The notes beneath the pieces were generated by a model. That model saw only the letters and a list, made by a program, of their open reading frames with translations. It was not told the DNA's origin and did not search any database. DNA of 64,000 bases from Cellulophaga sp. BC115SP (GTDB taxonomy: Bacteria > Bacteroidota > Bacteroidia > Cytophagales > Spirosomataceae). This document shows positions 1 to 64,000 of this stretch, in pieces (within the stretch, counting starts at the first letter, position 1; every line of letters starts with the position of its first letter). Location: the NCBI RefSeq assembly GCF_009905545.1, contig NZ_JAAALB010000008.1:1-64000 (forward strand), read 5' to 3'. The position numbers and the translations under genes are program-made.

Positions 1-26
1 CCTAACCCCTAACCCCTAACCCCTAT
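1..26. repeat. Short tandem repeat, edge of a repeat-C copy
   Basis: Three consecutive 8-bp units CCTAACCC open the window, just past the stop codon of the MarR gene. The same word CCTAACCCCTA occurs in the repeat-C copy near 56080. This is probably the visible end of another copy cut by the window edge. Confidence 0.5.
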
Positions 27-676
27 TTCAGTAACTCATCCAGACTGGCATTTTTGTTATTCATAAAAATGTCGTTATGATAGAAATCGAGCTTTTTCAT
101 GAGATAGGAGAGTGTCGTGATTTCTGATGGCACTAAATTTCCTACTACGATTCGAGAGACTTTACTCATTTCTGGAAGCACTTTCATTACCTCCATTTTA
201 CCCTTGTCTGTTATACTTACCCTCACACTTCTTTTGTCTGTCAAATCAGAGAACTCATGAATGAGCCCTTGTCCAACTAAGCGCTTGATTACTTCCACTC
301 CAGATGTTTTTTCCATTACCTGTTTCGAAATCAATTCGGTTTTGGTCAGGCTTTCAAAAGTGATAAGAGTAATCAAAAAGGCAAATTCGTCAGCAGTTTG
401 AATGATGCTGTCTTGTAAGGCTTTCTTGATATATCCTTTGGCATAACGAAACAACAATGTTACCAAGATCGCCACATCGCTGTTACTCTCTTGTCGTACA
501 GTATCTAAATGTTGCGCTTGGTCGCCGCCCACTTTACGCATCTCAATATCTTTACTTGGACGTTGTGTGTTGAGATACCCCAAGAAATCATCCATGGTAT
601 AATCATCTCCACCTTTATATTCTGAATGAAATTTGTCGAGATGTTCTATTACTTCAATTAAAACTTGCTTATTCAT
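23..676 (-). CDS. MarR-family winged-helix transcriptional regulator
   Basis: A 217-residue protein with MarR-like features: a helical N-terminal dimerisation part, then a winged helix around residues 105-165 where TKTELISKQ is followed by GVEVIKRLVGQGLI and a wing with TDKRSVRVSITDKG, the usual MarR D-x-R-S/x-x-x-x-L-T-x-x-G pattern. I chose the ATG at 676 rather than one 48 bases upstream, because MNKQVLIEVIEHL begins a typical MarR helix and the longer N-terminus reads as hydrophobic translated leader. It is the last gene in line with the DevABC/TolC export cluster, separated from it by a repeat-B copy. MarR proteins often repress adjacent efflux genes, so it may control that exporter; this is inference. 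The N-terminal part is longer than in a minimal 140-residue MarR. Confidence 0.75.
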   Translation of the reverse strand: MNKQVLIEVIEHLDKFHSEYKGGDDYTMDDFLGYLNTQRPSKDIEMRKVGGDQAQHLDTVRQESNSDVAILVTLLFRYAKGYIKKALQDSIIQTADEFAFLITLITFESLTKTELISKQVMEKTSGVEVIKRLVGQGLIHEFSDLTDKRSVRVSITDKGKMEVMKVLPEMSKVSRIVVGNLVPSEITTLSYLMKKLDFYHNDIFMNNKNASLDELLK

Positions 677-727
677 GGGTCTCAAAACCGTTATGAAGTG
701 ATACGTAATAATGCAAACTGGCATTAT

Positions 728-825
728 TGAGCTTTAGGCAATAAGCTGTAAGCAATGAGCTAGTAATTTCGTATGAAATATTTTGATTCTTTTTGCTTAT
801 AGCATAAAGCCTAGAGCTTAAAACG
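728..825. repeat. Intergenic repeat B, copy 1
   Basis: An imperfect palindrome rich in GCTTATAGC/AAGCTGTAAGC words. The stretch 766-822 (TTTCGTATGAAATATTTTGA, then CTTTTTGCTTATAGC) aligns by eye with 33731-33785 and, inverted, with 46527-46585. It fills the gap between the MarR gene and the small protein gene of the export cluster. Confidence 0.55.
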
Positions 826-856
826 GATAATTTTTTTTCTCAAAGGTACGTAATTA

Positions 857-1261
857 TTACTTATTCAACAGGGCAGTGCCTTTGCCCAAAAGCTGTCCAG
901 ATTCATTGTAGCAATAAGCCTCAAGAAATTTCTGGTGGGTGTTTGGGGTAGATAACCAATCTATTTCAATAATGAAATCATGGATAGACTGCTTATTTAT
1001 AATCAAATTAATACAGTGAAAATTAGTGAGCTGGAAATGGTCGCCATATTCCACAAATCGTTTGTATAGCTCAAGGGATTGAAGCAGTAAAGCGTCAATC
1101 GAAAAGCTTTTATCATCATTTGGAAAAATATTCTTTTTGGAAAATGATAAACTAAAATTGTCAGCATCAAAATTCCAGGTTTTTAACTCGTAACCAAAAG
1201 ACTCAATCGATGAATGAGTTATTTGAATGCTGTGCTTGATGGTATCAGGTTTGAGAGTCAT
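857..1261 (-). CDS. Small protein, possible hotdog-fold acyl thioesterase-like
   Basis: A 134-residue protein I do not recognise with certainty. There is no signal peptide or membrane segment, so it is probably cytoplasmic. The C-terminal stretch EAYCYNESGQLLGKGTALLNK resembles the last two strands of hotdog-fold thioesterases of the YbgC/FcbC type, which often end with G-x-L-L-A-x-G followed by a hydrophobic strand. The preceding 'FHCINLIINKQSIHDF' and 'IIEIDWLSTPNT' segments would be the earlier strands, but I cannot see a catalytic acid in the expected helix. It starts 5 bases after the TolC-like gene stop, so it is almost surely co-transcribed with the exporter. If the thioesterase idea is right, the exporter could handle a lipid or acylated product. 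Family assignment is weak. Confidence 0.55.
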   Translation of the reverse strand: MTLKPDTIKHSIQITHSSIESFGYELKTWNFDADNFSLSFSKKNIFPNDDKSFSIDALLLQSLELYKRFVEYGDHFQLTNFHCINLIINKQSIHDFIIEIDWLSTPNTHQKFLEAYCYNESGQLLGKGTALLNK

Positions 1262-1266
1262 GTGAT

Positions 1267-2589
1267 TTATTTTTTGAATTTTTCGAGAAGGTTACCACTA
1301 ATATATAGCCTATCCATAAAGGTCTTATTGAGTTGCTCTTTGAGTTGTAACTGTTGCACAAGGGCTTTTTGTAAAGCGCTTTCTTGCGTATTTAACTCTG
1401 AGGCTTCAAGCTGTCCTGTTTGAAGTCGAGCTTGATAAATATCTAGGTTTTCTTTTAAAAGGGCGATGTTTTTTTCGGCAAAAACAATCTCTTTCTGTAG
1501 CCTTTCGATGGTATTGGTGTTTTGTAAAATATCCTTATTTTTTTGAGACTTAAATTCTTCCTTCTGGTTTTCGACTACTGTAAGTTGTTTTTGGAGTTGT
1601 TTGCTCAAATTAATGGATTTGTCAGGTGCAAAAATGGGCAGTTTTACCGCTAATCCTACGTAGCTATTGCCAAACCATGAATTAGCCAAAAAGGGATTGA
1701 TGCTTTGTGTGTATTGGTTGGCGCCAATAAATCCTTGAACTCCCAACGTTGGTCGATATTGGGTTTGTTCAGTTTGAATCTGCTGATTGAGCAGTTGTTC
1801 TTTTGTTAAGAATTTCTGAAAATCAATACTTGATTCAAATGTGGTATTGTTGGGCGTATTGTTCAAAACATCGTTGATAGGGATATATGAATCAGATAAC
1901 AACTTTTCGAGACTGATATTGGTAAGATAGTTCAAGTAAATTTTCTCATTAATCAAGTTTGAAAAAGCCTTCTGAAATGCCGAAAGGTTATTGTTATGAT
2001 TGATTTTGGCTGTATTCAACTCGGTTTTCAATACTTTTCCTTCTTTAAACTTTGCCTCTAACATAGACATAGAGATATAACTACGAACAGAATCAGAGGC
2101 GGACTCTTGACTTTGAAGCTGATAAAGAAGTATTTGACTGTAGGAATTGATTATTTCAAAGACAAAATCTTCTTCTGCTTTTTTGAGATCCCAATTTGCC
2201 AAAGACTCATTGATTTTACTTTCCTTAATCTTACTTTTTAGTGACAAATCAATCAAGGGCTGATACACAGTAACGCCTGCATTTTGTTGCCATTTGGTAC
2301 CAAAACGAATAGCCTGTGTTTCCGAAGTTGGCGTACTGCTAAATAACCCCGTTGGTACTATCTGTGTGGAGATAATCGGGTTGTAGCGGTATTCATACGC
2401 TAAGGCAATTTGAGGCAAAAATTTAGATTGAGCATCCAAACTTTTTAGCGCAGCCACAGCAAGATCTGCTTGGGCTGTTTTGATATTAGGTTTATGTTTT
2501 AAACCATTTTCGATACATTCATTGACTGTAATTTGAGCATACATGGAATGTACCAATAGCAAACAAATGATGATTAGTATTGATTTCAT
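1267..2589 (-). CDS. TolC-family outer-membrane efflux channel
   Basis: A 440-residue TolC-like protein, the usual length. Residues 1-19 form a Sec signal peptide ending MYAQ. Two outer-membrane-efflux-protein repeats follow (about 22-210 and 235-430), with long amphipathic coiled-coil stretches such as the KSKIKESKINESLANWDLKKAEEDF region and the Gln/Glu/Lys-rich helix near 370-430. It would form the trimeric outer-membrane duct that takes substrate from the inner-membrane ABC exporter through the periplasmic adaptor. The adaptor (3906-4841), permease (2770-3909) and ATPase (4930-5628) lie directly upstream on the same strand, so the full tripartite set is present. A repeat-A copy sits in the 180-base gap before the permease. 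The start ATG at 2589 fits the signal peptide. Confidence 0.9.
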   Translation of the reverse strand: MKSILIIICLLLVHSMYAQITVNECIENGLKHKPNIKTAQADLAVAALKSLDAQSKFLPQIALAYEYRYNPIISTQIVPTGLFSSTPTSETQAIRFGTKWQQNAGVTVYQPLIDLSLKSKIKESKINESLANWDLKKAEEDFVFEIINSYSQILLYQLQSQESASDSVRSYISMSMLEAKFKEGKVLKTELNTAKINHNNNLSAFQKAFSNLINEKIYLNYLTNISLEKLLSDSYIPINDVLNNTPNNTTFESSIDFQKFLTKEQLLNQQIQTEQTQYRPTLGVQGFIGANQYTQSINPFLANSWFGNSYVGLAVKLPIFAPDKSINLSKQLQKQLTVVENQKEEFKSQKNKDILQNTNTIERLQKEIVFAEKNIALLKENLDIYQARLQTGQLEASELNTQESALQKALVQQLQLKEQLNKTFMDRLYISGNLLEKFKK

Positions 2590-2622
2590 AAAATATCAAG
2601 ATATATCAAATGATGAATTAGG

Positions 2623-2753
2623 AGTGTACGAAGGATAATAAAAACCATTTATTTCGGATATTGGATGTGGGATTTCGGAAGTGTAATCTTTTATATTTTG
2701 TAAAAAATAGAGGTATTTTACTTTATTTCCGAAATCAGAAATCCCAAATCCGC
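2623..2753. repeat. Intergenic repeat A, full-length copy 1
   Basis: About 130 bases beginning AGTGTACGAAGGATAATAAA and ending near ATCAGAAATCCCAAATCCGC. Its reverse complement aligns almost end to end, by eye, with 58821-58952, with matching internal spacing. The two halves are complementary (TTTCGGATATTGGATG... against ...TCCGAAATCAGAAATCC), so transcripts could fold into a long imperfect hairpin. It lies inside the exporter gene cluster, between permease and TolC genes. Confidence 0.8.
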
Positions 2754-2769
2754 AATTCAAACCTAACCG

Positions 2770-3909
2770 CTATCCTCTAAATACCGAGGCTGGCTCGACG
2801 CCGTTGATTTTTTTGATGGCAAACAAAGAGCCTCCCATTGAGATAAATAGCGTAATGATAAACAAGCCCAGTATCTCCAAGCTCGAATAGTTAATCGCTA
2901 ACCCAGCATTTTCTACGCCTTTTTTGAAACCTAGTAAAAGTGCAAAGGCTATTACAAAACCAATGATGGCAAAAAAGAAGGACTGGAGTAAAATCAAATT
3001 TCGCACATAACTGTTGGTTGCACCAATGGCTTTGAGAGTACCATAATCCTTGATACGGTCGAGTGCCGCCGAATACAGTGTGAGCCCAATTATAAAGAAG
3101 CCGCTGATGATAGCAAACACAACTAACGACCCAATACTTGTACCGATATTGGAGGAAATAGTAATAAAGCTAATCGTGGAAGCCTGAAGCTCGTTGGCAT
3201 CCCAAGCACGAATACCATAAAACTTGGTATTAATGCTTTTGATGACCGACGCTACATCGTAGCCTGGTTTTACTTGAATAGCGACGATGCTGACTTTATT
3301 TTCAGGAAATCCACCATAGTAACGTGCTTTGCTGAGTGTAGTGTAAAAGAACGCTCCTGCAAAGCCTCTGGCGTTTTTGGTTTGCAGGCTAATTTGGGCT
3401 TCCTTTCCATTAATCTCAACTCTAGTGCCTACTTCTAGTTCTGCATCAAAGGTTTTTTGGTCAAAGAATTCTGCCGACATAGCTTGGTCTTGGGCTAGGT
3501 CATTGATTTTGCCTTTAAAAACCTTTACAGGATTTGGGCCTGCCACAAAAACAGGTGCTTCACTTCCAATTAATAAAACAGAGGCTGTTTTTCCGTTTTT
3601 GAATTTTACTAGACCATTTGATACTACTACTGGGTAAGTATTGGCTACTCCATCAACACTTCTAATTTCTCGAACGTACCGTTCGTCTAGCTTGCCAAGT
3701 TCGTTGGCATTGCGGGTAATATTGTCGATGACCCAAATTTGGGCAATATCCTTACGGGAGTTTTCTACGAGTCCTCCCATTAGCCCTGTCAAGAAGCCAA
3801 GGATACCAATTTGTTGACCAATCAGGAAAATACTAATCACAATACCTACGATTACGCCAATACTTTTGGCGGTGTCGTATTTGATAAATTTAAAGGCCGT
3901 TTGTATCAT
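2770..3909 (-). CDS. DevC-like ABC exporter permease (FtsX-type)
   Basis: A 379-residue permease of the MacB/FtsX topology: one N-terminal transmembrane helix (about 15-40, containing GVIVGIVISIFLIGQQIG), a large periplasmic domain (about 45-250), then three helices near 255-285, 300-330 and 345-370 before the cytoplasmic end. The opening TAKSIGVIVGIVISIFLIGQ and the helix pair containing KDYGTLKAIGATN match the DevC branch found in cyanobacterial DevBCA glycolipid exporters. The domain containing K-D-Y-G-T-L-K-A-I-G-A is the FtsX coupling-helix region. The ATG overlaps the adaptor gene stop by 4 bases (ATGA), indicating translational coupling. It would move an unknown substrate from the inner membrane or periplasm through the adaptor and TolC partner. 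Confidence 0.88.
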   Translation of the reverse strand: MIQTAFKFIKYDTAKSIGVIVGIVISIFLIGQQIGILGFLTGLMGGLVENSRKDIAQIWVIDNITRNANELGKLDERYVREIRSVDGVANTYPVVVSNGLVKFKNGKTASVLLIGSEAPVFVAGPNPVKVFKGKINDLAQDQAMSAEFFDQKTFDAELEVGTRVEINGKEAQISLQTKNARGFAGAFFYTTLSKARYYGGFPENKVSIVAIQVKPGYDVASVIKSINTKFYGIRAWDANELQASTISFITISSNIGTSIGSLVVFAIISGFFIIGLTLYSAALDRIKDYGTLKAIGATNSYVRNLILLQSFFFAIIGFVIAFALLLGFKKGVENAGLAINYSSLEILGLFIITLFISMGGSLFAIKKINGVEPASVFRG

Positions 3910-4841
3910 AGCTTGATGTTACATTCAATTTTGGCATTGATTACGAGGTTCTTATCATCAACTACGGAAATGCGTATTTCACGAACTCTTCGATCTTCTT
4001 GGTCATCTGCTTTTTCAGAAAAGAGCGATTTCTTTTTCAAGTAAGGAGCCATCGACGAAATTTGCCCTTTTGCAATAACATTGCTACTACCAATATTGAC
4101 AATTTCGACAGCGTCACCAATTTTGATACTGCTACTAAACATTTCATCTACCTCGGCTCTGATGATAAGCTTTCCTTGAGGAGCCACCTCTGCATAGCTG
4201 GCAAATTGACTAACAGATTCGCCTTGATTGACGGTTCTGTCAAGGATTATACCCGAAAAAGGAGCTCTGAATATCTTTTTGTTAGCCTCACGGTAAAGGG
4301 TTTGTAATTGTGTTTGAAGTTCATTCAACTCACTATTTGCCAATTGTACTTGCGTTTTGGCAGCGCTGAGATTGGCTTCCAAAACCTCTAGGTCTGTTGT
4401 TAAATTATCGTAGACTTGTTGGGTTTCGGCACCCTTAGCAATCAGCTGTTTTGCTCTTTCCAAAAGTAGTTTTTTGTTTTTTAGATTGGCCGTAACCTCT
4501 GCTACTTTCGATTGTGAAATGTCTATTTGAGTACGTTGAGTCGCTATTTTGACTTTCAATTCATTGATTTTATTTTGTTCGGTATCGTCATCGAGTTGTA
4601 AAATAACTTCATTGAGTTGTACCTTGTCACCATCATCTTTCATGACTTTTTTGACAATACCTCCCACAGGTGCCGATAGCTTAATAATACCTTCTTGTGG
4701 TTCTACTCTTCCGATGGCTACTACCAATTTTGTAGGAGCTTTAGGATTGGATTGTTTTTGATTAGATGATTCTTTTGACTGGTCTTTATTACAGCTCATC
4801 AGTAGAGCTACTGATAGGCACAATAGTATGTAATGCTTCAT
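3906..4841 (-). CDS. HlyD/DevB-type periplasmic adaptor lipoprotein
   Basis: A 311-residue membrane-fusion protein. The N-terminus has a lipoprotein signal with lipobox LLMSC (Cys17), followed by a Lys/Ser/Gln-rich linker. A biotinyl-lipoyl-like half motif begins near residue 45 (IGRVEPQEGIIKLSAPVGG and DDGDKVQLNEVILQLD). Residues about 75-180 form an alpha-helical hairpin, and a second lipoyl half near 190-205 (IFRAPFSGIILDRTVNQGES) is followed by a beta-barrel domain. This is the adaptor that bridges the FtsX-type permease to the TolC channel. It sits between the ATPase gene (88-base gap) and the permease gene (4-base overlap), the order A-B-C seen by function in Dev-type exporters. The lipid anchor would place it in the periplasmic leaflet of a membrane. 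Confidence 0.9.
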   Translation of the reverse strand: MKHYILLCLSVALLMSCNKDQSKESSNQKQSNPKAPTKLVVAIGRVEPQEGIIKLSAPVGGIVKKVMKDDGDKVQLNEVILQLDDDTEQNKINELKVKIATQRTQIDISQSKVAEVTANLKNKKLLLERAKQLIAKGAETQQVYDNLTTDLEVLEANLSAAKTQVQLANSELNELQTQLQTLYREANKKIFRAPFSGIILDRTVNQGESVSQFASYAEVAPQGKLIIRAEVDEMFSSSIKIGDAVEIVNIGSSNVIAKGQISSMAPYLKKKSLFSEKADDQEDRRVREIRISVVDDKNLVINAKIECNIKL

Positions 4842-4929
4842 TTGGAAAGTTATTTTGAATGAAAGTACAAAAGCATATTTCTAAAAAATCAAACTCTTTT
4901 TGGTATACGTAACAAACCTTAGTTGTCAG

Positions 4930-5628
4930 TTATAGGAGCATATCTTCCTCTTCCTGATGGTCGGAAATCATACCGTTGTTGACGTAAATAATTCTATCTG
5001 CGAACTTTTTTAATCGTAAATCGTGGGTAACAACCGCCACAGATTTCCCTGAAGTCGAGAGTGTTTTGAGCTCTTCCATGACTACGGATACGCTTTTGGT
5101 ATCGAGGGCTGCTGTAGGTTCATCGCATAGCATCAATGGAGGGTTGGTTACTAGCGCACGAGCAATGGCAACTCTTTGTTGTTGTCCACCACTCAGCATC
5201 TTCGGAAGGTTATACATACGGTCTTCCATACTTACCTTGCGTAAGGCCTCTGTAGCGCGCTGACGTGCTTCTTTTCTAGAAATGCCTAATAATAATAGTG
5301 GTTGCATGACATTTTCGAGGGCATTGAGTGGTGCCAATAAATTGAAGCTCTGGAAAACGAATCCAATATTTTGAAGGCGAACCTTAGCAAGTTGATTCTG
5401 ATTAAGCCCATTGATTACTTGGTCGCAAATAGTAACCTCGCCCGTACTCGGGAAAATCACACAGCCTAGGAGTGATAGCAAAGTAGTTTTTCCAGAACCC
5501 GAAGGGCCTATAATGAGTGTTAACTCATTTTTTCGGAATTCACAGCTAGAAGGTTGTAGGGCAGTAATTACTGTATCGCCAGTTTTGTACTGCTTTGAGG
5601 CATTAGATACACTTGCTACAATTTCCAT
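4930..5628 (-). CDS. DevA/MacB-type ABC transporter ATPase
   Basis: A 232-residue ABC ATPase of the LolD/MacB/DevA group. Walker A GPSGSGKTT is at residues 41-49, the Q-loop in FVFQSFNLL near 91-99, signature LSGGQQQR at 146-153, Walker B with LMLCDEPTAALD at about 166-177, and the H-loop in VVTHD near 200. These are all the elements needed for ATP hydrolysis. It is the first gene of the export cluster and powers the FtsX-type permease. Upstream there is a 15-bp perfect inverted repeat (5679-5734) that could be an operator. The start at 5628 gives the usual short beta-strand before the nucleotide-binding loop. Confidence 0.92.
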   Translation of the reverse strand: MEIVASVSNASKQYKTGDTVITALQPSSCEFRKNELTLIIGPSGSGKTTLLSLLGCVIFPSTGEVTICDQVINGLNQNQLAKVRLQNIGFVFQSFNLLAPLNALENVMQPLLLLGISRKEARQRATEALRKVSMEDRMYNLPKMLSGGQQQRVAIARALVTNPPLMLCDEPTAALDTKSVSVVMEELKTLSTSGKSVAVVTHDLRLKKFADRIIYVNNGMISDHQEEEDMLL

Positions 5629-5678
5629 AAATAGTACGATAACATTTTACTTTGTCAAAAGTAATACAATTATTAGTA

Positions 5679-5734
5679 TTTTATATATGTTTTCGTACTA
5701 TATTTTTTATAATAGTTCAAAAACATATATAAAA
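5679..5734. promoter_or_regulatory. 15-bp perfect inverted repeat upstream of the exporter genes
   Basis: TTTTATATATGTTTT at 5679-5693 is the exact reverse complement of AAAACATATATAAAA at 5720-5734, with 26 bases between. It lies 51 bases upstream of the ATPase start. A possible minus-strand -7 box TACTTTTG (TAnnTTTG type, 5656-5663) lies between the repeat and the gene, although no good -33 partner is seen. Operator function is inference. Confidence 0.45.
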
Positions 5735-5832
5735 CCTCTGGAACTGGTAAATTGTTTGAAGAAGTTTTAGGAAGTGTTAAAAGGTATTGAATGCAGGAAT
5801 TGTATACGATTGATTTTCAGTTTTAAAACTGC

Positions 5833-5866
5833 TTAAAAAAGTAAGTTCAAGACTGAGTCTTGAACT
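5833..5866 (-). terminator. Rho-independent terminator after the barrel-protein gene
   Basis: On the minus strand AGTTCAAGAC and GTCTTGAACT (5844-5866) form a perfect 10-bp stem with a 3-base loop, followed by TACTTTTTTAAG. It lies just beyond the stop of the outer-membrane protein gene at 5889. Confidence 0.75.
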
Positions 5867-5888
5867 AGTAGAGGCAAAAAATGGCTAT

Positions 5889-6602
5889 TTAAAAACTAAA
5901 ACCTACTCTAATACTTAATCGATTGAATACTTCGGTAGATTTTTGGAGTTTTTCTGTCACGGAGGATTCTTGATAACGATAGCCGAGTCCGAGTAAAAAT
6001 CCGTTATTTTCTTGAAAAAGAAGTTTGATACCTAGACCCACCGCAAAGGTTGCACCGCCTTGGTATTTGATGGTCGGAACATCATTGGATGTTGCATTGA
6101 TACTATATCCTCCCTCCACAAAGTAAAATGGAATTTTGGCGGAGGTCGTACTTAAATCACCGCGAACACTCAGCACAACAGGGACAAAAGTCTGAACGGC
6201 ATACAAATCTGCCCCTACACCAACGCCAAGATAGAGGAGCGGATTGAATCTATATCCGTTGGTTGTTTGAAACGAGAAAGCTGAGGTTGTAACACCATTG
6301 GATGCTCGATTACTCATGGCAAGCGGCCCGAGTTCGGTATAATTGACAAATCCTTTTCTTTTATAAGTTGTTTTTCCAAAATTCTGACTCAGGGTATCTA
6401 CTTGTTGGATTTCTGAATTAGTAAAAACCCATATAGATTGATCAATGGTTTGGATAGCAACTGAGGAGGCATCCGAATTTAATATTTTTCCTAAAATTTG
6501 ACTTCCATTCTTCAGATGTACACGATGCTGCGCTATACCAATAGTCTGATTTATCAAAAAAATGAATGCTAGATAAAAGGTCTTAATGAGATAGTTTTTC
6601 AT
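5889..6602 (-). CDS. Secreted outer-membrane beta-barrel protein
   Basis: A 237-residue protein with a signal peptide (residues 1-25, ending GIAQ). A short N-terminal region (HRVHLKNGSQILGKIL...) reads as a small beta domain with 'K-N-G-S-x-I-x-G' like those seen in many Bacteroidota secreted proteins. From about residue 75 onward, alternating amphipathic strands (YKRKGFVNYTELGPLAM, FRYN-like turns, YLGVGVGADLYAVQTFVPVVLSV, FYFVEGGYSINA) end in an aromatic terminal strand LSIRVGFSF, the usual signature of an outer-membrane barrel. The function is unknown. It follows the LytTR regulator gene by 4 bases, so it is probably co-transcribed with the two-component pair, perhaps as a target or sensor accessory (inference). 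Confidence 0.75.
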   Translation of the reverse strand: MKNYLIKTFYLAFIFLINQTIGIAQHRVHLKNGSQILGKILNSDASSVAIQTIDQSIWVFTNSEIQQVDTLSQNFGKTTYKRKGFVNYTELGPLAMSNRASNGVTTSAFSFQTTNGYRFNPLLYLGVGVGADLYAVQTFVPVVLSVRGDLSTTSAKIPFYFVEGGYSINATSNDVPTIKYQGGATFAVGLGIKLLFQENNGFLLGLGYRYQESSVTEKLQKSTEVFNRLSIRVGFSF

Positions 6603-6606
6603 AATA

Positions 6607-7371
6607 TTATTGGTCTAGCCATGTCTTAAATTCTGAACATCGCTCTTTGGATACATAAATTTCTGATTCAAAGTTTGGCTTAAGTTTGACAAGCAAACGC
6701 CCGTTGTAGACGGCTTTGACAGTCGCAATAGAGGCAATTTTGGTAATGACTTTTCGGTTGAGACGAAAGAAAAAGTCTGGCTGCAAAAGCTGTTCGAGTT
6801 GCTCTAAAGTGTAATCAATGATATATCGTTTGGCATCGTGGCAAACCAAATACACGATTTTGTCGTCAGCAAAGAAGTAGGCAATTTCGTCCAGTGTTTT
6901 ATACTGTAGCGTATCGCCAAACTTGACCAAAAACCTAGATTTATACTTTTTCTGATTGGTTTCTATACTCTGGATAATTCGCTGAATGTCAAGCGAGTCG
7001 ATGGATTTTCTATCGTAGCTGAGCTGATGATATTTGTTGAGCGCTTGGCTCAAATCTTCAAAATCCAATGGTTTTAGAAGATAATCTATGCTATTAATTT
7101 TGAAGGCCTGAATCGCATATTGGTCATAGGCTGTCGTAAATATGACAGGATTTTTGACAGGTATTTTCTTGAAAATATCAAAACTTGAACCGTCTGCCAA
7201 ATGTATATCTACCAATAACAGGTCTGGTTCTTGATGTTTGACAAGCCAATTGGTAGCTTTTTCAACCGAGTCGACGGTGTCTACCACATTAATGTTTTGG
7301 TCGTACTCAAGGAGCAAACTTTTGGCTCGTTGTGCAGAGTGATATTCGTCTTCAATAATCAATACTTTCAT
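6607..7371 (-). CDS. LytTR-family response regulator
   Basis: A 254-residue response regulator. The receiver domain (about 1-120) has the acidic pair E7-D8, the phosphoacceptor Asp55 in LLLVDIHL, a Thr in VIFTTAYD near residue 83-86, and Lys in DYLLKPLDF near residue 105. A linker is followed by a LytTR DNA-binding domain (about 150-252), recognisable from FLVKFGDTLQYKTLDEIAYF, 'DYTLEQLEQLL' and FFRLNRKVITKIASI. LytTR regulators bind direct-repeat sites upstream of target genes. The start codon overlaps the histidine kinase stop by 4 bases, so kinase and regulator are translationally coupled. The barrel-protein gene follows closely. Confidence 0.93.
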   Translation of the reverse strand: MKVLIIEDEYHSAQRAKSLLLEYDQNINVVDTVDSVEKATNWLVKHQEPDLLLVDIHLADGSSFDIFKKIPVKNPVIFTTAYDQYAIQAFKINSIDYLLKPLDFEDLSQALNKYHQLSYDRKSIDSLDIQRIIQSIETNQKKYKSRFLVKFGDTLQYKTLDEIAYFFADDKIVYLVCHDAKRYIIDYTLEQLEQLLQPDFFFRLNRKVITKIASIATVKAVYNGRLLVKLKPNFESEIYVSKERCSEFKTWLDQ

Positions 7372-8414
7372 AATAGATCTTCAGAGGATAATTTAATAAT
7401 GGGAATTTTTACCAGAAATTCATGTGTAGTTTTAATCACTTCTACCTTCAAAGGACTCAAGAATTGATAGCGTTGAATGATATTACTCAAGCCTTTATTG
7501 GTGGATTCTGTAGTATTAACCAGTTTGGGTTGTAAGTTGTTTGATAAAACTAAATAAGGGTGTTCGGTATAGAGTGTGATTTTCAAAGGACTGGCGCTGG
7601 TAGCAATATTGTGTTTGATGGTATTTTCGAGTAACATTTGTAATGCCATCGGTACAATTTGCCAATTGAGGTATTGTTCTTCTACCTTGATTTCAACAAG
7701 AATACCTTCATAAAAACGCTTTTGTAAAAGAAATAGATAGGATTTAGTGAAATCTAGTTCCTCTGAAATGGTAATCAATTCTTTATCGTGGTGTTTTAAA
7801 ACATATCGATAAACATTGGAAAATTGTTTAACAAACTGGATTGAGCTGGTGGTATCGGTGCTAATCAAAGAACTTAAAACACTCAGGTTATTGAATAAAA
7901 AATGAGGGTTTATTTGATTTCGAATAGCCTGAAGTTGTGCTTGAGTACTGATTTGACGGAGCTTTTCGGTTTCTAATGCCATCATTTCAAACTCATGAAC
8001 GTACAAATAAATGGTATTTAGAATATTGAGAAAAAGGTTGATTCTGAAAGCAAACATCAAAAATAGTTTGATTAATAAACCGAAAGAATCATTGTGTTTG
8101 ACTTCCCAAATGCTTGCAAAGATGTATCCCAAGCCAACAGCCAAAATAGCGGTAAGCAAAATGCTGCTAGCCATACCCAAAAGGAGTTTATACCATAGTT
8201 TGGGATAATGAAATCGAGAAATAAATAAGAAAATAAGCCTATTCCCTTCCCAAATACCCAAAATTAATAGGAAGAACAAGAACAATAGCTCTGGCTCTTT
8301 CAAAGGAATAGGATAGTAGTTGAGGGTTTCGGTAACTAGTGTATTGGCAAAAGAATACACAGTGAGAATAGCAACCCACAAGAAACGAAACGAATGAGCA
8401 TATAGACTTTGCAT
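7368..8414 (-). CDS. LytS/YehU-type sensor histidine kinase
   Basis: A 348-residue membrane kinase. Four hydrophobic segments occupy about residues 8-26, 42-66, 76-102 and 113-140. They are followed by a short coiled coil and the His_kinase domain, with the phosphoacceptor His171 in INPHFLFNNLSVL. The ATP-binding part contains the N-box LLENTIKHN near residue 262. A glycine-rich STNKGLSNIIQRY motif near 310 is shorter than in classical kinases, as usual in this family. No extracellular sensor domain is present, so the signal is probably sensed within or near the membrane. It pairs with the LytTR regulator, whose gene overlaps it by 4 bases. Confidence 0.92.
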   Translation of the reverse strand: MQSLYAHSFRFLWVAILTVYSFANTLVTETLNYYPIPLKEPELLFLFFLLILGIWEGNRLIFLFISRFHYPKLWYKLLLGMASSILLTAILAVGLGYIFASIWEVKHNDSFGLLIKLFLMFAFRINLFLNILNTIYLYVHEFEMMALETEKLRQISTQAQLQAIRNQINPHFLFNNLSVLSSLISTDTTSSIQFVKQFSNVYRYVLKHHDKELITISEELDFTKSYLFLLQKRFYEGILVEIKVEEQYLNWQIVPMALQMLLENTIKHNIATSASPLKITLYTEHPYLVLSNNLQPKLVNTTESTNKGLSNIIQRYQFLSPLKVEVIKTTHEFLVKIPIIKLSSEDLL

Positions 8415-8466
8415 AGATTAAGTAGAAAGAGTGGTATATCGATAACGGTTTTGTATGCGGGTATGT

Positions 8467-8503
8467 TTGAAAATAAATAACCCCCGTCCAAGGTCGACGA
8501 GGG
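8467..8503 (-). terminator. Rho-independent terminator after the fasciclin gene
   Basis: On the minus strand CCCTCGTC and GACGGGGG (8481-8503, with one G-T-type pairing) form an 8-bp GC-rich stem followed by TTATTTATTTT. It lies 25 bases beyond the fasciclin gene stop and separates that gene from the kinase gene. Confidence 0.8.
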
Positions 8504-8527
8504 CTAAGTAAAGACACTATCTACTAT

Positions 8528-9463
8528 TTATGGTAACAATACTTTGTCGATTACATGGATTACGCCATTTGTAGCCAAAATATTAGCTGAGGTAATATTT
8601 GAGTTTCCACTTGATTTGCCAATCACTTTAGCTCCACCTGCTAAGTTGAATGTCACTTTCGCTGCTGAATTAGCGGTTGCAACCTCACCCGAAACATTTG
8701 GTAGGTCTGTTGAGAATACACGTCCTGGTACGACATGGTACAACAATACATTGGTCAATAACGTACGATTGGCTGGGTCTAACAAGGTTGCTTTTGGAAC
8801 AGTTTTATAAAGTTCTGTAAAAGCAGCATTAGTAGGAGCAAAAACGGTTAGTCCGTTTGCTGATGCCTGAGAAAGGGCTGTTGCCACAGCTGGATCGGCA
8901 GCAGTCACTAGACTTACAAGCTCAGTGAAGTTGCTATTTTCTGCCGCAATCGTAACCAAGTTTTTGGTTGGAGGTACAATCACATTATCAATTACGTGAA
9001 TTACGCCATTTGATGCATCCACATCCGTAGCAATTACTTTGATATTTCCGTTGATAAATACGCCATCTGCGTTTTTCGAAATATAAATTGGGCTACTAGG
9101 GTTTAGTGTTTGTACCGTACCCGAAGTCACATTGGCAGCCATTACCTCTCCCGAAACCACATGGTTGGTCAGGATATTGGTAAGGTCGGTGTTATTAACA
9201 CCATCCAAACTAGTAATACCAGCTTTTGTAAATGCTGTATTATTAGGAGCGAATACCGTAAACGGTCCCGTCGCTTTTAGCGCAGTTACTAGATTGGCTT
9301 TAGTTAAGGCAGAAACTAAGGTGCTAAATTGTGGATCAGCAATGGCAACATCTGTGATGTCTTTTGTCATGACAGTGTTGTTTTCGTCGTCTTTTGAGCA
9401 TGCGCTCAAGCCAAGTAATACGAAACCTAATAAGGCTAGTCCGGTTTTTCTAAGGTTTTTCAT
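8528..9463 (-). CDS. Lipoprotein with two fasciclin (FAS1) domains
   Basis: A 311-residue lipoprotein. The signal peptide ends in a lipobox LLGLSAC (Cys22), followed by an Asp/Glu-rich linker. Two FAS1 domains follow (about 35-165 and 168-311). Each contains the conserved H1-like motif (TVFAPNNTAFTKA and TVFAPTNAAFTEL), a central LTNILTNHVV or LTNVLLYHVV segment with the conserved His, and an H2-like end (ASNGVIHVIDNVIVPP and ATNGVIHVIDKVLLP). FAS1 proteins mediate adhesion or matrix contacts, and in bacteria they are often surface or periplasmic. The gene stands alone between two terminators. Confidence 0.95.
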   Translation of the reverse strand: MKNLRKTGLALLGFVLLGLSACSKDDENNTVMTKDITDVAIADPQFSTLVSALTKANLVTALKATGPFTVFAPNNTAFTKAGITSLDGVNNTDLTNILTNHVVSGEVMAANVTSGTVQTLNPSSPIYISKNADGVFINGNIKVIATDVDASNGVIHVIDNVIVPPTKNLVTIAAENSNFTELVSLVTAADPAVATALSQASANGLTVFAPTNAAFTELYKTVPKATLLDPANRTLLTNVLLYHVVPGRVFSTDLPNVSGEVATANSAAKVTFNLAGGAKVIGKSSGNSNITSANILATNGVIHVIDKVLLP

Positions 9464-9621
9464 AAGTATAAAGGATTAATGTTTAATTCAACTTTATAAC
9501 TTGAGCTCCTTGAAATTGGATATTGAAAATGGAGTGAAGCGACTATATTATGGTGCGAATACTAAGTTCTTTTCCGTGAACTGTATTATGGTAGCCTTGG
9601 ATTTAGGAGGTGTTTTAAATA

Positions 9622-9663
9622 AAAATTGTGCTATACATTTGATTCAAAATGTATAGCGCAATG
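9622..9663 (-). terminator. Rho-independent terminator after nhaD
   Basis: On the minus strand TTGCGCTATACATTTT pairs with AAATGTATAGCACAA and is followed by TTTTTATTTAAAA. It lies 20 bases beyond the antiporter gene stop. Confidence 0.8.
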
Positions 9664-9683
9664 TAGAAGTATAGCTTTGTTTT

Positions 9684-10973
9684 CTAATAAAGTAACAAAA
9701 ACACAGCAATGCCCGCAAAATAACCCAATAGGGCAGGAAGACTGATTTTACGCATATACCAGATAAAATCAATTTTTTCCATACCCATAACTGCTACACC
9801 TGCCGCCGAACCTATAATTAAGATACTTCCGCCTGTACCAGCACAGTATGCCATAAATTCCCAAAGTTTACTATCGACAGGATATTGAGCCAAATCATAC
9901 ATGCCCATCGACGCAGCCACTAAAGGAACGTTGTCGATAACGGCAGAAGCTAATCCAATCGTAGTGACAATAATATCTTGATTACCAATAGTTTTATCCA
10001 TCCACATAGCCAAATTTGTAAGTAAATGCGTTGATTCCAAGGCCGCAATGGCAATAAGAATCCCCAAGAAGAATAGAATACTTGAGGTATCAATTTTACT
10101 AAGAGCGTGTGCTACCGAAAATGGCTTGCGCTCTTCTTCGTCTTTTCCACTATGTAAAATTTCGGAAACAACCCAAACGATTCCTAGTCCTAATAGAACT
10201 CCCATATAAGGAGGTAAATGTGTTATAGTTTTGAAAATTGGTACAAATAATAAACTTCCTAGCCCCAGAACAAGCATAATGGTTGAGTTTTGAGCCTCTA
10301 CAATGAGTTGATGTGCATTTTCGGACGAATGGATATCCTCTTCGGCAGGTAAAGATTTTACTTTTCCTTTGAGTCGAGAGGTCATAAACAACAGTGGAAT
10401 TAACAAAGAAATCAAGCTTGGTAAAAATAAGCCTTTCATGATATTACCTGCGGTGATTTGTCCTCCAATCCACAACATGGTGGTAGTAACATCCCCAATC
10501 GGAGACCAAGCTCCACCTGCATTGGCGGCAATGATTACGATACCTGCAAAAAGCTTACGCGTCTCTGGGTCTTTAATTAACTTACGTACTACCGAAACCA
10601 TCACAATGGCAGTAGTTAGATTGTCTAAAGCGGCAGACAAAAAGAAAGTAATCAGTCCTAAAATCCAGAGAAGCGTTACTTTATTTTTAGAAGTAATACG
10701 GTCGGTAATAAGTTTAAAGCCTTGGTGAGCATCAACGAGCTCCACAATGGTCATAGCACCTAATAAGAAGAAAAGGATTTCGGCAACACTTCCTAAATGG
10801 TGTGAAAGCTCGTCGACTACCTTTTCTGGTTCGTGGGCACTTCCGAGTGCATAGACCGTCCAGCAAGCCACGCCTGTAAGTAATGCTGTTGCTGTTTTAT
10901 TGACTTTGATAGGATGTTCGAGAGCGATGGCCAAATAGCCAACCACAAATACAATGATGATAGTCGATAACAT
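9684..10973 (-). CDS. nhaD: NhaD-type Na+/H+ antiporter
   Basis: A 429-residue integral membrane protein of the NhaD/ArsB superfamily with about 11-12 hydrophobic helices. Family motifs include LDNLTTAIVMVSVVRK, NAGGAWSPIGDVTTTMLWI, VIDNVPLVAASMGMYD and AGTGGSILIIGSAAGVAVMG, which carry the polar residues expected for Na+ and H+ exchange. It would expel Na+ (or Li+) using the proton gradient. An open frame extends to 11057, but that extension lies across the hairpin terminator of the upstream aminotransferase gene, so I placed the start at the ATG at 10973 (MLSTIIIVFVVGYLAIALEH), which begins directly with the first helix. The gene is single and ends in its own terminator. Confidence 0.9.
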   Translation of the reverse strand: MLSTIIIVFVVGYLAIALEHPIKVNKTATALLTGVACWTVYALGSAHEPEKVVDELSHHLGSVAEILFFLLGAMTIVELVDAHQGFKLITDRITSKNKVTLLWILGLITFFLSAALDNLTTAIVMVSVVRKLIKDPETRKLFAGIVIIAANAGGAWSPIGDVTTTMLWIGGQITAGNIMKGLFLPSLISLLIPLLFMTSRLKGKVKSLPAEEDIHSSENAHQLIVEAQNSTIMLVLGLGSLLFVPIFKTITHLPPYMGVLLGLGIVWVVSEILHSGKDEEERKPFSVAHALSKIDTSSILFFLGILIAIAALESTHLLTNLAMWMDKTIGNQDIIVTTIGLASAVIDNVPLVAASMGMYDLAQYPVDSKLWEFMAYCAGTGGSILIIGSAAGVAVMGMEKIDFIWYMRKISLPALLGYFAGIAVFLLLY

Positions 10974-11033
10974 AATAAAAGGGATAATGATACTCGATAG
11001 AGCCTCGAAAGTAGCAAAATACAGTATAAAGTC

Positions 11034-11072
11034 AAAACCCCTGCTTGGAAGAACCAAAACAGGGGTTTTATA
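11034..11072 (-). terminator. Hairpin terminator after the aminotransferase gene
   Basis: AAAACCCCTG and CAGGGGTTTT form a strong outer stem, with CTTGG/CCAA pairing inside. The T-rich flank occurs on both strands, so it may work in both directions. It argues against nhaD starting at 11057. Confidence 0.75.
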
Positions 11073-11169
11073 TGAGTGATGAATGGCGAGTGATGAATTA
11101 TGAAAGCAAATCTGGCTTACTAATCTTTGTTCCCTCCAATGTCAAATATCACTTTTAGTACATCAATAC

Positions 11170-12372
11170 TTATTTCAATTTAGCAACAGCAGTTTTAATT
11201 CTTTCGCAAGCTTCTGCTAATTGTTCGTCAGCAGCAGCAGTTGAAATACGCATACAGTTTGGCGCACCAAAGCCCGAACCAGCTACAGTAGCAACAAAAG
11301 CCTCAGCCAACAACCACATACAGAAATCATCTGAATTGTTGATCGTTGTTTTGCCATCTGTTTTACCAAAGTAGTAGCTAATATCAGGGAATGCGTAGAA
11401 TGCACCGTCTGGCATATTTACTTTGAAACCTGGGATTTCACGTAACAAACCAACTACAAGGTGACGACGACGGTCGTAAGCTTCCTTCATTTTGTAAGCC
11501 TCATCCAAAGGACCATTGAAAGCAGCAGTAGCAGCTTTCTGAGCGATTGAACAAGTACCAGAAGTAACTTGACCTTGTAATTTCTCAAGACCTTCAGCAA
11601 TCCATTTAGCAGATGCTGTAAAACCAATTCTCCAACCAGTCATCGCATGACCTTTTGCAACACCATTTACAGTGATTACACGGTCTTTGATAGCTGGAAT
11701 AGAACCGATTGAGAAGTGACCACCCGCTGTAAAGTTGATATATTCATAAATCTCGTCAGCTAAAACGAAGATATTTGGATGTTTTTCAACAATAGCAGCA
11801 ATAGCTCTCAATTCTTCTTCAGTATATACCGAACCAGTAGGGTTGTTTGGAGAAGCAAACATCACCAATTTCGTTTTAGGTGTGATTGCTGCCTCAAATT
11901 GCTCTGGAGTTACTTTGAAGTTATTATCAAAAGCACCTTCTACAATTACAGAAGTACCTTCAGCTAATTTTACCATTTCAGAGTATGATACCCAATAAGG
12001 AGCAAAGATGATTACTTCTTCGCCAGGGTTTACCAATACCGAAATAGCATTTGCCAATGCGTGTTTTGCTCCTGTAGAAACTACGATATTTTCTGGACCC
12101 CACTCAAGGTTGTTGTCACGTTTTAATTTATCGGCAATTGCTTTACGCAAGTCAGGATAACCAGCCACTGGTGAGTAACCGTGAAAACCAGCATCGATAG
12201 CGTCCTTAGCAGCATCACAAATGTGCTTTGGTGTTTTGAAATCTGGTTCACCTACAGATAAACTAATCACTTTGTGACCTTGAGCTGCCAATTCGCGAGC
12301 TTTTTTGGTCATTCCCAACGTAGCCGACTCTTCTAATGCGTTGATTCGACTTGATAATAATTCGACAGACAT
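11170..12372 (-). CDS. PLP-dependent aminotransferase, aspartate aminotransferase type
   Basis: A 400-residue fold-type I aminotransferase of subgroup I-gamma, the usual length. Landmarks are the N-terminal SVGEPDFKTP segment (41-48), the phosphate/PLP contacts STGAKHALANA near 99-109, ASPNNPTG at 173-180 with the conserved Asn, VLADEIYEYI at 203-212 with the PLP ring Asp and Tyr, and the Schiff-base lysine at K240 in VAKGHAMTGWRIGF, followed by R248 as in this family. The C-terminal arginine for the alpha-carboxylate is in NCMRISTAA near 376. It probably transaminates aspartate or prephenate with 2-oxoglutarate. The single gene is followed by the 11034 hairpin. Confidence 0.93.
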   Translation of the reverse strand: MSVELLSSRINALEESATLGMTKKARELAAQGHKVISLSVGEPDFKTPKHICDAAKDAIDAGFHGYSPVAGYPDLRKAIADKLKRDNNLEWGPENIVVSTGAKHALANAISVLVNPGEEVIIFAPYWVSYSEMVKLAEGTSVIVEGAFDNNFKVTPEQFEAAITPKTKLVMFASPNNPTGSVYTEEELRAIAAIVEKHPNIFVLADEIYEYINFTAGGHFSIGSIPAIKDRVITVNGVAKGHAMTGWRIGFTASAKWIAEGLEKLQGQVTSGTCSIAQKAATAAFNGPLDEAYKMKEAYDRRRHLVVGLLREIPGFKVNMPDGAFYAFPDISYYFGKTDGKTTINNSDDFCMWLLAEAFVATVAGSGFGAPNCMRISTAAADEQLAEACERIKTAVAKLK

Positions 12373-12562
12373 TGTTTTTGTTGTTTCGGATTATGAAAAA
12401 AACGAGGAAGATTTGAGCAAATTACAGTCACCCCCAAAATTGCACAAAGTTACTTGAAGGAGATTGCTTAAACTAACTTTTTTTTGATTAATTAATATTG
12501 GCTTTTATTTTTTGTAAACTTGACAAAAAAAAGATGCTTAAATTACTGAAATGGTAATTTTT

Positions 12563-12705
12563 GGGGGTCAGGGGATAGGGTGAGGCACTAGGAGATAGGG
12601 TATAGGCACTAGGGTATAGTTTTTAGTTTTAGTGAACAGGCACAAAGGCACAAAGTGTTTGAGTGTTTTTTTAGGGGATAGGGGTGAGGCGCTAGGTGAA
12701 TGGCT
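12563..12705. repeat. Intergenic repeat C, diverged copy
   Basis: Contains several imperfect direct repeats of GGGATAGGGTGAGGCACTAG-like words, plus AGTGAACAGGCACAAAGGCA. The reverse complement of the latter matches TGTGCCTGTTCACTTAAT at 55390-55405 in repeat-C copy 1. Confidence 0.6.
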
Positions 12706-12720
12706 AACAATATGCAAGTT

Positions 12721-12749
12721 TTCCACTTAGCGGGTGAATTTATTCACCC
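12721..12749. repeat. Hairpin repeat D, copy 1
   Basis: TTCCACTTAGC followed by the perfect palindrome GGGTGAATTTATTCACCC. The same 29 bases, with one mismatch, occur at 28326-28354. Confidence 0.8.
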
Positions 12750-12847
12750 ATAACGAAAAAGTTTAAAAAGCTTCAATGGGGTGTTCAAGTTTTTCTGATT
12801 GCTCATTGACAAAGAATTCAGTATTTTGCAGGTGAAGAGTAGGCTAT

Positions 12848-12904
12848 ATTTCCGAAATCCAACATCCGATATCTGAAATCAATAACTCAATCCTTCGTAC
12901 AGTA
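12848..12904. repeat. Intergenic repeat A, partial copy 4
   Basis: TTTCCGAAATCCAACATCCG and the following bases match the right half of repeat A at 58894-58925. It ends in CTTCGTACAGTA (12893-12904), the same 12-mer as the right end of the copy at 34922-35055. The left half is missing. Confidence 0.65.
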
Positions 12905-12960
12905 CGAACTTGCAATTCACCATTTTCAACCTCTCCATTATTAGCCAAACCTATATTTGT

Positions 12961-13782
12961 ATGAGTCATTCGCACGATTTAATCCATTGTAAAAACTGTC
13001 AAAACGAATACCACGGGCACTATTGTCCGAACTGTGGACAAAAAGCTACTACCAAAAGGTTGGTTTTCAACGATATATTTTCGGAACTGCTCAATGCCTT
13101 TACCTATTTTAATAGAGGCTTGTTATATACCTTAAAAATGATGAGTACTCGTCCAGGGCATTCGGTGCGGGAGTATGTACAGGGAAAAAGAGTGAATCAT
13201 TTTCATCCTGTCAACTATCTTTTATTGATTGGCGGGGTGGCTACTTGGATTTACATTCATTATTGGGATGACTTGTTCAATATGAATGTTATGATGCAAA
13301 ATATGAATACAAAAGAACAAAAAGCTATAATGCCCTTTGTCAAAAAAGCCCTCCATTTTGCCTTTGAAAATTATACCTATCAACTTATGATTAGTATTCT
13401 TTTGTATGGTTTTTTTTCGGTTAAAATTTTGGGAAAAGAGCGTTATAATTTGGTCGAAGGTATTGTTTTACATTTATTTGTGATTTCACATTCTGAGTTG
13501 ATAAAGTTGTTTTTATTTCCTTTTTTGATTTTTACAAAACAAAGTATCATTGGCTTCTATATTCAATCTCTCATGTCCTCTCTCATTAGCATCGTATATA
13601 TGATTTGGGCGTATAAGCAGTTTTTCGAGGAGAAAAGCACTTGGTCAGCGATTGGAAAAACATTACTTTCTATATTCGCAGCGGCTATCGTAATTGCCGT
13701 GATTTCTGGTTTTGGAGGATTCTTTATCTCGCTTTTTGGAGATAAAGCCGCCTTGATAAACGCTGTGACTGGAGGAAAATAA
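12961..13782 (+). CDS. DUF3667 membrane protein with zinc-ribbon N-terminus
   Basis: A 273-residue protein of the DUF3667 family. The N-terminus has a zinc-ribbon with two C-x2-C knuckles (C10, C13 and C22, C25 in CKNCQNEYHGHYCPNCGQK). A conserved region follows with EYVQGKRVNHFHPVNYLLL near 72-90, then about five hydrophobic segments. I chose the ATG at 12961, not the upstream one at 12910, because it places the zinc ribbon near the start and the extra residues would be translated leader. Function of the family is unknown. It is 99 bases upstream of sbcD on the same strand and may share its transcript. Confidence 0.85.
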   Translation: MSHSHDLIHCKNCQNEYHGHYCPNCGQKATTKRLVFNDIFSELLNAFTYFNRGLLYTLKMMSTRPGHSVREYVQGKRVNHFHPVNYLLLIGGVATWIYIHYWDDLFNMNVMMQNMNTKEQKAIMPFVKKALHFAFENYTYQLMISILLYGFFSVKILGKERYNLVEGIVLHLFVISHSELIKLFLFPFLIFTKQSIIGFYIQSLMSSLISIVYMIWAYKQFFEEKSTWSAIGKTLLSIFAAAIVIAVISGFGGFFISLFGDKAALINAVTGGK

Positions 13783-13881
13783 ATAAGAGTGCTGGGAGAT
13801 AAATTTTGAGTTCGATGTATTGTACTAAACCAAAGTACACAGTTGACAGCCCAAAGCCCATTATACATAATTGATTTTAAA

Positions 13882-15120
13882 ATGAAAATATTACATACTG
13901 CAGATTGGCATTTGGGTAAAAGATTGGATATGTTCTCTCGTTTGGAAGAACAACGAGAGGTACTAGCCGAAATCGTGGAGATTGCCGACAAAGAGGACGT
14001 AGATGCCGTGATTGTAGCGGGTGATTTGTTCGATAACTTTAATCCTTCTTCTGAAGCCACCGAATTGTTGTATTCAACTTTACACAGATTGTCCAAAAAT
14101 GGTACACGAGCCGTGATCGCCATTGCAGGAAATCATGATTCTCCTGAGCGTATCGAAGTGCCCGATGCTTTAGCCCGTGCTTGTGGAATCGTGTTTGTGG
14201 GCTATCCTAATGCGTATTTGCGTCCGTTCTCTACCGAGGGAGGCATTGAGGTGTTGCATGTAGATAATGGATATATTGAGTTGGCATTACCCAAGCAGCA
14301 AACGCCTCTACGTTTGATTTTGACACCATACGCCAACGAGGTGCGCTTGAAAACCTATTTGGGAGTGGAGGATACAGAAGATAGCCTCCGCCAGCATTTG
14401 GCACAGCATTGGAAGCAGTTGGCAGACCAATATTTCGACGAAAAAGGGATTAACTTTTTGGTAACACACCTCTTTATGATGAAAAATGGAGGAGAACAGC
14501 CAGAGGAACCAGATGATGAGAAACCGATTCTCCATGTAGGAGGAGCATCAGCTATTTTCTCTGAAAATATTCCTCCTCAAACGCAGTATGTAGCTTTAGG
14601 ACACTTGCACAGATTCCAAACGATTGATACAGAACCTTGTCCGATTATTTATTCGAGTAGCCCTTTGGCGTATAGTTTTTCGGAAGCTAATCAGACCAAA
14701 TATATTATTGTGGTAGAGGCAGAAGCTGGTCAGCCTGTCAATGTGTTACCTATTGCCTTAACCAAAGGTAAAAAATTATTACGAAACAAATTTACCGAAA
14801 TAGAGGAGGCTATGACTTGGTTGGAAGACAACCAAGATGCCATTGTTCAGATTACGATGGTAACAGAAAGTTACTTAGAATCGGCAGATAAGAAAAGGCT
14901 AATGGAGTCGCATCCGATGATGATGCCTATTATCCCTGAGGTAAAAAATCTGCAAAAGGGAAATGATGGGACTTCCAAAATTGTGAGTATAGATAACAAA
15001 AGCATGGAAGAGCTTTTTGTGGAATATTTTAAAAATAGCAAAGAAGGAAAAGGTCAAGCCCCAAGCGAATCATTGATGGAGCTTTTTAAAGAAATACAAT
15101 CAGTAGAGATTTTTGAATAA
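13882..15120 (+). CDS. sbcD: SbcD/Mre11-type exonuclease subunit
   Basis: A 412-residue nuclease of the SbcD/Mre11 family. Calcineurin-like metallophosphatase motifs are intact: D8 and H10 in HTADWHLGK, GDLFD at 47-51, GNHD at 83-86, THLF at 195-198 and GHLH at 240-243. The C-terminal part corresponds to the capping domain and SbcC-binding region. With SbcC it forms an ATP-dependent complex that opens DNA hairpins and blocked ends. The start at 13882 gives MKILHTADWH, the conserved family N-terminus, whereas the upstream ATG at 13843 would add 13 unconserved residues. Its usual partner gene is not adjacent but lies at 58984-62085 on the same strand. The next gene downstream is an unrelated lipoprotein. 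Confidence 0.95.
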   Translation: MKILHTADWHLGKRLDMFSRLEEQREVLAEIVEIADKEDVDAVIVAGDLFDNFNPSSEATELLYSTLHRLSKNGTRAVIAIAGNHDSPERIEVPDALARACGIVFVGYPNAYLRPFSTEGGIEVLHVDNGYIELALPKQQTPLRLILTPYANEVRLKTYLGVEDTEDSLRQHLAQHWKQLADQYFDEKGINFLVTHLFMMKNGGEQPEEPDDEKPILHVGGASAIFSENIPPQTQYVALGHLHRFQTIDTEPCPIIYSSSPLAYSFSEANQTKYIIVVEAEAGQPVNVLPIALTKGKKLLRNKFTEIEEAMTWLEDNQDAIVQITMVTESYLESADKKRLMESHPMMMPIIPEVKNLQKGNDGTSKIVSIDNKSMEELFVEYFKNSKEGKGQAPSESLMELFKEIQSVEIFE

Positions 15121-15224
15121 ATTTTGTCGAGTAGGCAACGGTTTTTGTCGACCAGCAGTCATGTACTTATGAAACGTTTCAACTATATTTTTTAATCTCA
15201 TAAAAGTTAAACCAATAAGTACAC

Positions 15225-15845
15225 ATGAAAAAACAATTGTTATTATTGTTGATGGCTGTCGTGGGCCTTTATATGGTAGCTTGTCAATCACAAGATGGTG
15301 CTACACCTTCAAGTGATGGTGATTTAGAGGCAATCCAAGTGTCAGCTGCACGTACTGCTGCTGATTCGACCACAAAAACTAAATGTAAAGGCAAATTAAC
15401 GCCTATTGATTCTACCGCTCTACCTAGCAAGGTTATTTCTTATATCACTACTAACTACGCAGGAGCACAAGTGAAATTTGCGGCGACAGACTCATTAGGA
15501 CAATATGTTGTAGGAATATCTTTGAATAGTACACATACAGGATTATTGTTTGATGCAAGCGGTAATTTTATTCAAATTATCGAAAAATATGGCAAGAAAG
15601 CTAAACTAACAGCAGTAGATATTACAACGCTACCTGCTTCAGTGACTAGCTATGTTACGACCAATTATTCAGGTTATACCATCAAAAAAGCAGGGACTAA
15701 TGCCGATGGAAACTTGTTTGTAGGCATCGCAAATGATACAACTAGAGTGGTCTTGATATTTGACTCGGCAGGTACTTTTGTTAAAGTAGCTGATATTCCT
15801 CCAATGAATGGTGGTCGTGGCAAAGGCAAAGGTAGAGGACATTGA
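15225..15845 (+). CDS. Lipoprotein with two PepSY-like repeats
   Basis: A 206-residue lipoprotein with lipobox LYMVAC (Cys20). After an Asp/Thr-rich linker come two copies of a ~62-residue unit (about 58-120 and 124-190). Each has the pattern [IL]-P-x-x-V-x-S/Y-[IV]-T-T-N-Y-x-G-x-x-[IV]-K-x-A, then a Y/F-V-G-I strand, then a L-[IL]-F-D-x-x-G-x-F-[IV] strand (TTNYAGAQVKFAATDS... and TTNYSGYTIKKAGTNA...). This matches the PepSY-like (DUF2874-type) periplasmic domain of Bacteroidota. The C-terminus ends GGRGKGKGRGH, a very basic tail. A perfect palindrome GAAACGTTTC (15171-15180) and two TTTTGTCGA repeats precede the gene. It ends before a strong terminator. Confidence 0.8.
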   Translation: MKKQLLLLLMAVVGLYMVACQSQDGATPSSDGDLEAIQVSAARTAADSTTKTKCKGKLTPIDSTALPSKVISYITTNYAGAQVKFAATDSLGQYVVGISLNSTHTGLLFDASGNFIQIIEKYGKKAKLTAVDITTLPASVTSYVTTNYSGYTIKKAGTNADGNLFVGIANDTTRVVLIFDSAGTFVKVADIPPMNGGRGKGKGRGH

Positions 15846-15978
15846 TTTATCTGATTTGAAAATTAGGGAATTTGAAGATTTGAAAATGACCTAATGTTCA
15901 ATGATTGCTTACAGCATAACGCCAACAGCTTATGGCAGATAAAATAATTTAAAAGTGTAATTTGTATGATGCATATAA

Positions 15979-16009
15979 CCACGCTCTTGTTGTAAGAGCG
16001 TGGTTTTTT
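15979..16009 (+). terminator. Strong rho-independent terminator
   Basis: CCACGCTCTT and AAGAGCGTGG form a perfect 10-bp stem with a short loop, followed by TTTTTT. It ends the PepSY-like gene and excludes a start for the lactonase at 16011. Confidence 0.92.
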
Positions 16010-16091
16010 ATTGGGTAAAGTACAATATTTTACTTTCAGAATACTAACTTCGTTTTATCAAAGTATTTTATTTCAAACCTTCAGCTATCCC

Positions 16092-17219
16092 GTGAAAAAA
16101 CTATTTCTACTCGTCGGACTTACCATGACGACCATGGTCAATGTCCTAGCCCAAACAGCATCTAAAGAATTTTACATGATTGTGGGCACATACACTGCCA
16201 AAACTAGTAAAGGCATTTATGTGTATCGTTTTAATCCAGCGACAGGAAAACTGCAATATGCTAGTTCGGTTAGTGGTGTCAAAAATCCTTCCTTTGTAGC
16301 AGTTTCACCTACGCAAGAAATGGTATATTCGGTAGGAGAAACCGATGGCGATGGCACAGTAAATTCTTTCAGATTTGACAGAAAACAAGGGGTATTATCG
16401 TATCTCAATTCACAATCAGCAGGAGGGCCAGGTTCTTGTCATGTAACTACCGACCGTACAGGCAAATGGGTTATGGTAGGTAATTACGGAGGAGGAAGTT
16501 TGAGTATTCTCCCTGTAGAATCAGATGGAACGCTAGGGAAAGCCACACAGACTATTCAACACACAGGGAGTTCGGTAAATAAAAATCGTCAAGAAAAACC
16601 ACATGTTCACTCTGTGAATGTTGCAGTAAATAATACCGATGTTTTTGTGCCAGATTTGGGGATGGATAAAGTTTATACTTATAAGTTAGATACGCAAAAA
16701 GGACTTTTAAACCCTGGTAAACCTGCTTTTACCAGCTCGACACCAGGTTCAGGGCCGCGCCATTTTGTATTTTCTCCTAACAATAAATACGCTTACGTTA
16801 TTGAAGAATTAACGGCAACAGTTACAGCATATCGTTATGAAAAAGGTGCCTTGAAACCCATACAGACGATTTCGACAGTACCGTCTGACTACACAGGACT
16901 CAAGTGGGATGCAGATATTCATGTTTCGGCTGATGGTAAATTTTTGTATGCTTCCAATCGCGCACACGAAAGTATTACGGTATATGCCATTGATGCCAAA
17001 ACAGGCAAACTGACTTGGGTAGATAATACACCAGTAGAAGGCAAAACACCAAGAAACTTTGCGATAGACCCAACAGGTAATTATGTATTAGTTGCTAATC
17101 AGGACAGCGATAATGTTACTGTATTTAGTAGAGATAAAAAAACAGGTAAGCTTAAATACACAGGCTATTCTATAGAAGTGTCGATGCCCGTATGTTTAAA
17201 ATTTGCAGATGCGTTGTAG
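16092..17219 (+). CDS. Secreted lactonase-family beta-propeller protein
   Basis: A 375-residue protein of the Lactonase (7-bladed propeller, PF10282) family, to which 6-phosphogluconolactonases of the Pgl/YbhE type belong. Sequence motifs include FYMIVGTYTAKTSKGIYVY, NPSFVAVSPTQEMVYSVGE, GPGSCHVTTDRTGKWVMVGNY, KPHVHSVNVAVNN, GSGPRHFVFSPNNKYAYVIEE, 'DIHVSADGKFLYASNR', and GKTPRNFAIDPTGNYVLVANQ, each a blade. An open frame extends to 16011, but that overlaps the terminator and has no ATG; the GTG at 16092 gives a clean signal peptide (KKLFLLVGLTMTTMVNVLAQ), so I used it. The signal peptide places the protein outside the cytoplasm, unusual for a pentose-phosphate enzyme, so it may act on an extracellular lactone. 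A terminator follows. Confidence 0.88.
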   Translation: MKKLFLLVGLTMTTMVNVLAQTASKEFYMIVGTYTAKTSKGIYVYRFNPATGKLQYASSVSGVKNPSFVAVSPTQEMVYSVGETDGDGTVNSFRFDRKQGVLSYLNSQSAGGPGSCHVTTDRTGKWVMVGNYGGGSLSILPVESDGTLGKATQTIQHTGSSVNKNRQEKPHVHSVNVAVNNTDVFVPDLGMDKVYTYKLDTQKGLLNPGKPAFTSSTPGSGPRHFVFSPNNKYAYVIEELTATVTAYRYEKGALKPIQTISTVPSDYTGLKWDADIHVSADGKFLYASNRAHESITVYAIDAKTGKLTWVDNTPVEGKTPRNFAIDPTGNYVLVANQDSDNVTVFSRDKKTGKLKYTGYSIEVSMPVCLKFADAL

Positions 17220-17276
17220 GGGATAATATTTTCCAATACGATAAAGTAACGTAAAATTAACTGCGATTATACCGAG

Positions 17277-17309
17277 AGGCTTGGTGATTGATATCACTAA
17301 GCCTTTTTT
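17277..17309 (+). terminator. Rho-independent terminator after the lactonase gene
   Basis: AGGCTTGGTGAT and ATCACTAAGCCT form a near-perfect 12-bp stem followed by TTTTTTGATTTT. Confidence 0.85.
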
Positions 17310-17385
17310 GATTTTGAGTGAAGAATAAGTTTTTTATCGAGTGAAAAACTTCATTTCTTTGTAGTCTAAAATTCAACATCATATT

Positions 17386-20300
17386 ATGAAACACCTTTAC
17401 CTAATTATTTTGCTACTATTTAACTATCAGTTAGTTTCCGCTCAAAAAGCTTCATCAAATTCACCTGTATGTATTGGGAGTACGGTTTCGCTGACTGCCA
17501 GTGGAGGAAGTTCTTACAGTTGGACAGGACCCAATGGCTTTTCTTCAAATCTCCAAAATCCTTCGATACCCAATGCGACCGCATTAGCCTCTGGAAGATA
17601 TACTGTAATCATTGACCAAAAAAGCTTTACACAAGAAGTAGTTGTGGGGCAACGCCCGCAGTATCCAAGATATATGTTTCAAGAAATTACAGGTGCAAAA
17701 TTGTCGTTAATTTCTGTTCCCGGGTTAGAATCCGACTATATAACCTATGCTTGGACAGGCCCCAATGGATTTAGTAGCAATGACAAGATACCTGTATTTA
17801 AGGGTTTCAATGAGAATGTACAAGGACTATATAAAGTAAAAATAACAGATGATTACGGTTGTATTCAAAAGGACTCGATTAATATCAAACTCACAAATGC
17901 AGATTGTCCTTATTCATTAACAGCATTTCTTCAGTCAAGTCAGACTGGTACAAGTAAGGAAATTTATATAGCATCATCATCTCCTCGTGATTACACTTTC
18001 TGTAAAAATACATTTGATAAATTAACCATCGATACTACCTACTGGGGAAGTGATGTGAAGGTTACTTGGTTTAAAAATCAACAGCAAGTTTCAATAGGGA
18101 CACCAACAATTGGTATAGATACTGATGGAACTTATAGCGCCATTGTGACCAAAGGTGCATGTAGGTATGTTTCTTCTCCCATTAATATCAAGCTAACAGC
18201 CAATACATCAGTTTTAATAACGACCAGTGTAAATAGCAATATTATTTGTGATAAAAATGGCTCAATAACTTTGAATGGTAGTGCTGATGGGCAAACTGTA
18301 GACCAAAACTATGTGAATTGGCAATGGTTAAGAAATGATAAACCTATCGACAACACATCTCGATCAAGTATTACGGTATCAGATGAGGGTACGTACAAAT
18401 TAGTAGTACGTGATGCGTTTTGCTCAGGTATATCGGAAGGTTTTGTCGTAAAAAAGACTAATAAGATAGAGGCTAATTTATCTATTAGAACTAGCGTTCT
18501 TAATAAATATGACACCAGAGATTTTTTGGTTTGTAACGACTGGTCAGATTACACTTATTTGTGGGTTGAAGGGGCAGGAGCAAAGCAGTTATTTCTAGAC
18601 GGAAAACTCATTGGAAGTTATTCTGAATGGGAGACCCTCGTTTCAACTGATGATAAATTTGGAACTTTTGTACTGAAGGTACAGAATGGTGCCTGTGAGG
18701 CTTACGACACATTAACGATTACGAAAGGAAGTAAAGCAACTGCAGTACCCATTAGAAATAGCATAATGAACTTTGACATTTGCAAAAACCCTAATGAGGC
18801 TACGTCCTATCTTTATATGAAAGATTATATTGGTGGTGATTGGAGTAGTATTTGGTATAAAGATGTACAAGAGTTTAAAACTGGATATGGGACATCCATG
18901 AGAGAACCTGGGGTATACCAGTTTATTGCTAAAAATAGCAAGACTGGTTGTGTGGCTCAAAGTCAATTATTAACTATTTCTCCAGCTAAAACACCATTTG
19001 TCTATAAAACTTTTGAAAAGAAGAATATAAAAATTTGCACGGGTAATGAATACACACTTTCAAGCCCAGAGTGTCAGAGCACTTATATTACTCAAACATG
19101 GAAAAAAGATGGTAAAACTATTTCGCCAGATACCGATAATCCTTGTAACTTGACAGTCAGCGAGGGAGGGAAGTACTGGGTAGAATGGCAGTTACAAGAT
19201 TGTACTAATTACTCAGATACAGTAACAGTTGAAATTACCCCAACACTAGCACAGCCAATATTAAGTATGAGCTGTAATGGAACCTCATTGCAACTAAACG
19301 CTGGTTCTAGTACTGCAAATACCTTCTTTTGGTACTCAAAGGGAGTTTATTTAGGCGCAACTACTTCGCCAAATTTACCAATAGGTCAAGGAGGTAATAA
19401 TAGCTATCAAGTTGTGGCATACACACAAGGAAGCTGTCCCTCCATTTCTTCTTTTTTGAATGTCAAGAATATACTTGCAGTCGAAAAAAGTATGATAACG
19501 GCCTGTTCTGGCACACCGTTCACTTTGTCAGCACAAACCAATTTAAAAAATATTCAGTGGAGTGGACCAAATAGTTTTACTTCTTCAAATGCACAACTAC
19601 AAATATCTAATCCTTCACTTGCCAACAGTGGTGTTTACACAGTAAAAGCATGGGATACCCATATTGCTTGTGCTCTTACAGCAGATGTTTCAGTGTATGT
19701 ATCAGCCGTTCCTACAATGACTTATGTTTCGACTCTAGAGGCTTGTGAAGGATTTACTTTTAAGTTTCCTAATCCTTTGTTTTTACCCGAAAATAAGAAT
19801 GTATCTTTTCCTGCTGAAACCTACGAGTTATACGGACCAAATATCAATCAGAAGGGTACATTAAATACCTTTGATGTTACTATTCCTGTTTATAACAAGA
19901 CCTATGAAGGGACTTACACGCTGGTAGGTTACTCCCCTTATTCGTCGTGTCCTGTGAAAGTTACCACTCAATTAAAAACGGTATCTACTTGCAAAGACCT
20001 CCAGATAGACCAACAAACCCTCAACTCCCTTAAGCCACCATGTCCTAACGGAACATTTGATTTACCCTTCACTTTGATAGGAGATTTTCCTTCTAATCAA
20101 CAGATTGTGGCTAAAATGGAGAAAAATGGTGCCATTATTACAGTAGGTACTGGAACAAGTAGTCCCATTAAAATTACGATTCCTCAATGGTTTGATGTAG
20201 CCAATGTGTGGGTTGAAACATCAGATGGAAGAGTTGTTTCTTCCAGAAGAACCCTTACCATCAATTCAGTAGATAAAAATAGTGTACCCCAATTATTACC

Positions 20301-22797
20301 ATCGTTAGAGAGTGAACTGATTAGTAAAACTAATTTTTCAGGATGTGACTCGCTGGTATTGAAGATTGCTAATATATCTGCTTTAGCGCTGGACAAATCA
20401 AATACTCAATGGTATTATAATCAAACTTTGACCACGACAAAGGATTTAAACTATACTGTCAAACAGAATAAAGGAGGGCAATATGCTGTTCAAGTAGCAT
20501 TTGCTTCGGGCTGTTCGTTAAAAAGTGAGGAGGTAAATGTTAGCTTTCAATATATTTATCCACCCATTAATGTTTACACTTATAATAACGATAACTATTT
20601 GTATTGTGGCAGAGAGAGTATGACTATTAGAGCCAGCTCATATAATAATGCAAGCTATTCTTGGAGTCGGAATGATACGCTTATTGCCACTACAAAATCG
20701 CCAACTTTAGAAATTAACAAGGAAGGTGTGTATAAGGTATCGATGTCTCTGGGTGCCTGTCGTTCAAATTCTGAAACCTTGCAAATTAATACCCGAAAAG
20801 ATAAACTAATACCTGTTTCTATTTATTTGGGAGATATGGCAGTAGCACAACCTCTTGCTTGTAATTCTACCAATTATGTTCTCTATTCGAGTATAATAGA
20901 ACCCAAAAGTATCGTGTTTTCTTGGTTAAAGAATGATGTTAAAATTCCTAATGTAAACACTGATAATTTGCCAGTAACTGAGTCGGGGAGATATAGGCTT
21001 CAAGTAAGCTCAGGAGATTGTTTTGGGTTATCAAATGAGGTCGTGATTAATAATCCATTAGTACCACCCACTATTGAATTTTCTATTACTACATTAGCTG
21101 ATGATCTAAACCGTTACAATAGTATTCAGCCAGATACCATCAGTATTTGTAGTGGAAGTGGTATAAACCTAAGTTTTTCGATGTTTAATAATCTTACTTC
21201 GGCGCAAGAGAAAAACTTGGTAAGTGGTACCCAAACATGGTATAAAGACAATCAAGTTATTTATGTCCATAAATATGAAAATAATACCAATACCACCTCG
21301 TCTTTTTCAACTAATACTTTTTCCACTTACTCCTATGATTGGGGTCAGGCAGGGCTTCAAGAAGTTGGTACCTATAAAGTGGTGGTGAGTACAAAATTTA
21401 AAGATGGTTCAAGTTGTGATTTTTCTTCAAAAAACCTTACGCTAGTCTGGGCAAAAGATACCGTTGGTCTTCGATTTATTCATTCAGGCTTAAGTACCGC
21501 TTTGTATCCTAACGTAAGAGAATTAAGAGCATGTTCTAATGAGATAAGACCATTTGAGGAATATATAAAATCAACGACGGGAAGGGTTAATGTAGCGAAA
21601 TACACGATCCAGAAAAATAATGTAACGGTCAAAACAACCACATCCTTAGATACACTAAATAAGTTTACGATTTCAGAAAAGGCGACCTATCGCTTGATTG
21701 TAAATTATGTAACAGGTTGTGTTGCTAAAACACAACCAATCAATTATTATCCTAATTCAATCAAGGTTGAGCTAAGATCTGATTTCCCTTTTTATATTAC
21801 GAATGACTCTCTGAAAATTTGTAACACAATAGATGATAGCATTGAATCATCGATATATGTTGCTGCTTCAGACCAGTTTTCAAAAAACTATCAGTACGTA
21901 TGGTATAAGGACAATAGTCCAATCAAGAATACAGATGCGCATGTGAAACAAGTCTCTGAGGGCATTTATCAGTTGAAAGTATCTTCAGGAAATTGTACAG
22001 GCGAATCAAAAAAAATACTTGTATATAAACCTAAGTTATCCTTGCCCATTACTCCTGCTGATTCTGCGTATTTCTGTGAAGGTAAAACGGTAGAATTGAA
22101 ATTGCCAGAAGCAAAAGGATTACGATACCATTGGCAAATGAATCAACAAGAAATCGAAAATGCCACGACCGCATCTTTGACAGTAAATAAGTCAGGAGTT
22201 TATCGAAGCTTAGTTTACGATGAAAAATGTTGGGATATGAGCCTATCTGTTAAAATTGGGCAACTACCCAACATCCCAGCTACAGCCATTATCTCAGGCG
22301 ACCAGTCGATTGATTATGGCAAGGAAGCTAAGTTGAAGGTGGATTTGGGTTCTCATGCCCCATGGACTTTTAAATTGTCGGATGGACGAGAATTTACCGC
22401 TCAGAAAACGCCATTTGAGATTACGGTAAATCCTCTATCAACGACCTCTTATGCGCTTTCAGAGGTGAAAAATATCTGCGGTACAGGTACAGTAACTGGA
22501 ACAGCCAAAGTAACCGTGTTGGTATTAGGCATAGAAGAAGAAAGCGGTATTCATGTGGAGGTGTATCCCGTTCCTGTCTCAGATTATTTGACCTGGAAAG
22601 TTAGAGCAGATAAGCCTGCTTCTTATGATTTACGCCTAAGCGACACTCAAGGTAGAGTATTAGAAGTGCAACATAATACCACTCGTTCCCAAGCGCATGA
22701 AGGTCAATTGAATATTAGTACATTACCAACAGGCGTTTATTTCTTACAACTAACCGTCGGAGATAAAACTTTTAGCCGTAAGGTGATAAAGGAGTAA
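17386..22797 (+). CDS. Giant T9SS-exported Ig-like repeat protein, copy 1
   Basis: An 1803-residue surface or secreted protein. Residues 1-20 are a signal peptide ending VSAQ. The N-terminus opens with an Ig/PKD-like unit (SPVCIGSTVSLTASGGSSYSWTGPNGFSS). The body is a chain of about 15-18 units of roughly 85-100 residues that repeat the pattern C-x(n)-L-x-x-x-x-Y-x-W-[YF]-K/L-[ND]-[NGD]... E-x-G-x-Y-x-[LV]... C (for example WFKNQQQ, WLRNDKP, WYKDVQ). The ~80-residue T9SS type A sorting domain at the end (IHVEVYPVPVSDYLTW to KTFSRKVIKE) directs export and surface attachment. It is probably an adhesin or matrix protein. The paralogue at 22850 follows after 52 bases. The last 176 codons are nearly identical between the two, much more than the rest. 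Confidence 0.9.
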   Translation: MKHLYLIILLLFNYQLVSAQKASSNSPVCIGSTVSLTASGGSSYSWTGPNGFSSNLQNPSIPNATALASGRYTVIIDQKSFTQEVVVGQRPQYPRYMFQEITGAKLSLISVPGLESDYITYAWTGPNGFSSNDKIPVFKGFNENVQGLYKVKITDDYGCIQKDSINIKLTNADCPYSLTAFLQSSQTGTSKEIYIASSSPRDYTFCKNTFDKLTIDTTYWGSDVKVTWFKNQQQVSIGTPTIGIDTDGTYSAIVTKGACRYVSSPINIKLTANTSVLITTSVNSNIICDKNGSITLNGSADGQTVDQNYVNWQWLRNDKPIDNTSRSSITVSDEGTYKLVVRDAFCSGISEGFVVKKTNKIEANLSIRTSVLNKYDTRDFLVCNDWSDYTYLWVEGAGAKQLFLDGKLIGSYSEWETLVSTDDKFGTFVLKVQNGACEAYDTLTITKGSKATAVPIRNSIMNFDICKNPNEATSYLYMKDYIGGDWSSIWYKDVQEFKTGYGTSMREPGVYQFIAKNSKTGCVAQSQLLTISPAKTPFVYKTFEKKNIKICTGNEYTLSSPECQSTYITQTWKKDGKTISPDTDNPCNLTVSEGGKYWVEWQLQDCTNYSDTVTVEITPTLAQPILSMSCNGTSLQLNAGSSTANTFFWYSKGVYLGATTSPNLPIGQGGNNSYQVVAYTQGSCPSISSFLNVKNILAVEKSMITACSGTPFTLSAQTNLKNIQWSGPNSFTSSNAQLQISNPSLANSGVYTVKAWDTHIACALTADVSVYVSAVPTMTYVSTLEACEGFTFKFPNPLFLPENKNVSFPAETYELYGPNINQKGTLNTFDVTIPVYNKTYEGTYTLVGYSPYSSCPVKVTTQLKTVSTCKDLQIDQQTLNSLKPPCPNGTFDLPFTLIGDFPSNQQIVAKMEKNGAIITVGTGTSSPIKITIPQWFDVANVWVETSDGRVVSSRRTLTINSVDKNSVPQLLPSLESELISKTNFSGCDSLVLKIANISALALDKSNTQWYYNQTLTTTKDLNYTVKQNKGGQYAVQVAFASGCSLKSEEVNVSFQYIYPPINVYTYNNDNYLYCGRESMTIRASSYNNASYSWSRNDTLIATTKSPTLEINKEGVYKVSMSLGACRSNSETLQINTRKDKLIPVSIYLGDMAVAQPLACNSTNYVLYSSIIEPKSIVFSWLKNDVKIPNVNTDNLPVTESGRYRLQVSSGDCFGLSNEVVINNPLVPPTIEFSITTLADDLNRYNSIQPDTISICSGSGINLSFSMFNNLTSAQEKNLVSGTQTWYKDNQVIYVHKYENNTNTTSSFSTNTFSTYSYDWGQAGLQEVGTYKVVVSTKFKDGSSCDFSSKNLTLVWAKDTVGLRFIHSGLSTALYPNVRELRACSNEIRPFEEYIKSTTGRVNVAKYTIQKNNVTVKTTTSLDTLNKFTISEKATYRLIVNYVTGCVAKTQPINYYPNSIKVELRSDFPFYITNDSLKICNTIDDSIESSIYVAASDQFSKNYQYVWYKDNSPIKNTDAHVKQVSEGIYQLKVSSGNCTGESKKILVYKPKLSLPITPADSAYFCEGKTVELKLPEAKGLRYHWQMNQQEIENATTASLTVNKSGVYRSLVYDEKCWDMSLSVKIGQLPNIPATAIISGDQSIDYGKEAKLKVDLGSHAPWTFKLSDGREFTAQKTPFEITVNPLSTTSYALSEVKNICGTGTVTGTAKVTVLVLGIEEESGIHVEVYPVPVSDYLTWKVRADKPASYDLRLSDTQGRVLEVQHNTTRSQAHEGQLNISTLPTGVYFLQLTVGDKTFSRKVIKE

Positions 22798-22849
22798 TGG
22801 GCGAAAAGTAGCTGTACATATAGATTATTATCCAAAAAGTTAAAACATC

Positions 22850-25800
22850 ATGAAACACCTTTACCTTATTCTTCTATTTTTATATGCTTCTTGTGGACTC
22901 TATGGACAACAAGCGTCATCTAACTCACCTGTTTGCCTTGGGAAAACACTGACGCTTACAGCCTCTGGAGGTACAAAGTATCAATGGAGTGGTCCAAATG
23001 GGTTTAGTTCCACTCTTCAAAATCCAGTTATTGAAAAAACTACTCTCGCAAGCTCAGGAGTATATTATGTCACGATCGATGGTAAGATTACCTACCTAAA
23101 TGTTATTGTCGGTCAAGAGGATTTGTCTGGTCGAACGCCAATCAGTCAGACGGTTGTTGGCGGAGGATTGTATTTTGAGACGTATTTTAATAGATACATT
23201 GATGGACTGAGTTATGAGTGGACCGGGGCGAATAATTTTACATCAAATGATGTATTTGCTGTCGTAAAAGGTATTACCAAGAAGTCTGAAGGAATGTATC
23301 GCCTTAAAATTAAAGATAAATATAATTGTATCGTTCAGGATTCAATATCTGTAAAGTTTTCAAAACCCGATTGTCTTTATGAAAATATTGTAAAATTAAA
23401 ATTTGGAGAAAAAGCATTCGATGATAGAGGATATATTAATGCGGATATTAATAAATCAGGAACAACTCTCATTAATATATGTGAAGGTTCTAAGCCGCAA
23501 CTTTTTGTCGATACAACCAATTTTGCTAGCTCCGATCAGGTGAGTTGGTATAAAAATGGTCAGAAAATTTCCTCTTTTGCTTCAATATATGTATCAGAAA
23601 CTGCTTCCTATTATGCCATTATTAAAACAAAAGATTGTGAATACACAACAAATTCATTTGCTGTGAAAACAGTAGAGTCCTTTACTGTTTCATATAATTA
23701 TGACCGTTCAAGTACTCCAATCAAATTGTGCAAAAATGATGGCAAAGTTACTCTATATTCCAGTGTTTACAATCAAGACGTTTATGATACACAAACTTGG
23801 AAAATACAATGGTTTAAGAATGACGAGCCTTTGGTAGGTCAAAATTGGTATGATTTAACAGTAAAAGAACCTGGCGTTTATCGATATACGCTTAGTGATG
23901 GTTTGTGTTCGGGTACTTCAGCTAAGCAGGAAGTAATCTTGAGCGACAACGTTTTAAGTGATTTGTACGCTTTTGCTGGGGGGCCTAACTACTATGGCAA
24001 AGAGTTTTTGATTTGTAACAACTACCCTAGTTTTGTTGGGGTCAGTTTTTTGGCACAAGGTAATGCTAGCTTTTTTAAAGATGGGGTGTTACAGAATAAA
24101 TTGGAGGTAAATGGAAATGCCCATATAATCAAATACAATGAAGTAGGAACATATACTTTAGAGGTGAAACAAGGTGGATGTATTTCAAGAGATACTCTAA
24201 TCGTAAAGCAAGGAAAGCAAAGTGTGACAGCAATCAATGTTATGGATACTATCGATCCATTTGCCTGTCTTTACAAGAGGTCCAATAGAACTATGTATAT
24301 CAATTCGTACTTTCCTAACGAGAATGAATGGACTCTACAGTGGTATAGAAATGATACGCTTGTATGGGGAGGATATTGGGCTAAAAACCTAACCCAAAAA
24401 GGTCTTTACCGCTTCAAAGCTATGAATAATATCAATGGCTGTGTGGTTTATAGTGATACCATAACGCTGAATGATATAAAGATGGAGAGCGTAGACTCCG
24501 ACTTTGAGAACAAAGGAGTGATACATTTATGCAAAGGAACAAGCTACCCGATGATAGATCCTCGATGCGCTTCAACAGATCTGAAGAAAGTATGGAAAAA
24601 AAATGGCAAAATTATAGATAACAGTAAAATAGTTGGTTGTAAACTGTTGATTAGCGAAGCTGGAAAATATTGGATTGAATATACTGATATGTTTTGCACA
24701 TACGCTACAGATACACTGGTTGTTGAAATAGATAAGGCTCAAAATGTGCCAATTCAAGTGGCTTGTGTTTCACAAGGGCAATATTCGTTTGAGATTCCAA
24801 CTCAGCCGAACTCCCAATATTTGTGGTACAAAAATGACATCTTAATGAAGGTGGCATCCTTACCTAAAATTACAGTAAATGGTGCCAATGCTGCCAAGTA
24901 TCAAGTGCAGATACTAAACGATTATTGCTCTGTAATGTCAATGCCGACTGCAATTGGACTGGATGTCCCAAGCAAATTAAGTGTTTGTCACGGCAGTAGC
25001 TTGTCGATTCCTAAGATTAGTAATTTCAAGGATTTTAAATGGGTGGGGCCGAATGGATTTACAGCTACACAAAACGATATTGTAATACCTAATGTAAATG
25101 ACTCCCATGCAGGAGTTTATACTGTTACAATTAATAATGGAAATACTTGTGTGGCATCAGCCACCGTAACTGTCGACGTCAATCAACCTCTGGATATGCA
25201 CTATCCAACCTCTTTTACTGTTTGTGAAAATGGTGAATTTATCTTTCCAAAACCTCAATCAGCACTCAGTCAAAATTTTGAGAATGTCGAATATTACCAA
25301 GTGAAAGGTCCTAATAACCTTGACCTAAATAATCGTTATAGTTATACAAATCCTATCATCATAAACAAATTTACCGCAGCGCAACAAGGAGAGTATTTGA
25401 TTACAGGTTTTTCAAACAATACGATATGTACTACTACCTTAAAAACTACGGTAACCATTAGTCCTTCTGAATGCCGTCAGGTTGTGTTAGATCAGGATGT
25501 TCTGTCTAATTTAACGAGTTCTCCACCGTGTTATGGAACAAAGCTTACAATACCTTTCAAGATTTTAGGTAATGTGCCTGCTGGTACTACCTTCAAAGTT
25601 TTGTACGATGATGGGAAGGTAATAGGTCGAGGAACAAATCCTATTGAGATAACAGTGCCACAAGTCAAAGGGCAAGTTCATATATGGATTGAATCTGAAG
25701 ATGGCACCTTGAAGTCCACCCCCAAATACATCAATGTAAGGTATGGTCCTGGAGAATATAATACTTACCCAGTTATTAATCTACTAAGCGATGGAGAAGA

Positions 25801-28219
25801 GGTTACTCACAATAATTACATTGGTTGTGACACATTGCATCTAAGAGCCGCTTACACACAGACTAATCTGGTACAGTGGTACTTGAATGATACTTTGATT
25901 ACGGGAGCCACTTCACTTAATTATGAAGTTACCAAAGCTGGTATTTATAAAGTAGTAGAAAAAATGCCATCTGGATGCATGTGGGAGTCAGAATCGGTAT
26001 CGGTTAAGTTAAAAACATTATCTAAACCCTATATTGAAGGTTCACAAATTATCTCTTGTGAGTATACCACTCTCAATATTAAAAGTAATGTTAGACGTGC
26101 TTTTTCTGCCAGATATGAATGGATAAAAGTAGGCGATTCTATTTCAGAAAATGGTGGATCTGAGTTTAAAGCTAAAGAAAGTGGTTTATATCAAGTGAAA
26201 ATGAAATTGAATTCATGTGAGTCTATATCTGATACTTTTGAAGTGAAAAAAAACACAACCAAAGAACTATCCATATTAACATCATTAGAACAAAATGAAT
26301 TAAGTGCTTTTTATAACTGTAATAAGCCTGAGCATACACTTCGAGTAAACAACCCAAACGTATTTTACTCATACCAGTGGTATAAAAATGATGAGATTAT
26401 AACGAATGCAACAGCTTCTTCATTAGTATTAAACGAAACAGGAAACTACCACGTACGCGTAAAATTTGGAGATTGTTTCGGAATATCTGAAAAAACGGCT
26501 TATCTAAATAAACCATTTGAACTCCCCGTATATGATGCTACTACTAACAATGACTCAACCAACAACTACTCTCTTTGTAAGGGAGATGTAGCTATGCTAA
26601 GCTTTAATATTAGTGGAAATGGATTTTGGAGTCCAACACCGACAAAGTTGATTGGGTATAGTCAAATCTGGTACAAAGATGGGGTAGAAATTTATCGTAG
26701 CGAAAATGAAAATGGAGTAACTACGGAGAAGACCAGTTTGGTAGCACCTAGTAGGATAGATGGCACCAATTATACGTTTGGAGTAGCACGTTTGGCCGAG
26801 CCTGGGAAGTATCAAGCTTTACTAAAACTTAAATATTCCGATGATAAAACTTGTTCTATGTTATCTAAAGTCGTTACGATTGGTATCGTAAATGAATTGA
26901 GTGCTTTCCAATTTAATGACTCTGATGAAGCGTTAGTAACCTATAGTATTCCCAAAAATCAAACGTTTTTGACGAGTTGTGCAAGTCTAATTCATCCATT
27001 TGCTAAAATAGGAGGGTTGGATACTCAAATGAGACCTTATCAATATGAGGTTTTTAGAAATGGAATAAAAGTGAAAACCGCCTTTGATAAAGATTCTGTG
27101 AAAGGATTTTCGACTAATCAGGAGGGGATATACCATTTGAAAATTTCTCACAAATCAGGGTGCGTTATGACTACTGGGCCAATTACGATAAAACTTAATA
27201 AGTTAAAAACAGATATTGTTGGAATAGATTCTTCGCTTTGTCAAGATCAATTAATAAATCTTCGGGCCAATGTGAATAATAACACGATAGACTCCAAACT
27301 ACTTTCTTATTCATGGGTAAAAAATAATCAGGTGATTGGTACCAGTCCTAATTTATTTACTCAATCAGAAGGTGTCTATCAATTAAAAGTTGAACTAAAA
27401 ACTGCCAATGGAGTTTGCCAAGGGGTATCTGACAAACTCAATATTACCAAAACTAGGTTCCTAAGTTCTATTTTGCCTAAAGACTCTATGTCATATTGTG
27501 GGATAGATAAAGTACTTTTTCAAGCAAACAATGAATTAGGGCTGTCTTATCAATGGGAGAAAAATAATGAAGAAATTCCAAATGCAACCTCCTTTGCTTA
27601 CCAAGCCACTCAAACTGGTCGTTATAGAGTATTAGTACAGAAAAATGGGTGCTACGAATATTCTCCAAGTGTGTTTGTTGGATTATACGCCAACATCCCC
27701 GCTACAGCCAGTATCTCAGGTGATCAGTCGATTGATTATGGCAAGGAAGCTAAGTTGAAGGTGGACTTGGGTTCTCATGCTCCATGGACTTTTAAATTGT
27801 CGGATGGACGAGAATTTACCGCTCAGAAAACGCCATTTGAGATTACGGTAAATCCTTTATCAACGACCTCTTATGCGCTTTCAGAAGTGAAAAATATCTG
27901 TGGTACAGGTACAGTAAGTGGAACAGCCAAAGTAACCGTGTTGGTTTTAGGTATAGAGGAGGAAGGCGGTATTCATGTGGAGGTGTATCCCGTTCCAGCC
28001 TCAGATTATTTAACCTGGAAAGTTAGAACCGATAAGCCTGCTTCTTATGATTTGCGCTTAAGTGATACCCAAGGACGAGTGTTAGAGGTTCAGCATAATA
28101 CAACACGTTCCCAAGCGCATGAAGGTCAATTGAATATTAGTACATTATCTACAGGAGTTTATTTTCTGCAAATGACCGTCGGAGATAAAACTTTTAGCCG
28201 TAAGGTGATAAAGGAGTAA
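22850..28219 (+). CDS. Giant T9SS-exported Ig-like repeat protein, copy 2
   Basis: A 1789-residue paralogue of the preceding protein, with the same plan: signal peptide ending LYGQ, an opening Ig/PKD-like unit ([29 protein letters not shown]), a chain of cysteine-bounded Ig-like units with W-[YF]-K-N motifs (WYKNGQK, WFKNDEP, WYRNDT, WKKNGKI), and a T9SS type A sorting domain. The first 17 bases of the two genes are identical (ATGAAACACCTTTACCT), and so is the order of many blocks (SDNFSS-like domain edges, YHWQ/YQWEKN unit before the end). The body is clearly related but strongly diverged, while the end shows about 92% identity by hand alignment over 529 bases without a gap. A tandem duplication with later end homogenisation is the simplest reading. 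No terminator lies between the copies, so they may be co-transcribed. Confidence 0.9.
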   Translation: [1789 protein letters not shown]

Positions 28220-28325
28220 TGAGTTTATAATGAAGCTGTTTAAACTCTATTCGTCTAAGGGAAAAAAGCCCCTTAGGTTGAAGTTTAACACTTTTTTGCG
28301 TTTAAGAGTATTTCTTAAGCAGTTA

Positions 28326-28354
28326 TTCCATTTAGCGGGTGAATTTATTCACCC
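28326..28354. repeat. Hairpin repeat D, copy 2
   Basis: TTCCATTTAGC followed by GGGTGAATTTATTCACCC; identical to 12721-12749 except one base. Confidence 0.8.
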
Positions 28355-28364
28355 GTGTTAATAT

Positions 28365-28418
28365 ATAAAAGTAGGTGTCACAAATTGATATTTATCAGTT
28401 TGTGACACCTACTTTTAT
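28365..28418. terminator. Long hairpin with 26-base arms, probable terminator
   Basis: Arms 28365-28390 and 28393-28418 pair along their whole length with one G-T wobble and only two bases between them; the core is GTAGGTGTCACAAA. The right arm ends in a T-rich stretch. It is longer than typical terminators, so it may be a mobile or processing element. Confidence 0.65.
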
Positions 28419-28534
28419 TATATAGAAGAAATAACTCTACACCTAATTTTGCGGGTTTTCAGGAAGACTTGTTTTTCAAAAGACAGGTCTATATCGTATC
28501 TCACTTGAGATAGATTTTCAAAGAATTTTGCAAA

Positions 28535-29782
28535 ATGACACAATCATCTATAGAAATCATGGCTCCAGCTGGCTCTTGGGAGTCGATGATGGCCGCTATC
28601 AAAGCAGGGGCTAATTCGGTATATTTTGGGGTAGAACAACTTAATATGCGCGCCCGCCAAACCAACAACTTTCTTGTCGATGACCTGCCCGAAGTGGCTC
28701 GTGTGTGTGCCGAACACGGGGTCAAAAGTTATATCACCCTCAATACCATTATTTACGACCATGATATTTCTTTGATGCGAAGAATTATCGATCAAGCTAA
28801 AGAGGCTGGAATCACGGCTGTGATTGCTTCTGACTTGGCTGTGATGAATTACTGTCGCAAAAAAGGGATGGAACTCCATATCTCAACACAGTCTAATATT
28901 ACCAATATCGAAACGGTCGAATTATATGCTGATTATGCCGATGTGGTGGTGATGGCTCGTGAGTTGACTTTAAAACAGGTTGGTGATATCGTAAAAAAGA
29001 TTCAACGAAATCAGATTACTGGTCCATCGGGTAACTTGGTACAAGTTGAGATTTTTGCGCATGGTGCTTTGTGTATGGCTGTTTCTGGAAAATGTTATTT
29101 GAGTTTACATTCTCATAATGCTTCGGCAAATCGTGGGGCTTGTATCCAAAATTGTCGTCGAGAATATACAGTCATTGATAAAGAAGAGGGAATTGAACTC
29201 GAAATCGATAACGAATATATCATGTCGGCTAAGGATTTATGTACCATTGATTTTTTGGATAAAATTATCGAAGCAGGCGTGAAAGTGCTAAAAATTGAAG
29301 GTCGTGGACGTGCTGCCGATTATGTATTTACTACTACGCAGTGTTACCGACAGGCTGTGGATGCTATCGCAGAAGGTACTTATACGCCAGAAAAGATTGA
29401 ACATTGGAAAACTGAACTTAACAAAGTGTATAATCGAGGCTTTTGGGATGGATATTACCTAGGTCGTAAAATGGGCGAGTGGAGTAACCAATACGGTTCT
29501 GTCGCTACTCAGAAAAAGGTATATCTAGGAAAAGGAGTGAAGTATTTTGAAAAAATCGGAGTGGGTGAGTTTTTACTCGAAAGCCAAGAAATAAATATAG
29601 GCGATCAGTTAATTATTACTGGGCCAACCACAGGATATGTGGAGGCTGTAGCAGAAGAAATCCGAAATCATGAGGGAAGTCCAGTCATAAAGGCGGGTAG
29701 GGGCGAAACCATAGCGATACGAGTGGCTGAAAAGATACGTCCATCTGACAAACTCTATAAAATTATACCTGCTCATGTTTAA
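28535..29782 (+). CDS. Peptidase U32-family protein (TrhP/YegQ-like)
   Basis: A 415-residue U32 protein. The N-terminal TIM-like domain begins IEIMAPAGSWESMMAAIKAGA with VYFG at 29-32, as in all U32 proteins. The U32 signature is EIFAHGALCMAVSGKCYLS at 172-190. Four cysteines at 180, 187, 203 and 207 are spaced like the cluster-binding cysteines of this family. A C-terminal beta-barrel (about 330-415) contains GDQLIITGPTTGYVEA. Family members include tRNA U34 hydroxylation proteins (TrhP) and ubiquinone hydroxylases (UbiU/UbiV), despite the old peptidase name. The small ferredoxin gene overlaps its end by 8 bases, which supports an iron-sulfur-dependent oxygenation or hydroxylation role rather than proteolysis. 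TrhP-like is the likelier choice; the exact substrate is inference. Confidence 0.88.
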   Translation: MTQSSIEIMAPAGSWESMMAAIKAGANSVYFGVEQLNMRARQTNNFLVDDLPEVARVCAEHGVKSYITLNTIIYDHDISLMRRIIDQAKEAGITAVIASDLAVMNYCRKKGMELHISTQSNITNIETVELYADYADVVVMARELTLKQVGDIVKKIQRNQITGPSGNLVQVEIFAHGALCMAVSGKCYLSLHSHNASANRGACIQNCRREYTVIDKEEGIELEIDNEYIMSAKDLCTIDFLDKIIEAGVKVLKIEGRGRAADYVFTTTQCYRQAVDAIAEGTYTPEKIEHWKTELNKVYNRGFWDGYYLGRKMGEWSNQYGSVATQKKVYLGKGVKYFEKIGVGEFLLESQEINIGDQLIITGPTTGYVEAVAEEIRNHEGSPVIKAGRGETIAIRVAEKIRPSDKLYKIIPAHV

Positions 29783-29999
29783 GTTGATTCATTACCGAAA
29801 TCGTTGTATTGGTTGTAATGCCTGTGTTGAAATAGCCTATAATCGTTGGCGCATGTCCAAAAAAGATGGTAAGGCGGTGTTGCTGGGTGCTATCGAAAAA
29901 AAAGGGATTTATCAAGTTCAACTTAACGAGGACGAACTCCCCGAGAATGAACAAGCCTTGGAAGCTTGTCCCGTAAAGGTTATTCAGATTGTGAGATAG
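29775..29999 (+). CDS. Small 4Fe-4S ferredoxin-like protein
   Basis: A 74-residue protein with C11-x2-C14-x2-C17 (CIGCNACVEIAYNRWR) and a distal C65-P in EACPVKVIQIV, the four ligands of a single 4Fe-4S cluster. The usual second cluster of 2[4Fe-4S] ferredoxins is missing; the middle (21-60) is a beta region with NRWRMSKKDGKAVLLG. It starts inside the last codons of the U32 gene (8-base overlap), so the two are translationally coupled. It probably supplies electrons or helps maintain the U32 cluster; that link is inference from the arrangement. Confidence 0.85.
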   Translation: MFKLIHYRNRCIGCNACVEIAYNRWRMSKKDGKAVLLGAIEKKGIYQVQLNEDELPENEQALEACPVKVIQIVR

Positions 30000-30183
30000 G
30001 AAGCTTCTTAGAATGATAAATGAATCATGACAATTTAAATGGTATGAAGGCTTTTATGTTGTTCAACAGAATTACCAGTATTTCATTTTTTGTGCAATCA
30101 CAAACCACAATCTTCATACAGTATTAGTTTCGAATTTAAGGGACTATTTAGTAAATGATTTTAACCCTTGGTATTCTTTTAGA

Positions 30184-30232
30184 GCGCCGTAGATATGACA
30201 GAAAATACTAGAATGTGTCATACCTACGGCGC
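30184..30232. terminator. GC-rich hairpin between convergent genes
   Basis: GCGCCGTAGATATGACA (30184-30200) pairs with TGTCATACCTACGGCGC (30216-30232) with one mismatch. It sits between the ferredoxin gene (plus) and the DUF4397 gene (minus) just before the latter's stop, as expected for a bidirectional terminator, although no long T tract is seen. Confidence 0.6.
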
Positions 30233-30243
30233 ATTGTAATAGC

Positions 30244-30930
30244 TTATTTATTGGTAATCAATGATAAAGAAGCTTTCTGATTTCCAGTACCTGTCAAACT
30301 TCCTTTAGCAACTAGGGTATAAATTTTACCAGTAGCAATCGATATCTTATCAAGTTGGAATAATAGAGAGTCATTACTTGCATCTTTCACTACAAATGTA
30401 TAGTTCGAACCTGGCGTAATAGCTTCAAATGTCTGCACTCCAGCAAAACCCGTTTGAGAGAATAGGGGAGTGCTCTGACCTTTCATATACAAATGTAAAC
30501 CCTTGTTCTCGGCCATAAAATTGGCAAAGCGAATATGGGCAAACTTAGGACTGGGTTTGGATAAATCGTCATTGTAAACCATAATAGAAGGATTGGCTTT
30601 AGTGCCAGCCACAAACGCGGTGTAGTTACCTTGTTCTGATAAGGTAATTTCTTTTTTTGCCATGATAGTTGTCGAACCTTTAGCACTAAAACTTAACTCC
30701 ATTTTATTCGTTGGGGAATCTTGGTAGCCAAGCTCAGTCATAAAGTCAATATCCTTGTCAAGAAACTTTTTGGTACCTAGGTAAAAACTTACTGCTCCAC
30801 AATCTGTACAGGCGTTGAATACCGATAGCTTAGCTGGTTTGGGTTCTACGTTGGGATTTACCTCGTAAACTTTCTTACAAGAAACGGACAATACTGCCAC
30901 AAGAGCAAAAGAGATGTGTGTAAATTTCAT
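30244..30930 (-). CDS. DUF4397-type lipoprotein
   Basis: A 228-residue lipoprotein with lipobox LSVSC (Cys18). The body from about residue 35 has the DUF4397 pattern: AKLSVFNACTDCGAVSFYLGTKKF at the start, a GNYTAFVAGT strand near 125, AHIRFANFMAENKGLHLYMKG near 152, and NYTFVVKDASNDS / IYTLVAKGSLTG near the end, i.e. two Ig-like halves. The function is unknown; these proteins are usually surface or periplasmic. It is a single gene, convergent with the ferredoxin gene. Confidence 0.8.
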   Translation of the reverse strand: MKFTHISFALVAVLSVSCKKVYEVNPNVEPKPAKLSVFNACTDCGAVSFYLGTKKFLDKDIDFMTELGYQDSPTNKMELSFSAKGSTTIMAKKEITLSEQGNYTAFVAGTKANPSIMVYNDDLSKPSPKFAHIRFANFMAENKGLHLYMKGQSTPLFSQTGFAGVQTFEAITPGSNYTFVVKDASNDSLLFQLDKISIATGKIYTLVAKGSLTGTGNQKASLSLITNK

Positions 30931-31194
30931 AAAAGAGAAGGTTTAAATTTATCTCAATGAGGCATGACTTCAGAGGATGGTTGTAAGCCTTTTCTGGATT
31001 TAACATTCTTTAACAAGTGGGGTATATACCCAATGTTGCTAATTATTAAAGTGGCAGATTAAGCAAAATTATACCTTCAGACAGAATTTGGAAATGCCTG
31101 CCATTTTCAAGATATTGTAGTACTCAAAGTTGCAGGATAGCATTGTATTAGCTTTGAATCATTTTGGCCAACTGCTTTTTCACAAGAATAATAT

Positions 31195-31339
31195 ATGTAC
31201 AAGAATAGTTTAAATACTCCTAGAATCACACGAAAAATCTACTCAGGAGAATTGGTTTTACTACAGCCATAATGGTAAATTGATGACTTATGAGTTATGG
31301 GAAAATGGTAAGATTATAAATAAAAAAGACTTTGAATAA
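31195..31339 (+). pseudogene. Internally deleted copy of the YwqK-like lipoprotein gene
   Basis: The first 52 bases match the start of the intact gene at 50449 with four substitutions (ATGTAyAAGAATAGTTTAAA then TACTCCTArAATCACACGAA). After TACTCAG the sequence jumps to the last ~95 bases of that gene (GGAGAA.TGGTTTTACTACAG, then GATGACTTATGAGTTATGGG). About 360 bases are missing. One inserted T after GGAGAAT shifts the frame to an early stop, so no functional protein is expected. The 12 bases before the ATG also match. It is a relic of a duplication. Confidence 0.88.
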
Positions 31340-31418
31340 AGTGTAAAATAATTCGCCTATTAGTTCAACTTGCTCAGGTAATCTACAACACAAAATATCT
31401 AAAACACAATAACATCAC

Positions 31419-31946
31419 ATGGTCAGTTTAAGCATTTGTTTGAGCTTTATTCTCACAACTTGTAATCAATTGAATATGCATTGCGAAACTTTCGCGTCAA
31501 GTGCTCATTATAAAGCAATTACTCCAATAGCAGTAAACAACGACAATGGTTTGAAGAGTGCTGATACAACTATAATTGTATTGAAAAAATTGAAATACGC
31601 TTTGCTGGATATTAAAGATTACAAGACAGGTAAAAGACAATTGCTTATTCAAAAAGATCATGTAACCCAAGGTAAAATATTTTTTTTAACTCCAGATATA
31701 GCGCAGGGGTTCTCCGTAAATTGGATTAAGGAAACAAGTGTAGGCTTTGAAATATCAATAGAGTATGGTTCAAGGTTTTATGTTCAAAAGAACTTCCAAT
31801 TTATTTATGAAAACAATAGCTTTTATTTAAAGAATATCATAACGAGTTCTTTCGATAAATATAGCCCTGAGAAGTATGAGAAAACTATTAAAAACCTAAA
31901 GAAGCCTTTCAAAGTGACTAATTTTAAGATGGAAGATTTTGTGTAG
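31419..31946 (+). CDS. Unknown small lipoprotein or secreted protein
   Basis: A 175-residue protein I do not recognise. The N-terminus (MVSLSICLSFILTTCNQLN) looks like a short lipoprotein signal with lipobox ILTTC, Cys15. The body is Lys-rich with alternating beta strands (VLKKLKYALLDIKDYKTGKRQLLIQ, IFFLTPDIAQGFSVNWIK, FQFIYENNSFYLKNIITSSF) and no cysteine beyond residue 24. It stands between the deleted YwqK-like copy and a strong terminator. Its base composition is more AT-rich than the neighbours. An immunity- or island-type lipoprotein is possible, but no function can be assigned. Confidence 0.6.
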   Translation: MVSLSICLSFILTTCNQLNMHCETFASSAHYKAITPIAVNNDNGLKSADTTIIVLKKLKYALLDIKDYKTGKRQLLIQKDHVTQGKIFFLTPDIAQGFSVNWIKETSVGFEISIEYGSRFYVQKNFQFIYENNSFYLKNIITSSFDKYSPEKYEKTIKNLKKPFKVTNFKMEDFV

Positions 31947-31989
31947 CTTTTTCTTGTATTGCTATTTCAGAACAAGACAACTGTTTAGT

Positions 31990-32029
31990 AAAAAAGGCGT
32001 TCGAAAAACTAATTTCGACCGCCTTTTTT
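31990..32029. terminator. Bidirectional rho-independent terminator
   Basis: AAAAAAGGCGTTCGAAA (31990-32006) and TTTCGACCGCCTTTTTT (32013-32029) form a 17-base stem with one mismatch. A and T tracts flank it, so it works on both strands, between the convergent lipoprotein and cytochrome/LRR genes. Confidence 0.9.
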
Positions 32030-32147
32030 AGTACTCTTATACTATGTCTGACTTGGCTTAAGACCCAAAGCATTGCGTCTCTACATTTAGAGGACAAATT
32101 CTCTATCATCGCAAACCACTAAATTCGGGATTAATAGTATTTCAGCT

Positions 32148-33599
32148 CTATTCCTTCGTCGAAACTTGCGTGGTCTCTTCCCAACCTGTATGTATTTCAA
32201 CATGCGGTAAGGCTTTTTTCAATGCTTGAATGCCTGTCTTGGTGACTTTGCTTTTCCAGCAATAGATATTTTTTAGGGACTTTAATTTAGCTAAAGATTG
32301 AATGCCTGAATCGGTAACCTTAGTGTCAAAAAGATTAAGATATTCCAAATATTGTAACTCTTGTAATTGTGCTAAACCTGCGTCTGTAATGGCTGTATGC
32401 TCTAAGTGTAAATGCGTAAGATGTTTACACTTTGCAACCACCACCATAGACCTATCGGTTATTTTTGTACGCCCCAATTTTAACCAAATGATTTGCTCTG
32501 ATAAGTTGTTCAGTAAATTGATTTGCGCATCATCAAAGTTAGGAGCATTCACAAAGTTGGCTTGAAGAAAATGCTGTCCGTTGGCAACTGGCATAATAAC
32601 CACATTTAAGGCACGGAGTTTTTGAATATCTTCCTCGTTGGCTGCCGATACACTTTCTTTAAAAACTGCTGAAATACTTTCACCATTTTCTTGAGCATTG
32701 TTGCCACTTGATAGTGATGTCAGCAAGGGTTTTACTTTTTCATCAGGTTTTAATTGGGATACCTTTTTGTCAAAAGGCGCACCCTGCTGAATCCACCAAT
32801 GCAATAGTGCAATTTCTTGCTCAGTAAGTGGCGTTTTGCCTTTTGGAGGCATGTGATGTTCGTCTTCCTCTGGCAATAATAAACGCTTTATAAGCTCGCT
32901 ATTGGCAGGGTCATTTGCTTTGATAATAGCACCATGTTTACCTCCTTTCAAGAGTAAGTCTTGCTGATCCATGCGCAACTCTCCTTTGATTTTATTGGCA
33001 TTATGGCAAGACCAGCATTTTTGCTCCATGACTGGGGCAATAATATCTTGATAGACTAACGCCTCATCAATATTCTCTATTTTCCTTGTGGCTGATCCAG
33101 TAGCTGTTCGTTTGGGTAGTCCAAACATCGAGCGAAAAGGCTCAGGTGTGTTGGCATACAAATAATCTTCACCATGTGTCATATTACCCCCAAGATGCCC
33201 CGTGATGGTAATAAAGGCAACCATGATATACAGGGTAGGGAGATAGACTTTTTTCATAGTAGCAATATGCTGCCAATATACTTTTAGATACCACACCAAC
33301 AAGGAAATAACCGCTACGGCGATACCTAACCACTGATGCCAAAAGAGCGTATCTTCATTGTACTCGCCAGAGGAGGAAAGCAAATAGCCAAAAATACAAG
33401 ACAGCACAGCTGTAAGTGAGCCCGTAAAAAGAATAGGGGCAACGGCTGGCTGAAGAGTCTGTAAATTTTTTCTACGAGAAAACCATTCTAAAATGGCCGC
33501 CATTACCAACATTCCAATAGGTAAATGAACCACAACAGGGTGAAAATGCCCTAAAAAAATGGCCCAATCCGAAGAGGCATTGGTTTGTAATACTATCAT
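32148..33599 (-). CDS. DUF2231 membrane, cytochrome c and leucine-rich-repeat fusion protein
   Basis: A 483-residue three-part protein. The first 145 residues are a DUF2231-like membrane domain (FLGHFHPVVVHLPIGMLVMAAILEWFSRR and about four helices). A planctomycete-type cytochrome c domain (PSCyt1) follows, with heme motif CWSCH at about residue 195 and 'KIKGELRMDQQDLLLKGGKHG' and HHMPPKGKTPLTEQEIALLHWWIQQGAPF. The last third (about 355-475) is a run of LRR/RNI units (LTHLHLEHTAITDAGLAQL, LEYLNLFDTKVTDSGIQSL, LKNIYCWKSKVTKTGIQAL). Proteins of this architecture are common in Planctomycetes and Verrucomicrobia. It is the last gene of the 39.5-32.1 kb set and may pass electrons to, or anchor, the DUF1501/PSD1 partners. 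The substrate is unknown. Confidence 0.85.
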   Translation of the reverse strand: MIVLQTNASSDWAIFLGHFHPVVVHLPIGMLVMAAILEWFSRRKNLQTLQPAVAPILFTGSLTAVLSCIFGYLLSSSGEYNEDTLFWHQWLGIAVAVISLLVWYLKVYWQHIATMKKVYLPTLYIMVAFITITGHLGGNMTHGEDYLYANTPEPFRSMFGLPKRTATGSATRKIENIDEALVYQDIIAPVMEQKCWSCHNANKIKGELRMDQQDLLLKGGKHGAIIKANDPANSELIKRLLLPEEDEHHMPPKGKTPLTEQEIALLHWWIQQGAPFDKKVSQLKPDEKVKPLLTSLSSGNNAQENGESISAVFKESVSAANEEDIQKLRALNVVIMPVANGQHFLQANFVNAPNFDDAQINLLNNLSEQIIWLKLGRTKITDRSMVVVAKCKHLTHLHLEHTAITDAGLAQLQELQYLEYLNLFDTKVTDSGIQSLAKLKSLKNIYCWKSKVTKTGIQALKKALPHVEIHTGWEETTQVSTKE

Positions 33600-33624
33600 T
33601 ATATATTAATTTGGAAAATCCTGT

Positions 33625-33800
33625 AAACGTGGCCTTTAGGCTGTAAGCTGTATGCGTTAGGCAAAATACTTTTATAGTTTCTTTTGACGAATGTCTAAGC
33701 TTTGAGCCGTGAGCCAAAAGTTCAAAAGTGTTTCTCATGAAATAATTGAAGCTTTTTGCTTAATGCCTACGGCTTATAGCTTACCGCCTATTAATGCAAT
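33625..33800. repeat. Intergenic repeat B, double inverted copy 2
   Basis: Two diverged repeat-B arms face each other: GGCTGTAAGCTGTATGCGTT near 33639 and TTTTTGCTTAATGCCTACGG near 33752, with a similar AAGCTTTGAGCCGTGAGCC in the middle. The right arm matches 46527-46585 inverted and 766-822 direct. It separates the cytochrome/LRR gene from the NHL gene inside the operon-like set. Confidence 0.6.
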
Positions 33801-33805
33801 AATAC

Positions 33806-34879
33806 TTAAGCAATTCTTTCTAGTTTGATGGGATAGGTTTTTTTAGAATTCCATTGAGGAACATATACGTTTTCGTCAGAGTCCACATATACGTCATGTG
33901 GGTGCATAAACACATTGTGAGGGTCGTCTTTGTACTGACGTTGTAGCTTACCATCTTTGTAAGTTGGCTCAGACCCACCAGGGGTTGAGATTACTTTCAT
34001 ATTTTTATCCATAACCTGAATATAACCTGAGTTATTCCAAGATTGGTCGGAGCTTCTGTAGGCTGCTGCAAAAATATAGTCGCCATGTAGTACTGGTCTA
34101 CATACGAAAGTGCCCGGTAAATGATACACCGCTAAGAATTTTCCATCGAGTGTAAATCTTTTGATACAAGTATGTGAACGGTCTGTAATCAATAAAGTTG
34201 GATTCTTTTTATCACGTGTATCTACCAAAACACCGTGACAAGTATCAAATTTATCATCTGTATATTCACTTGAATACCCTCCAAAATGACGAATGTATCT
34301 TCCTTTGCTATCATATTGAATAATGTATTGAGAACCATAACCATCAGCTACATAGATATCGCCATTGGCAGGGTTAATAGCTGTTTCTGTAGGCACAAAA
34401 CGGTTGGGAGATTCATAAACCCCTGTCTCTTTAGGATATTCCAATTTCATGATTTCACGCCCTTTCAAGTCAGTTTTGATGACTTGGTGACGGTTGTTAT
34501 CACAAATAAATAAAAACTGTTCGGCACCTTCGTTAGAGATAGATAGTCCATGTGCGCCAGGATAGCTTGTGCCCCAAGCCTCCAATAATTTTCCTGATTT
34601 ATCATAAACCAAGATGTTATTTTTGGTTTCGTTGGTACACATAATCAAACGACCTTTAGCATCTTCAACCATTTCGTGACAGTCGTTAACAGGGTTTTTA
34701 GCAGCATCTAATACGCCCCATCCTGCTACTACTTTGTATTTGTGGGAATTGTGTCCAATGATGATTTCTTCCATTTTTTGAGATGTTTTATTGCCTAAAC
34801 TAGTATTGGTGATTAAACCTGCACCCATAGCTAAACTGCTGGTTTTTAGAAAATTTCTTCTTGATTGATGCTCGTACAT
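33806..34879 (-). CDS. Tat-exported NHL-repeat beta-propeller protein
   Basis: A 357-residue protein with a twin-arginine signal (SRRNFLKTSSLAMGAGL) and an NHL/6-bladed propeller body. Repeats read GRLIMCTNETKNNILVYDKSG, GAEQFLFICDNNRHQVIKTD, NGDIYVADGYGSQYIIQYDSKG, NPTLLITDRSHTCIKRFTLDG, HPHDVYVDSDENVYVPQWNS. The DGYGSQYIIQYD blade resembles peptidylglycine monooxygenase-like propellers. It is probably folded in the cytoplasm with a cofactor and then exported. It lies between the DUF1501 gene (248 bases upstream, with a repeat-A copy) and the cytochrome/LRR gene, all on the minus strand. The ligand and role are unknown. Confidence 0.87.
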   Translation of the reverse strand: MYEHQSRRNFLKTSSLAMGAGLITNTSLGNKTSQKMEEIIIGHNSHKYKVVAGWGVLDAAKNPVNDCHEMVEDAKGRLIMCTNETKNNILVYDKSGKLLEAWGTSYPGAHGLSISNEGAEQFLFICDNNRHQVIKTDLKGREIMKLEYPKETGVYESPNRFVPTETAINPANGDIYVADGYGSQYIIQYDSKGRYIRHFGGYSSEYTDDKFDTCHGVLVDTRDKKNPTLLITDRSHTCIKRFTLDGKFLAVYHLPGTFVCRPVLHGDYIFAAAYRSSDQSWNNSGYIQVMDKNMKVISTPGGSEPTYKDGKLQRQYKDDPHNVFMHPHDVYVDSDENVYVPQWNSKKTYPIKLERIA

Positions 34880-34921
34880 AAATGATAGTATGTTAATGGT
34901 AAATTACGAATTGTGAATCAA

Positions 34922-35055
34922 TACTGTACGAAGGCTTCTAAAACTGTCGATTTCGGATAGCGGATATCGGATTTCGGAAGTGTAATCTTCTATTTTTTTA
35001 TTTCCGAAATCAGAAATCCCAAATCTGAAATAGTTTGGAAATTCTTCGTACAGTA
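34922..35055. repeat. Intergenic repeat A, copy 3 with terminal inverted repeats
   Basis: 134 bases with perfect 12-bp ends: TACTGTACGAAG (34922-34933) and CTTCGTACAGTA (35044-35055). The similarity continues outwards, AATTGTGAATCA against TAATTGAGAATT inverted. The interior is the repeat-A core (GATTTCGGAAGTGTAATCTT, then TTTCCGAAATCAGAAATCCC), the same as copy 1 but with a shorter AT-rich centre. It lies between the NHL and DUF1501 genes. Confidence 0.8.
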
Positions 35056-35127
35056 ATAATTGAGAATTATAGATATAGGCTAGTCTAATTTTGTCTAGGC
35101 ATCAGAATGTTAATACCTACAGCCCAA

Positions 35128-36609
35128 TCAAGCTATAACCGAACGGATGACTTTTCCACTAGTGTCGGTTAATCTAAAATTCCTTCCTTGAAATGGATAG
35201 GTAAACTCCTCATGATTGAAGCCCAAGCAATGCATAATAGTTGCTTGTAAATCAAAAACCGAGGTGCGGTCTTTGATGCCCACATAGCCTACAGGGTCGG
35301 TTTCGCCATGCGAGTAACCACCCTTAATGCCTCCGCCTGCCATCCAAACTGTAAAAGCTTCGGTATGATGGTCTCTTCCCTTGAAGGCTGCTGCTTTGCC
35401 TTCTCGGTTTTCGGCCATAGGAGTTCTCCCAAATTCGGCCCCCCAAACGATGAGTGTTTCGTCTAGTAACCCCCTTTGTTTTAAGTCTTGGATTAAAGCT
35501 GTAATCGCTTTGTCGACGGTCGAACATTTTTTGGTCAAACCATTTGCCACATCAGAATCTTCCGAACCTCCACCGTGGGAGTCCCAGCCCCAATCAAAAA
35601 GTTGTACAAAACGTACGCCTTGTTCTACTAATTTTCGGGCTAATAGGCAGTTGTTCGCAAAGGATTCTTTGCCTAATTGCGTGCCATACATTTCGTGGAT
35701 ATAGGCTGGTTCTTTGGTAATATCCATTACTTCGGGTACGGTAGTCTGCATTCTGAAAGCCATTTCGTATTGCGAAATGCGGGCTAAGGTTTCAGGGTCG
35801 TGGAATTCTTCGTAAGATTCTTTATTGATTTCAGTAATGGCATCTATGGTGCTTTTGCGTAAATCACGACTCATACCTGCTGGATCTGAAATATATAAAA
35901 CAGGCTCGCCCTGATTACGACATTGAACACCTTGGTACACCGAAGGTAAAAATCCGCTACCCCATAAGGCTTTGCCTCCATCTGGGTTTTTTCCGCCAGA
36001 AGTAAGCACCATATATCCAGGCAAATTCTGATTCTCAGAGCCCAAGCCATACGTTGCCCAAGTGCCAGTGCTTGGTCGCCCCAAGCGAGCCGAACCTGTA
36101 TGAAGTAGCAATTGAGCAGGCGCATGGTTAAATTGGTCGGTGTACATGGCCTTGATAAAAGAAATGTCGTCTGCCACAGATTGTAAATACGGCATTTTAT
36201 CCGAAACCCATGCACCGCTTTGACCTACTTGTTGGAATTGGGCTTGTGGTCCCATCATTTGCGGAACACCACGAATAAAGGCAAACTTTTTTCCTTCCAA
36301 AAATGAAGGCGGACAGTCTTTACCATCCAATTTCATCAAATCGGGTTTGTAATCAAATAACTCTAGTTGCGAAGGTGCGCCTGCCATGTGCAAGTAAATG
36401 ACAGATTTGGCTTTTCCCGCAAAATGAGGCATTTTAGGTGCTAGCGGATTGGCAGCACTCGCCACAGTATTTTGAGGAGTACTTCCACAACTTTGCAGAA
36501 AAGAGCCCATCGCCATCATACCCAAGCCCGTAGTGCATTGTTTGAGAAAATGCCGACGGGTTTCGTAGCGAAGTTTTTCAAAAAGAAGTTCTTGCTGTAA
36601 ATTTTTCAT
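35128..36609 (-). CDS. DUF1501 (sulfatase-like) Tat protein
   Basis: A 493-residue DUF1501 protein of alkaline phosphatase-like superfamily fold. It has a twin-arginine-like N-terminus (RRHFLKQCTTGLGMMAMGSF) with a lipobox-like QSC, then KAKSVIYLHMAGAPSQLELFDYKPDLMKLDG, QFNHAPAQLLLHTGSARLGRPSTGTWATYGLG, RFVQLFDWGWDSHGG, LIVWGAEFGRTPMAE and KGRDHHTEAFTVWMAGGGIKGG. These motifs hold the metal-type Asp/His positions of the family. DUF1501 genes are usually paired with PSCyt1/PSD1 genes; here the pair is 75 bases apart. I used the ATG at 36609, because residues 1-12 of the longer frame lack conservation and the twin-arginine would sit too far in. Family function is not established. Confidence 0.9.
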   Translation of the reverse strand: MKNLQQELLFEKLRYETRRHFLKQCTTGLGMMAMGSFLQSCGSTPQNTVASAANPLAPKMPHFAGKAKSVIYLHMAGAPSQLELFDYKPDLMKLDGKDCPPSFLEGKKFAFIRGVPQMMGPQAQFQQVGQSGAWVSDKMPYLQSVADDISFIKAMYTDQFNHAPAQLLLHTGSARLGRPSTGTWATYGLGSENQNLPGYMVLTSGGKNPDGGKALWGSGFLPSVYQGVQCRNQGEPVLYISDPAGMSRDLRKSTIDAITEINKESYEEFHDPETLARISQYEMAFRMQTTVPEVMDITKEPAYIHEMYGTQLGKESFANNCLLARKLVEQGVRFVQLFDWGWDSHGGGSEDSDVANGLTKKCSTVDKAITALIQDLKQRGLLDETLIVWGAEFGRTPMAENREGKAAAFKGRDHHTEAFTVWMAGGGIKGGYSHGETDPVGYVGIKDRTSVFDLQATIMHCLGFNHEEFTYPFQGRNFRLTDTSGKVIRSVIA

Positions 36610-36629
36610 ACGTTTATTCAATGAACAAA

Positions 36630-36682
36630 AGCTTTTAGGTTTCAAAAAATCCGACCTCCGAAATCACAAATCCCCAATCAAT
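36630..36682. repeat. Intergenic repeat A, short remnant copy 5
   Basis: AAATCCGACCTCCGAAATCA and CAAATCCCCAATCAATATTA resemble the right half of repeat A. It fills most of the gap between the PSD1 and DUF1501 genes. The identity is modest. Confidence 0.4.
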
Positions 36683-36683
36683 A

Positions 36684-39470
36684 TTATTCTTTCATAATAA
36701 ACTCATCCAGATTTAGTAGGGTGCTAGCTACAAGGGTTTTAGCGGCCAAATCTGGAATGTTTTTGGGTTTTATGTTATCATCAGGGCAAATGTTGAGAAG
36801 CTTTTCTGCCTCACTTTTATTCTGTCGATATGCCTGTAGTGAATTTGTATAAAGCTTTTTAAACACCGCTAATTTTCTCTCAGAGATGGGTTTACCGATA
36901 GCAAATTGATAAGTATTACTAATTTGCGAGTCAAACGAGCCTTGAATCAGGTCCATCTTCTGGGCTAAATGTTTGGCACATTCTAAATACACAGGGTCAT
37001 TGAGCGTGACAAGAGCCTGCAAAGGCGTATTGGTTCGGATTCTTCTTGCCAAACAAATATCACGATTAGCCCCATCAAAAGTAATCATCGAAGGATAGGG
37101 CGTCGAACGTCGCCAATAGGTATATAAGGCTCTTCTATATTGGTCGTCTTTTTCACTGGTTTTCCAAGCCATGCTACTATAAGGCGAATTCCAAATCCCA
37201 TCTGGTTGATATGGCATTACGCTTTTTCCATACATTTTCGGACTTAATAAACCACTTACTAGCAAGGCTTGGTCTCGAATTTGTTCAGCAGACAGACGAA
37301 CTCTTGGTCCACGAGCTAAGAGTCGGTTCATCGGGTCTTTTTCTAACAAATCTGGTGTAGCTTTAGAATCTTGTTGATACGTAGCCGACATGACCATTTC
37401 TTTTAATAACCGCTTTGGTTTCCATTCGTACTCGGTCATAAATTTCACTGCTAAATAGTCCAACAACGCTGGATGCGTAGGCGTGAATCCTTGTGTGCCA
37501 AAATCTTCTAAGGTTTCGACTAGCCCTATGCCAAAAATTTGTTCCCAAAAGCGATTGACCGCTACTCTAGCAGTTAATGGATTCTCTTCACTTCCCAACC
37601 ACATGGCTAGTCCGAGACGATTTTTAGGGGCATTTTTAGGTAATCCACCAAATATGGCAGGGACATCTGGCTCTACCACCTGTGTTTTGGCCAACCAATT
37701 ACCCCGCTCCCAAACGTGAGTTTGACGAGTAAACTCTTTGGGAGAATCTAGCATCACTGGTGTGTTTTCGGTGCTGGCACTGATTAAGGCTAGAAAATCC
37801 TTTTTTCTTTGACTAAAATCCGTTCTATCTTTTCCAGGAAATTCGGGTAGTAAAGTAAAACTTCCTATGACACAGGTACTTTGATCTGGTTTTACTTTGG
37901 CATTTTTAAAAACAAGGTACCAATCCTGACGACCACTCATGGCAGGTAAATCATATAGTTGATAATCCCATGAATTAGTCCATCCGCCTTTTTGGGTGGT
38001 ATCTAGTTTGATAGTTGTTAGGAGTTTGCCTGTCAGTGACCCAAGGTGTATTTCCATAAAAGTTGGGCTGCCAGTTTTGTTGCCATAGGCTACTAATAAC
38101 TGTCGTTTGCCTTCTACAGGTAGAGCTTTGAAGCGAACAGAGCCCCCATTACGAACGCCCAAATACTTATTGTCTGCTAAGGCGCCATTGATAAATTGGT
38201 CTCCTGCGTGTGGGTGAATTTTAGGTTCTAGAAAAGTCAAATAGTGGGATAGTTCCTGCTCCTTGGCTGTGCCAAAATTGCTTTTCAACCAGCTTTTCAA
38301 CTGAGCAAGCTTTGCCTTATCTTCTGGTTGGTTAAATTGTCGGAGATATGGCGAATCGTCAGGAATATCTTCGTCACGAGTATTGTAAAAAAATGCCATT
38401 GACTTGTAATAGTCCTCATGTCGAATCGGGTCATAAGGATGCGAGTGACATTGTACACAAGCCATAGTAGTCCCCTGAAACATCTCCCAAGTCGTGTTGA
38501 CGCGGTCAACCATCGAGGCGTTTCTAAATTCTTCATCATCAGTCCCTCCTTCATCATTATTTACGGTATTGCGATGAAATGCCGTTGCGATGTATTGTTC
38601 TTCAGAAGGATTTTTTAGTAAATCACCTGCTAATTGTTCCTTGATAAATTGATGGTAAGGGAGGTCCTTGTTAAAAGCCTTGATGACATAGTCACGATAT
38701 TGCCAGATATTCCGAGCTTCGTCTTTTTCGTAGCCTTTGGTATCTGAATACCTTGCCATGTCTAGCCACATACCAGCCCAACGCTCGCCGTACTGAGGAG
38801 AGGCTAGTAAAGAATCCACGACTTTTTCATAAGCATTTTCTGAGTTGTCATTCAAAAAGTCTTGTAGTTGCTTTTCGGTAGGAGGTAAGCCAGTTAAGTC
38901 TAAGCAAACTCTGCGAAGTAAAATAGATTTTTCGGCTTGTTTCGAAGGAGAGAGCCCCTCTTCATAAAGCTTATGTTTTACAAAATAGTCAATATCATTT
39001 TTTTCCCATTTTTGAGAAAACCAATTAAACAAGCCTGCAAAAAAGCTTTTGTTAGGAACTTGAGACATTTCTGGTTTGACAAAAGCCCAGTGTTCACCCC
39101 AATTTGCGCCTTGGTTCACCCATTTTGTCAGGATTTCTATTTCTTCTTTTTTCAAAGGTTCTTTCTTCAATGGCATTCTTTCCTCTGGGTCTTTATGCGT
39201 CAGACGGATGATAAACTCAGAATGTTTGGCATCTCCTGGGATAATCGCAGGCTTTCCTGATTCAGTTTTACCCAATGCTTCTTCTCTGAATAATAGACTA
39301 AATCCTCCCTGCTTTTTTACGCCACCATGGCAGGAAATACAGTGTTTATTTAAAATCGGTTTTACTTCTGTGCTGTAATCAACGGTGTTGTTTCCTCCCC
39401 AAAAAGAGTATACAGAGTATCCTCCGATTAAAATGATGCCACTAATGAAGAGTAATTTATTGGTATTCAT
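36684..39470 (-). CDS. PSCyt1-DUF1549-DUF1553 (PSD1) cytochrome protein
   Basis: A 928-residue planctomycete-type cytochrome protein. It has an N-terminal membrane anchor or signal (about 5-26), the PSCyt1 heme motif CISCHG at about 43, with ILNKHCISCHGGVKKQGG and the MPLKKEPL distal segment. DUF1549 (about 160-365) contains LLRRVCLDLTGLPPT, ERWAGMWLDMARYSDTKGY and a second C-x2-C-H in CVQCHSHPYDPI. A central carbohydrate-binding-like beta domain (about 440-555) precedes DUF1553 (about 630-900), which contains NRFWEQIFGIGLVETLEDFG and RGPRVRLSAEQIRDQALL. It is the first gene of the minus-strand set. Its partner DUF1501 gene follows. The position next to SusC/SusD suggests a role in oxidative handling of polysaccharides, but this is inference. 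Confidence 0.92.
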   Translation of the reverse strand: MNTNKLLFISGIILIGGYSVYSFWGGNNTVDYSTEVKPILNKHCISCHGGVKKQGGFSLLFREEALGKTESGKPAIIPGDAKHSEFIIRLTHKDPEERMPLKKEPLKKEEIEILTKWVNQGANWGEHWAFVKPEMSQVPNKSFFAGLFNWFSQKWEKNDIDYFVKHKLYEEGLSPSKQAEKSILLRRVCLDLTGLPPTEKQLQDFLNDNSENAYEKVVDSLLASPQYGERWAGMWLDMARYSDTKGYEKDEARNIWQYRDYVIKAFNKDLPYHQFIKEQLAGDLLKNPSEEQYIATAFHRNTVNNDEGGTDDEEFRNASMVDRVNTTWEMFQGTTMACVQCHSHPYDPIRHEDYYKSMAFFYNTRDEDIPDDSPYLRQFNQPEDKAKLAQLKSWLKSNFGTAKEQELSHYLTFLEPKIHPHAGDQFINGALADNKYLGVRNGGSVRFKALPVEGKRQLLVAYGNKTGSPTFMEIHLGSLTGKLLTTIKLDTTQKGGWTNSWDYQLYDLPAMSGRQDWYLVFKNAKVKPDQSTCVIGSFTLLPEFPGKDRTDFSQRKKDFLALISASTENTPVMLDSPKEFTRQTHVWERGNWLAKTQVVEPDVPAIFGGLPKNAPKNRLGLAMWLGSEENPLTARVAVNRFWEQIFGIGLVETLEDFGTQGFTPTHPALLDYLAVKFMTEYEWKPKRLLKEMVMSATYQQDSKATPDLLEKDPMNRLLARGPRVRLSAEQIRDQALLVSGLLSPKMYGKSVMPYQPDGIWNSPYSSMAWKTSEKDDQYRRALYTYWRRSTPYPSMITFDGANRDICLARRIRTNTPLQALVTLNDPVYLECAKHLAQKMDLIQGSFDSQISNTYQFAIGKPISERKLAVFKKLYTNSLQAYRQNKSEAEKLLNICPDDNIKPKNIPDLAAKTLVASTLLNLDEFIMKE

Positions 39471-41309
39471 AAGAGTTATAATTCCGTAATGAGTTAATTT
39501 ATGGAATAAGCGTGTGAGTAAATGTTGGGTTTAAAGGCTTAATACAGATGTAGAAGTGTAAGGTCAGAGAAAAATAAATATATCATCTCATAGCTCTTAC
39601 ATAATTGTAATGAATAATGATTTTTTTATACTCTAAGTAGAAAATAAAATTTTTAAATACTGTCTGTAAGTGCAGTGATAGCGCTGTGAACAGGCTTTTA
39701 TTAATATGATTTTAAGGTAGAAAATAATTTTAAGATGGATAAATTACTGGGTTGTATAAACTTGAATATGAGCAATAACATTATTTGTAAATAGCGATTA
39801 GACTTTTATTAAGATAACAAGGTTTTGATTCTCACTACAGCAGAATTAAGAACCAGAGAAATAAGTGTATTACATCTTTTACTTCTCTGAAAATTCATTA
39901 GCGTTTATACCCGTATTTTAAAAAAGAGATATTAGTTCCAATGCAAATTTAGTGTTTGTATGATTTTATTTAAATAGCAATTTTAATGAAAAAGATGGAT
40001 AATATTATGGTAAAATAACTATCGCAGAGAAAAGATAGATTTGTTGGAAAAAGCTTCTACAGCATCATTCAGCAATCTAATTGCATGAGTAACCTCCTAT
40101 TCCTTAAAACAGCAAACTCTAAAGCAAAGAAATTGACTATTATAGTTGAGTTTTTACGATAGATATGGCTATACCACTGAGAGATTTTAGAAAAATGGAT
40201 AAAAGCTAAATGGATAGACAATACACGCCTATTCCTCAAAAGACATGGTCGTAAAGTTTAGAAAGAGTGGAGACGTAAACTAGAAGTTTTTATTAAGAAA
40301 ATAACAGACTTTTGAAACGTATAACACTATAGAACACTTCTTGTAAAAGAATTTCTACGATAGTACAAATATTAGAAATGCAAAGTAGGCTTATCATAAT
40401 AAAGCCTATCCTGCTTTATTAGCAATTGTTAAAAACTTTGTACGATTCAAAAAAATATCTTAAAAAAACAATTTTTTATTTTTTTAATTAAGAAATAATT
40501 TTAAAATTTACACCGTGAAATATGACCTATTTAACTCGTCGTTGCACTTTACGTGGTTAAATTCTCAAGCTCCTTTAACACATCTCTGTGTTGTTTTCAC
40601 AAAAAATGAATATTATAAATCAGTTTTCTATAAATAAGTACAATCACCCACTTTAAACAATCTCCTAGGAAGGGCCGCTCTTAGTGGATGTTAAACAGTT
40701 ATTCCAAAAAACATGTATATCGGTTGTTGGATTGATTAGCTCTCTTTTGCTCTATAATTTCCATTACAAAAGCTCAAAAGCTGTCTTCTAATACCCACAC
40801 AAAAAACAAATATGAAAGTGAAGCTCCCATAGGCTTGCTCATGTCCGTTGAGTAATAGTCTTTATCTATTAGCTTCTGAATTTTTAAATTATTTTATGAA
40901 TGTAACAAATGCCTTGATAGTCATGGTGTTATGTTATTTGCGTATGCTTTCTAGCATAGGAGATTGATAAAATGCTCTCATGTTTCTGTGTGTTATACAC
41001 ACAGGCTGGCACTTATATGCTTTATTCAAAACCAACAATTTAAACCAATTCTAAATCATAAAGTTACCAAGGCTACTGTAGCATACAATCACATTTCCAG
41101 CAACCCTATCATAATTGAGCAAGACGTTTGTTTTGCTGTGATGGACTACGTATATACTTATTGTTTCACTTTGAGTCATTAGTGTAGAGCTTTTTGAAAA
41201 AGTTTTTTTTATAAATAATCAGTTAAACGTTTAAGCAAAGAAAGGAGGTATATTAAGCAACAAAAAATCGCTTCAATATCATTGTTACATTTTTCCAAAC
41301 ACTATTTCT
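39471..41309. other. Long divergent intergenic region, no intact gene
   Basis: The 1.84 kb between the divergent PSD1 and susC genes is very AT-rich and holds no open frame I would call. A frameshifted relic with a signal-peptide-like translation lies at 40684-40855. A frame at 40964-41182 looks like chance. A good Shine-Dalgarno word AAAGGAGGTA stands at 41241-41250, about 60 bases before susC, without a nearby start. Long upstream leaders are common before susC genes, so regulation of susC is likely here. Confidence 0.6.
40684..40855 (+). pseudogene. Possible relic of a secreted-protein gene start
   Basis: Read from GTG 40684, the frame gives KQLFQKTCISVVGLISSLLL, which looks like the front of a signal peptide. 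A one-base shift near 40752 continues as SIISITKAQKLSSNTHTK, with the A-Q cleavage end typical of Bacteroidota signal peptides, and stops at 40853-40855. The pieces fit the start of a SusC-like or other outer-membrane protein broken by frameshift. It lies 450 bases before the intact susC. Chance is not excluded. Confidence 0.35.
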
Positions 41310-44300
41310 ATGAACAACAAATTACTACAAAAACTAGCGGGGGTCATTGCCCTGTGTTGTCTATTTTTGATTACTTGGACTGCCCAAGCCCAAGAAAGAA
41401 AAGTAACAGGTAAAGTTTTGTCAGCGGCCGACGGACAAGGTTTACCTGGAGCTTCAGTTATGGTAAAGGGCACTAAGGTGGGGGTTGCTACGGGTGCAGG
41501 CGGAGAGTTTACTATCGCAGTTAAAGGAGCTAGCGATGTATTACTTGTTACGTCTGTGGGTTTTCAAAACCAAGAAGTTAGAGTTGGATCTCAATCCAAT
41601 ATTACAGTAAGATTATCAGAAGATGTGGCCAACCTAACAGAGGTGGTTGTGACAGGTTATGGTACACAGTCAAAACGAGATATTACAGGTGCTGTAACTA
41701 CAGTGAATGCTAAGGACTTACAGTCTGTTCCTGCAACTACGTTTGCTCAACAATTACAAGGTCGTGCCTCTGGTTTGAGTATCGTGAACGATGCTACACC
41801 AGGAGGTAATGCAACTGTTCGTATTCGCGGCTTCGGTACGATTGGTAACAACGACCCTCTTTTCATTATCGATGGTGTACCTACTGAAAATCAGGGTAAC
41901 CTTAATCCAAATGACATTGAAACTATTCAAATTTTGAAAGATGCATCTTCTGCATCTATCTATGGTTCGCGTGCTGCCAATGGTGTAGTAATCATTACTA
42001 CGAAAAAAGGAAAAGCAGGTGTACCAAAAATTACGTTCAGTGCCTACTATGGTAGCCAAAAAGTGTCGAATGATGTACAATCTTTGAATGCCAAAGAATT
42101 AGGTCAGTATTTGTATTTAGCTGATAAGTATGCAGGTAAAACGCCTTCGCATGGACAATATACCTTTGGACCAAATGGCGAAGTAACAATCCCAGACTAT
42201 GTTTTCCCAAGTGCAGGTAAAGCAGGTACACCTGGGGTAGATCCTAAGTTGTATTCACTGACACCAGATAACATTTATGCTATCACTAAATCAGCGGATA
42301 CCTATTGGTGGGGCGAGCTAACACAAACAGCTCCAATTTCAAACTACCAATTAACAGCATCTGGCGGTACTGATAATAGCCGCTATGCTTTGTCTTTGGG
42401 TTACTTTAGTCAAGATGGTGTCGTAAAATTCATCGGTTATGATCGTTATACGTTGCGTACTAATACCGAATTTTCAGCCTTGAAAAAACGCTTGAGAGTT
42501 GGTGAAAACTTCACGGTTTCAATTGATAACCGTAAAGGTGGATACAATAACAACGAAGAACAAAATGCCGTTTCGGGTTCGTACAAGCACCATCCATTAT
42601 TGCCGATTTATGATATTGCAGGCAATTTTGCAGGTAGCCGTGGTGCCAACTTAGGTAACAACTCAAACCCTTATGCTACATTGTACCGTCAAAAAGATGA
42701 CCGTTTGTATCGTATGCGTGGATTTGGTAACGTATTTATGGAGTTTGACATTTTGCCAAACCTTACTGCTAAAACTAGCTTTGGGGTAGATATTACCACT
42801 GAGAATAAGAAAGAATTAGGTCGTGCCAACCCAGAATATGTTGAAGGTAGCTTTAACAATAGCTCTACTTCACGTACCAATTATGATTACCAATGGGTAT
42901 GGCAAAATACATTGTCGTACAACAAGACTTTCAATGAATCTCACAAAATTGATGCTTACATTGGTTTAGAATCAATCAAGCAATTTGGTGAGTATTTTGG
43001 TGCTAGTCGTAATGGTTATGCTTTCGAGGTTGTGCCTATTATGAGCTATCTTGACCTTGGAGACCCAACAAAGGTATCTAACTATGGCTCAGTAGGTAAT
43101 GACTATACATTGTCTTCACAATTTGGTAAATTTAACTATTCTTATGAAGGTAAATATTTACTTCAGTTGATTGTTCGTAACGATGCTTCGTCTCGTTTCT
43201 TATCTGCTTCACGTAATGCGTTTTTCCCTGCGGCCAGCTTTGGATGGCGTTTATCTGAAGAGAAATTTATCAAAGATCAACTACCGTTTTTCAATGACTT
43301 GAAATTGCGTTTTGGTTGGGGTAAAACAGGTAACCAAAAAATTGGTAAGTACAATGCCTACACTACCTATCGCTCTGATATTTACCACGCTGGTTATCCT
43401 ATCGATGGAAATCAAGTTACACCAACGATTGGTTATGACGCTAGTGCGTTTGGTAACCCGAATGCAAAATGGGAGTCAACAACCTCAACAAACATAGGTT
43501 TGGATGCCGCATTATTGGGTAGCAAATTGACTTTTGAATTGGATATCTGGAATCGTAAAACTACCGATATGTTATTTACAACACCTATTACCTTTACTGC
43601 GGGCGATGCAACGGCGCCAGCTTTCAACGTAGGTGGAATGACTAACAAAGGGGTTGATTTTGGCGTGAACTACAAAAATTCTGTAGGTGATTTCCGTTAT
43701 GGAATTGGTGCTAACTTTTCTACGTATCGCAACAACGTAGACAAACTAGATGCTAGTCCAAATACACGTTACTTCGGTTATGGTTCGCGTGTACCTGCTG
43801 TTACAGTAACGCAAGCGGGTTTACCAATTTCTTCTTTCTATGGTTATAAAGTATTGGGTATTTTCCAGTCTGATGATGAAGCTAAAGCTTGGCCAGCTTA
43901 TGGTGACTACAATAAGGCAGGTAAATTCAAGATTGCAGATATTAATGGCGACGGCAAAATCACGGACGATGACCGTACTATTATTGGTAATCCTCACCCA
44001 GACTTTACGTATGGTTTGAACCTCAATTTTGGTTATAAAAGCTTTGATTTGACTATCTTCTGCAACGGTACGCAGGGTAATGATGTATTCAACTATACTC
44101 GTTATTTCTCTGACTTCAACACTTTCCAAGGTAACCGTTCGAAACGTGCATTGTATGATGCTTGGCAGCCAACTAACAAGTCGGGTACTGTACCTATCAT
44201 GGATGCTAACGACCAAATCAGTAGCCGTCCATCAAGCTACTTTATAGAAGATGGTTCGTATTTCCGTATCAAAAACGTTCAACTTACTTACAACTTGCCT

Positions 44301-44492
44301 CGTAAAATTGGTAGCAAGCTAGGTCTTGACAATGCTCAGGTGTATTTGCAAGCACAAAACTTGGCAACATTCACGAAGTATTCTGGTCTAAACCCTGAAA
44401 TCCAAACAGGTTCAGACAATACTTTGGGCTTTGATGGTGGTTATATGCCAGTTTCTAGAACATTCATTTTGGGTGTTAATCTAGGATTCTAG
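41310..44492 (+). CDS. SusC/RagA-type TonB-dependent outer-membrane transporter
   Basis: A 1060-residue SusC-type porin. Residues 1-28 are a signal peptide (ending TAQAQ), followed by a carboxypeptidase-regulatory-like domain (about 30-110: VTGKVLSAADGQGLPGASVMVKGTK) and the plug, which starts with the SusC box VVVTGYGTQSKRDITGAV. A TonB plug core contains GRASGLSIVNDATPGGNATVRIRG and ILKDASSASIYGSRAANGVVIITTKKG (about 150-245). The rest is a large 22-strand barrel ending in 'MPVSRTFILGVNLGF' with the terminal aromatic. There is no STN domain, so the transporter is probably not linked to an anti-sigma signal. The susD gene follows after 64 bases. Together they import glycans or similar ligands, but the substrate cannot be told from the sequence. 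Confidence 0.97.
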   Translation: MNNKLLQKLAGVIALCCLFLITWTAQAQERKVTGKVLSAADGQGLPGASVMVKGTKVGVATGAGGEFTIAVKGASDVLLVTSVGFQNQEVRVGSQSNITVRLSEDVANLTEVVVTGYGTQSKRDITGAVTTVNAKDLQSVPATTFAQQLQGRASGLSIVNDATPGGNATVRIRGFGTIGNNDPLFIIDGVPTENQGNLNPNDIETIQILKDASSASIYGSRAANGVVIITTKKGKAGVPKITFSAYYGSQKVSNDVQSLNAKELGQYLYLADKYAGKTPSHGQYTFGPNGEVTIPDYVFPSAGKAGTPGVDPKLYSLTPDNIYAITKSADTYWWGELTQTAPISNYQLTASGGTDNSRYALSLGYFSQDGVVKFIGYDRYTLRTNTEFSALKKRLRVGENFTVSIDNRKGGYNNNEEQNAVSGSYKHHPLLPIYDIAGNFAGSRGANLGNNSNPYATLYRQKDDRLYRMRGFGNVFMEFDILPNLTAKTSFGVDITTENKKELGRANPEYVEGSFNNSSTSRTNYDYQWVWQNTLSYNKTFNESHKIDAYIGLESIKQFGEYFGASRNGYAFEVVPIMSYLDLGDPTKVSNYGSVGNDYTLSSQFGKFNYSYEGKYLLQLIVRNDASSRFLSASRNAFFPAASFGWRLSEEKFIKDQLPFFNDLKLRFGWGKTGNQKIGKYNAYTTYRSDIYHAGYPIDGNQVTPTIGYDASAFGNPNAKWESTTSTNIGLDAALLGSKLTFELDIWNRKTTDMLFTTPITFTAGDATAPAFNVGGMTNKGVDFGVNYKNSVGDFRYGIGANFSTYRNNVDKLDASPNTRYFGYGSRVPAVTVTQAGLPISSFYGYKVLGIFQSDDEAKAWPAYGDYNKAGKFKIADINGDGKITDDDRTIIGNPHPDFTYGLNLNFGYKSFDLTIFCNGTQGNDVFNYTRYFSDFNTFQGNRSKRALYDAWQPTNKSGTVPIMDANDQISSRPSSYFIEDGSYFRIKNVQLTYNLPRKIGSKLGLDNAQVYLQAQNLATFTKYSGLNPEIQTGSDNTLGFDGGYMPVSRTFILGVNLGF

Positions 44493-44556
44493 GCACGATG
44501 ACAGTATCTGATTTGTAAGAAAACTAATGTTCGTTTTTTACCAAAAGAGAAAAAAT

Positions 44557-46353
44557 ATGAAACGTAAAAATATTATAAAACTTTGCTTGTCGGCTGGTCT
44601 CGTTGTTGGTATTGCTACGGCTTGTAGTGATGAATTCTTGACGCGTGAGCCACAAGGTCAATATAGCCCATCGTCTCTCCAAACAGCCAAAGGGGTAGAA
44701 GGTATCCTCTTGGGTGCTTATGCCATGATTGATGGTCAGGGTTTGGATGGACAAGATGCTTGGAATAACGATATTCAAAGCTGGGTATTTGGTGGAATTG
44801 CCTCTGATGATGCCTATAAAGGTACTGACGCGGGTGACCAACCAGAACAATCATTTATCGAAAAATGGGATTTTCAACCTACTAACAACCACATCAAAAA
44901 TAAATGGAGAGGTTTGTTTAAAGGGGTTGCACGCTCAAATGATGTGATAAATACCCTTAAAAATGTAAAGGATGTTAGCGATGATCGTCGTAAACAAATT
45001 GTAGCAGAGGCTCGTTTCTTACGTGGACTTTTCCATTTTGAAGCAAAAAAAATGTGGAAAAACATCCCATATATCGACGAGAATATCTATAATTTGAACG
45101 ATTTGGAAAGTACCAAAGTGCCAAATGATAAAGACGCTTGGCCATTTATTGAAGCTGATTTCAAGGCTGCGATGGATGCTTTACCTGCGACTCAGGCACA
45201 AGTTGGTCGCCCAACAAAATGGGCTGCGATGGCTTTCCTGGCAAAAGCTTACATGTACCAAGGTTGGAATATATCGACTGGTGCAGCTAATACTGCTAAG
45301 TTACAAGCTGCTAAGGCCTTGTTAGATCAGATTGTGGCAAGTGGTAAATTTAAGTTGATGGATAATTTCAGAGACAACCATGATGCGAATACTCGTAATA
45401 ACGCAGAGTCTATCTTCGAAATTCAGTATGCGTCTTCAAGTGCTAGTGGCGATGCTGCTGATGCTGGTGTAGGTTTGGCTCACCCATATACATCGCCTTG
45501 GGGCTGTTGTGGTTTTTACCAACCATCTCAAAACTTGGTAAATGCTTATAAAACAGATGCTAATGGTCTTCCTTTATTGGATAGCTTCAATGATTCTGAT
45601 GTAAAAAATGACCAAGGAGTTGATTTGGATGCTGCTTATACGCCGTATGAAGGTATGCTAGACCCTCGTTTGGATCATACTGTAGGTCGTCGTGGAATTT
45701 TGTTTATTGATTACAAAATCCATAACCGTGATTTTATTCGTGACCAAACGTATGCAGGTCCTTATTCTCCGAAAAAACATATTCCTTCAAAAGCCTTTAC
45801 TGGTGTAAATGGTTGGGCAAACCTTACAAGTAACAACTACCGCATTATGCGTTATAGTATGATTTTGTTGTGGTTAGCTGAATGTGAGGTAGAATTAGGC
45901 AACCTTGAAAGAGCAAGAGACTTGGTTAACCAAATTCGTGCTCGTGCTGCCAACCCTGCTGGTTTTGTTCAGAAGGCTACCCAAGGTGCTACTCGTGATG
46001 CCTACACATTGGTGTTTGATTCAAAAGGTGCTCCAGTTCCTGCTGCCAACTACAATGTGAAGCCTTATGCTTCTGCTTGGTCAAATCAAGCTACGGCTCG
46101 TAAGGCAGTTCGTTTCGAAACTCGCTTGGAGTTTGCGATGGAAGGTCACCGCTTCTTCGACCTAGTGCGTTGGGGTATTGCTGCCGAAACATTGAATGCT
46201 TACAATGCCGTAGAAAGCACTAAACGTGTTTACAAAAAAGGTGGTGTATTTGTAAAAGGTAAACATGAGTTTTTCCCAATTCCTCAAGAAGCAATCGACC
46301 GCTCTGAGAAGGATGGTAAACCGACCCTTACTCAAGACCCAGCTTATAAATAG
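44557..46353 (+). CDS. SusD/RagB-type nutrient-binding lipoprotein
   Basis: A 598-residue SusD-family lipoprotein. The signal peptide ends in a lipobox (VGIATAC, Cys23), followed by SDEFLTREPQGQYS. SusD-like N-terminal TPR units (about 25-210) contain AEARFLRGLFHFEAKKMWKNIPYI. The RagB/SusD C-terminal domain (about 290-598) contains YRIMRYSMILLWLAECEVELGNLERARDLVNQIRARAAN and ARKAVRFETRLEFAMEGHRFFDLVRWG, the conserved family signatures. I chose the ATG at 44557 rather than 44527, since it starts directly with the basic signal-peptide head MKRKNIIKL. It caps the SusC transporter at the cell surface. A strong terminator follows. Confidence 0.97.
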   Translation: MKRKNIIKLCLSAGLVVGIATACSDEFLTREPQGQYSPSSLQTAKGVEGILLGAYAMIDGQGLDGQDAWNNDIQSWVFGGIASDDAYKGTDAGDQPEQSFIEKWDFQPTNNHIKNKWRGLFKGVARSNDVINTLKNVKDVSDDRRKQIVAEARFLRGLFHFEAKKMWKNIPYIDENIYNLNDLESTKVPNDKDAWPFIEADFKAAMDALPATQAQVGRPTKWAAMAFLAKAYMYQGWNISTGAANTAKLQAAKALLDQIVASGKFKLMDNFRDNHDANTRNNAESIFEIQYASSSASGDAADAGVGLAHPYTSPWGCCGFYQPSQNLVNAYKTDANGLPLLDSFNDSDVKNDQGVDLDAAYTPYEGMLDPRLDHTVGRRGILFIDYKIHNRDFIRDQTYAGPYSPKKHIPSKAFTGVNGWANLTSNNYRIMRYSMILLWLAECEVELGNLERARDLVNQIRARAANPAGFVQKATQGATRDAYTLVFDSKGAPVPAANYNVKPYASAWSNQATARKAVRFETRLEFAMEGHRFFDLVRWGIAAETLNAYNAVESTKRVYKKGGVFVKGKHEFFPIPQEAIDRSEKDGKPTLTQDPAYK

Positions 46354-46384
46354 ATTGGATTGATAACTGAAAAATGGTGTCTTT

Positions 46385-46417
46385 ACAGAGATGGTACCCT
46401 GTGCCATCTCTGTTTTT
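46385..46417 (+). terminator. Rho-independent terminator after susD
   Basis: ACAGAGATGG and CCATCTCTGT form a perfect 10-bp stem with a 9-base loop followed by TTTTT. It ends the susCD transcript. Confidence 0.93.
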
Positions 46418-46526
46418 ACTGTATATAAAATTGTTATTTTAAATAAGAAGAACATTAGAATATTTTCAACGTAAATATTTAAGAAGCTAGTACAATTTGC
46501 GAGATGAATATTCTAATTCACAATTA

Positions 46527-46585
46527 ATACGCCTTAGGCTATAAGTCGCAGGCATTAGGCAAAAATATATTCATAATTGTATTAG
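46527..46585. repeat. Intergenic repeat B, inverted copy 3
   Basis: ATACGCCTTAGGCTATAAGT followed by CGCAGGCATTAGGCAAAAAT. Its reverse complement matches 33748-33795 (TTTTTGCTTAATGCCTACGG then CTTATAGCTTACCGCCTATT) with few mismatches. Confidence 0.65.
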
Positions 46586-46656
46586 AAACACATGCTGATT
46601 ATGAGTGTAATTCAATAACTGATATACTATTAATTAATAACTTTTTTACTTATAAT

Positions 46657-49600
46657 ATGCCTCAAACCTCTACCGTAACTGCATACCGTTTTCTATATTT
46701 AATCACCCTAGTAGGCTTAGGCTTACTAGGGCTTTATGCTTGTGGAAGTGCATCAAAAGATGGGCTTTTTAAGAAAATTGACCCCAAAGACTCTGGTATT
46801 CATTTTTCGAATCGTATCTCTGAAAATGATACTATGAACATTCTGACTTTCGAATATATCAATAATGGGGGAGGAGTGGCTATGGCCGATTTTAATAATG
46901 ATAGTTTGGTGGACGTGTATTTCACAGGCAACCACGTTTCTAACCAGCTATACCTCAACGACTCCAAAACGAATCAACTACATTTTAAAGATATTACCAA
47001 AGAAGCAAAGGTGACAGGCGAAGGTCGCTGGTGTTCTGGTGTGGCGGTTGTAGACATCAATCAAGATAATTTGATGGATATTTATGTTTGTACAACTGCT
47101 CGAAAAACCGCTGGTCAGCGAGCTAATTTGCTGTATGTCAATCAGGGAGTAGATAGGGCAGGAATTCCGCATTTTAAGGAAATGGCGCAAGAGTATGGTC
47201 TTGCCGATACAACACATTCTACCCAAGCCGCTTTTTTTGATTATGACAATGATGGCGATTTGGACGTGTATATCGCTGTAAATGAGATGGCGGATGTTCG
47301 TTTTCCTAATATGTATCACCCTCGTGTTTCAGATGGAAGTTCGCCATTGACAGATAAGTTATATCGCAATGACTGGAATCCAACGCTGAAGCATGCCGTT
47401 TTTACAGATGTTTCACACAAAGAAGGAATTCTGTTTGAAGGTTTTGGTTTAGGGATCAATATTACTGATATCAACCAAGATGGCTGGAAAGATGTCTACA
47501 TCACCAACGACTACCTGACCAATGACCTGCTGTATATCAACCAGCATGAAAATGGTAAACACATTGGTTTTAAAGATGAGGCCGCTTTGTATTTTAAGCA
47601 TACCTCACACTCTGCGATGGGGAATGATGTGACAGATATTAACAACGACGGTTTGGTTGATATTTTGGCTTTGGATATGATGCCTGAGGATAATTATCGT
47701 AAAAAGATGATGACACTAGGTAACAATTACCAAGCCTATCAAAACAACGAAAAGTTTGGATATGTATTCCAATATCCTCGAAATACCCTTCAGCTCAACC
47801 GTGGGATAAACCCCTATACCCACCGACCAGTATTTAGCGAAGTAGGCTTGCTGACTGGTTTGGCAGAATCTGATTGGAGTTGGACGCCACTGGTGACCGA
47901 TTTTGATAATGATGGTTTACGAGATGTAATTATTACCAACGGTTTCCCGCAAGATATTACTGATCAAGATTTTATGGTCTATCGTGCTGAAGTGGGTGCT
48001 TATGTCGCTCCTGTGCAGTTGTTGGATTTAATTCCTTCGGTAAAAGTTAAGAATAAAGCTTATCGTAACAAAGGTAATTTACAGTTTGAAGAAGTGACAG
48101 AATCTTGGGGAATCACCGAACCAAGTTTTTCAAATGGCGCCGCCTATGCGGATTTGGATAACGATGGCGATTTGGATTATATCATTAATAATATCAATGA
48201 TTCGGCTTCGGTTTTTTGTAATAATGTACGCCAACAATTACCAGAAAAAAGTAACTACCTGCGTCTCAAATTTGTAGGCAATGCTTCCAATAAAAATGGA
48301 CTAGGTGCGACAGTGAAGGCTATTTATGGTAAAGGAGAACAACAATTCTATGAAAATACACCTTACCGAGGTTATTTATCCTCAGTAGAAACTGGTGCGC
48401 ATTTTGGACTAGGTTCTTATAAAAAAATAGATCAATTAATAGTGACTTGGTCAAGTGGATTAGTGCAAACGATAACGAATGTGCCAGCCAATCAACAACT
48501 TGTGGTGTATGAGTCTCAAGCCAAGCCAGCTACAAAATCGGAACCGAATACTGACTTTCTTTTTACGAAAAACCAAGAAAAAATCGGCAAAGACTTTGTG
48601 CATGAAGAGGAGGATTTTATAGACTTTAATGTTCAAAAACTCATTCCACATAAATTGTCTCAATTGGGACCATGCATAGCCGTTGGCGATGTCAACCAAG
48701 ATGGTTTGGAGGATTTTTATATGGGAGGATCGCTTCGTCGTAAAGGTGTGTTTGGGTTACAAAGACCAGACGGAAGTTTCGAGAAAAAAGACTTACTACC
48801 CGAAAAAGCGATTGATAAGAATTGGGAAGAAATGGGAGCCTTATTGTTCGATTTGGAAAATGATGGCGATTTAGATTTATATGTTGTAAGTGGAAGTAAT
48901 GAATTGCCTGTGGGTGATAATGGCTATCAAGACCATATCTATATTAATCAAGGTAAAGGAAAGTTTGTACTAGGAAATGGTATTTTACCAAGTTTCTTGA
49001 AAAGTGGCTCTTGTGTTAAAGCTTGTGATTTTGACCACGATGGCGACCTCGACCTCTTTATTGGTGGACGTGTCGAACCCAATAAATATCCTAAAGCTAC
49101 CAATAGCTACATCCTTCGTAACGAAGCCCCATTATTGAAATTTTCTGACGTGACAGCGACCATGGCGCCTGCTTTGAAAGATATAGGATTGGTATGTGAC
49201 GCCTTGTGGACCGACTATGATAATGATGGTTGGGAAGATTTGCTACTAGCAGGAGAATGGATGTCGCCAACCTTTTTGAAAAATAATAAAGGACGTCTTC
49301 AGAATATCTCAAATAAGGAGTTGACAAGCTATAAAGGCTTTTGGAATAGCATTGTTTCAGGCGACTTTGACAATGATGGTGATATGGACTATGTATTAGG
49401 GAATCAAGGTGAAAATACCCTCTATCGCGCTAGCGACGATATGCCTGTAAGGCTATATCATGGCGATTTTAATACCGATGGAAGTTATGATGCCATCCCG
49501 ACGGTATATCTTAAAGACACCTTGGGTAAGCGTCAAGAGTTTCCGTTTAATACACGTGATGATATGGTGAAACAGATGATTCAGACTCGAAAACGCTTTG

Positions 49601-50253
49601 ATAAGTATCATAAATACGCCAAAGCTACTATCCATGAAGTACTTACCCCGAGCGAATTGAGTACCGCTACGATATTGACTGCTAATTGGACAAAAACAAG
49701 TTACATTGAAAACTTGGGTAATGGATCCTTCAAGTTGAAAGCTTTACCAAATGTAGCGCAATTTTCGAGTGTTAATGCCATGTTAGTATCCGACTGGAAT
49801 GCCGATGGTAATTTGGACTTATTACTCAGTGGCAATGATTATGGCAATGAAATCAGTATTGGTAGATTAGATGCAGGGATGGGAGAAATATTACTAGGAG
49901 ATGGGGAGGGCAACTTCAGTACTTTACCATTAGTCAAAACAGGCTTATGTCTCGATGGAGATACCAAAGCTTTGGTAATGATTCCGACAGCGAAGGCGCA
50001 AATAGGATTATTGAGTTCGCAAAATAGAGGAGCTTTAAGGGAAGTGCTTCTATCACAAAAACCAACGAAAATCATTCCTTTACAAGCCAAAGACCAATCG
50101 GCTATTGTTTGGTTGAAAAATGGTAAAAAACGAAAAGAAGAGTTTTATTATGGCAATACTTATTTGTCTCAATCGGCTCGTAATCTGTATCTTAACTCAA
50201 GCGTAAAACAAATTGAGATTACCAACTACCATCATCAAAAGAGAGTTTACTAA
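46657..50253 (+). CDS. FG-GAP/VCBS and ASPIC-domain lipoprotein
   Basis: A 1198-residue lipoprotein with signal ending LLGLYAC (Cys29). It is a chain of FG-GAP/VCBS propeller units with calcium-type D-x-[ND]-x-D-G motifs: DFNNDSLVDVYF, DINQDNLMDIYV, DYDNDGDLDVYIA, DINQDGWKDVYI, DINNDGLVDILAL, DFDNDGLRDVII, DLDNDGDLDYII, and after residue 650 DVNQDGLEDFYM, DLENDGDLDLYV, DFDHDGDLDLFI, DYDNDGWEDLLL, DFDNDGDMDYVL, DWNADGNLDLLL. An ASPIC/UnbV domain (about 545-625, with LRLKFVGNASNKNGLGATVKA and GLGSYKKIDQLIVTWSSG) separates the two propellers. Such proteins commonly accompany SusC/SusD loci in Cytophagales. It is probably a surface or periplasmic calcium-binding protein; the ligand is unknown. 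Confidence 0.92.
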   Translation: MPQTSTVTAYRFLYLITLVGLGLLGLYACGSASKDGLFKKIDPKDSGIHFSNRISENDTMNILTFEYINNGGGVAMADFNNDSLVDVYFTGNHVSNQLYLNDSKTNQLHFKDITKEAKVTGEGRWCSGVAVVDINQDNLMDIYVCTTARKTAGQRANLLYVNQGVDRAGIPHFKEMAQEYGLADTTHSTQAAFFDYDNDGDLDVYIAVNEMADVRFPNMYHPRVSDGSSPLTDKLYRNDWNPTLKHAVFTDVSHKEGILFEGFGLGINITDINQDGWKDVYITNDYLTNDLLYINQHENGKHIGFKDEAALYFKHTSHSAMGNDVTDINNDGLVDILALDMMPEDNYRKKMMTLGNNYQAYQNNEKFGYVFQYPRNTLQLNRGINPYTHRPVFSEVGLLTGLAESDWSWTPLVTDFDNDGLRDVIITNGFPQDITDQDFMVYRAEVGAYVAPVQLLDLIPSVKVKNKAYRNKGNLQFEEVTESWGITEPSFSNGAAYADLDNDGDLDYIINNINDSASVFCNNVRQQLPEKSNYLRLKFVGNASNKNGLGATVKAIYGKGEQQFYENTPYRGYLSSVETGAHFGLGSYKKIDQLIVTWSSGLVQTITNVPANQQLVVYESQAKPATKSEPNTDFLFTKNQEKIGKDFVHEEEDFIDFNVQKLIPHKLSQLGPCIAVGDVNQDGLEDFYMGGSLRRKGVFGLQRPDGSFEKKDLLPEKAIDKNWEEMGALLFDLENDGDLDLYVVSGSNELPVGDNGYQDHIYINQGKGKFVLGNGILPSFLKSGSCVKACDFDHDGDLDLFIGGRVEPNKYPKATNSYILRNEAPLLKFSDVTATMAPALKDIGLVCDALWTDYDNDGWEDLLLAGEWMSPTFLKNNKGRLQNISNKELTSYKGFWNSIVSGDFDNDGDMDYVLGNQGENTLYRASDDMPVRLYHGDFNTDGSYDAIPTVYLKDTLGKRQEFPFNTRDDMVKQMIQTRKRFDKYHKYAKATIHEVLTPSELSTATILTANWTKTSYIENLGNGSFKLKALPNVAQFSSVNAMLVSDWNADGNLDLLLSGNDYGNEISIGRLDAGMGEILLGDGEGNFSTLPLVKTGLCLDGDTKALVMIPTAKAQIGLLSSQNRGALREVLLSQKPTKIIPLQAKDQSAIVWLKNGKKRKEEFYYGNTYLSQSARNLYLNSSVKQIEITNYHHQKRVY

Positions 50254-50280
50254 AAAGAAAAGTTTATAAATTTTAAAGAG

Positions 50281-50313
50281 CACCTAGTCCAAGTTTTAGA
50301 CTTGAGCTAGGTG
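50281..50313 (+). terminator. Hairpin of repeat family F, possible terminator
   Basis: CACCTAG...CAAGT pairs with ACTTG...CTAGGTG around TTTAG, an imperfect 15-base stem. It lies 28 bases past the FG-GAP gene stop. The same TAGACTTGA-TAGGTG wording recurs near 51030-51058 and 51090. Confidence 0.6.
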
Positions 50314-50448
50314 ATATAAATTAAAAGAGGTTATTCGAGAATAGTACATTAGTTAATGGAATATGTTCATCATTAGAAGGATATTGTTAAATTGTATCAC
50401 AGATATATTGTTAGTTTAATATTACCTATTACTTAGCAAAAATAATAT

Positions 50449-50955
50449 ATGTATAAGAATAGTTTAAATACTCCTAAAATCACACGAAAAACCTACTCAG
50501 AAAACATCAGTTGGATTGTACTAATGCTGTGTATGATAGCACTTACACTATTCTCATGCCAAGAAAAAAAAGACGTTAAGGTTAAATATGTAGTCATAAA
50601 TAAAAAAATTGTACTACCCCAAGGAGTAGAAATTAATGGACTAAAACAAGGCTTGTGGATAGAGTATAATGATGTTGGATTTATTAACAATATTGTTACC
50701 TATGTAAATGGAATTGAAAATGGTGAGGGTCTTTTTTATAATGACTTTGGAAGGATCATTAAAAAAATTCACTGTAAGAATGGAAAGTTAAATGGATTAT
50801 TTGAATGTTTTAATGATAATGGTCTACTTACAGTAAAGGGTGTATATGACGATAATAAAATGAAAGGAGAATGGTTTTACTACAGTGATAATGGTAAGTT
50901 GATGACTTATGAGTTATGGGAGAATGGTAAGATTATTAAGAAAAAAGACTATTAA
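50449..50955 (+). CDS. YwqK-like (MORN-type repeat) lipoprotein
   Basis: A 168-residue protein with a rather long lipoprotein signal (lipobox TLFSC, Cys37; hydrophobic core 23-36). It has four or five MORN-variant repeats of about 22 residues: QGLWIEYNDVGFINNIVTY, NGEGLFYNDFGRIIKKIHC, NGLFECFNDNGLLTVKGVYD, KGEWFYYSDNGKLMTYELWE. Proteins of this type are annotated as YwqK-family antitoxins, but many are simply MORN-variant repeat proteins, so an antitoxin role is not established. The repeats suggest a stacked beta-hairpin surface. A deleted second copy lies at 31195-31339. The start ATG at 50449 is conserved in that relic. No partner toxin gene is adjacent. Confidence 0.8.
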   Translation: MYKNSLNTPKITRKTYSENISWIVLMLCMIALTLFSCQEKKDVKVKYVVINKKIVLPQGVEINGLKQGLWIEYNDVGFINNIVTYVNGIENGEGLFYNDFGRIIKKIHCKNGKLNGLFECFNDNGLLTVKGVYDDNKMKGEWFYYSDNGKLMTYELWENGKIIKKKDY

Positions 50956-50990
50956 TAGAGAATAGATTAATGCTGTTTATTAAGTGTTAG

Positions 50991-51030
50991 CTCACTCTTT
51001 CTAAAGTTTACAAACTTTAGAAAGAGTGAG
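50991..51030. terminator. Perfect 19-base-arm hairpin
   Basis: CTCACTCTTTCTAAAGTTT (50991-51009) and its exact complement AAACTTTAGAAAGAGTGAG (51012-51030) with a 2-base gap. It is followed at 51031 by a repeat-F word (TCCAAGTCATAGACTTGAAC). It separates the YwqK-like gene from the convergent PAS kinase gene and may terminate both. Confidence 0.65.
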
Positions 51031-51123
51031 TCCAAGTCATAGACTTGAACTAGGTGCTAATACAATTTCACAGGTTTAAGTTTTTGACTTGAGCTAGCTG
51101 ATTTTGGCGTTTAAGGTTATAGA

Positions 51124-52494
51124 TTATTCCCCTTGTGTCAAATACGTTTGGTCAACGATATTTTTAATAATGGTGTCTAGTTCTACAGTCGCTTCTTTTA
51201 AGTACTCCAAATACATATCCATGCTAGCAGAAGAACCCGATTCGAGTAGTAAATTGGTAATTCCCATGATATTAGCCAGTGGTTTTCGTACTTCGTGAGA
51301 TTGTTGCCAAGCGATTTTTCTGAATAGCTCCGAATGTAATTGTAGCTTTTCTTCTTGTTTGAGCAAAACACGAACGTCTCTTGCTGCTAGTACAATAGTT
51401 TTATTGGTGTTAAACCTATAGGCATTGATGGTTACGTCAACGGTAACAAGTTCGCCTGCTTTATTAATTGTAGAGATAAATCTTTCTGAGGTAAGATTTG
51501 TAAAGAAAGCATCAGAATTTTCGAAAAATGGACTACTTTCTCTGTCATCAAAGTAGGAGCAATAAATGATACTTCTGAGGTCTGTTCCTATTAATTCTTG
51601 AGAGGTATAGCCTAGCAGCTCCTCTGCTACAGAATTGAGTTGAATCACTTTGAAGTTTTTATCGAGCACTGCCAGTGCGATAGGCGTATTTTCGATGATA
51701 TTTTTAAACCTGATTTCACTTTCTTGAAAAGAAAGCTCAAATTTCCTTTTTTCTGATACATCAAGCGATAAAATGGTAACCCCTATGATTTGGTTTGTTG
51801 GATTCTTGATGGGAAATACTTTAATCCTAAACCAATAAGTCTGTCCATTAGAAGCATTAATAGGTACTTCTCTATCAATTATTTCACCACGTAAAGCTAA
51901 TTTGAGTAGAAACTCAGTTTGTGATTTATCGGCATCGTTGACAATATCTAAAATTTTCACCCCTTGTTGGAGTAGGTGATTATTTTCATATACGTATTGT
52001 TTGGTGAGGGCTTCGTTGTAATACAAAATCCTGAGATTCTCGTCGAGTAATAAGACACCTTCATGAGCTTCTGAAAGGATAGATTCAAAACAATGCTTAA
52101 GCGTACCGATTTCTTTATGGATAAAAGCGTTGTGAGTGAAGTTTTTGAAGGATAAAAGTACACCTTGAATCGTACCTTGGCTGCCATAAATGGGTTCGCC
52201 TTTGATACGGGAATGAATAGCATTCGATTCGTTTGGGTGGGCTAAATTGGTGTCTACTTTTTTACCAGAAATTATTTCTTCAAAGAGTTGATAGTAATTG
52301 TCTTGGGTAATAGGAAGCTGATATTCGGTGATGAGTTTTGTTTGTTTAACTGGCAGTGAGTTATACCATTGTAACATTGTTTCGAAATGAGCATTGTATG
52401 AAATAATCTCATGATTGGGGGAAACAAATAGGGATGGTTCTTCGCTAAAATTGAGCATAGTCTGGACTACGTCGACTAGATGAGAGTTAAGCAT
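51124..52494 (-). CDS. PAS-domain signalling protein with HisKA but no ATPase domain
   Basis: A 456-residue cytoplasmic protein with three PAS-type units (about 5-125, 130-260, 262-385). The second and third are the clearest, with EGVLLLDENLRILYYNEALTKQY and TPIALAVLDKNFKVIQLNSVAEELLGYTSQELIGTDLR. After a short coiled coil (LLKQEEKLQLHSELFRKIA) comes a HisKA dimerisation helix with His400 in WQQSHEVRKPLANIMG. The protein stops 56 residues later, so the HATPase_c domain (N, G1 and G2 boxes) is absent. No downstream frame supplies it. It may act as a phosphotransfer or scaffold protein in trans with another kinase, which is inference. Such ATPase-less PAS-HisKA proteins are known in Cytophagales. 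Confidence 0.87.
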   Translation of the reverse strand: MLNSHLVDVVQTMLNFSEEPSLFVSPNHEIISYNAHFETMLQWYNSLPVKQTKLITEYQLPITQDNYYQLFEEIISGKKVDTNLAHPNESNAIHSRIKGEPIYGSQGTIQGVLLSFKNFTHNAFIHKEIGTLKHCFESILSEAHEGVLLLDENLRILYYNEALTKQYVYENNHLLQQGVKILDIVNDADKSQTEFLLKLALRGEIIDREVPINASNGQTYWFRIKVFPIKNPTNQIIGVTILSLDVSEKRKFELSFQESEIRFKNIIENTPIALAVLDKNFKVIQLNSVAEELLGYTSQELIGTDLRSIIYCSYFDDRESSPFFENSDAFFTNLTSERFISTINKAGELVTVDVTINAYRFNTNKTIVLAARDVRVLLKQEEKLQLHSELFRKIAWQQSHEVRKPLANIMGITNLLLESGSSASMDMYLEYLKEATVELDTIIKNIVDQTYLTQGE

Positions 52495-52659
52495 AGTAAG
52501 GGATATAAAATGATAGGTTCAATAATGATGTGTTATAGGTAATTAAATTACTATTGCAAAATTATTATAGATACCCAAATTTCCGAATGCTACTATACTT
52601 TTAAAACCACTACCGAGGTTCTAGTCCAATACTTGAACCTATTTTTAATAGTTTTCAAA

Positions 52660-53034
52660 CTATTTGCCTCCCAGATCAGTACTTTTCTCCTGATGTTCAA
52701 AAGCCCAAGTCGCCATGGCGTGTATGACAGGAAGAAGTTTTTTCCCAGATTCACTCAACTGGTAAGTCACAAAAGGAGGCACTACGGGTTTTGCTTCTCT
52801 GATTAACAATCCATCTGCTTCTAACTGCTTCAAATGCTGAATTAATACTTTCTCAGTAATAGCAGGAATCGCCTTCTTGAGTTCACTGTATCGTTTACTT
52901 TCAGTAGATAAATGATAAATAATGATCGGCTTCCAGTATCCTCCAATCTTTTCCATCGTAAAAGTTACAGGACACAGCTCCAAGGCTGTTTTCTTATTTT
53001 GTTGTATTGTCGATGATTCTTTGATGGCTGTCAT
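52660..53034 (-). CDS. HxlR-family transcriptional regulator
   Basis: A 124-residue winged-helix regulator of the HxlR family. Motifs are LCPVTFTMEKIGGYWKPIIIYHL (with the conserved N-terminal Cys at 22, the redox-active position in YodB-type members), RYSELKKAIPAITEKVLIQHLKQLEADGLLIR and a wing VPPFVTYQLSESGKKL. It is divergently transcribed from the NmrA-like gene, with about 82 bases between starts, the usual arrangement for quinone- or aldehyde-responsive HxlR pairs. The 9-bp repeats at 53050 and 53068 are probable binding sites. Confidence 0.93.
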   Translation of the reverse strand: MTAIKESSTIQQNKKTALELCPVTFTMEKIGGYWKPIIIYHLSTESKRYSELKKAIPAITEKVLIQHLKQLEADGLLIREAKPVVPPFVTYQLSESGKKLLPVIHAMATWAFEHQEKSTDLGGK

Positions 53035-53049
53035 GGATACATACTTTAG

Positions 53050-53089
53050 AGTAAGTACTTGTAAAAAAGTAAGTACAAAAATACCTTTG
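53050..53089 (+). promoter_or_regulatory. Promoter and operator of the NmrA-like gene
   Basis: TTG (53059-53061) and TACCTTTG (53082-53089) are separated by 20 bases, as in the Bacteroidota TTTG/TAnnTTTG promoter. Two AGTAAGTAC repeats, 53050-53058 and 53068-53076, 18 bases apart, overlap the first element and the spacer; AAGTACTT (53053-53060) is a palindrome. A HxlR dimer binding here would block transcription. Facing it on the minus strand, TTTTG-N19-TATTTTTG (-7 box 53076-53083) could serve the HxlR gene. Confidence 0.6.
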
Positions 53090-53116
53090 TATCAACAAAA
53101 AACAAAATATAAGATC

Positions 53117-53995
53117 ATGAAAATTACAGTCACAGGTTCATTAGGAAACATAGGAAAACATTTGGTGAAAATATTGGTAGCAAATACTAACGAAGTAACC
53201 GTGATCAGTAGCAACGAAGATAGAAAGTCTGCCATCGAAGCACTTGGTGCTCAAGCTGCTATTGGCTCGATTACGGATACTGATTTTTTAGTAAAAACTT
53301 TTATAGGTTCTGATGCAGTATTTGTGATGACTCCTCCAAACATGGGTGGTCAAAACATCATCGAAAATACTGTTAATGCAGGTAAATCGTATGCTGAAGC
53401 TATTGCCAAATCAGGAGTTCAAAAAGTAGTAATGCTCAGTAGTATTGGGGCGGAATACGAGAATGGAACAGGACCAATCGCAGGACTTTATCATATCGAA
53501 AATTTGTATCGCTCTTTACTCCAAAATGTGAATGTGAGCTTTATGCGTGCGGGGTATTTTTACACAAATTTCTATAACGATGTTCCATTAATCAAAGGAA
53601 TGGGAATCATTGGTTCAAACTATCCAGCTGATACCAAAATTCCACTGGTGCATCCACAAAATATCGCCGAAGCAGTAGCGGAGGAATTACAAAAAAGTAC
53701 TACAGGGCATCAGGTTCGCTATGTGGTAAGTGACTATGTAAGTTTAGCGGAGGTAGCAAAGGCATTTGGTGATGTTTTGGGTAAACAACTTCCTTGGGTA
53801 GAGTTTACCGACGAACAATCATTACAAGGAATGCAACAAGCAGGTCTACCAGCCGAAATGGCAAATTTGTATACCGAAATGGGCACGGCAATTCGTGAAG
53901 GAAAATTACAAAAGGATTTTGAGGCAAATGGTGCAGCACAAATTGGTTCTATCAAAATTCAGGCGTTTGCCAAAGAATTTGCAGGCGCATTTTAA
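53117..53995 (+). CDS. NmrA-like NAD(P)-binding oxidoreductase
   Basis: A 292-residue atypical short-chain dehydrogenase. The dinucleotide motif is G-x2-G-x2-G in ITVTGSLGNIGKHLVK (6-14). The NmrA pattern continues with VFVMTPPNMGG, VQKVVMLSSIGAEYENGTGP, YHIENLYRSLLQNVNVSFMRAGYFYTNF and IPLVHPQNIAEAVAEEL. The YxxxK catalytic pair of classical SDRs is absent, as usual here. Relatives include quinone reductases and redox-sensor proteins such as QdrB/YtfG. I used the ATG at 53117; the longer frame from 52922 would run through the HxlR gene. Its expression is probably released by the HxlR regulator on electrophile or quinone stress. Confidence 0.92.
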   Translation: MKITVTGSLGNIGKHLVKILVANTNEVTVISSNEDRKSAIEALGAQAAIGSITDTDFLVKTFIGSDAVFVMTPPNMGGQNIIENTVNAGKSYAEAIAKSGVQKVVMLSSIGAEYENGTGPIAGLYHIENLYRSLLQNVNVSFMRAGYFYTNFYNDVPLIKGMGIIGSNYPADTKIPLVHPQNIAEAVAEELQKSTTGHQVRYVVSDYVSLAEVAKAFGDVLGKQLPWVEFTDEQSLQGMQQAGLPAEMANLYTEMGTAIREGKLQKDFEANGAAQIGSIKIQAFAKEFAGAF

Positions 53996-54021
53996 GGTTA
54001 AAAAGCCCTAATTATGATTTC

Positions 54022-54069
54022 ATCCACAGTCTAAACAACTTCTTGTTTGGGCTGTGGATTTTTATTTTA
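54022..54069 (+). terminator. Rho-independent terminator after the NmrA-like gene
   Basis: ATCCACAG and CTGTGGAT form the outer stem, with AAACA/TGTTT inside, followed by TTTTATTTTAT. Confidence 0.9.
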
Positions 54070-54273
54070 TCTTCATGATAAAATAGACCTCAAATATGCC
54101 ATAACTGTCTAATAGTTTAGGCATTTGGTCGATTGAGAGTCGTAATTTTTTGGCTAAAAAATACAGATTGCGTAACATTACATCAGATGTACAGAGTTGA
54201 TTGAATATTTGATTTTCGCCACGCTGTACCTATTCCCTTCAATTTTTACATAAACCAATTTAACTATTTGAAA

Positions 54274-55314
54274 ATGAACGATTACAATTCTTCTCGCCGT
54301 CAGTTTTTAGGTGCTGGCGCTGCCTTGCTTACAGGTACACTCATGGCCAATGGAAAACTCTGGGGGATGCCTGCCATTATCGACAATTTCGGAAAATCTG
54401 GCTCTTTGATTAAAGGCGTACAAATCGGTGTAATTACCTATTCGTTTCGTGAAATGCCTGATCAAAGTGCGGAGGCAACCTTACAATATGTCCGTGATTG
54501 CGGTATTAGTGCGATTGAATTGATGGGCGGTCCAGCAGAAAGCTTTGCTGGCGCACCTAAAAATCCTGTAGATTTCCGTACTGTATTTCCCTTGATGCGT
54601 AAACGCAACGAAAAGCAGACCTTGACTCCTGAGGAGCAGCAACAACTAGACGAAGCTGAAACTAAAATGAAAGCTTATCGTGCAGAAATGGCACAATGGC
54701 GTGCTACAGCTCCTATTAGTAAGTTTGAAGAATTAGGCAAAACCTATAAGAAAGCAGGCGTTTCTATTTATGCTTTCAAACCTGATGCCTTTGGTATGCA
54801 AAATACCGATACTGAAATTGAATATGGTATGCGTGCTGCAAAGGCTTTGGGTGCTACTCAGGTTACTTTGGAGCATCCAAGTAATGATGCTCATACCTTG
54901 AAATTGGGTAAAATGGCTGAAAAAGTTGGTATCAAAGTAGGTTACCATGGTCACGAGCAACAAACTTATACTTTCTGGGATACAGCTTTGGCGCAGTCAC
55001 CTGCCAATGCTTTAAATTTTGATTTTGGACACTTTGTGGCAGCAGGAAACCCAACGCCTTTGGAGATGGTCAAAAAATATCATGAAAGAATTGTTAGTAT
55101 GCACATCAAGGATCGCCAGACAAAAGCCAATGGTCGTGGCAATTTGCCATGGGGACAAGGCGATACGCCTATCGCTGATGCGCTCAAATTGATACGTGAT
55201 AATAAGTACAATTTCCCTGCAACTATCGAATTAGAATATCAAATCCCGAAAGGCTCAAATTCGGTAGAAGAAGTAAAAAAATGTTTAGAGTTTTGTAAAC
55301 AAGCGTTGGCATAA
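54274..55314 (+). CDS. Tat-exported sugar phosphate isomerase/epimerase-like protein
   Basis: A 346-residue protein of the xylose isomerase-like TIM-barrel superfamily. It begins with a twin-arginine signal (SRRQFLGAGAALLTG). Barrel motifs include VQIGVITYSFREMP, ISAIELMGG, ATQVTLEHPSND, KVGYHGHEQ, NALNFDFGHFVAAG, RIVSMHIKDRQ, WGQGDTPIADALKLI and FPATIELEYQIP; the Glu, Asp and His residues that bind a divalent metal in the family are all present (E in TLEHP, H in GHEQ, D in FDFGH, E in IELEY). A loop between about residues 95-145 (KRNEKQTLTPEEQQQLDEAET) is a charged insertion. The annotated frame opens at TTG two codons earlier; I used the ATG at 54274. It probably acts on an exported sugar, or is a periplasmic inositol-type isomerase. 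Confidence 0.9.
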   Translation: MNDYNSSRRQFLGAGAALLTGTLMANGKLWGMPAIIDNFGKSGSLIKGVQIGVITYSFREMPDQSAEATLQYVRDCGISAIELMGGPAESFAGAPKNPVDFRTVFPLMRKRNEKQTLTPEEQQQLDEAETKMKAYRAEMAQWRATAPISKFEELGKTYKKAGVSIYAFKPDAFGMQNTDTEIEYGMRAAKALGATQVTLEHPSNDAHTLKLGKMAEKVGIKVGYHGHEQQTYTFWDTALAQSPANALNFDFGHFVAAGNPTPLEMVKKYHERIVSMHIKDRQTKANGRGNLPWGQGDTPIADALKLIRDNKYNFPATIELEYQIPKGSNSVEEVKKCLEFCKQALA

Positions 55315-55405
55315 TAGGGGAGAGGGGTTAGGCAAGGAGGCATTAGTATTTACTTTTGCCTCTTTGCCTGATGCCTATACCCTAATTTTGTGCCTGTTCA
55401 CTTAA
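55315..55405. repeat. Intergenic repeat C, copy 1
   Basis: GGGGTTAGGCAAGGAGGCAT then TTACTTTTGCCTCTTTGCCT. Its first 65 bases match the reverse complement of 56025-56093. It ends with TGTGCCTGTTCACTTAAT, shared with the copy at 12563. Confidence 0.75.
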
Positions 55406-55409
55406 TAAC

Positions 55410-56033
55410 ATGAACCTACAACACCTTTTCTCAGAATTACTTCAAGGGTATACTCGCGATAATTCGAAGATGATAACATATTGGACAGAGCTACGCGATG
55501 CCTATTCGCAGCCTAGACGACACTATCATAATTTGACTCACTTAGAAAATTTATATCATGAATTAGTATCGATAAAGACTCAAATTCAAGATTGGGAGGT
55601 TCTCTTGTGGGCATTATTCTATCATGATGCAGTGTATGACACGTTAAAATCTAATAATGAAGAAAAAAGTGCAGCTTTGGCTGAAAAAAGAATGAAAAGC
55701 TTAGGGGTTTCGGAAGAAATCGTAGCCAGAGTTATTGAGATGATTTTGGCAACAAAAACGCACGTGGTCTCTGAAAATCAAGATGTTAATTATTTTACAG
55801 ACGCCGACTTATCTATTTTAGGAAAAGACTGGGAGGTTTATAAACAATATGCGAAGCAGGTGAGAAATGAATATGCAATTTATCCAGATTTATTATACAA
55901 TCCTGGGAGAAAGAAGGTCTTAAAACACTTTCTCGAAATGAACCAGATTTTCAAAACAGATTACTTTACTCAAAAATATGAGGAACAAGCGAGATTAAAT
56001 ATAAGTAGAGAATTAGAAGGGGACAGGGGTTAG
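55410..56033 (+). CDS. HD-superfamily phosphohydrolase (COG4339 type)
   Basis: A 207-residue predicted metal-dependent phosphohydrolase. HD motifs are YHNLTHLENL near 37-46 (His), 'ALFYHDAVYD' at about 68-77 (the HD pair H-D) and TDADLSILGKDWEVYKQYAKQVRNEYAIYP near 129-158 (distal Asp). The reaction is probably hydrolysis of a phosphoester or nucleotide, but the substrate is not known. The gene sits between two inverted repeat-C copies, and the stop codon itself (56031-56033) and the last two or three codons (EGDRG) are formed by the start of the second copy, so the natural C-terminus may have been changed. The start is 5 bases after the first copy. Confidence 0.85.
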   Translation: MNLQHLFSELLQGYTRDNSKMITYWTELRDAYSQPRRHYHNLTHLENLYHELVSIKTQIQDWEVLLWALFYHDAVYDTLKSNNEEKSAALAEKRMKSLGVSEEIVARVIEMILATKTHVVSENQDVNYFTDADLSILGKDWEVYKQYAKQVRNEYAIYPDLLYNPGRKKVLKHFLEMNQIFKTDYFTQKYEEQARLNISRELEGDRG

Positions 56034-56093
56034 GCAAAAAGGCAAAAGTAAAGTTTAATTACTAATGCCTCCTTGCCTAACCCCTATCCCCTC
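56025..56093. repeat. Intergenic repeat C, copy 2 (inverted)
   Basis: AGGGGTTAGGCAAAAAGGCA then ATGCCTCCTTGCCTAACCCC. It overlaps the end of the HD gene by 9 bases. Its reverse complement matches 55315-55380. Confidence 0.75.
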
Positions 56094-56100
56094 AAAAAAA

Positions 56101-58344
56101 CTACTCCACTACAACCTCATCCACAAAAAGCCATGCTTTATCTCCAGCACCAGTCATATTGGCAGGAATGGTTCCGTAGGCTTGAGCTTTGATCTTGAGA
56201 AACTTATATTGTTGATTTCCCAACGACATTGGTATCGTCAATACGCCCTCTTGTGCAGGTACGCTTGGATTGACCGTCGATAAAGTAGTATAGTTTATCC
56301 CGTCATTTGATGCTAAAATACTCACCGATTTAGGCATCCAAACCCAGCTTGAAGGTTTATGGAAAAAGCGAAGCGTGATTTTTGAAAAGTCTGTTGCCTG
56401 ATTCCATTTAATCACACCTTCAAAATCTTGGTCATTCCAGCCAAGCCATTCTTCGTCATTGAAGCGACCATTACCGCCAAAAGTACCGTTGGTTATGGCA
56501 CCAATTCCCCCTCTAAAGTATCGTTTGCTAGGAAGTGTTGTCAATTCCATTTGTACTCCCGTAGCCTTGTTGATGCTGATGGTACGAGTGATTTCGTCTA
56601 CCATTCTACCTTTCATTACGGTGGCAGCTTTGATATTGGTAGTTTGCGAAATCAAAATAGGACCAGTGTACAAATTTGACTGCTGTGTCGGCGTGCTACC
56701 ATCGGTTGTGTAATAGATAGGCGCTCCATTATTATCACATAGCAACGACAAATTAATACGTTGATTGGCATCTCTTGAAGTTTGTGTTTTGATTTCAAAA
56801 AAGTGTTTGGCATAGTTAACTGAACGATAATCCATGCGAGTCAAATAGCTCGATAATCTATCTAGAAAGTTAGCATAATTTCGATCTTCCTTTTTCGACC
56901 AACCTACTTCCGCCAATGCTACTCCTCTTGGGAAAGTCATATATTCGGCATGACTACCAACAGGTACTTGCTCTGTCCAAAGGTTTGCTTGTGGCCCTAA
57001 CACATACTTCGCTTCTTCTGCCGTTAAGTTTTCTGGAATAGGTTCAAAGCTATAAATTTTTGGAAGGTTAATAAATCCTGCAAATGCCAAAGGTTCGTTT
57101 GGATCTTCTGATTGATAATAATCCAAATAGCAGTGCGAGGTTGGCGACATAATGGCATTATGCTTCATTTTGGCAGCTTCACCACCACTTTCTAGGCTTC
57201 TCCATGCCATAACTGTTGCATTTGGTGCCAATCCTCCTTCTAGAATTTCGTCCCAACCAATCATCTTACGACCACGACTATTGAGGTGTTTTTCAAGCGT
57301 TTTGATAAAATTACTCTGTAATTCATCTACATTCTTTAAACCTAAATCTTGGGTAGTTTTACGACAAACTGGACATTTATGCCAAGCTACTTTGCTAGCT
57401 TCGTCACCACCAATATGAATGTATTCACTTGGGAAAATACTAATTACCTCATCTAAAATGTCAGCAATAAATTGTGCTGATTCGGGTTTTGGACAAAACT
57501 CTCCTTGAAACAATAACTGCTTGCCTGTACTATCTTGACAAGCATACTGTGGATAAGCAACCAAGGCTGCTTGCGAGTGTCCTGGCACATCCACTTCAGG
57601 AATAATTGTAATAAAACGGTCTTGAGCATATTTGACCAATTCGCGCATTTGTTCCTGTGTATAAAAACCTTCATTGGTTGGCCATTGTGGAGACTTGGCG
57701 GTGTGTAAAAGAGGATATTTCTTGCTTTCAAATCTAAAAGCTTGCCCGTCGGTCAAGTGCCAATGAAAACGGTTGATTTTGAGTGCTGCTAATTCATCAA
57801 TATACTTTTTCAAGAAATCAACAGGCATAAAATGACGAGACACATCAAGCATAATCCCGCGATAACCAAAACGTGGTTCATCTTCAATCGTTCCGCAAGG
57901 AATCGTCCATTGTGTATCATTCGCACGGATTTTTTGTTCTATATCCGTTGGCAGGAGTTGTAATAAACTTTGTACCCCATAAAAAATCCCTGCGGGTGTT
58001 TTTGCCTTAAGTTGGATTTGCTGAGGTGTGATGCTCAGTTTATATCCTTCAGCCTGAGTCATTTTAGCATCCAAAATTACCTCAATAGGCTTTTTGCCCT
58101 TCGCTTTACTCACGACAGGCAATGCCAAACCCGCTGCCAAGCGACATTTATCTTTCAGTGGTTGAAGCGCCACCAACGTTTGTGGGTTGTGGGTTTTGTC
58201 TACAATAACTACCTGCTTGTTTAGCTCGAAACTCCCATTTTGAGGAATAATCTTTTGGGGTTGAGGAATAATTGGATAACGATTTTGCGCTAGTATTGTA
58301 CCCGAACAAAGCAGACACCATAAAAGCAAAAGTTGTTTTTTCAT
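56101..58344 (-). CDS. Family 20 beta-N-acetylhexosaminidase
   Basis: A 747-residue GH20 enzyme. Residues 1-20 are a signal peptide ending ILAQ. GH20b (about 22-150) precedes the catalytic barrel (about 155-495), which starts GYRGIMLDVSRHFMP. It contains FHWHLTDGQAFRFESKKYP and the catalytic D314-E315 pair in HIGGDEASKVAWHKC, with PNATVMAWRSLESGGEAAK, NLWTEQVPVGSHAEYMTFPRG and W residues that line the sugar pocket. A chitobiase C-terminal unit (about 525-575, IYYTTDGSTPT) and a discoidin-like C-terminal domain (about 605-747) follow. It removes terminal GlcNAc or GalNAc from glycans in the periplasm or outside. It is convergent with the HD gene across repeat C. Confidence 0.95.
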   Translation of the reverse strand: MKKQLLLLWCLLCSGTILAQNRYPIIPQPQKIIPQNGSFELNKQVVIVDKTHNPQTLVALQPLKDKCRLAAGLALPVVSKAKGKKPIEVILDAKMTQAEGYKLSITPQQIQLKAKTPAGIFYGVQSLLQLLPTDIEQKIRANDTQWTIPCGTIEDEPRFGYRGIMLDVSRHFMPVDFLKKYIDELAALKINRFHWHLTDGQAFRFESKKYPLLHTAKSPQWPTNEGFYTQEQMRELVKYAQDRFITIIPEVDVPGHSQAALVAYPQYACQDSTGKQLLFQGEFCPKPESAQFIADILDEVISIFPSEYIHIGGDEASKVAWHKCPVCRKTTQDLGLKNVDELQSNFIKTLEKHLNSRGRKMIGWDEILEGGLAPNATVMAWRSLESGGEAAKMKHNAIMSPTSHCYLDYYQSEDPNEPLAFAGFINLPKIYSFEPIPENLTAEEAKYVLGPQANLWTEQVPVGSHAEYMTFPRGVALAEVGWSKKEDRNYANFLDRLSSYLTRMDYRSVNYAKHFFEIKTQTSRDANQRINLSLLCDNNGAPIYYTTDGSTPTQQSNLYTGPILISQTTNIKAATVMKGRMVDEITRTISINKATGVQMELTTLPSKRYFRGGIGAITNGTFGGNGRFNDEEWLGWNDQDFEGVIKWNQATDFSKITLRFFHKPSSWVWMPKSVSILASNDGINYTTLSTVNPSVPAQEGVLTIPMSLGNQQYKFLKIKAQAYGTIPANMTGAGDKAWLFVDEVVVE

Positions 58345-58435
58345 ATTGATTTTAATTGAAATTGGGTGGGTGATTATGACCTGACAGTATGCTTGAAAGT
58401 TTTATTCGGCATTTTGAGAAGAAACAAAATTCCCA

Positions 58436-58550
58436 TTTGCCACACCTTACTTTTCTTGTCTTAACACAAGAAAAGTAACCGCAGCGGCGGCCGCAAAAGA
58501 AAGTCAAGAAATCCTAAACTCGCCTTCGGCTCAAACAGTAGGATTTCATA
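58436..58550. repeat. Structured intergenic element with two hairpins and a GC-rich core
   Basis: TTACTTTTCTTGT (58447-58459) pairs perfectly with ACAAGAAAAGTAA (58466-58478). Directly after it comes CCGCAGCGGCGGCCGC (58479-58494), far above the local GC level. AAATCCTA (58509-58516) and TAGGATTT (58539-58546) then form an outer stem around GCCTTCGGC. Confidence 0.6.
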
Positions 58551-58820
58551 AAAATGGATACTTGTACTTGTAAGATTCTCTTTTTTAGTATTTTATAAAA
58601 TTTCAACCTACTTGTAGTCTATCATTTCCAAAGGTATAAAATGATATTGGGGCTTTTATACTCATTTGTATAGAACGTCTTCCCAAACTTGAATTGTTGT
58701 GGTATTACTCACGAAGTACTAATTTGCATCCGATTTGTGGATTAAACTAGTGTGAAAGCGTCAATAAAGAGTTTAATCTCATAACTCAGCACTAGAATTG
58801 TATAAAGGATTTCCAACCAT

Positions 58821-58952
58821 CGCAGATTTAGGATTTCTGATTTCAGAAATAAAGTAAAACACCTTTATTTTTTACAAAAAATAGAAGCTTGTACTTCCGA
58901 AATCCAACATCCGATATCCGAAATAAATGGTTTTTATAATCCTATGTACACT
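58821..58952. repeat. Intergenic repeat A, full-length copy 2 (inverted)
   Basis: GCAGATTTAGGATTTCTGAT then AAATAAATGGTTTTTATAAT up to GTACACT. It is the reverse complement of 2623-2753 along its whole length by eye, including the central TTTTACAAAAAATAG segment. It ends 31 bases before the sbcC start codon. Confidence 0.8.
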
Positions 58953-58983
58953 ACTAACTCAGCACTCAAAATTCATCACTTAT

Positions 58984-61900
58984 ATGATTCCTATTAAGTT
59001 GTCCATAAAGGGCTTGTATTCATATCGCGAAACGCAGGTAGTTGATTTTACCAAGTTGACCGAAGCATCTATTTTCGGGATTTTTGGAAAAGTTGGCTCT
59101 GGTAAATCCTCTATTTTAGAGGCGATTACCTTTGCCTTGTACGGCGATACCGAAAGAATGAACAAGTCGGGCGACGACCGAAACTATAATATGATGAATC
59201 TTCGCTCAGATGACCTACTCATCGATTTTGAGTGTCGTGCGGGCAAAGACAATCACTTGTATCGTTTTACGGTAAAAGGTCGTAGAAATAGCAAGAAGTT
59301 TGACGATGTAAAAACTTTTGAAAGAAAAACCTATCAATGGATGCCCGAAATTTCAGATTGGGCGCCTATTGAAGTCGAAAATGCTTCCGAAAAAATTATA
59401 GGTCTTTCTTACGAAAACTTTAAAAGGACGATTATCATTCCTCAGGGGCGTTTTCAGGAGTTTATCGAATTGCCTTTGTCGAAACGTACCCAGATGATGA
59501 ACGAGATATTTCAATTGGAGCGTTTTGACTTGGCGGCTAAGGTAAAGGTATTAAAAGAGACCAATGAAAAACAGCTTGAACATCTGAATGGTAAAATTGC
59601 CCAATTAGGACAAAGTACGCCCGAACAGTTAGAGGCAGTCAAAGATCAAATTTTGGCATTGCAAACTTTGTTAGGGCTTAAAAATCAAGCACTCAACGAT
59701 AAAGTAGCTGATGAAAAAAGCTTGGATTGGATAGCCAAACTATTTAAGAGTTTGGAAGAAACCGCGAAGCAACTTCAGATACTAGAGGCGCAAATACCAG
59801 ATTTTGAAACAAGAGAAAATCGCCTGAAAGTCTACCAAAAGGTCTTGATGCAACTCAAGCCTTTGTTGGCGCAGCAGCAGGCACGCTTGGCAGAACAACA
59901 AAAAGATTCTCTGGCATTTACTCATAAAACCGTTGAACAACAGACTTTTTTACAACAAATACAACAGTCACAAGCGAAGCTCGATGAGCTAAAACCTGCA
60001 TTTGAACAAAAAGAAAACCTGCTAAAAGAAGCGGAAGAATGGAGCTGGGCTTTGAAATGGAAACAAGCTACAAGCGAGAAATTGAAGTTGCAAGAGCGTT
60101 TGGAAAAAGGCAAATTAGCGGTAGAACAACAGCGTAGCAAAATTCAAACAGGACAAACGGAACGTCAACAAATTGAGGAAGGTTTACAAAAAATCAAATC
60201 CCAACTGGTTGACTTGCACAAACTTTCGCAAGTGGCTACGTGGTTTGGGCAAAAAAGAAACCTTTTGCAACAAAGAAAACAAATTATAGATGCAGGCAAA
60301 GAAGCCAAACAAAAGACTGAAGGTTTTGAACAACAACTTCAGGCAATTGAGCAAGATGAGGTTTTTCAAGGACAAATTTCTCTAAAATCAGAAGTAGAGC
60401 AACGTAGTATTTTAGTAGAGCAACTCAAACAGGATTTTCAACAGAAAATAGATTTTCATCAGCAACATATTGCGCAATTCGAAATGCAGAAGGCTTTGCA
60501 GGCTTATGCCAACGCCTTGAACGATGACGAGCCTTGTCCGCTGTGTGGCGCAATTCATCATCCTGATAAACTGACATCTTCGGAGGATTTTTCTCAGAAA
60601 ATACAAGCAGAAAAGACAAGCCAAAAAGCGTGGCAAAATCGCTTGCAAAGAATCGAGCAACTCAATGCACAATGGGATGCGATAGAACAAAATATAGCTG
60701 TGTGGAATGCTGAACGCAACAAACAGGGTATTTTGTACAAGGATATACAGACTAAGATACAGGAGCATGATCAGATTTTTGTATGGTCAGAGTTTTCGAA
60801 AGAGGATGAAGAATACCTTCAAAGAGCTTTTTCTGTTTCAGAACAACAACTAAAGGAAATAAAAGCTTTTGAAGAAAGACGAAGTGCTCAAGAGCAACAA
60901 CTGCAAGTTTGGCAAAAGGATTTGGAAGAGACGTTTTTGCCAACTTTACAAAAAATAGAAGTTGAAATCTCGGCAAAAGATTCGGAGGTAAATACTACTC
61001 AGGCGCAAATACAGCGCCTAGATATGTTGACATTAGAAAAAGAAACGGCCGACAGTATTGCCAACCATATTCAAAGATTACAAAATCAATATCAGGATTT
61101 GGTCAAAAATGTGGAGCAATTACAAAAAGACCTTCAATTGTTGCAAGACAAAAATAATCGTCTCGAAGGTGAAATTGTGGCTTTGAAACAAAATCTCGAA
61201 CAACATCACAAGGTGATGCAGGATTTTGAAAAACAACTTCAATCGGCGATGAACGAAATGGGCTATGTATCGCAACAGGAAGTAGAGCAGATTTTAGCTT
61301 GGAACTTGGCAATCGATGCGGAACAAAAAGCTATTGAAACTTTCAAAGTGCAATGGCAAGCGACACAACAGCATCATAAATCGCTATCGGAAGAAACGAA
61401 AGGTTTGCGATATGATGTCGATATACATCAGCAACTTTTGGCGGATATTGCTTCTTTACAACAAGAAATCAATACCTTGCAAGCGGAGGCTGGCGCACTC
61501 AAAGGACGTCAACTGCAATTGGAACAAGACTTAGCTACTCAAGCGGATTTATCGAAGGAAAAAGAAGCTTTGGAGATTCGTCGTGCGGACATAGATACGC
61601 TGGCGAAATTGTTTAAAAGTCAGGGGTTTGTAGGGTTTGTGTCAGGGATGTATTTGCAAAACCTTTGTAATCAAGCCAATGAGCGCTTTAGCAAAATGAC
61701 CCGACAGGCTTTGCAACTCGAAATTTATGAGACACGTCCTTCAGAATTTGATTTTAGAGTGAGAGATTTACTCAATGAAGGAAGAACCAGAGCCGTAAAA
61801 ACGCTTTCTGGTGGACAGAAATTTCAAGTTGCCTTATGTTTAGCACTGGCGTTGGCAGATAATATCCATGCTCAAACTCAATCAACCAATAATTTCTTTT

Positions 61901-62085
61901 TCTTGGATGAAGGTTTTGGGTCGTTGGATAAAGATTCGCTAACAGAAGTTTTTGAGACCTTAAAATCTTTACGAAAAGAAAACCGCATCGTCGGCGTTAT
62001 TTCCCACGTAGAAGATTTACAGCAAGAAATAGAAAGCTATATCACCGTAGAAAACCACCCAGAAATGGGAAGCCAAGTTAAGTGA
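58984..62085 (+). CDS. sbcC: SbcC/Rad50-type exonuclease ATPase subunit
   Basis: A 1033-residue SMC-like protein. Walker A GKVGSGKSS is at 35-43 and the Q-loop in RTIIIPQGRFQEFI near 140-155. Two long coiled-coil arms (about 185-500 and 545-885, Gln/Glu/Lys-rich) flank the zinc hook C518-P-L-C521, where two SbcC heads meet. The ABC signature is in TLSGGQKFQVALCLALALAD near 940 and Walker B in FFFLDEGFGSLDKDS near 980. It forms the SbcCD complex with SbcD, cleaving hairpins and protein-blocked ends. I chose the ATG at 58984 (MIPIKLSIKGLYSYRE, the family N-terminus); the longer frame from 58927 would begin in repeat A. It is far from sbcD on the same strand. Confidence 0.96.
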   Translation: MIPIKLSIKGLYSYRETQVVDFTKLTEASIFGIFGKVGSGKSSILEAITFALYGDTERMNKSGDDRNYNMMNLRSDDLLIDFECRAGKDNHLYRFTVKGRRNSKKFDDVKTFERKTYQWMPEISDWAPIEVENASEKIIGLSYENFKRTIIIPQGRFQEFIELPLSKRTQMMNEIFQLERFDLAAKVKVLKETNEKQLEHLNGKIAQLGQSTPEQLEAVKDQILALQTLLGLKNQALNDKVADEKSLDWIAKLFKSLEETAKQLQILEAQIPDFETRENRLKVYQKVLMQLKPLLAQQQARLAEQQKDSLAFTHKTVEQQTFLQQIQQSQAKLDELKPAFEQKENLLKEAEEWSWALKWKQATSEKLKLQERLEKGKLAVEQQRSKIQTGQTERQQIEEGLQKIKSQLVDLHKLSQVATWFGQKRNLLQQRKQIIDAGKEAKQKTEGFEQQLQAIEQDEVFQGQISLKSEVEQRSILVEQLKQDFQQKIDFHQQHIAQFEMQKALQAYANALNDDEPCPLCGAIHHPDKLTSSEDFSQKIQAEKTSQKAWQNRLQRIEQLNAQWDAIEQNIAVWNAERNKQGILYKDIQTKIQEHDQIFVWSEFSKEDEEYLQRAFSVSEQQLKEIKAFEERRSAQEQQLQVWQKDLEETFLPTLQKIEVEISAKDSEVNTTQAQIQRLDMLTLEKETADSIANHIQRLQNQYQDLVKNVEQLQKDLQLLQDKNNRLEGEIVALKQNLEQHHKVMQDFEKQLQSAMNEMGYVSQQEVEQILAWNLAIDAEQKAIETFKVQWQATQQHHKSLSEETKGLRYDVDIHQQLLADIASLQQEINTLQAEAGALKGRQLQLEQDLATQADLSKEKEALEIRRADIDTLAKLFKSQGFVGFVSGMYLQNLCNQANERFSKMTRQALQLEIYETRPSEFDFRVRDLLNEGRTRAVKTLSGGQKFQVALCLALALADNIHAQTQSTNNFFFLDEGFGSLDKDSLTEVFETLKSLRKENRIVGVISHVEDLQQEIESYITVENHPEMGSQVK

Positions 62086-62087
62086 TA

Positions 62088-62222
62088 TCGGATTTTAGAT
62101 TTTTGATTTTTGATATCGGATTTGATTAAAGAATATAGAGGGATATTCATTGCTAAATAGTAAAACTAAATGGTGTTAAAATTTGAGAGTATTAATCCAA
62201 AATCAAAAATCCGACATCAGCA
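62088..62222. repeat. Imperfect palindromic repeat related to repeat A
   Basis: ATATCGGATTTTAGATTTTT near 62089 pairs with AAAATCAAAAATCCGACATC near 62199. The wording (ATATCGGATTT, AAATCCGACATC) is the repeat-A vocabulary, but the centre differs. It occupies the gap between sbcC and the first glycosyltransferase gene. Confidence 0.5.
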
Positions 62223-62231
62223 ATACTCAAT

Positions 62232-62978
62232 ATGATTTCCGTAACAATACTTACCAAAAATAGTGAGGCGCGATTGGCGCAGTGTTTGGATGCCTTGAAG
62301 GGATTCGATGAAGTAATTGTGCTCGATAATGGGTCGACCGACCAGACTTTGGCAATTGCTCGCCAATATCCCAATGTATGTGTGCATGAGCATCCATTTT
62401 TGGGCTTTGGTAAGATGCGCAATTTGTCTGTGAGCTTTTGTAAAAATGATTGGATTTTGTGGGTTGATTCCGATGAGGTATTAGACCCGATTTTGATTCA
62501 AAATATTCAGAATCTTTCGCTTAATCCTAACCATCTATATCGTTTTTTACGAAAACAATATTACAATGGCAAATACATCAACGGAGCAGGTTGGGGAAAC
62601 GACAAAGTAACACGACTTTTTCATAAAAAAAGCACACAGTTTAATGACAAAGATGTTCATGAAGGATTGAATACTAAAGGTTTACAAGTTGTAGATATTG
62701 AGGGAGTTATTCATCATTATTCTTATGAAACGGCTGATCAGCTTTTGGCAAAAATGAACTATTACTCGACCCTTTTTGCGGTGCAGAATCAGCATAAAAA
62801 AGGTACACATCCCGTGATTGCCTATTTCAAGAAGACCTTTCATTTTTGGAATTACTATTTACTCAAAAAAGGATTTTTGTATGGCTACGAAGGCTATTTG
62901 ATTTCGTATTGCAACGCACAAGGCGCATTTTTCAAATACATGAAGCTTTATGAAATGAATCAGAAAGAAAAATCATAA
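62232..62978 (+). CDS. GT2 glycosyltransferase, WaaE/KdtX-like
   Basis: A 248-residue family 2 glycosyltransferase of GT-A fold. The start ISVTILTKNSEARLAQCLDAL is the family opening. The motifs EVIVLDNGSTDQT (31-43) for nucleotide binding, WILWVDSDEVLD (73-84) for the metal-binding DxD, and LYRFLRKQYYNGKYINGAGWGNDKVTRLF (103-131) fit the WaaE/KdtX group that adds beta-linked glucose to lipopolysaccharide or related cores. No signal or membrane helix is present; it acts at the inner face of the cytoplasmic membrane. It is followed by another GT2 gene and the start of a polysaccharide deacetylase gene, suggesting a cell-envelope glycan cluster continuing past the window. Confidence 0.9.
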   Translation: MISVTILTKNSEARLAQCLDALKGFDEVIVLDNGSTDQTLAIARQYPNVCVHEHPFLGFGKMRNLSVSFCKNDWILWVDSDEVLDPILIQNIQNLSLNPNHLYRFLRKQYYNGKYINGAGWGNDKVTRLFHKKSTQFNDKDVHEGLNTKGLQVVDIEGVIHHYSYETADQLLAKMNYYSTLFAVQNQHKKGTHPVIAYFKKTFHFWNYYLLKKGFLYGYEGYLISYCNAQGAFFKYMKLYEMNQKEKS

Positions 62979-63011
62979 CTTGCGCCTTTATTTTTTTGCT
63001 CTCTTTAAACA

Positions 63012-63737
63012 GTGAACCGAACTACTAAATTGGATGTCGTACATCCGTGCTACAATCCCCACGAAGGTTGGGAAAAGGAGCTTTTACATTATTATAAAAT
63101 ATTTGTTTCGCAACTCCCTTCACAAGTGGAGGTTAAATTGTATTTGGTTGATGATGGTTCTATAAGAGGCGTGACAGAAGCCCATTTACAATATCTCCGA
63201 GAAAATATCCCTGCTTTCGAGTATGTTACGTATTCCCAAAATAGGGGAAAAGGATTTGCTTTGCGTACTGCCATTGCTAAAACGCAAGGTGATTTGATTA
63301 TTTATACCGATGCCGATTATCCCTATCGTATGGAAAACGCTTGGGAGATGTTTAGGTTATTGAACGACGAAAATTATGATGTGGTTTTGGGCGTTCGTGA
63401 CGACCATTATTATAGTCAATTACCGTTTTTGAGAAAAATATTTTCCCTGTCTTTACGCACGATGAATCATATTTTTTTTCCATCGATGTTCGTAAAAGAC
63501 ACTCAATCTGGTTTAAAAGGATTTAATCAAAAAGGGAAAGAAGTATTTCTCAAAACTCATATCAACTCGTTTTTATTTGATATGGAGTTTGTGGTATTGG
63601 CGTCACGTCGTAAAGATTTACGCTTGGCCAAAATACAAGTACATGTGCGTGATGGAATTAGTTTTTCACAAATGAGCTGGAAAACGATAAAACAAGAACT
63701 ACTGAGTTTTCAAAATATTTTTAGTCGAAGTAAGTAA
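63012..63737 (+). CDS. GT2 glycosyltransferase, dolichyl-phosphate mannose synthase-like
   Basis: A 241-residue GT2 enzyme. The nucleotide-sugar motif is VKLYLVDDGSIRGVTEAH (42-59). QNRGKGFALRTAIAKTQGDLIIYTDADYPY (about 77-106) includes the metal-binding TDAD. KDTQSGLKGFNQKGKEVF and SFLFDMEFVVLASRR (about 172-205) are acceptor-side motifs as in DPM1-like and prenyl-phosphate glycosyltransferases. The first ATG in frame lies well inside (near residue 107, after the DxD motif), so the GTG at 63012 is taken as start. It forms a probable operon with the WaaE-like gene, 33 bases upstream. Confidence 0.88.
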   Translation: MNRTTKLDVVHPCYNPHEGWEKELLHYYKIFVSQLPSQVEVKLYLVDDGSIRGVTEAHLQYLRENIPAFEYVTYSQNRGKGFALRTAIAKTQGDLIIYTDADYPYRMENAWEMFRLLNDENYDVVLGVRDDHYYSQLPFLRKIFSLSLRTMNHIFFPSMFVKDTQSGLKGFNQKGKEVFLKTHINSFLFDMEFVVLASRRKDLRLAKIQVHVRDGISFSQMSWKTIKQELLSFQNIFSRSK

Positions 63738-63949
63738 GAAATAGAAGTGATGAGTTGTGAGTTTTGAGTGATGAGTTGTCCTTTACTGCCCTTCACCGCC
63801 CTTGTTGGAGTTTTCTCCAACAAGTATTTTGCGTCAGCTACTGAGCAATTACGAGATGATTAACTTGTTGGTTTTTAGTGATTTATATTCACAATTCATA
63901 ACTCGTAATTCAGCACTAATACGTAAGTCTACTAATTTTTTTTATTATT
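63738..63949. other. Intergenic gap with repeat-like words
   Basis: About 210 bases. GATGAGTTGTGAGTTTTGAG (63751) and CACAATTCATAACTCGTAAT (63890) are variants of words seen near 11083, 34905 and 58955. GCGTCAGCTACTGAGCAATT is unexplained. Nothing coding was seen. Confidence 0.4.
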
Positions 63950-64000
63950 ATGCTAAAAGCAATCTTAACATTTGACGTAGAAGAGTTTGATGTGCCTTTG
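63950..64000 (+). CDS. Polysaccharide deacetylase N-terminus (partial)
   Basis: The first 17 codons read MLKAILTFDVEEFDVPL, cut by the window edge. TFDVEEFDVP matches the opening of NodB/polysaccharide deacetylase proteins, where T-F-D-x-E holds the first catalytic and metal-binding aspartate. It follows the two GT2 genes on the same strand. Confidence 0.7.
   Translation, partial: MLKAILTFDVEEFDVPL

Follow-up and report, generated by a model that had tools for sequence, protein, structure and literature searches.

Within a 64,000-nucleotide stretch of Cellulophaga sp. BC115SP (contig NZ_JAAALB010000008.1, positions 1 to 64,000, hereafter the window), an intergenic sequence of about 130 bp occurs in two inverted copies 56 kb apart, and we asked what kind of element this is and what put it there. 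The original prediction was of a near-identical pair of imperfect palindromes belonging to a non-autonomous mobile element of MITE or REP type. Our answer is that the repeat is very probably a MITE with 19-bp ends, moved in trans by an IS4-family transposase or a close relative of it with production of 9-bp target duplications. The call is made because of the terminal repeats, the target duplication, the copy number, the presence/absence differences between genomes, and an insertion sequence (IS) with the same ends and the same duplication length.

Anatomy of the repeat and its copies in the window

The inverted repeat is real: positions 2600-2780 aligned with the reverse strand of 58819-58964 at 127 of 146 identities (E = 3e–47). 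Calling the copies near-identical was generous, in that identity is 89% over the 131 bases first noted (2623-2753) and 87% between copies 1 and 2 in their inverted orientation at the limits given in Table 1. The coordinates first noted need enlarging to those limits, which for copy 2 are those of the full element. In copy 1 the right terminal repeat is lost, so that the 131 bases stop short of it, and copy 1 is also without a target duplication. The palindrome expected in each copy was borne out, the arms of copy 1 (2651-2680 and 2727-2756) being 80% complementary. Copy 1 has as neighbors genes for an outer-membrane efflux protein, an FtsX-type permease, an HlyD protein and an ABC ATPase, for which the earlier label of a DevABC/TolC cluster is fair.

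Table 1. Copies and parts of the repeat in the window, and end-pairs with the second interior type in fetched loci of the genome (locus coordinates)
Feature	Position	Strand	Remarks
MITE copy 1	2619..2756	+	Retains the left terminal repeat and the two heptad stem arms; right terminal repeat lost
Left terminal inverted repeat, copy 1	2619..2637	+	TAGGAGTGTACGAAGGATA, 2 mismatches vs. TAGnnCTGTACGAAGGATT; compared by eye with consensus
Fragment	about 12844..12905	-	One terminal repeat and one stem arm
Third copy	34919..35058	+	140-bp shortened variant with both ends; target duplication 8/9
Target duplication, copy 2, one side	58784..58792	.	9 bp, ACTCAGCAC
MITE copy 2	58793..58956	-	Complete, 164 bp, two terminal repeats
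Target duplication, copy 2, other side	58957..58965	.	9 bp, ACTCAGCAC
Second MITE type	L063 232-396		
Second MITE type	L064 149-313		
Second MITE type	L070 531-659		
Second MITE type	L077 550-687		
Second MITE type	L083 522-656		
Second MITE type	L095 639-802		

Alignment of 30 copies together with their flanks gave a full element 164 bp long and bounded by terminal inverted repeats of 19 bp, and the consensus runs in the order TAGnnCTGTACGAAGGATT, linker, left stem arm, A+T-rich centre, right arm and inverted end. The left stem arm is made up of four seven-base units (TTTCGGA TATCGGA TGTTGGA TTTCGGA), and the divergence of 46 copies from the consensus ranged from 3 to 15%.

The ends were also found around other interiors. 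The fetched loci had 68 raw end-pairs lying 45-300 bp apart, and 55 of these enclosed the interior seen in the window copies; subtraction of seven pairs from other genomes and four spurious pairings left 57 own-genome sites, which take in a second interior type and a 52-bp form. At least six end-pairs had the same terminal repeats with a different interior (second MITE type in Table 1), which in L064 is palindromic. The 52-bp form, at L075:584-635, has little beyond the two ends, yet is flanked by a perfect 9-bp duplication, and it is missing in both of the relatives examined (G001 and G003). Since the 52-bp form and the other interiors share these ends, the ends alone seem to be sufficient for movement, in which case the heptad arms would not be required.

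Dispersal, target duplications and empty sites

A genome-wide count, which had been proposed as a check on the mobile-element reading, was run on the 7.08-Mb genome (206 contigs) and put the family far above two copies. The search with the 131 bases, for which 40 of 264 first-look candidates were scored, gave at least 52 matches, 43 of them strong and nine weak, the weak ones being the palindrome aligning to itself. Allowing for one mismatch at most, the terminal-repeat pattern ACTGTACGAAGGATT matched 84 times, vs. 0 times for the reversed control; at least two of the 84 (L067 and L082) had no adjoining MITE. In all, at least 82 copies or fragments were present in 230,069 fetched bases of the genome (the alignment spanning 130 bp or more for 63), a figure that is a lower bound for the genome and not a density, since those bases were chosen for holding matches. 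Three of the copies stand in tandem at L046 (G000:C130, about 290244-290634), and two at L047.

Strong matches occurred in three species of one genus (BC115SP, G001 and G003) among 39 genomes, BC115SP included, with at most 21 candidates scored per genome; G002, G004 and three other genomes gave short or weak matches only. The plasmid search with the MITE consensus found none, as did the search of viral contigs with the exact 26-base core. Copies are mostly intergenic: once the empty site had been restored in silico, an open frame of at least 100 aa spanned 13 of the 57 sites, vs. 83.6% of 500 random positions in the window.

Among 40 copies with both ends (36 from BC115SP and four from relatives, one of these four being the ortholog of window copy 2), the flanking 9-mers had a mean identity of 0.65, vs. 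0.463 (sd 0.022) with shuffled partners. When lengths from 5 to 13 were compared, length 9 was far ahead (for 7 the values were 0.314 vs. 0.248, and for 11 they were 0.245 vs. 0.204). Eighteen of the 40 copies matched at eight or nine of the nine bases, ten of them perfectly. The larger own-genome set, with all interiors, had 22 of its 57 sites matching at eight or more bases, six at six or seven, and 29 at five or fewer; the copies without a clear duplication, about half, may be old, rearranged or indel-shifted.

Empty sites in relatives, the second check proposed, were looked for and found at the sites of other copies than those in the window. For nine own copies the empty site was restored and looked for in G001 and G003 (18 comparisons), and the loci of eight were aligned. 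Junctions with a single target copy were recognized by eye in four comparisons (the L053 site in both genomes, L011 in G001 and L002 in G003), and in eight more the element was missing and the junction was diverged, gapped or otherwise occupied. The element was present in four (the L080 and L055 sites in both genomes, the L055 copy in G003 being rearranged), and the remaining two, both at the L004 site with its adjoining common repeat, were undecided. There is thus insertion polymorphism between sister species. Neither window copy has a clean empty site in G001 or G003: copy 2 is in the same place in both, and copy 1 is common to G003, while its site in G001, the closer relative, is occupied by unrelated sequence of like length, a case of loss or replacement.

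An IS4-family element with the same ends

One terminal-repeat match was followed by a reading frame, and this marked an IS of 1322 bp at L101:521-1842 (G000:C130:75920-77241). Its ends differ from the MITE pattern by 0 and 2 mismatches (0.00 expected by chance), and ATTGTGAGT flanks it on both sides, a perfect 9-bp duplication. The encoded protein, which is 401 aa long if started at an internal ATG and 414 aa long if started at the first, upstream GTG, scored 151.4 bits against the NCBIfam IS4 model NF033592 (cut-off 115) and matched Pfam DDE_Tnp_1 (PF01609), and a Y-(2)-R-(3)-E-(6)-K signature could be read by eye in the translation as YRQRWQIEVFFRFMK. No solved structure matched the transposase by sequence at E ≤ 1. 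By its sequence it is an intact transposase of the IS4 family. A second autonomous element, considered at a contig end (L062), was rejected on finding that it is a terminal repeat adjoining a sequence that recurs at the ends of many other contigs or close to them.

The IS has in common with the IS4 family (IS4, IS4Sa and IS10 subgroups; PMC2266710) a DDE transposase with YREK spacing, and its length of 1322 bp with a 9-bp duplication is likewise in keeping with that family, where the target duplication is about 10 bp and ranges from 7 to 13 in the published table (PMC2266710). The subgroup end consensus sequences are CA------T for IS4Sa, -AATR for IS4 and CT for IS10 (PMC2266710); the ends found here start with TAG, which fits the 5'-NA type and is an exact match to none of the subgroup consensus sequences in that table. 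By analogy with what is described for IS4 elements, movement would be by cut-and-paste. The MITE and the IS have only the 19-bp ends in common, and by eye the MITE interior does not have the look of a deletion product of the IS.

The IS was found once in its own genome and was not found in G001-G004 at E ≤ 1e–20, though G001 and G003 hold many MITE copies. A 70%-identical protein is encoded in G016, from another genus of the family, within an element that has similar ends (three mismatches each) and flanking 9-mers agreeing by eye at six of nine bases; G012 has a protein of 25% identity. Scanning contigs with the transposase gave two relatives, 49% and 62% identical, both in MAGs of Saprospiraceae, and among plasmid proteins 292 records matched, none of them reaching 60% identity (24-27% among the 20 matches listed).

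This distribution speaks for the best-surviving alternative, that the repeat is a genuine MITE moved by a different transposase, now lost or unassembled, and that the IS4 copy shares its ends by descent only: the MITE-bearing G001 and G003 gave no IS, and the G016 element means that relatives with these ends circulate. We nonetheless consider this unlikely, as the IS at L101 is the sole transposase gene recognized beside these ends in the part of the terminal-repeat matches scanned, carries the matching ends together with a perfect duplication of 9 bp, and would be replaced under this alternative by a lost mover that most likely was itself another IS4 relative with these ends. The most likely mover, judging from the shared ends, is this IS4 transposase or a close lost relative.

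In the mechanism that we propose, the IS4-family transposase (of the IS at G000:C130:75920-77241) would recognize the MITE ends TAGnnCTGTACGAAGGATT and move the MITE in trans, giving rise to the 9-bp target duplications; insertion would be directed to a target of the form AAT-N5-ATTnnnAAT-N5-ATT, described below, making intergenic heptanucleotide arrays frequent landing sites; and inserted copies would then decay in place, apparently neutrally. One identifiable mechanism would in this way explain many repeats in this genus, and the single IS, the different interiors and the 52-bp minimal form together make a matched set for testing what an IS4 transposase needs in cis.

MITEs with inverted repeats like those of autonomous ISs, and with a partner that divergence makes hard to find, have been described (PMC3852290). 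The IS982-derived MITE of Cardinium (PMC9769881) likewise has many copies and a parental IS in the same genome, the IS family being different (IS982 there, IS4 here). BrickBuilt of Porphyromonas gingivalis (PMC4596501) is also an intergenic Bacteroidota MITE with short tandem repeats inside, but these form a 23-bp minisatellite, in an element with 19 copies in ATCC 33277, whereas here there are degenerate heptads in inverted arms. Our family was not found in the literature searched on MITEs, IS4 and heptanucleotide repeats or under the letters CTGTACGAAGG, a search with most subscription papers and ISfinder outside its scope. As a MITE with an IS4 partner, the repeat makes up a new family within a kind that is well known, and it has an unusual liking for landing sites made of seven-base repeats.

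The hairpin and the landing sites

It had been suggested that transcribed copies could form RNA hairpins, and by folding energy this is possible: the family consensus folds end to end (–59.1 kcal/mol, z = –9.1), while copy 1 by itself is only moderately beyond shuffled sequences (z = –2.9 on one strand and –2.7 on the other). Evidence for a conserved RNA role was not forthcoming. Two-sided (compensatory) changes were seen at 0 of the 14 consensus pairs in an RNAalifold alignment of 42 sequences (from the 46 copies), and Rfam had no match in the window at gathering scores.

The stem arms do vary less between copies (3-5%) than the ends, linkers and centre (12-20%), and the arms had only slightly fewer singletons (34 of 2630 cells, vs. 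77 of 4002 elsewhere, P = 0.05, in the 41 rows left when five other-genome rows were removed from 46). The low divergence of the arms suggested selection on the hairpin in place, an explanation that we rejected because of equal rates in four sets of orthologous fixed copies, where 33 of 369 arm sites and 52 of 582 other sites differed, 8.9% in both cases. The sample is small, and single sets deviate in both directions (arms vs. rest, copy 2: 8/130 and 25/197; L080: 13/130 and 18/218; copy 1: 6/58 and 3/73; L055: 6/51 and 6/94). The contrast between arms and rest must therefore be due either to the source copies or to the way in which copies were detected, and there is no sign of constraint after insertion or of RNA function.

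These results also bear on a reading of the repeat as a REP/BIME palindrome spread by a RAYT (a single-strand HUH transposase), or as a structural RNA or terminator family between genes. The preference for intergenic positions (the 13 of 57 sites with a spanning frame, vs. 83.6% of random positions), the long consensus hairpin and the less variable arms are all in its favor, but we regard it as very improbable given the 9-bp target duplications and IS-like terminal repeats, the lack of any pair with two-sided change, the lack of an Rfam match in the window, and the equal divergence of arms and rest among orthologs. REP/BIME elements are palindromes of 20-40 bp with a GTAG or CGTC tag, and their movement by RAYT is not known to produce a target duplication; the present repeat departs from this in its 164-bp length, its 9-bp target duplication and its IS4 partner. 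That is, of the two types first proposed the non-autonomous MITE stands, and the REP type is disfavored by the target duplications and transposon-like terminal repeats. Derivation of both window copies from one local rearrangement, as an inverted segmental duplication, would account for two inverted copies 56 kb apart, yet it is refuted by the dozens of further copies, and copy 2 and many others are bounded by terminal repeats and by target duplications of differing sequence, leaving it next to no probability.

Returning to the MITE with an IS4-family mover, we examined where its copies land and found the choice of target to be non-random. The symmetrised target duplications read ATTnnnAAT, and in the 13 duplicated sites that lack a heptad array, positions 15-17 counted outward were A in 23 of 26, T in 21 of 26 and T in 18 of 26 cases. 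From the duplication motif and these outward bases we infer a target that reaches past the duplication, AAT-N5-ATTnnnAAT-N5-ATT, with ATT recurring about every 7 bp; degenerate seven-base arrays of the form TGARTNN fit this target. The sequence TGARTNNTGART occurred within 60 bp on either side in 29 of the 57 sites, compared with 93 of 5544 random intergenic 60-mers, a control taken from this window only, by which, at two 60-mers per site, about 3.3% of sites would be expected to have it. Flanking units past the first nine bases read outward as A[CT]TCA vs. TGA[AG]T in a ratio of 25 to 10 at duplicated sites and 40 to 9 at non-duplicated sites. Inverted-flank similarity was raised at non-duplicated sites (9.86 vs. 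8.63 shuffled, P = 0.005), with no effect in duplicated sites.

Some IS4-subgroup elements have a strong insertion preference in target arms (PMC2266710). Tentatively, an IS4-type transposase might here recognize a dyad-symmetric target in which ATT recurs every 7 bp, thereby steering itself and its MITEs into intergenic heptad arrays as a safe landing zone, and the heptad-hairpin interior of the MITE may create landing sites in turn, feeding nested repeat growth; we offer this as a possibility about which we remain rather doubtful. A target phased at 7 bp would tie a transposon to the heptanucleotide arrays found between genes.

Such arrays were seen in two flavors, TGARTNN in 31 and KGATDTB in 14 of the 59 genomes searched, and the window has a degenerate heptanucleotide array of its own at 62079-62126. 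The reversed control was also high, for TGARTNN in G002, G009 and G055 and for KGATDTB in G001, where it exceeded the count itself; simple tandem arrays therefore account for part of the heptad counts. TAACTGA heptamers, reported in Beggiatoaceae, Cyanobacteria and five Bacteroidetes, are also seven-base direct repeats between genes (PMC4679880); they differ in sequence, no transposon carrier is shown for them in the accessible portion of that report, and they are a parallel to the heptad arrays only.

Several other features of the window were observed in passing. The gene beside copy 2 (58999-62085) is SbcC/RAD50-like. Members of the SbcC/RAD50 family cleave long DNA hairpins; the neighborhood is probably coincidental. 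On the other side of copy 2, at 58383-58615, there is a repeat of another sort, about 230 bp long and GC-rich in one stretch, which is missing at the same spot in G001 and G003, has many similar copies elsewhere in those genomes, and is a separate mobile element. Two adjacent reading frames, each of about 1800 aa, occupy 17386-28219, where the alignment to G001 skips from 22799 to 27690, as if G001 had one copy fewer. Finally, a short stretch right behind an ORF (15840-15901) has numerous matches in G004 and one or more in G002, some of them regularly spaced.
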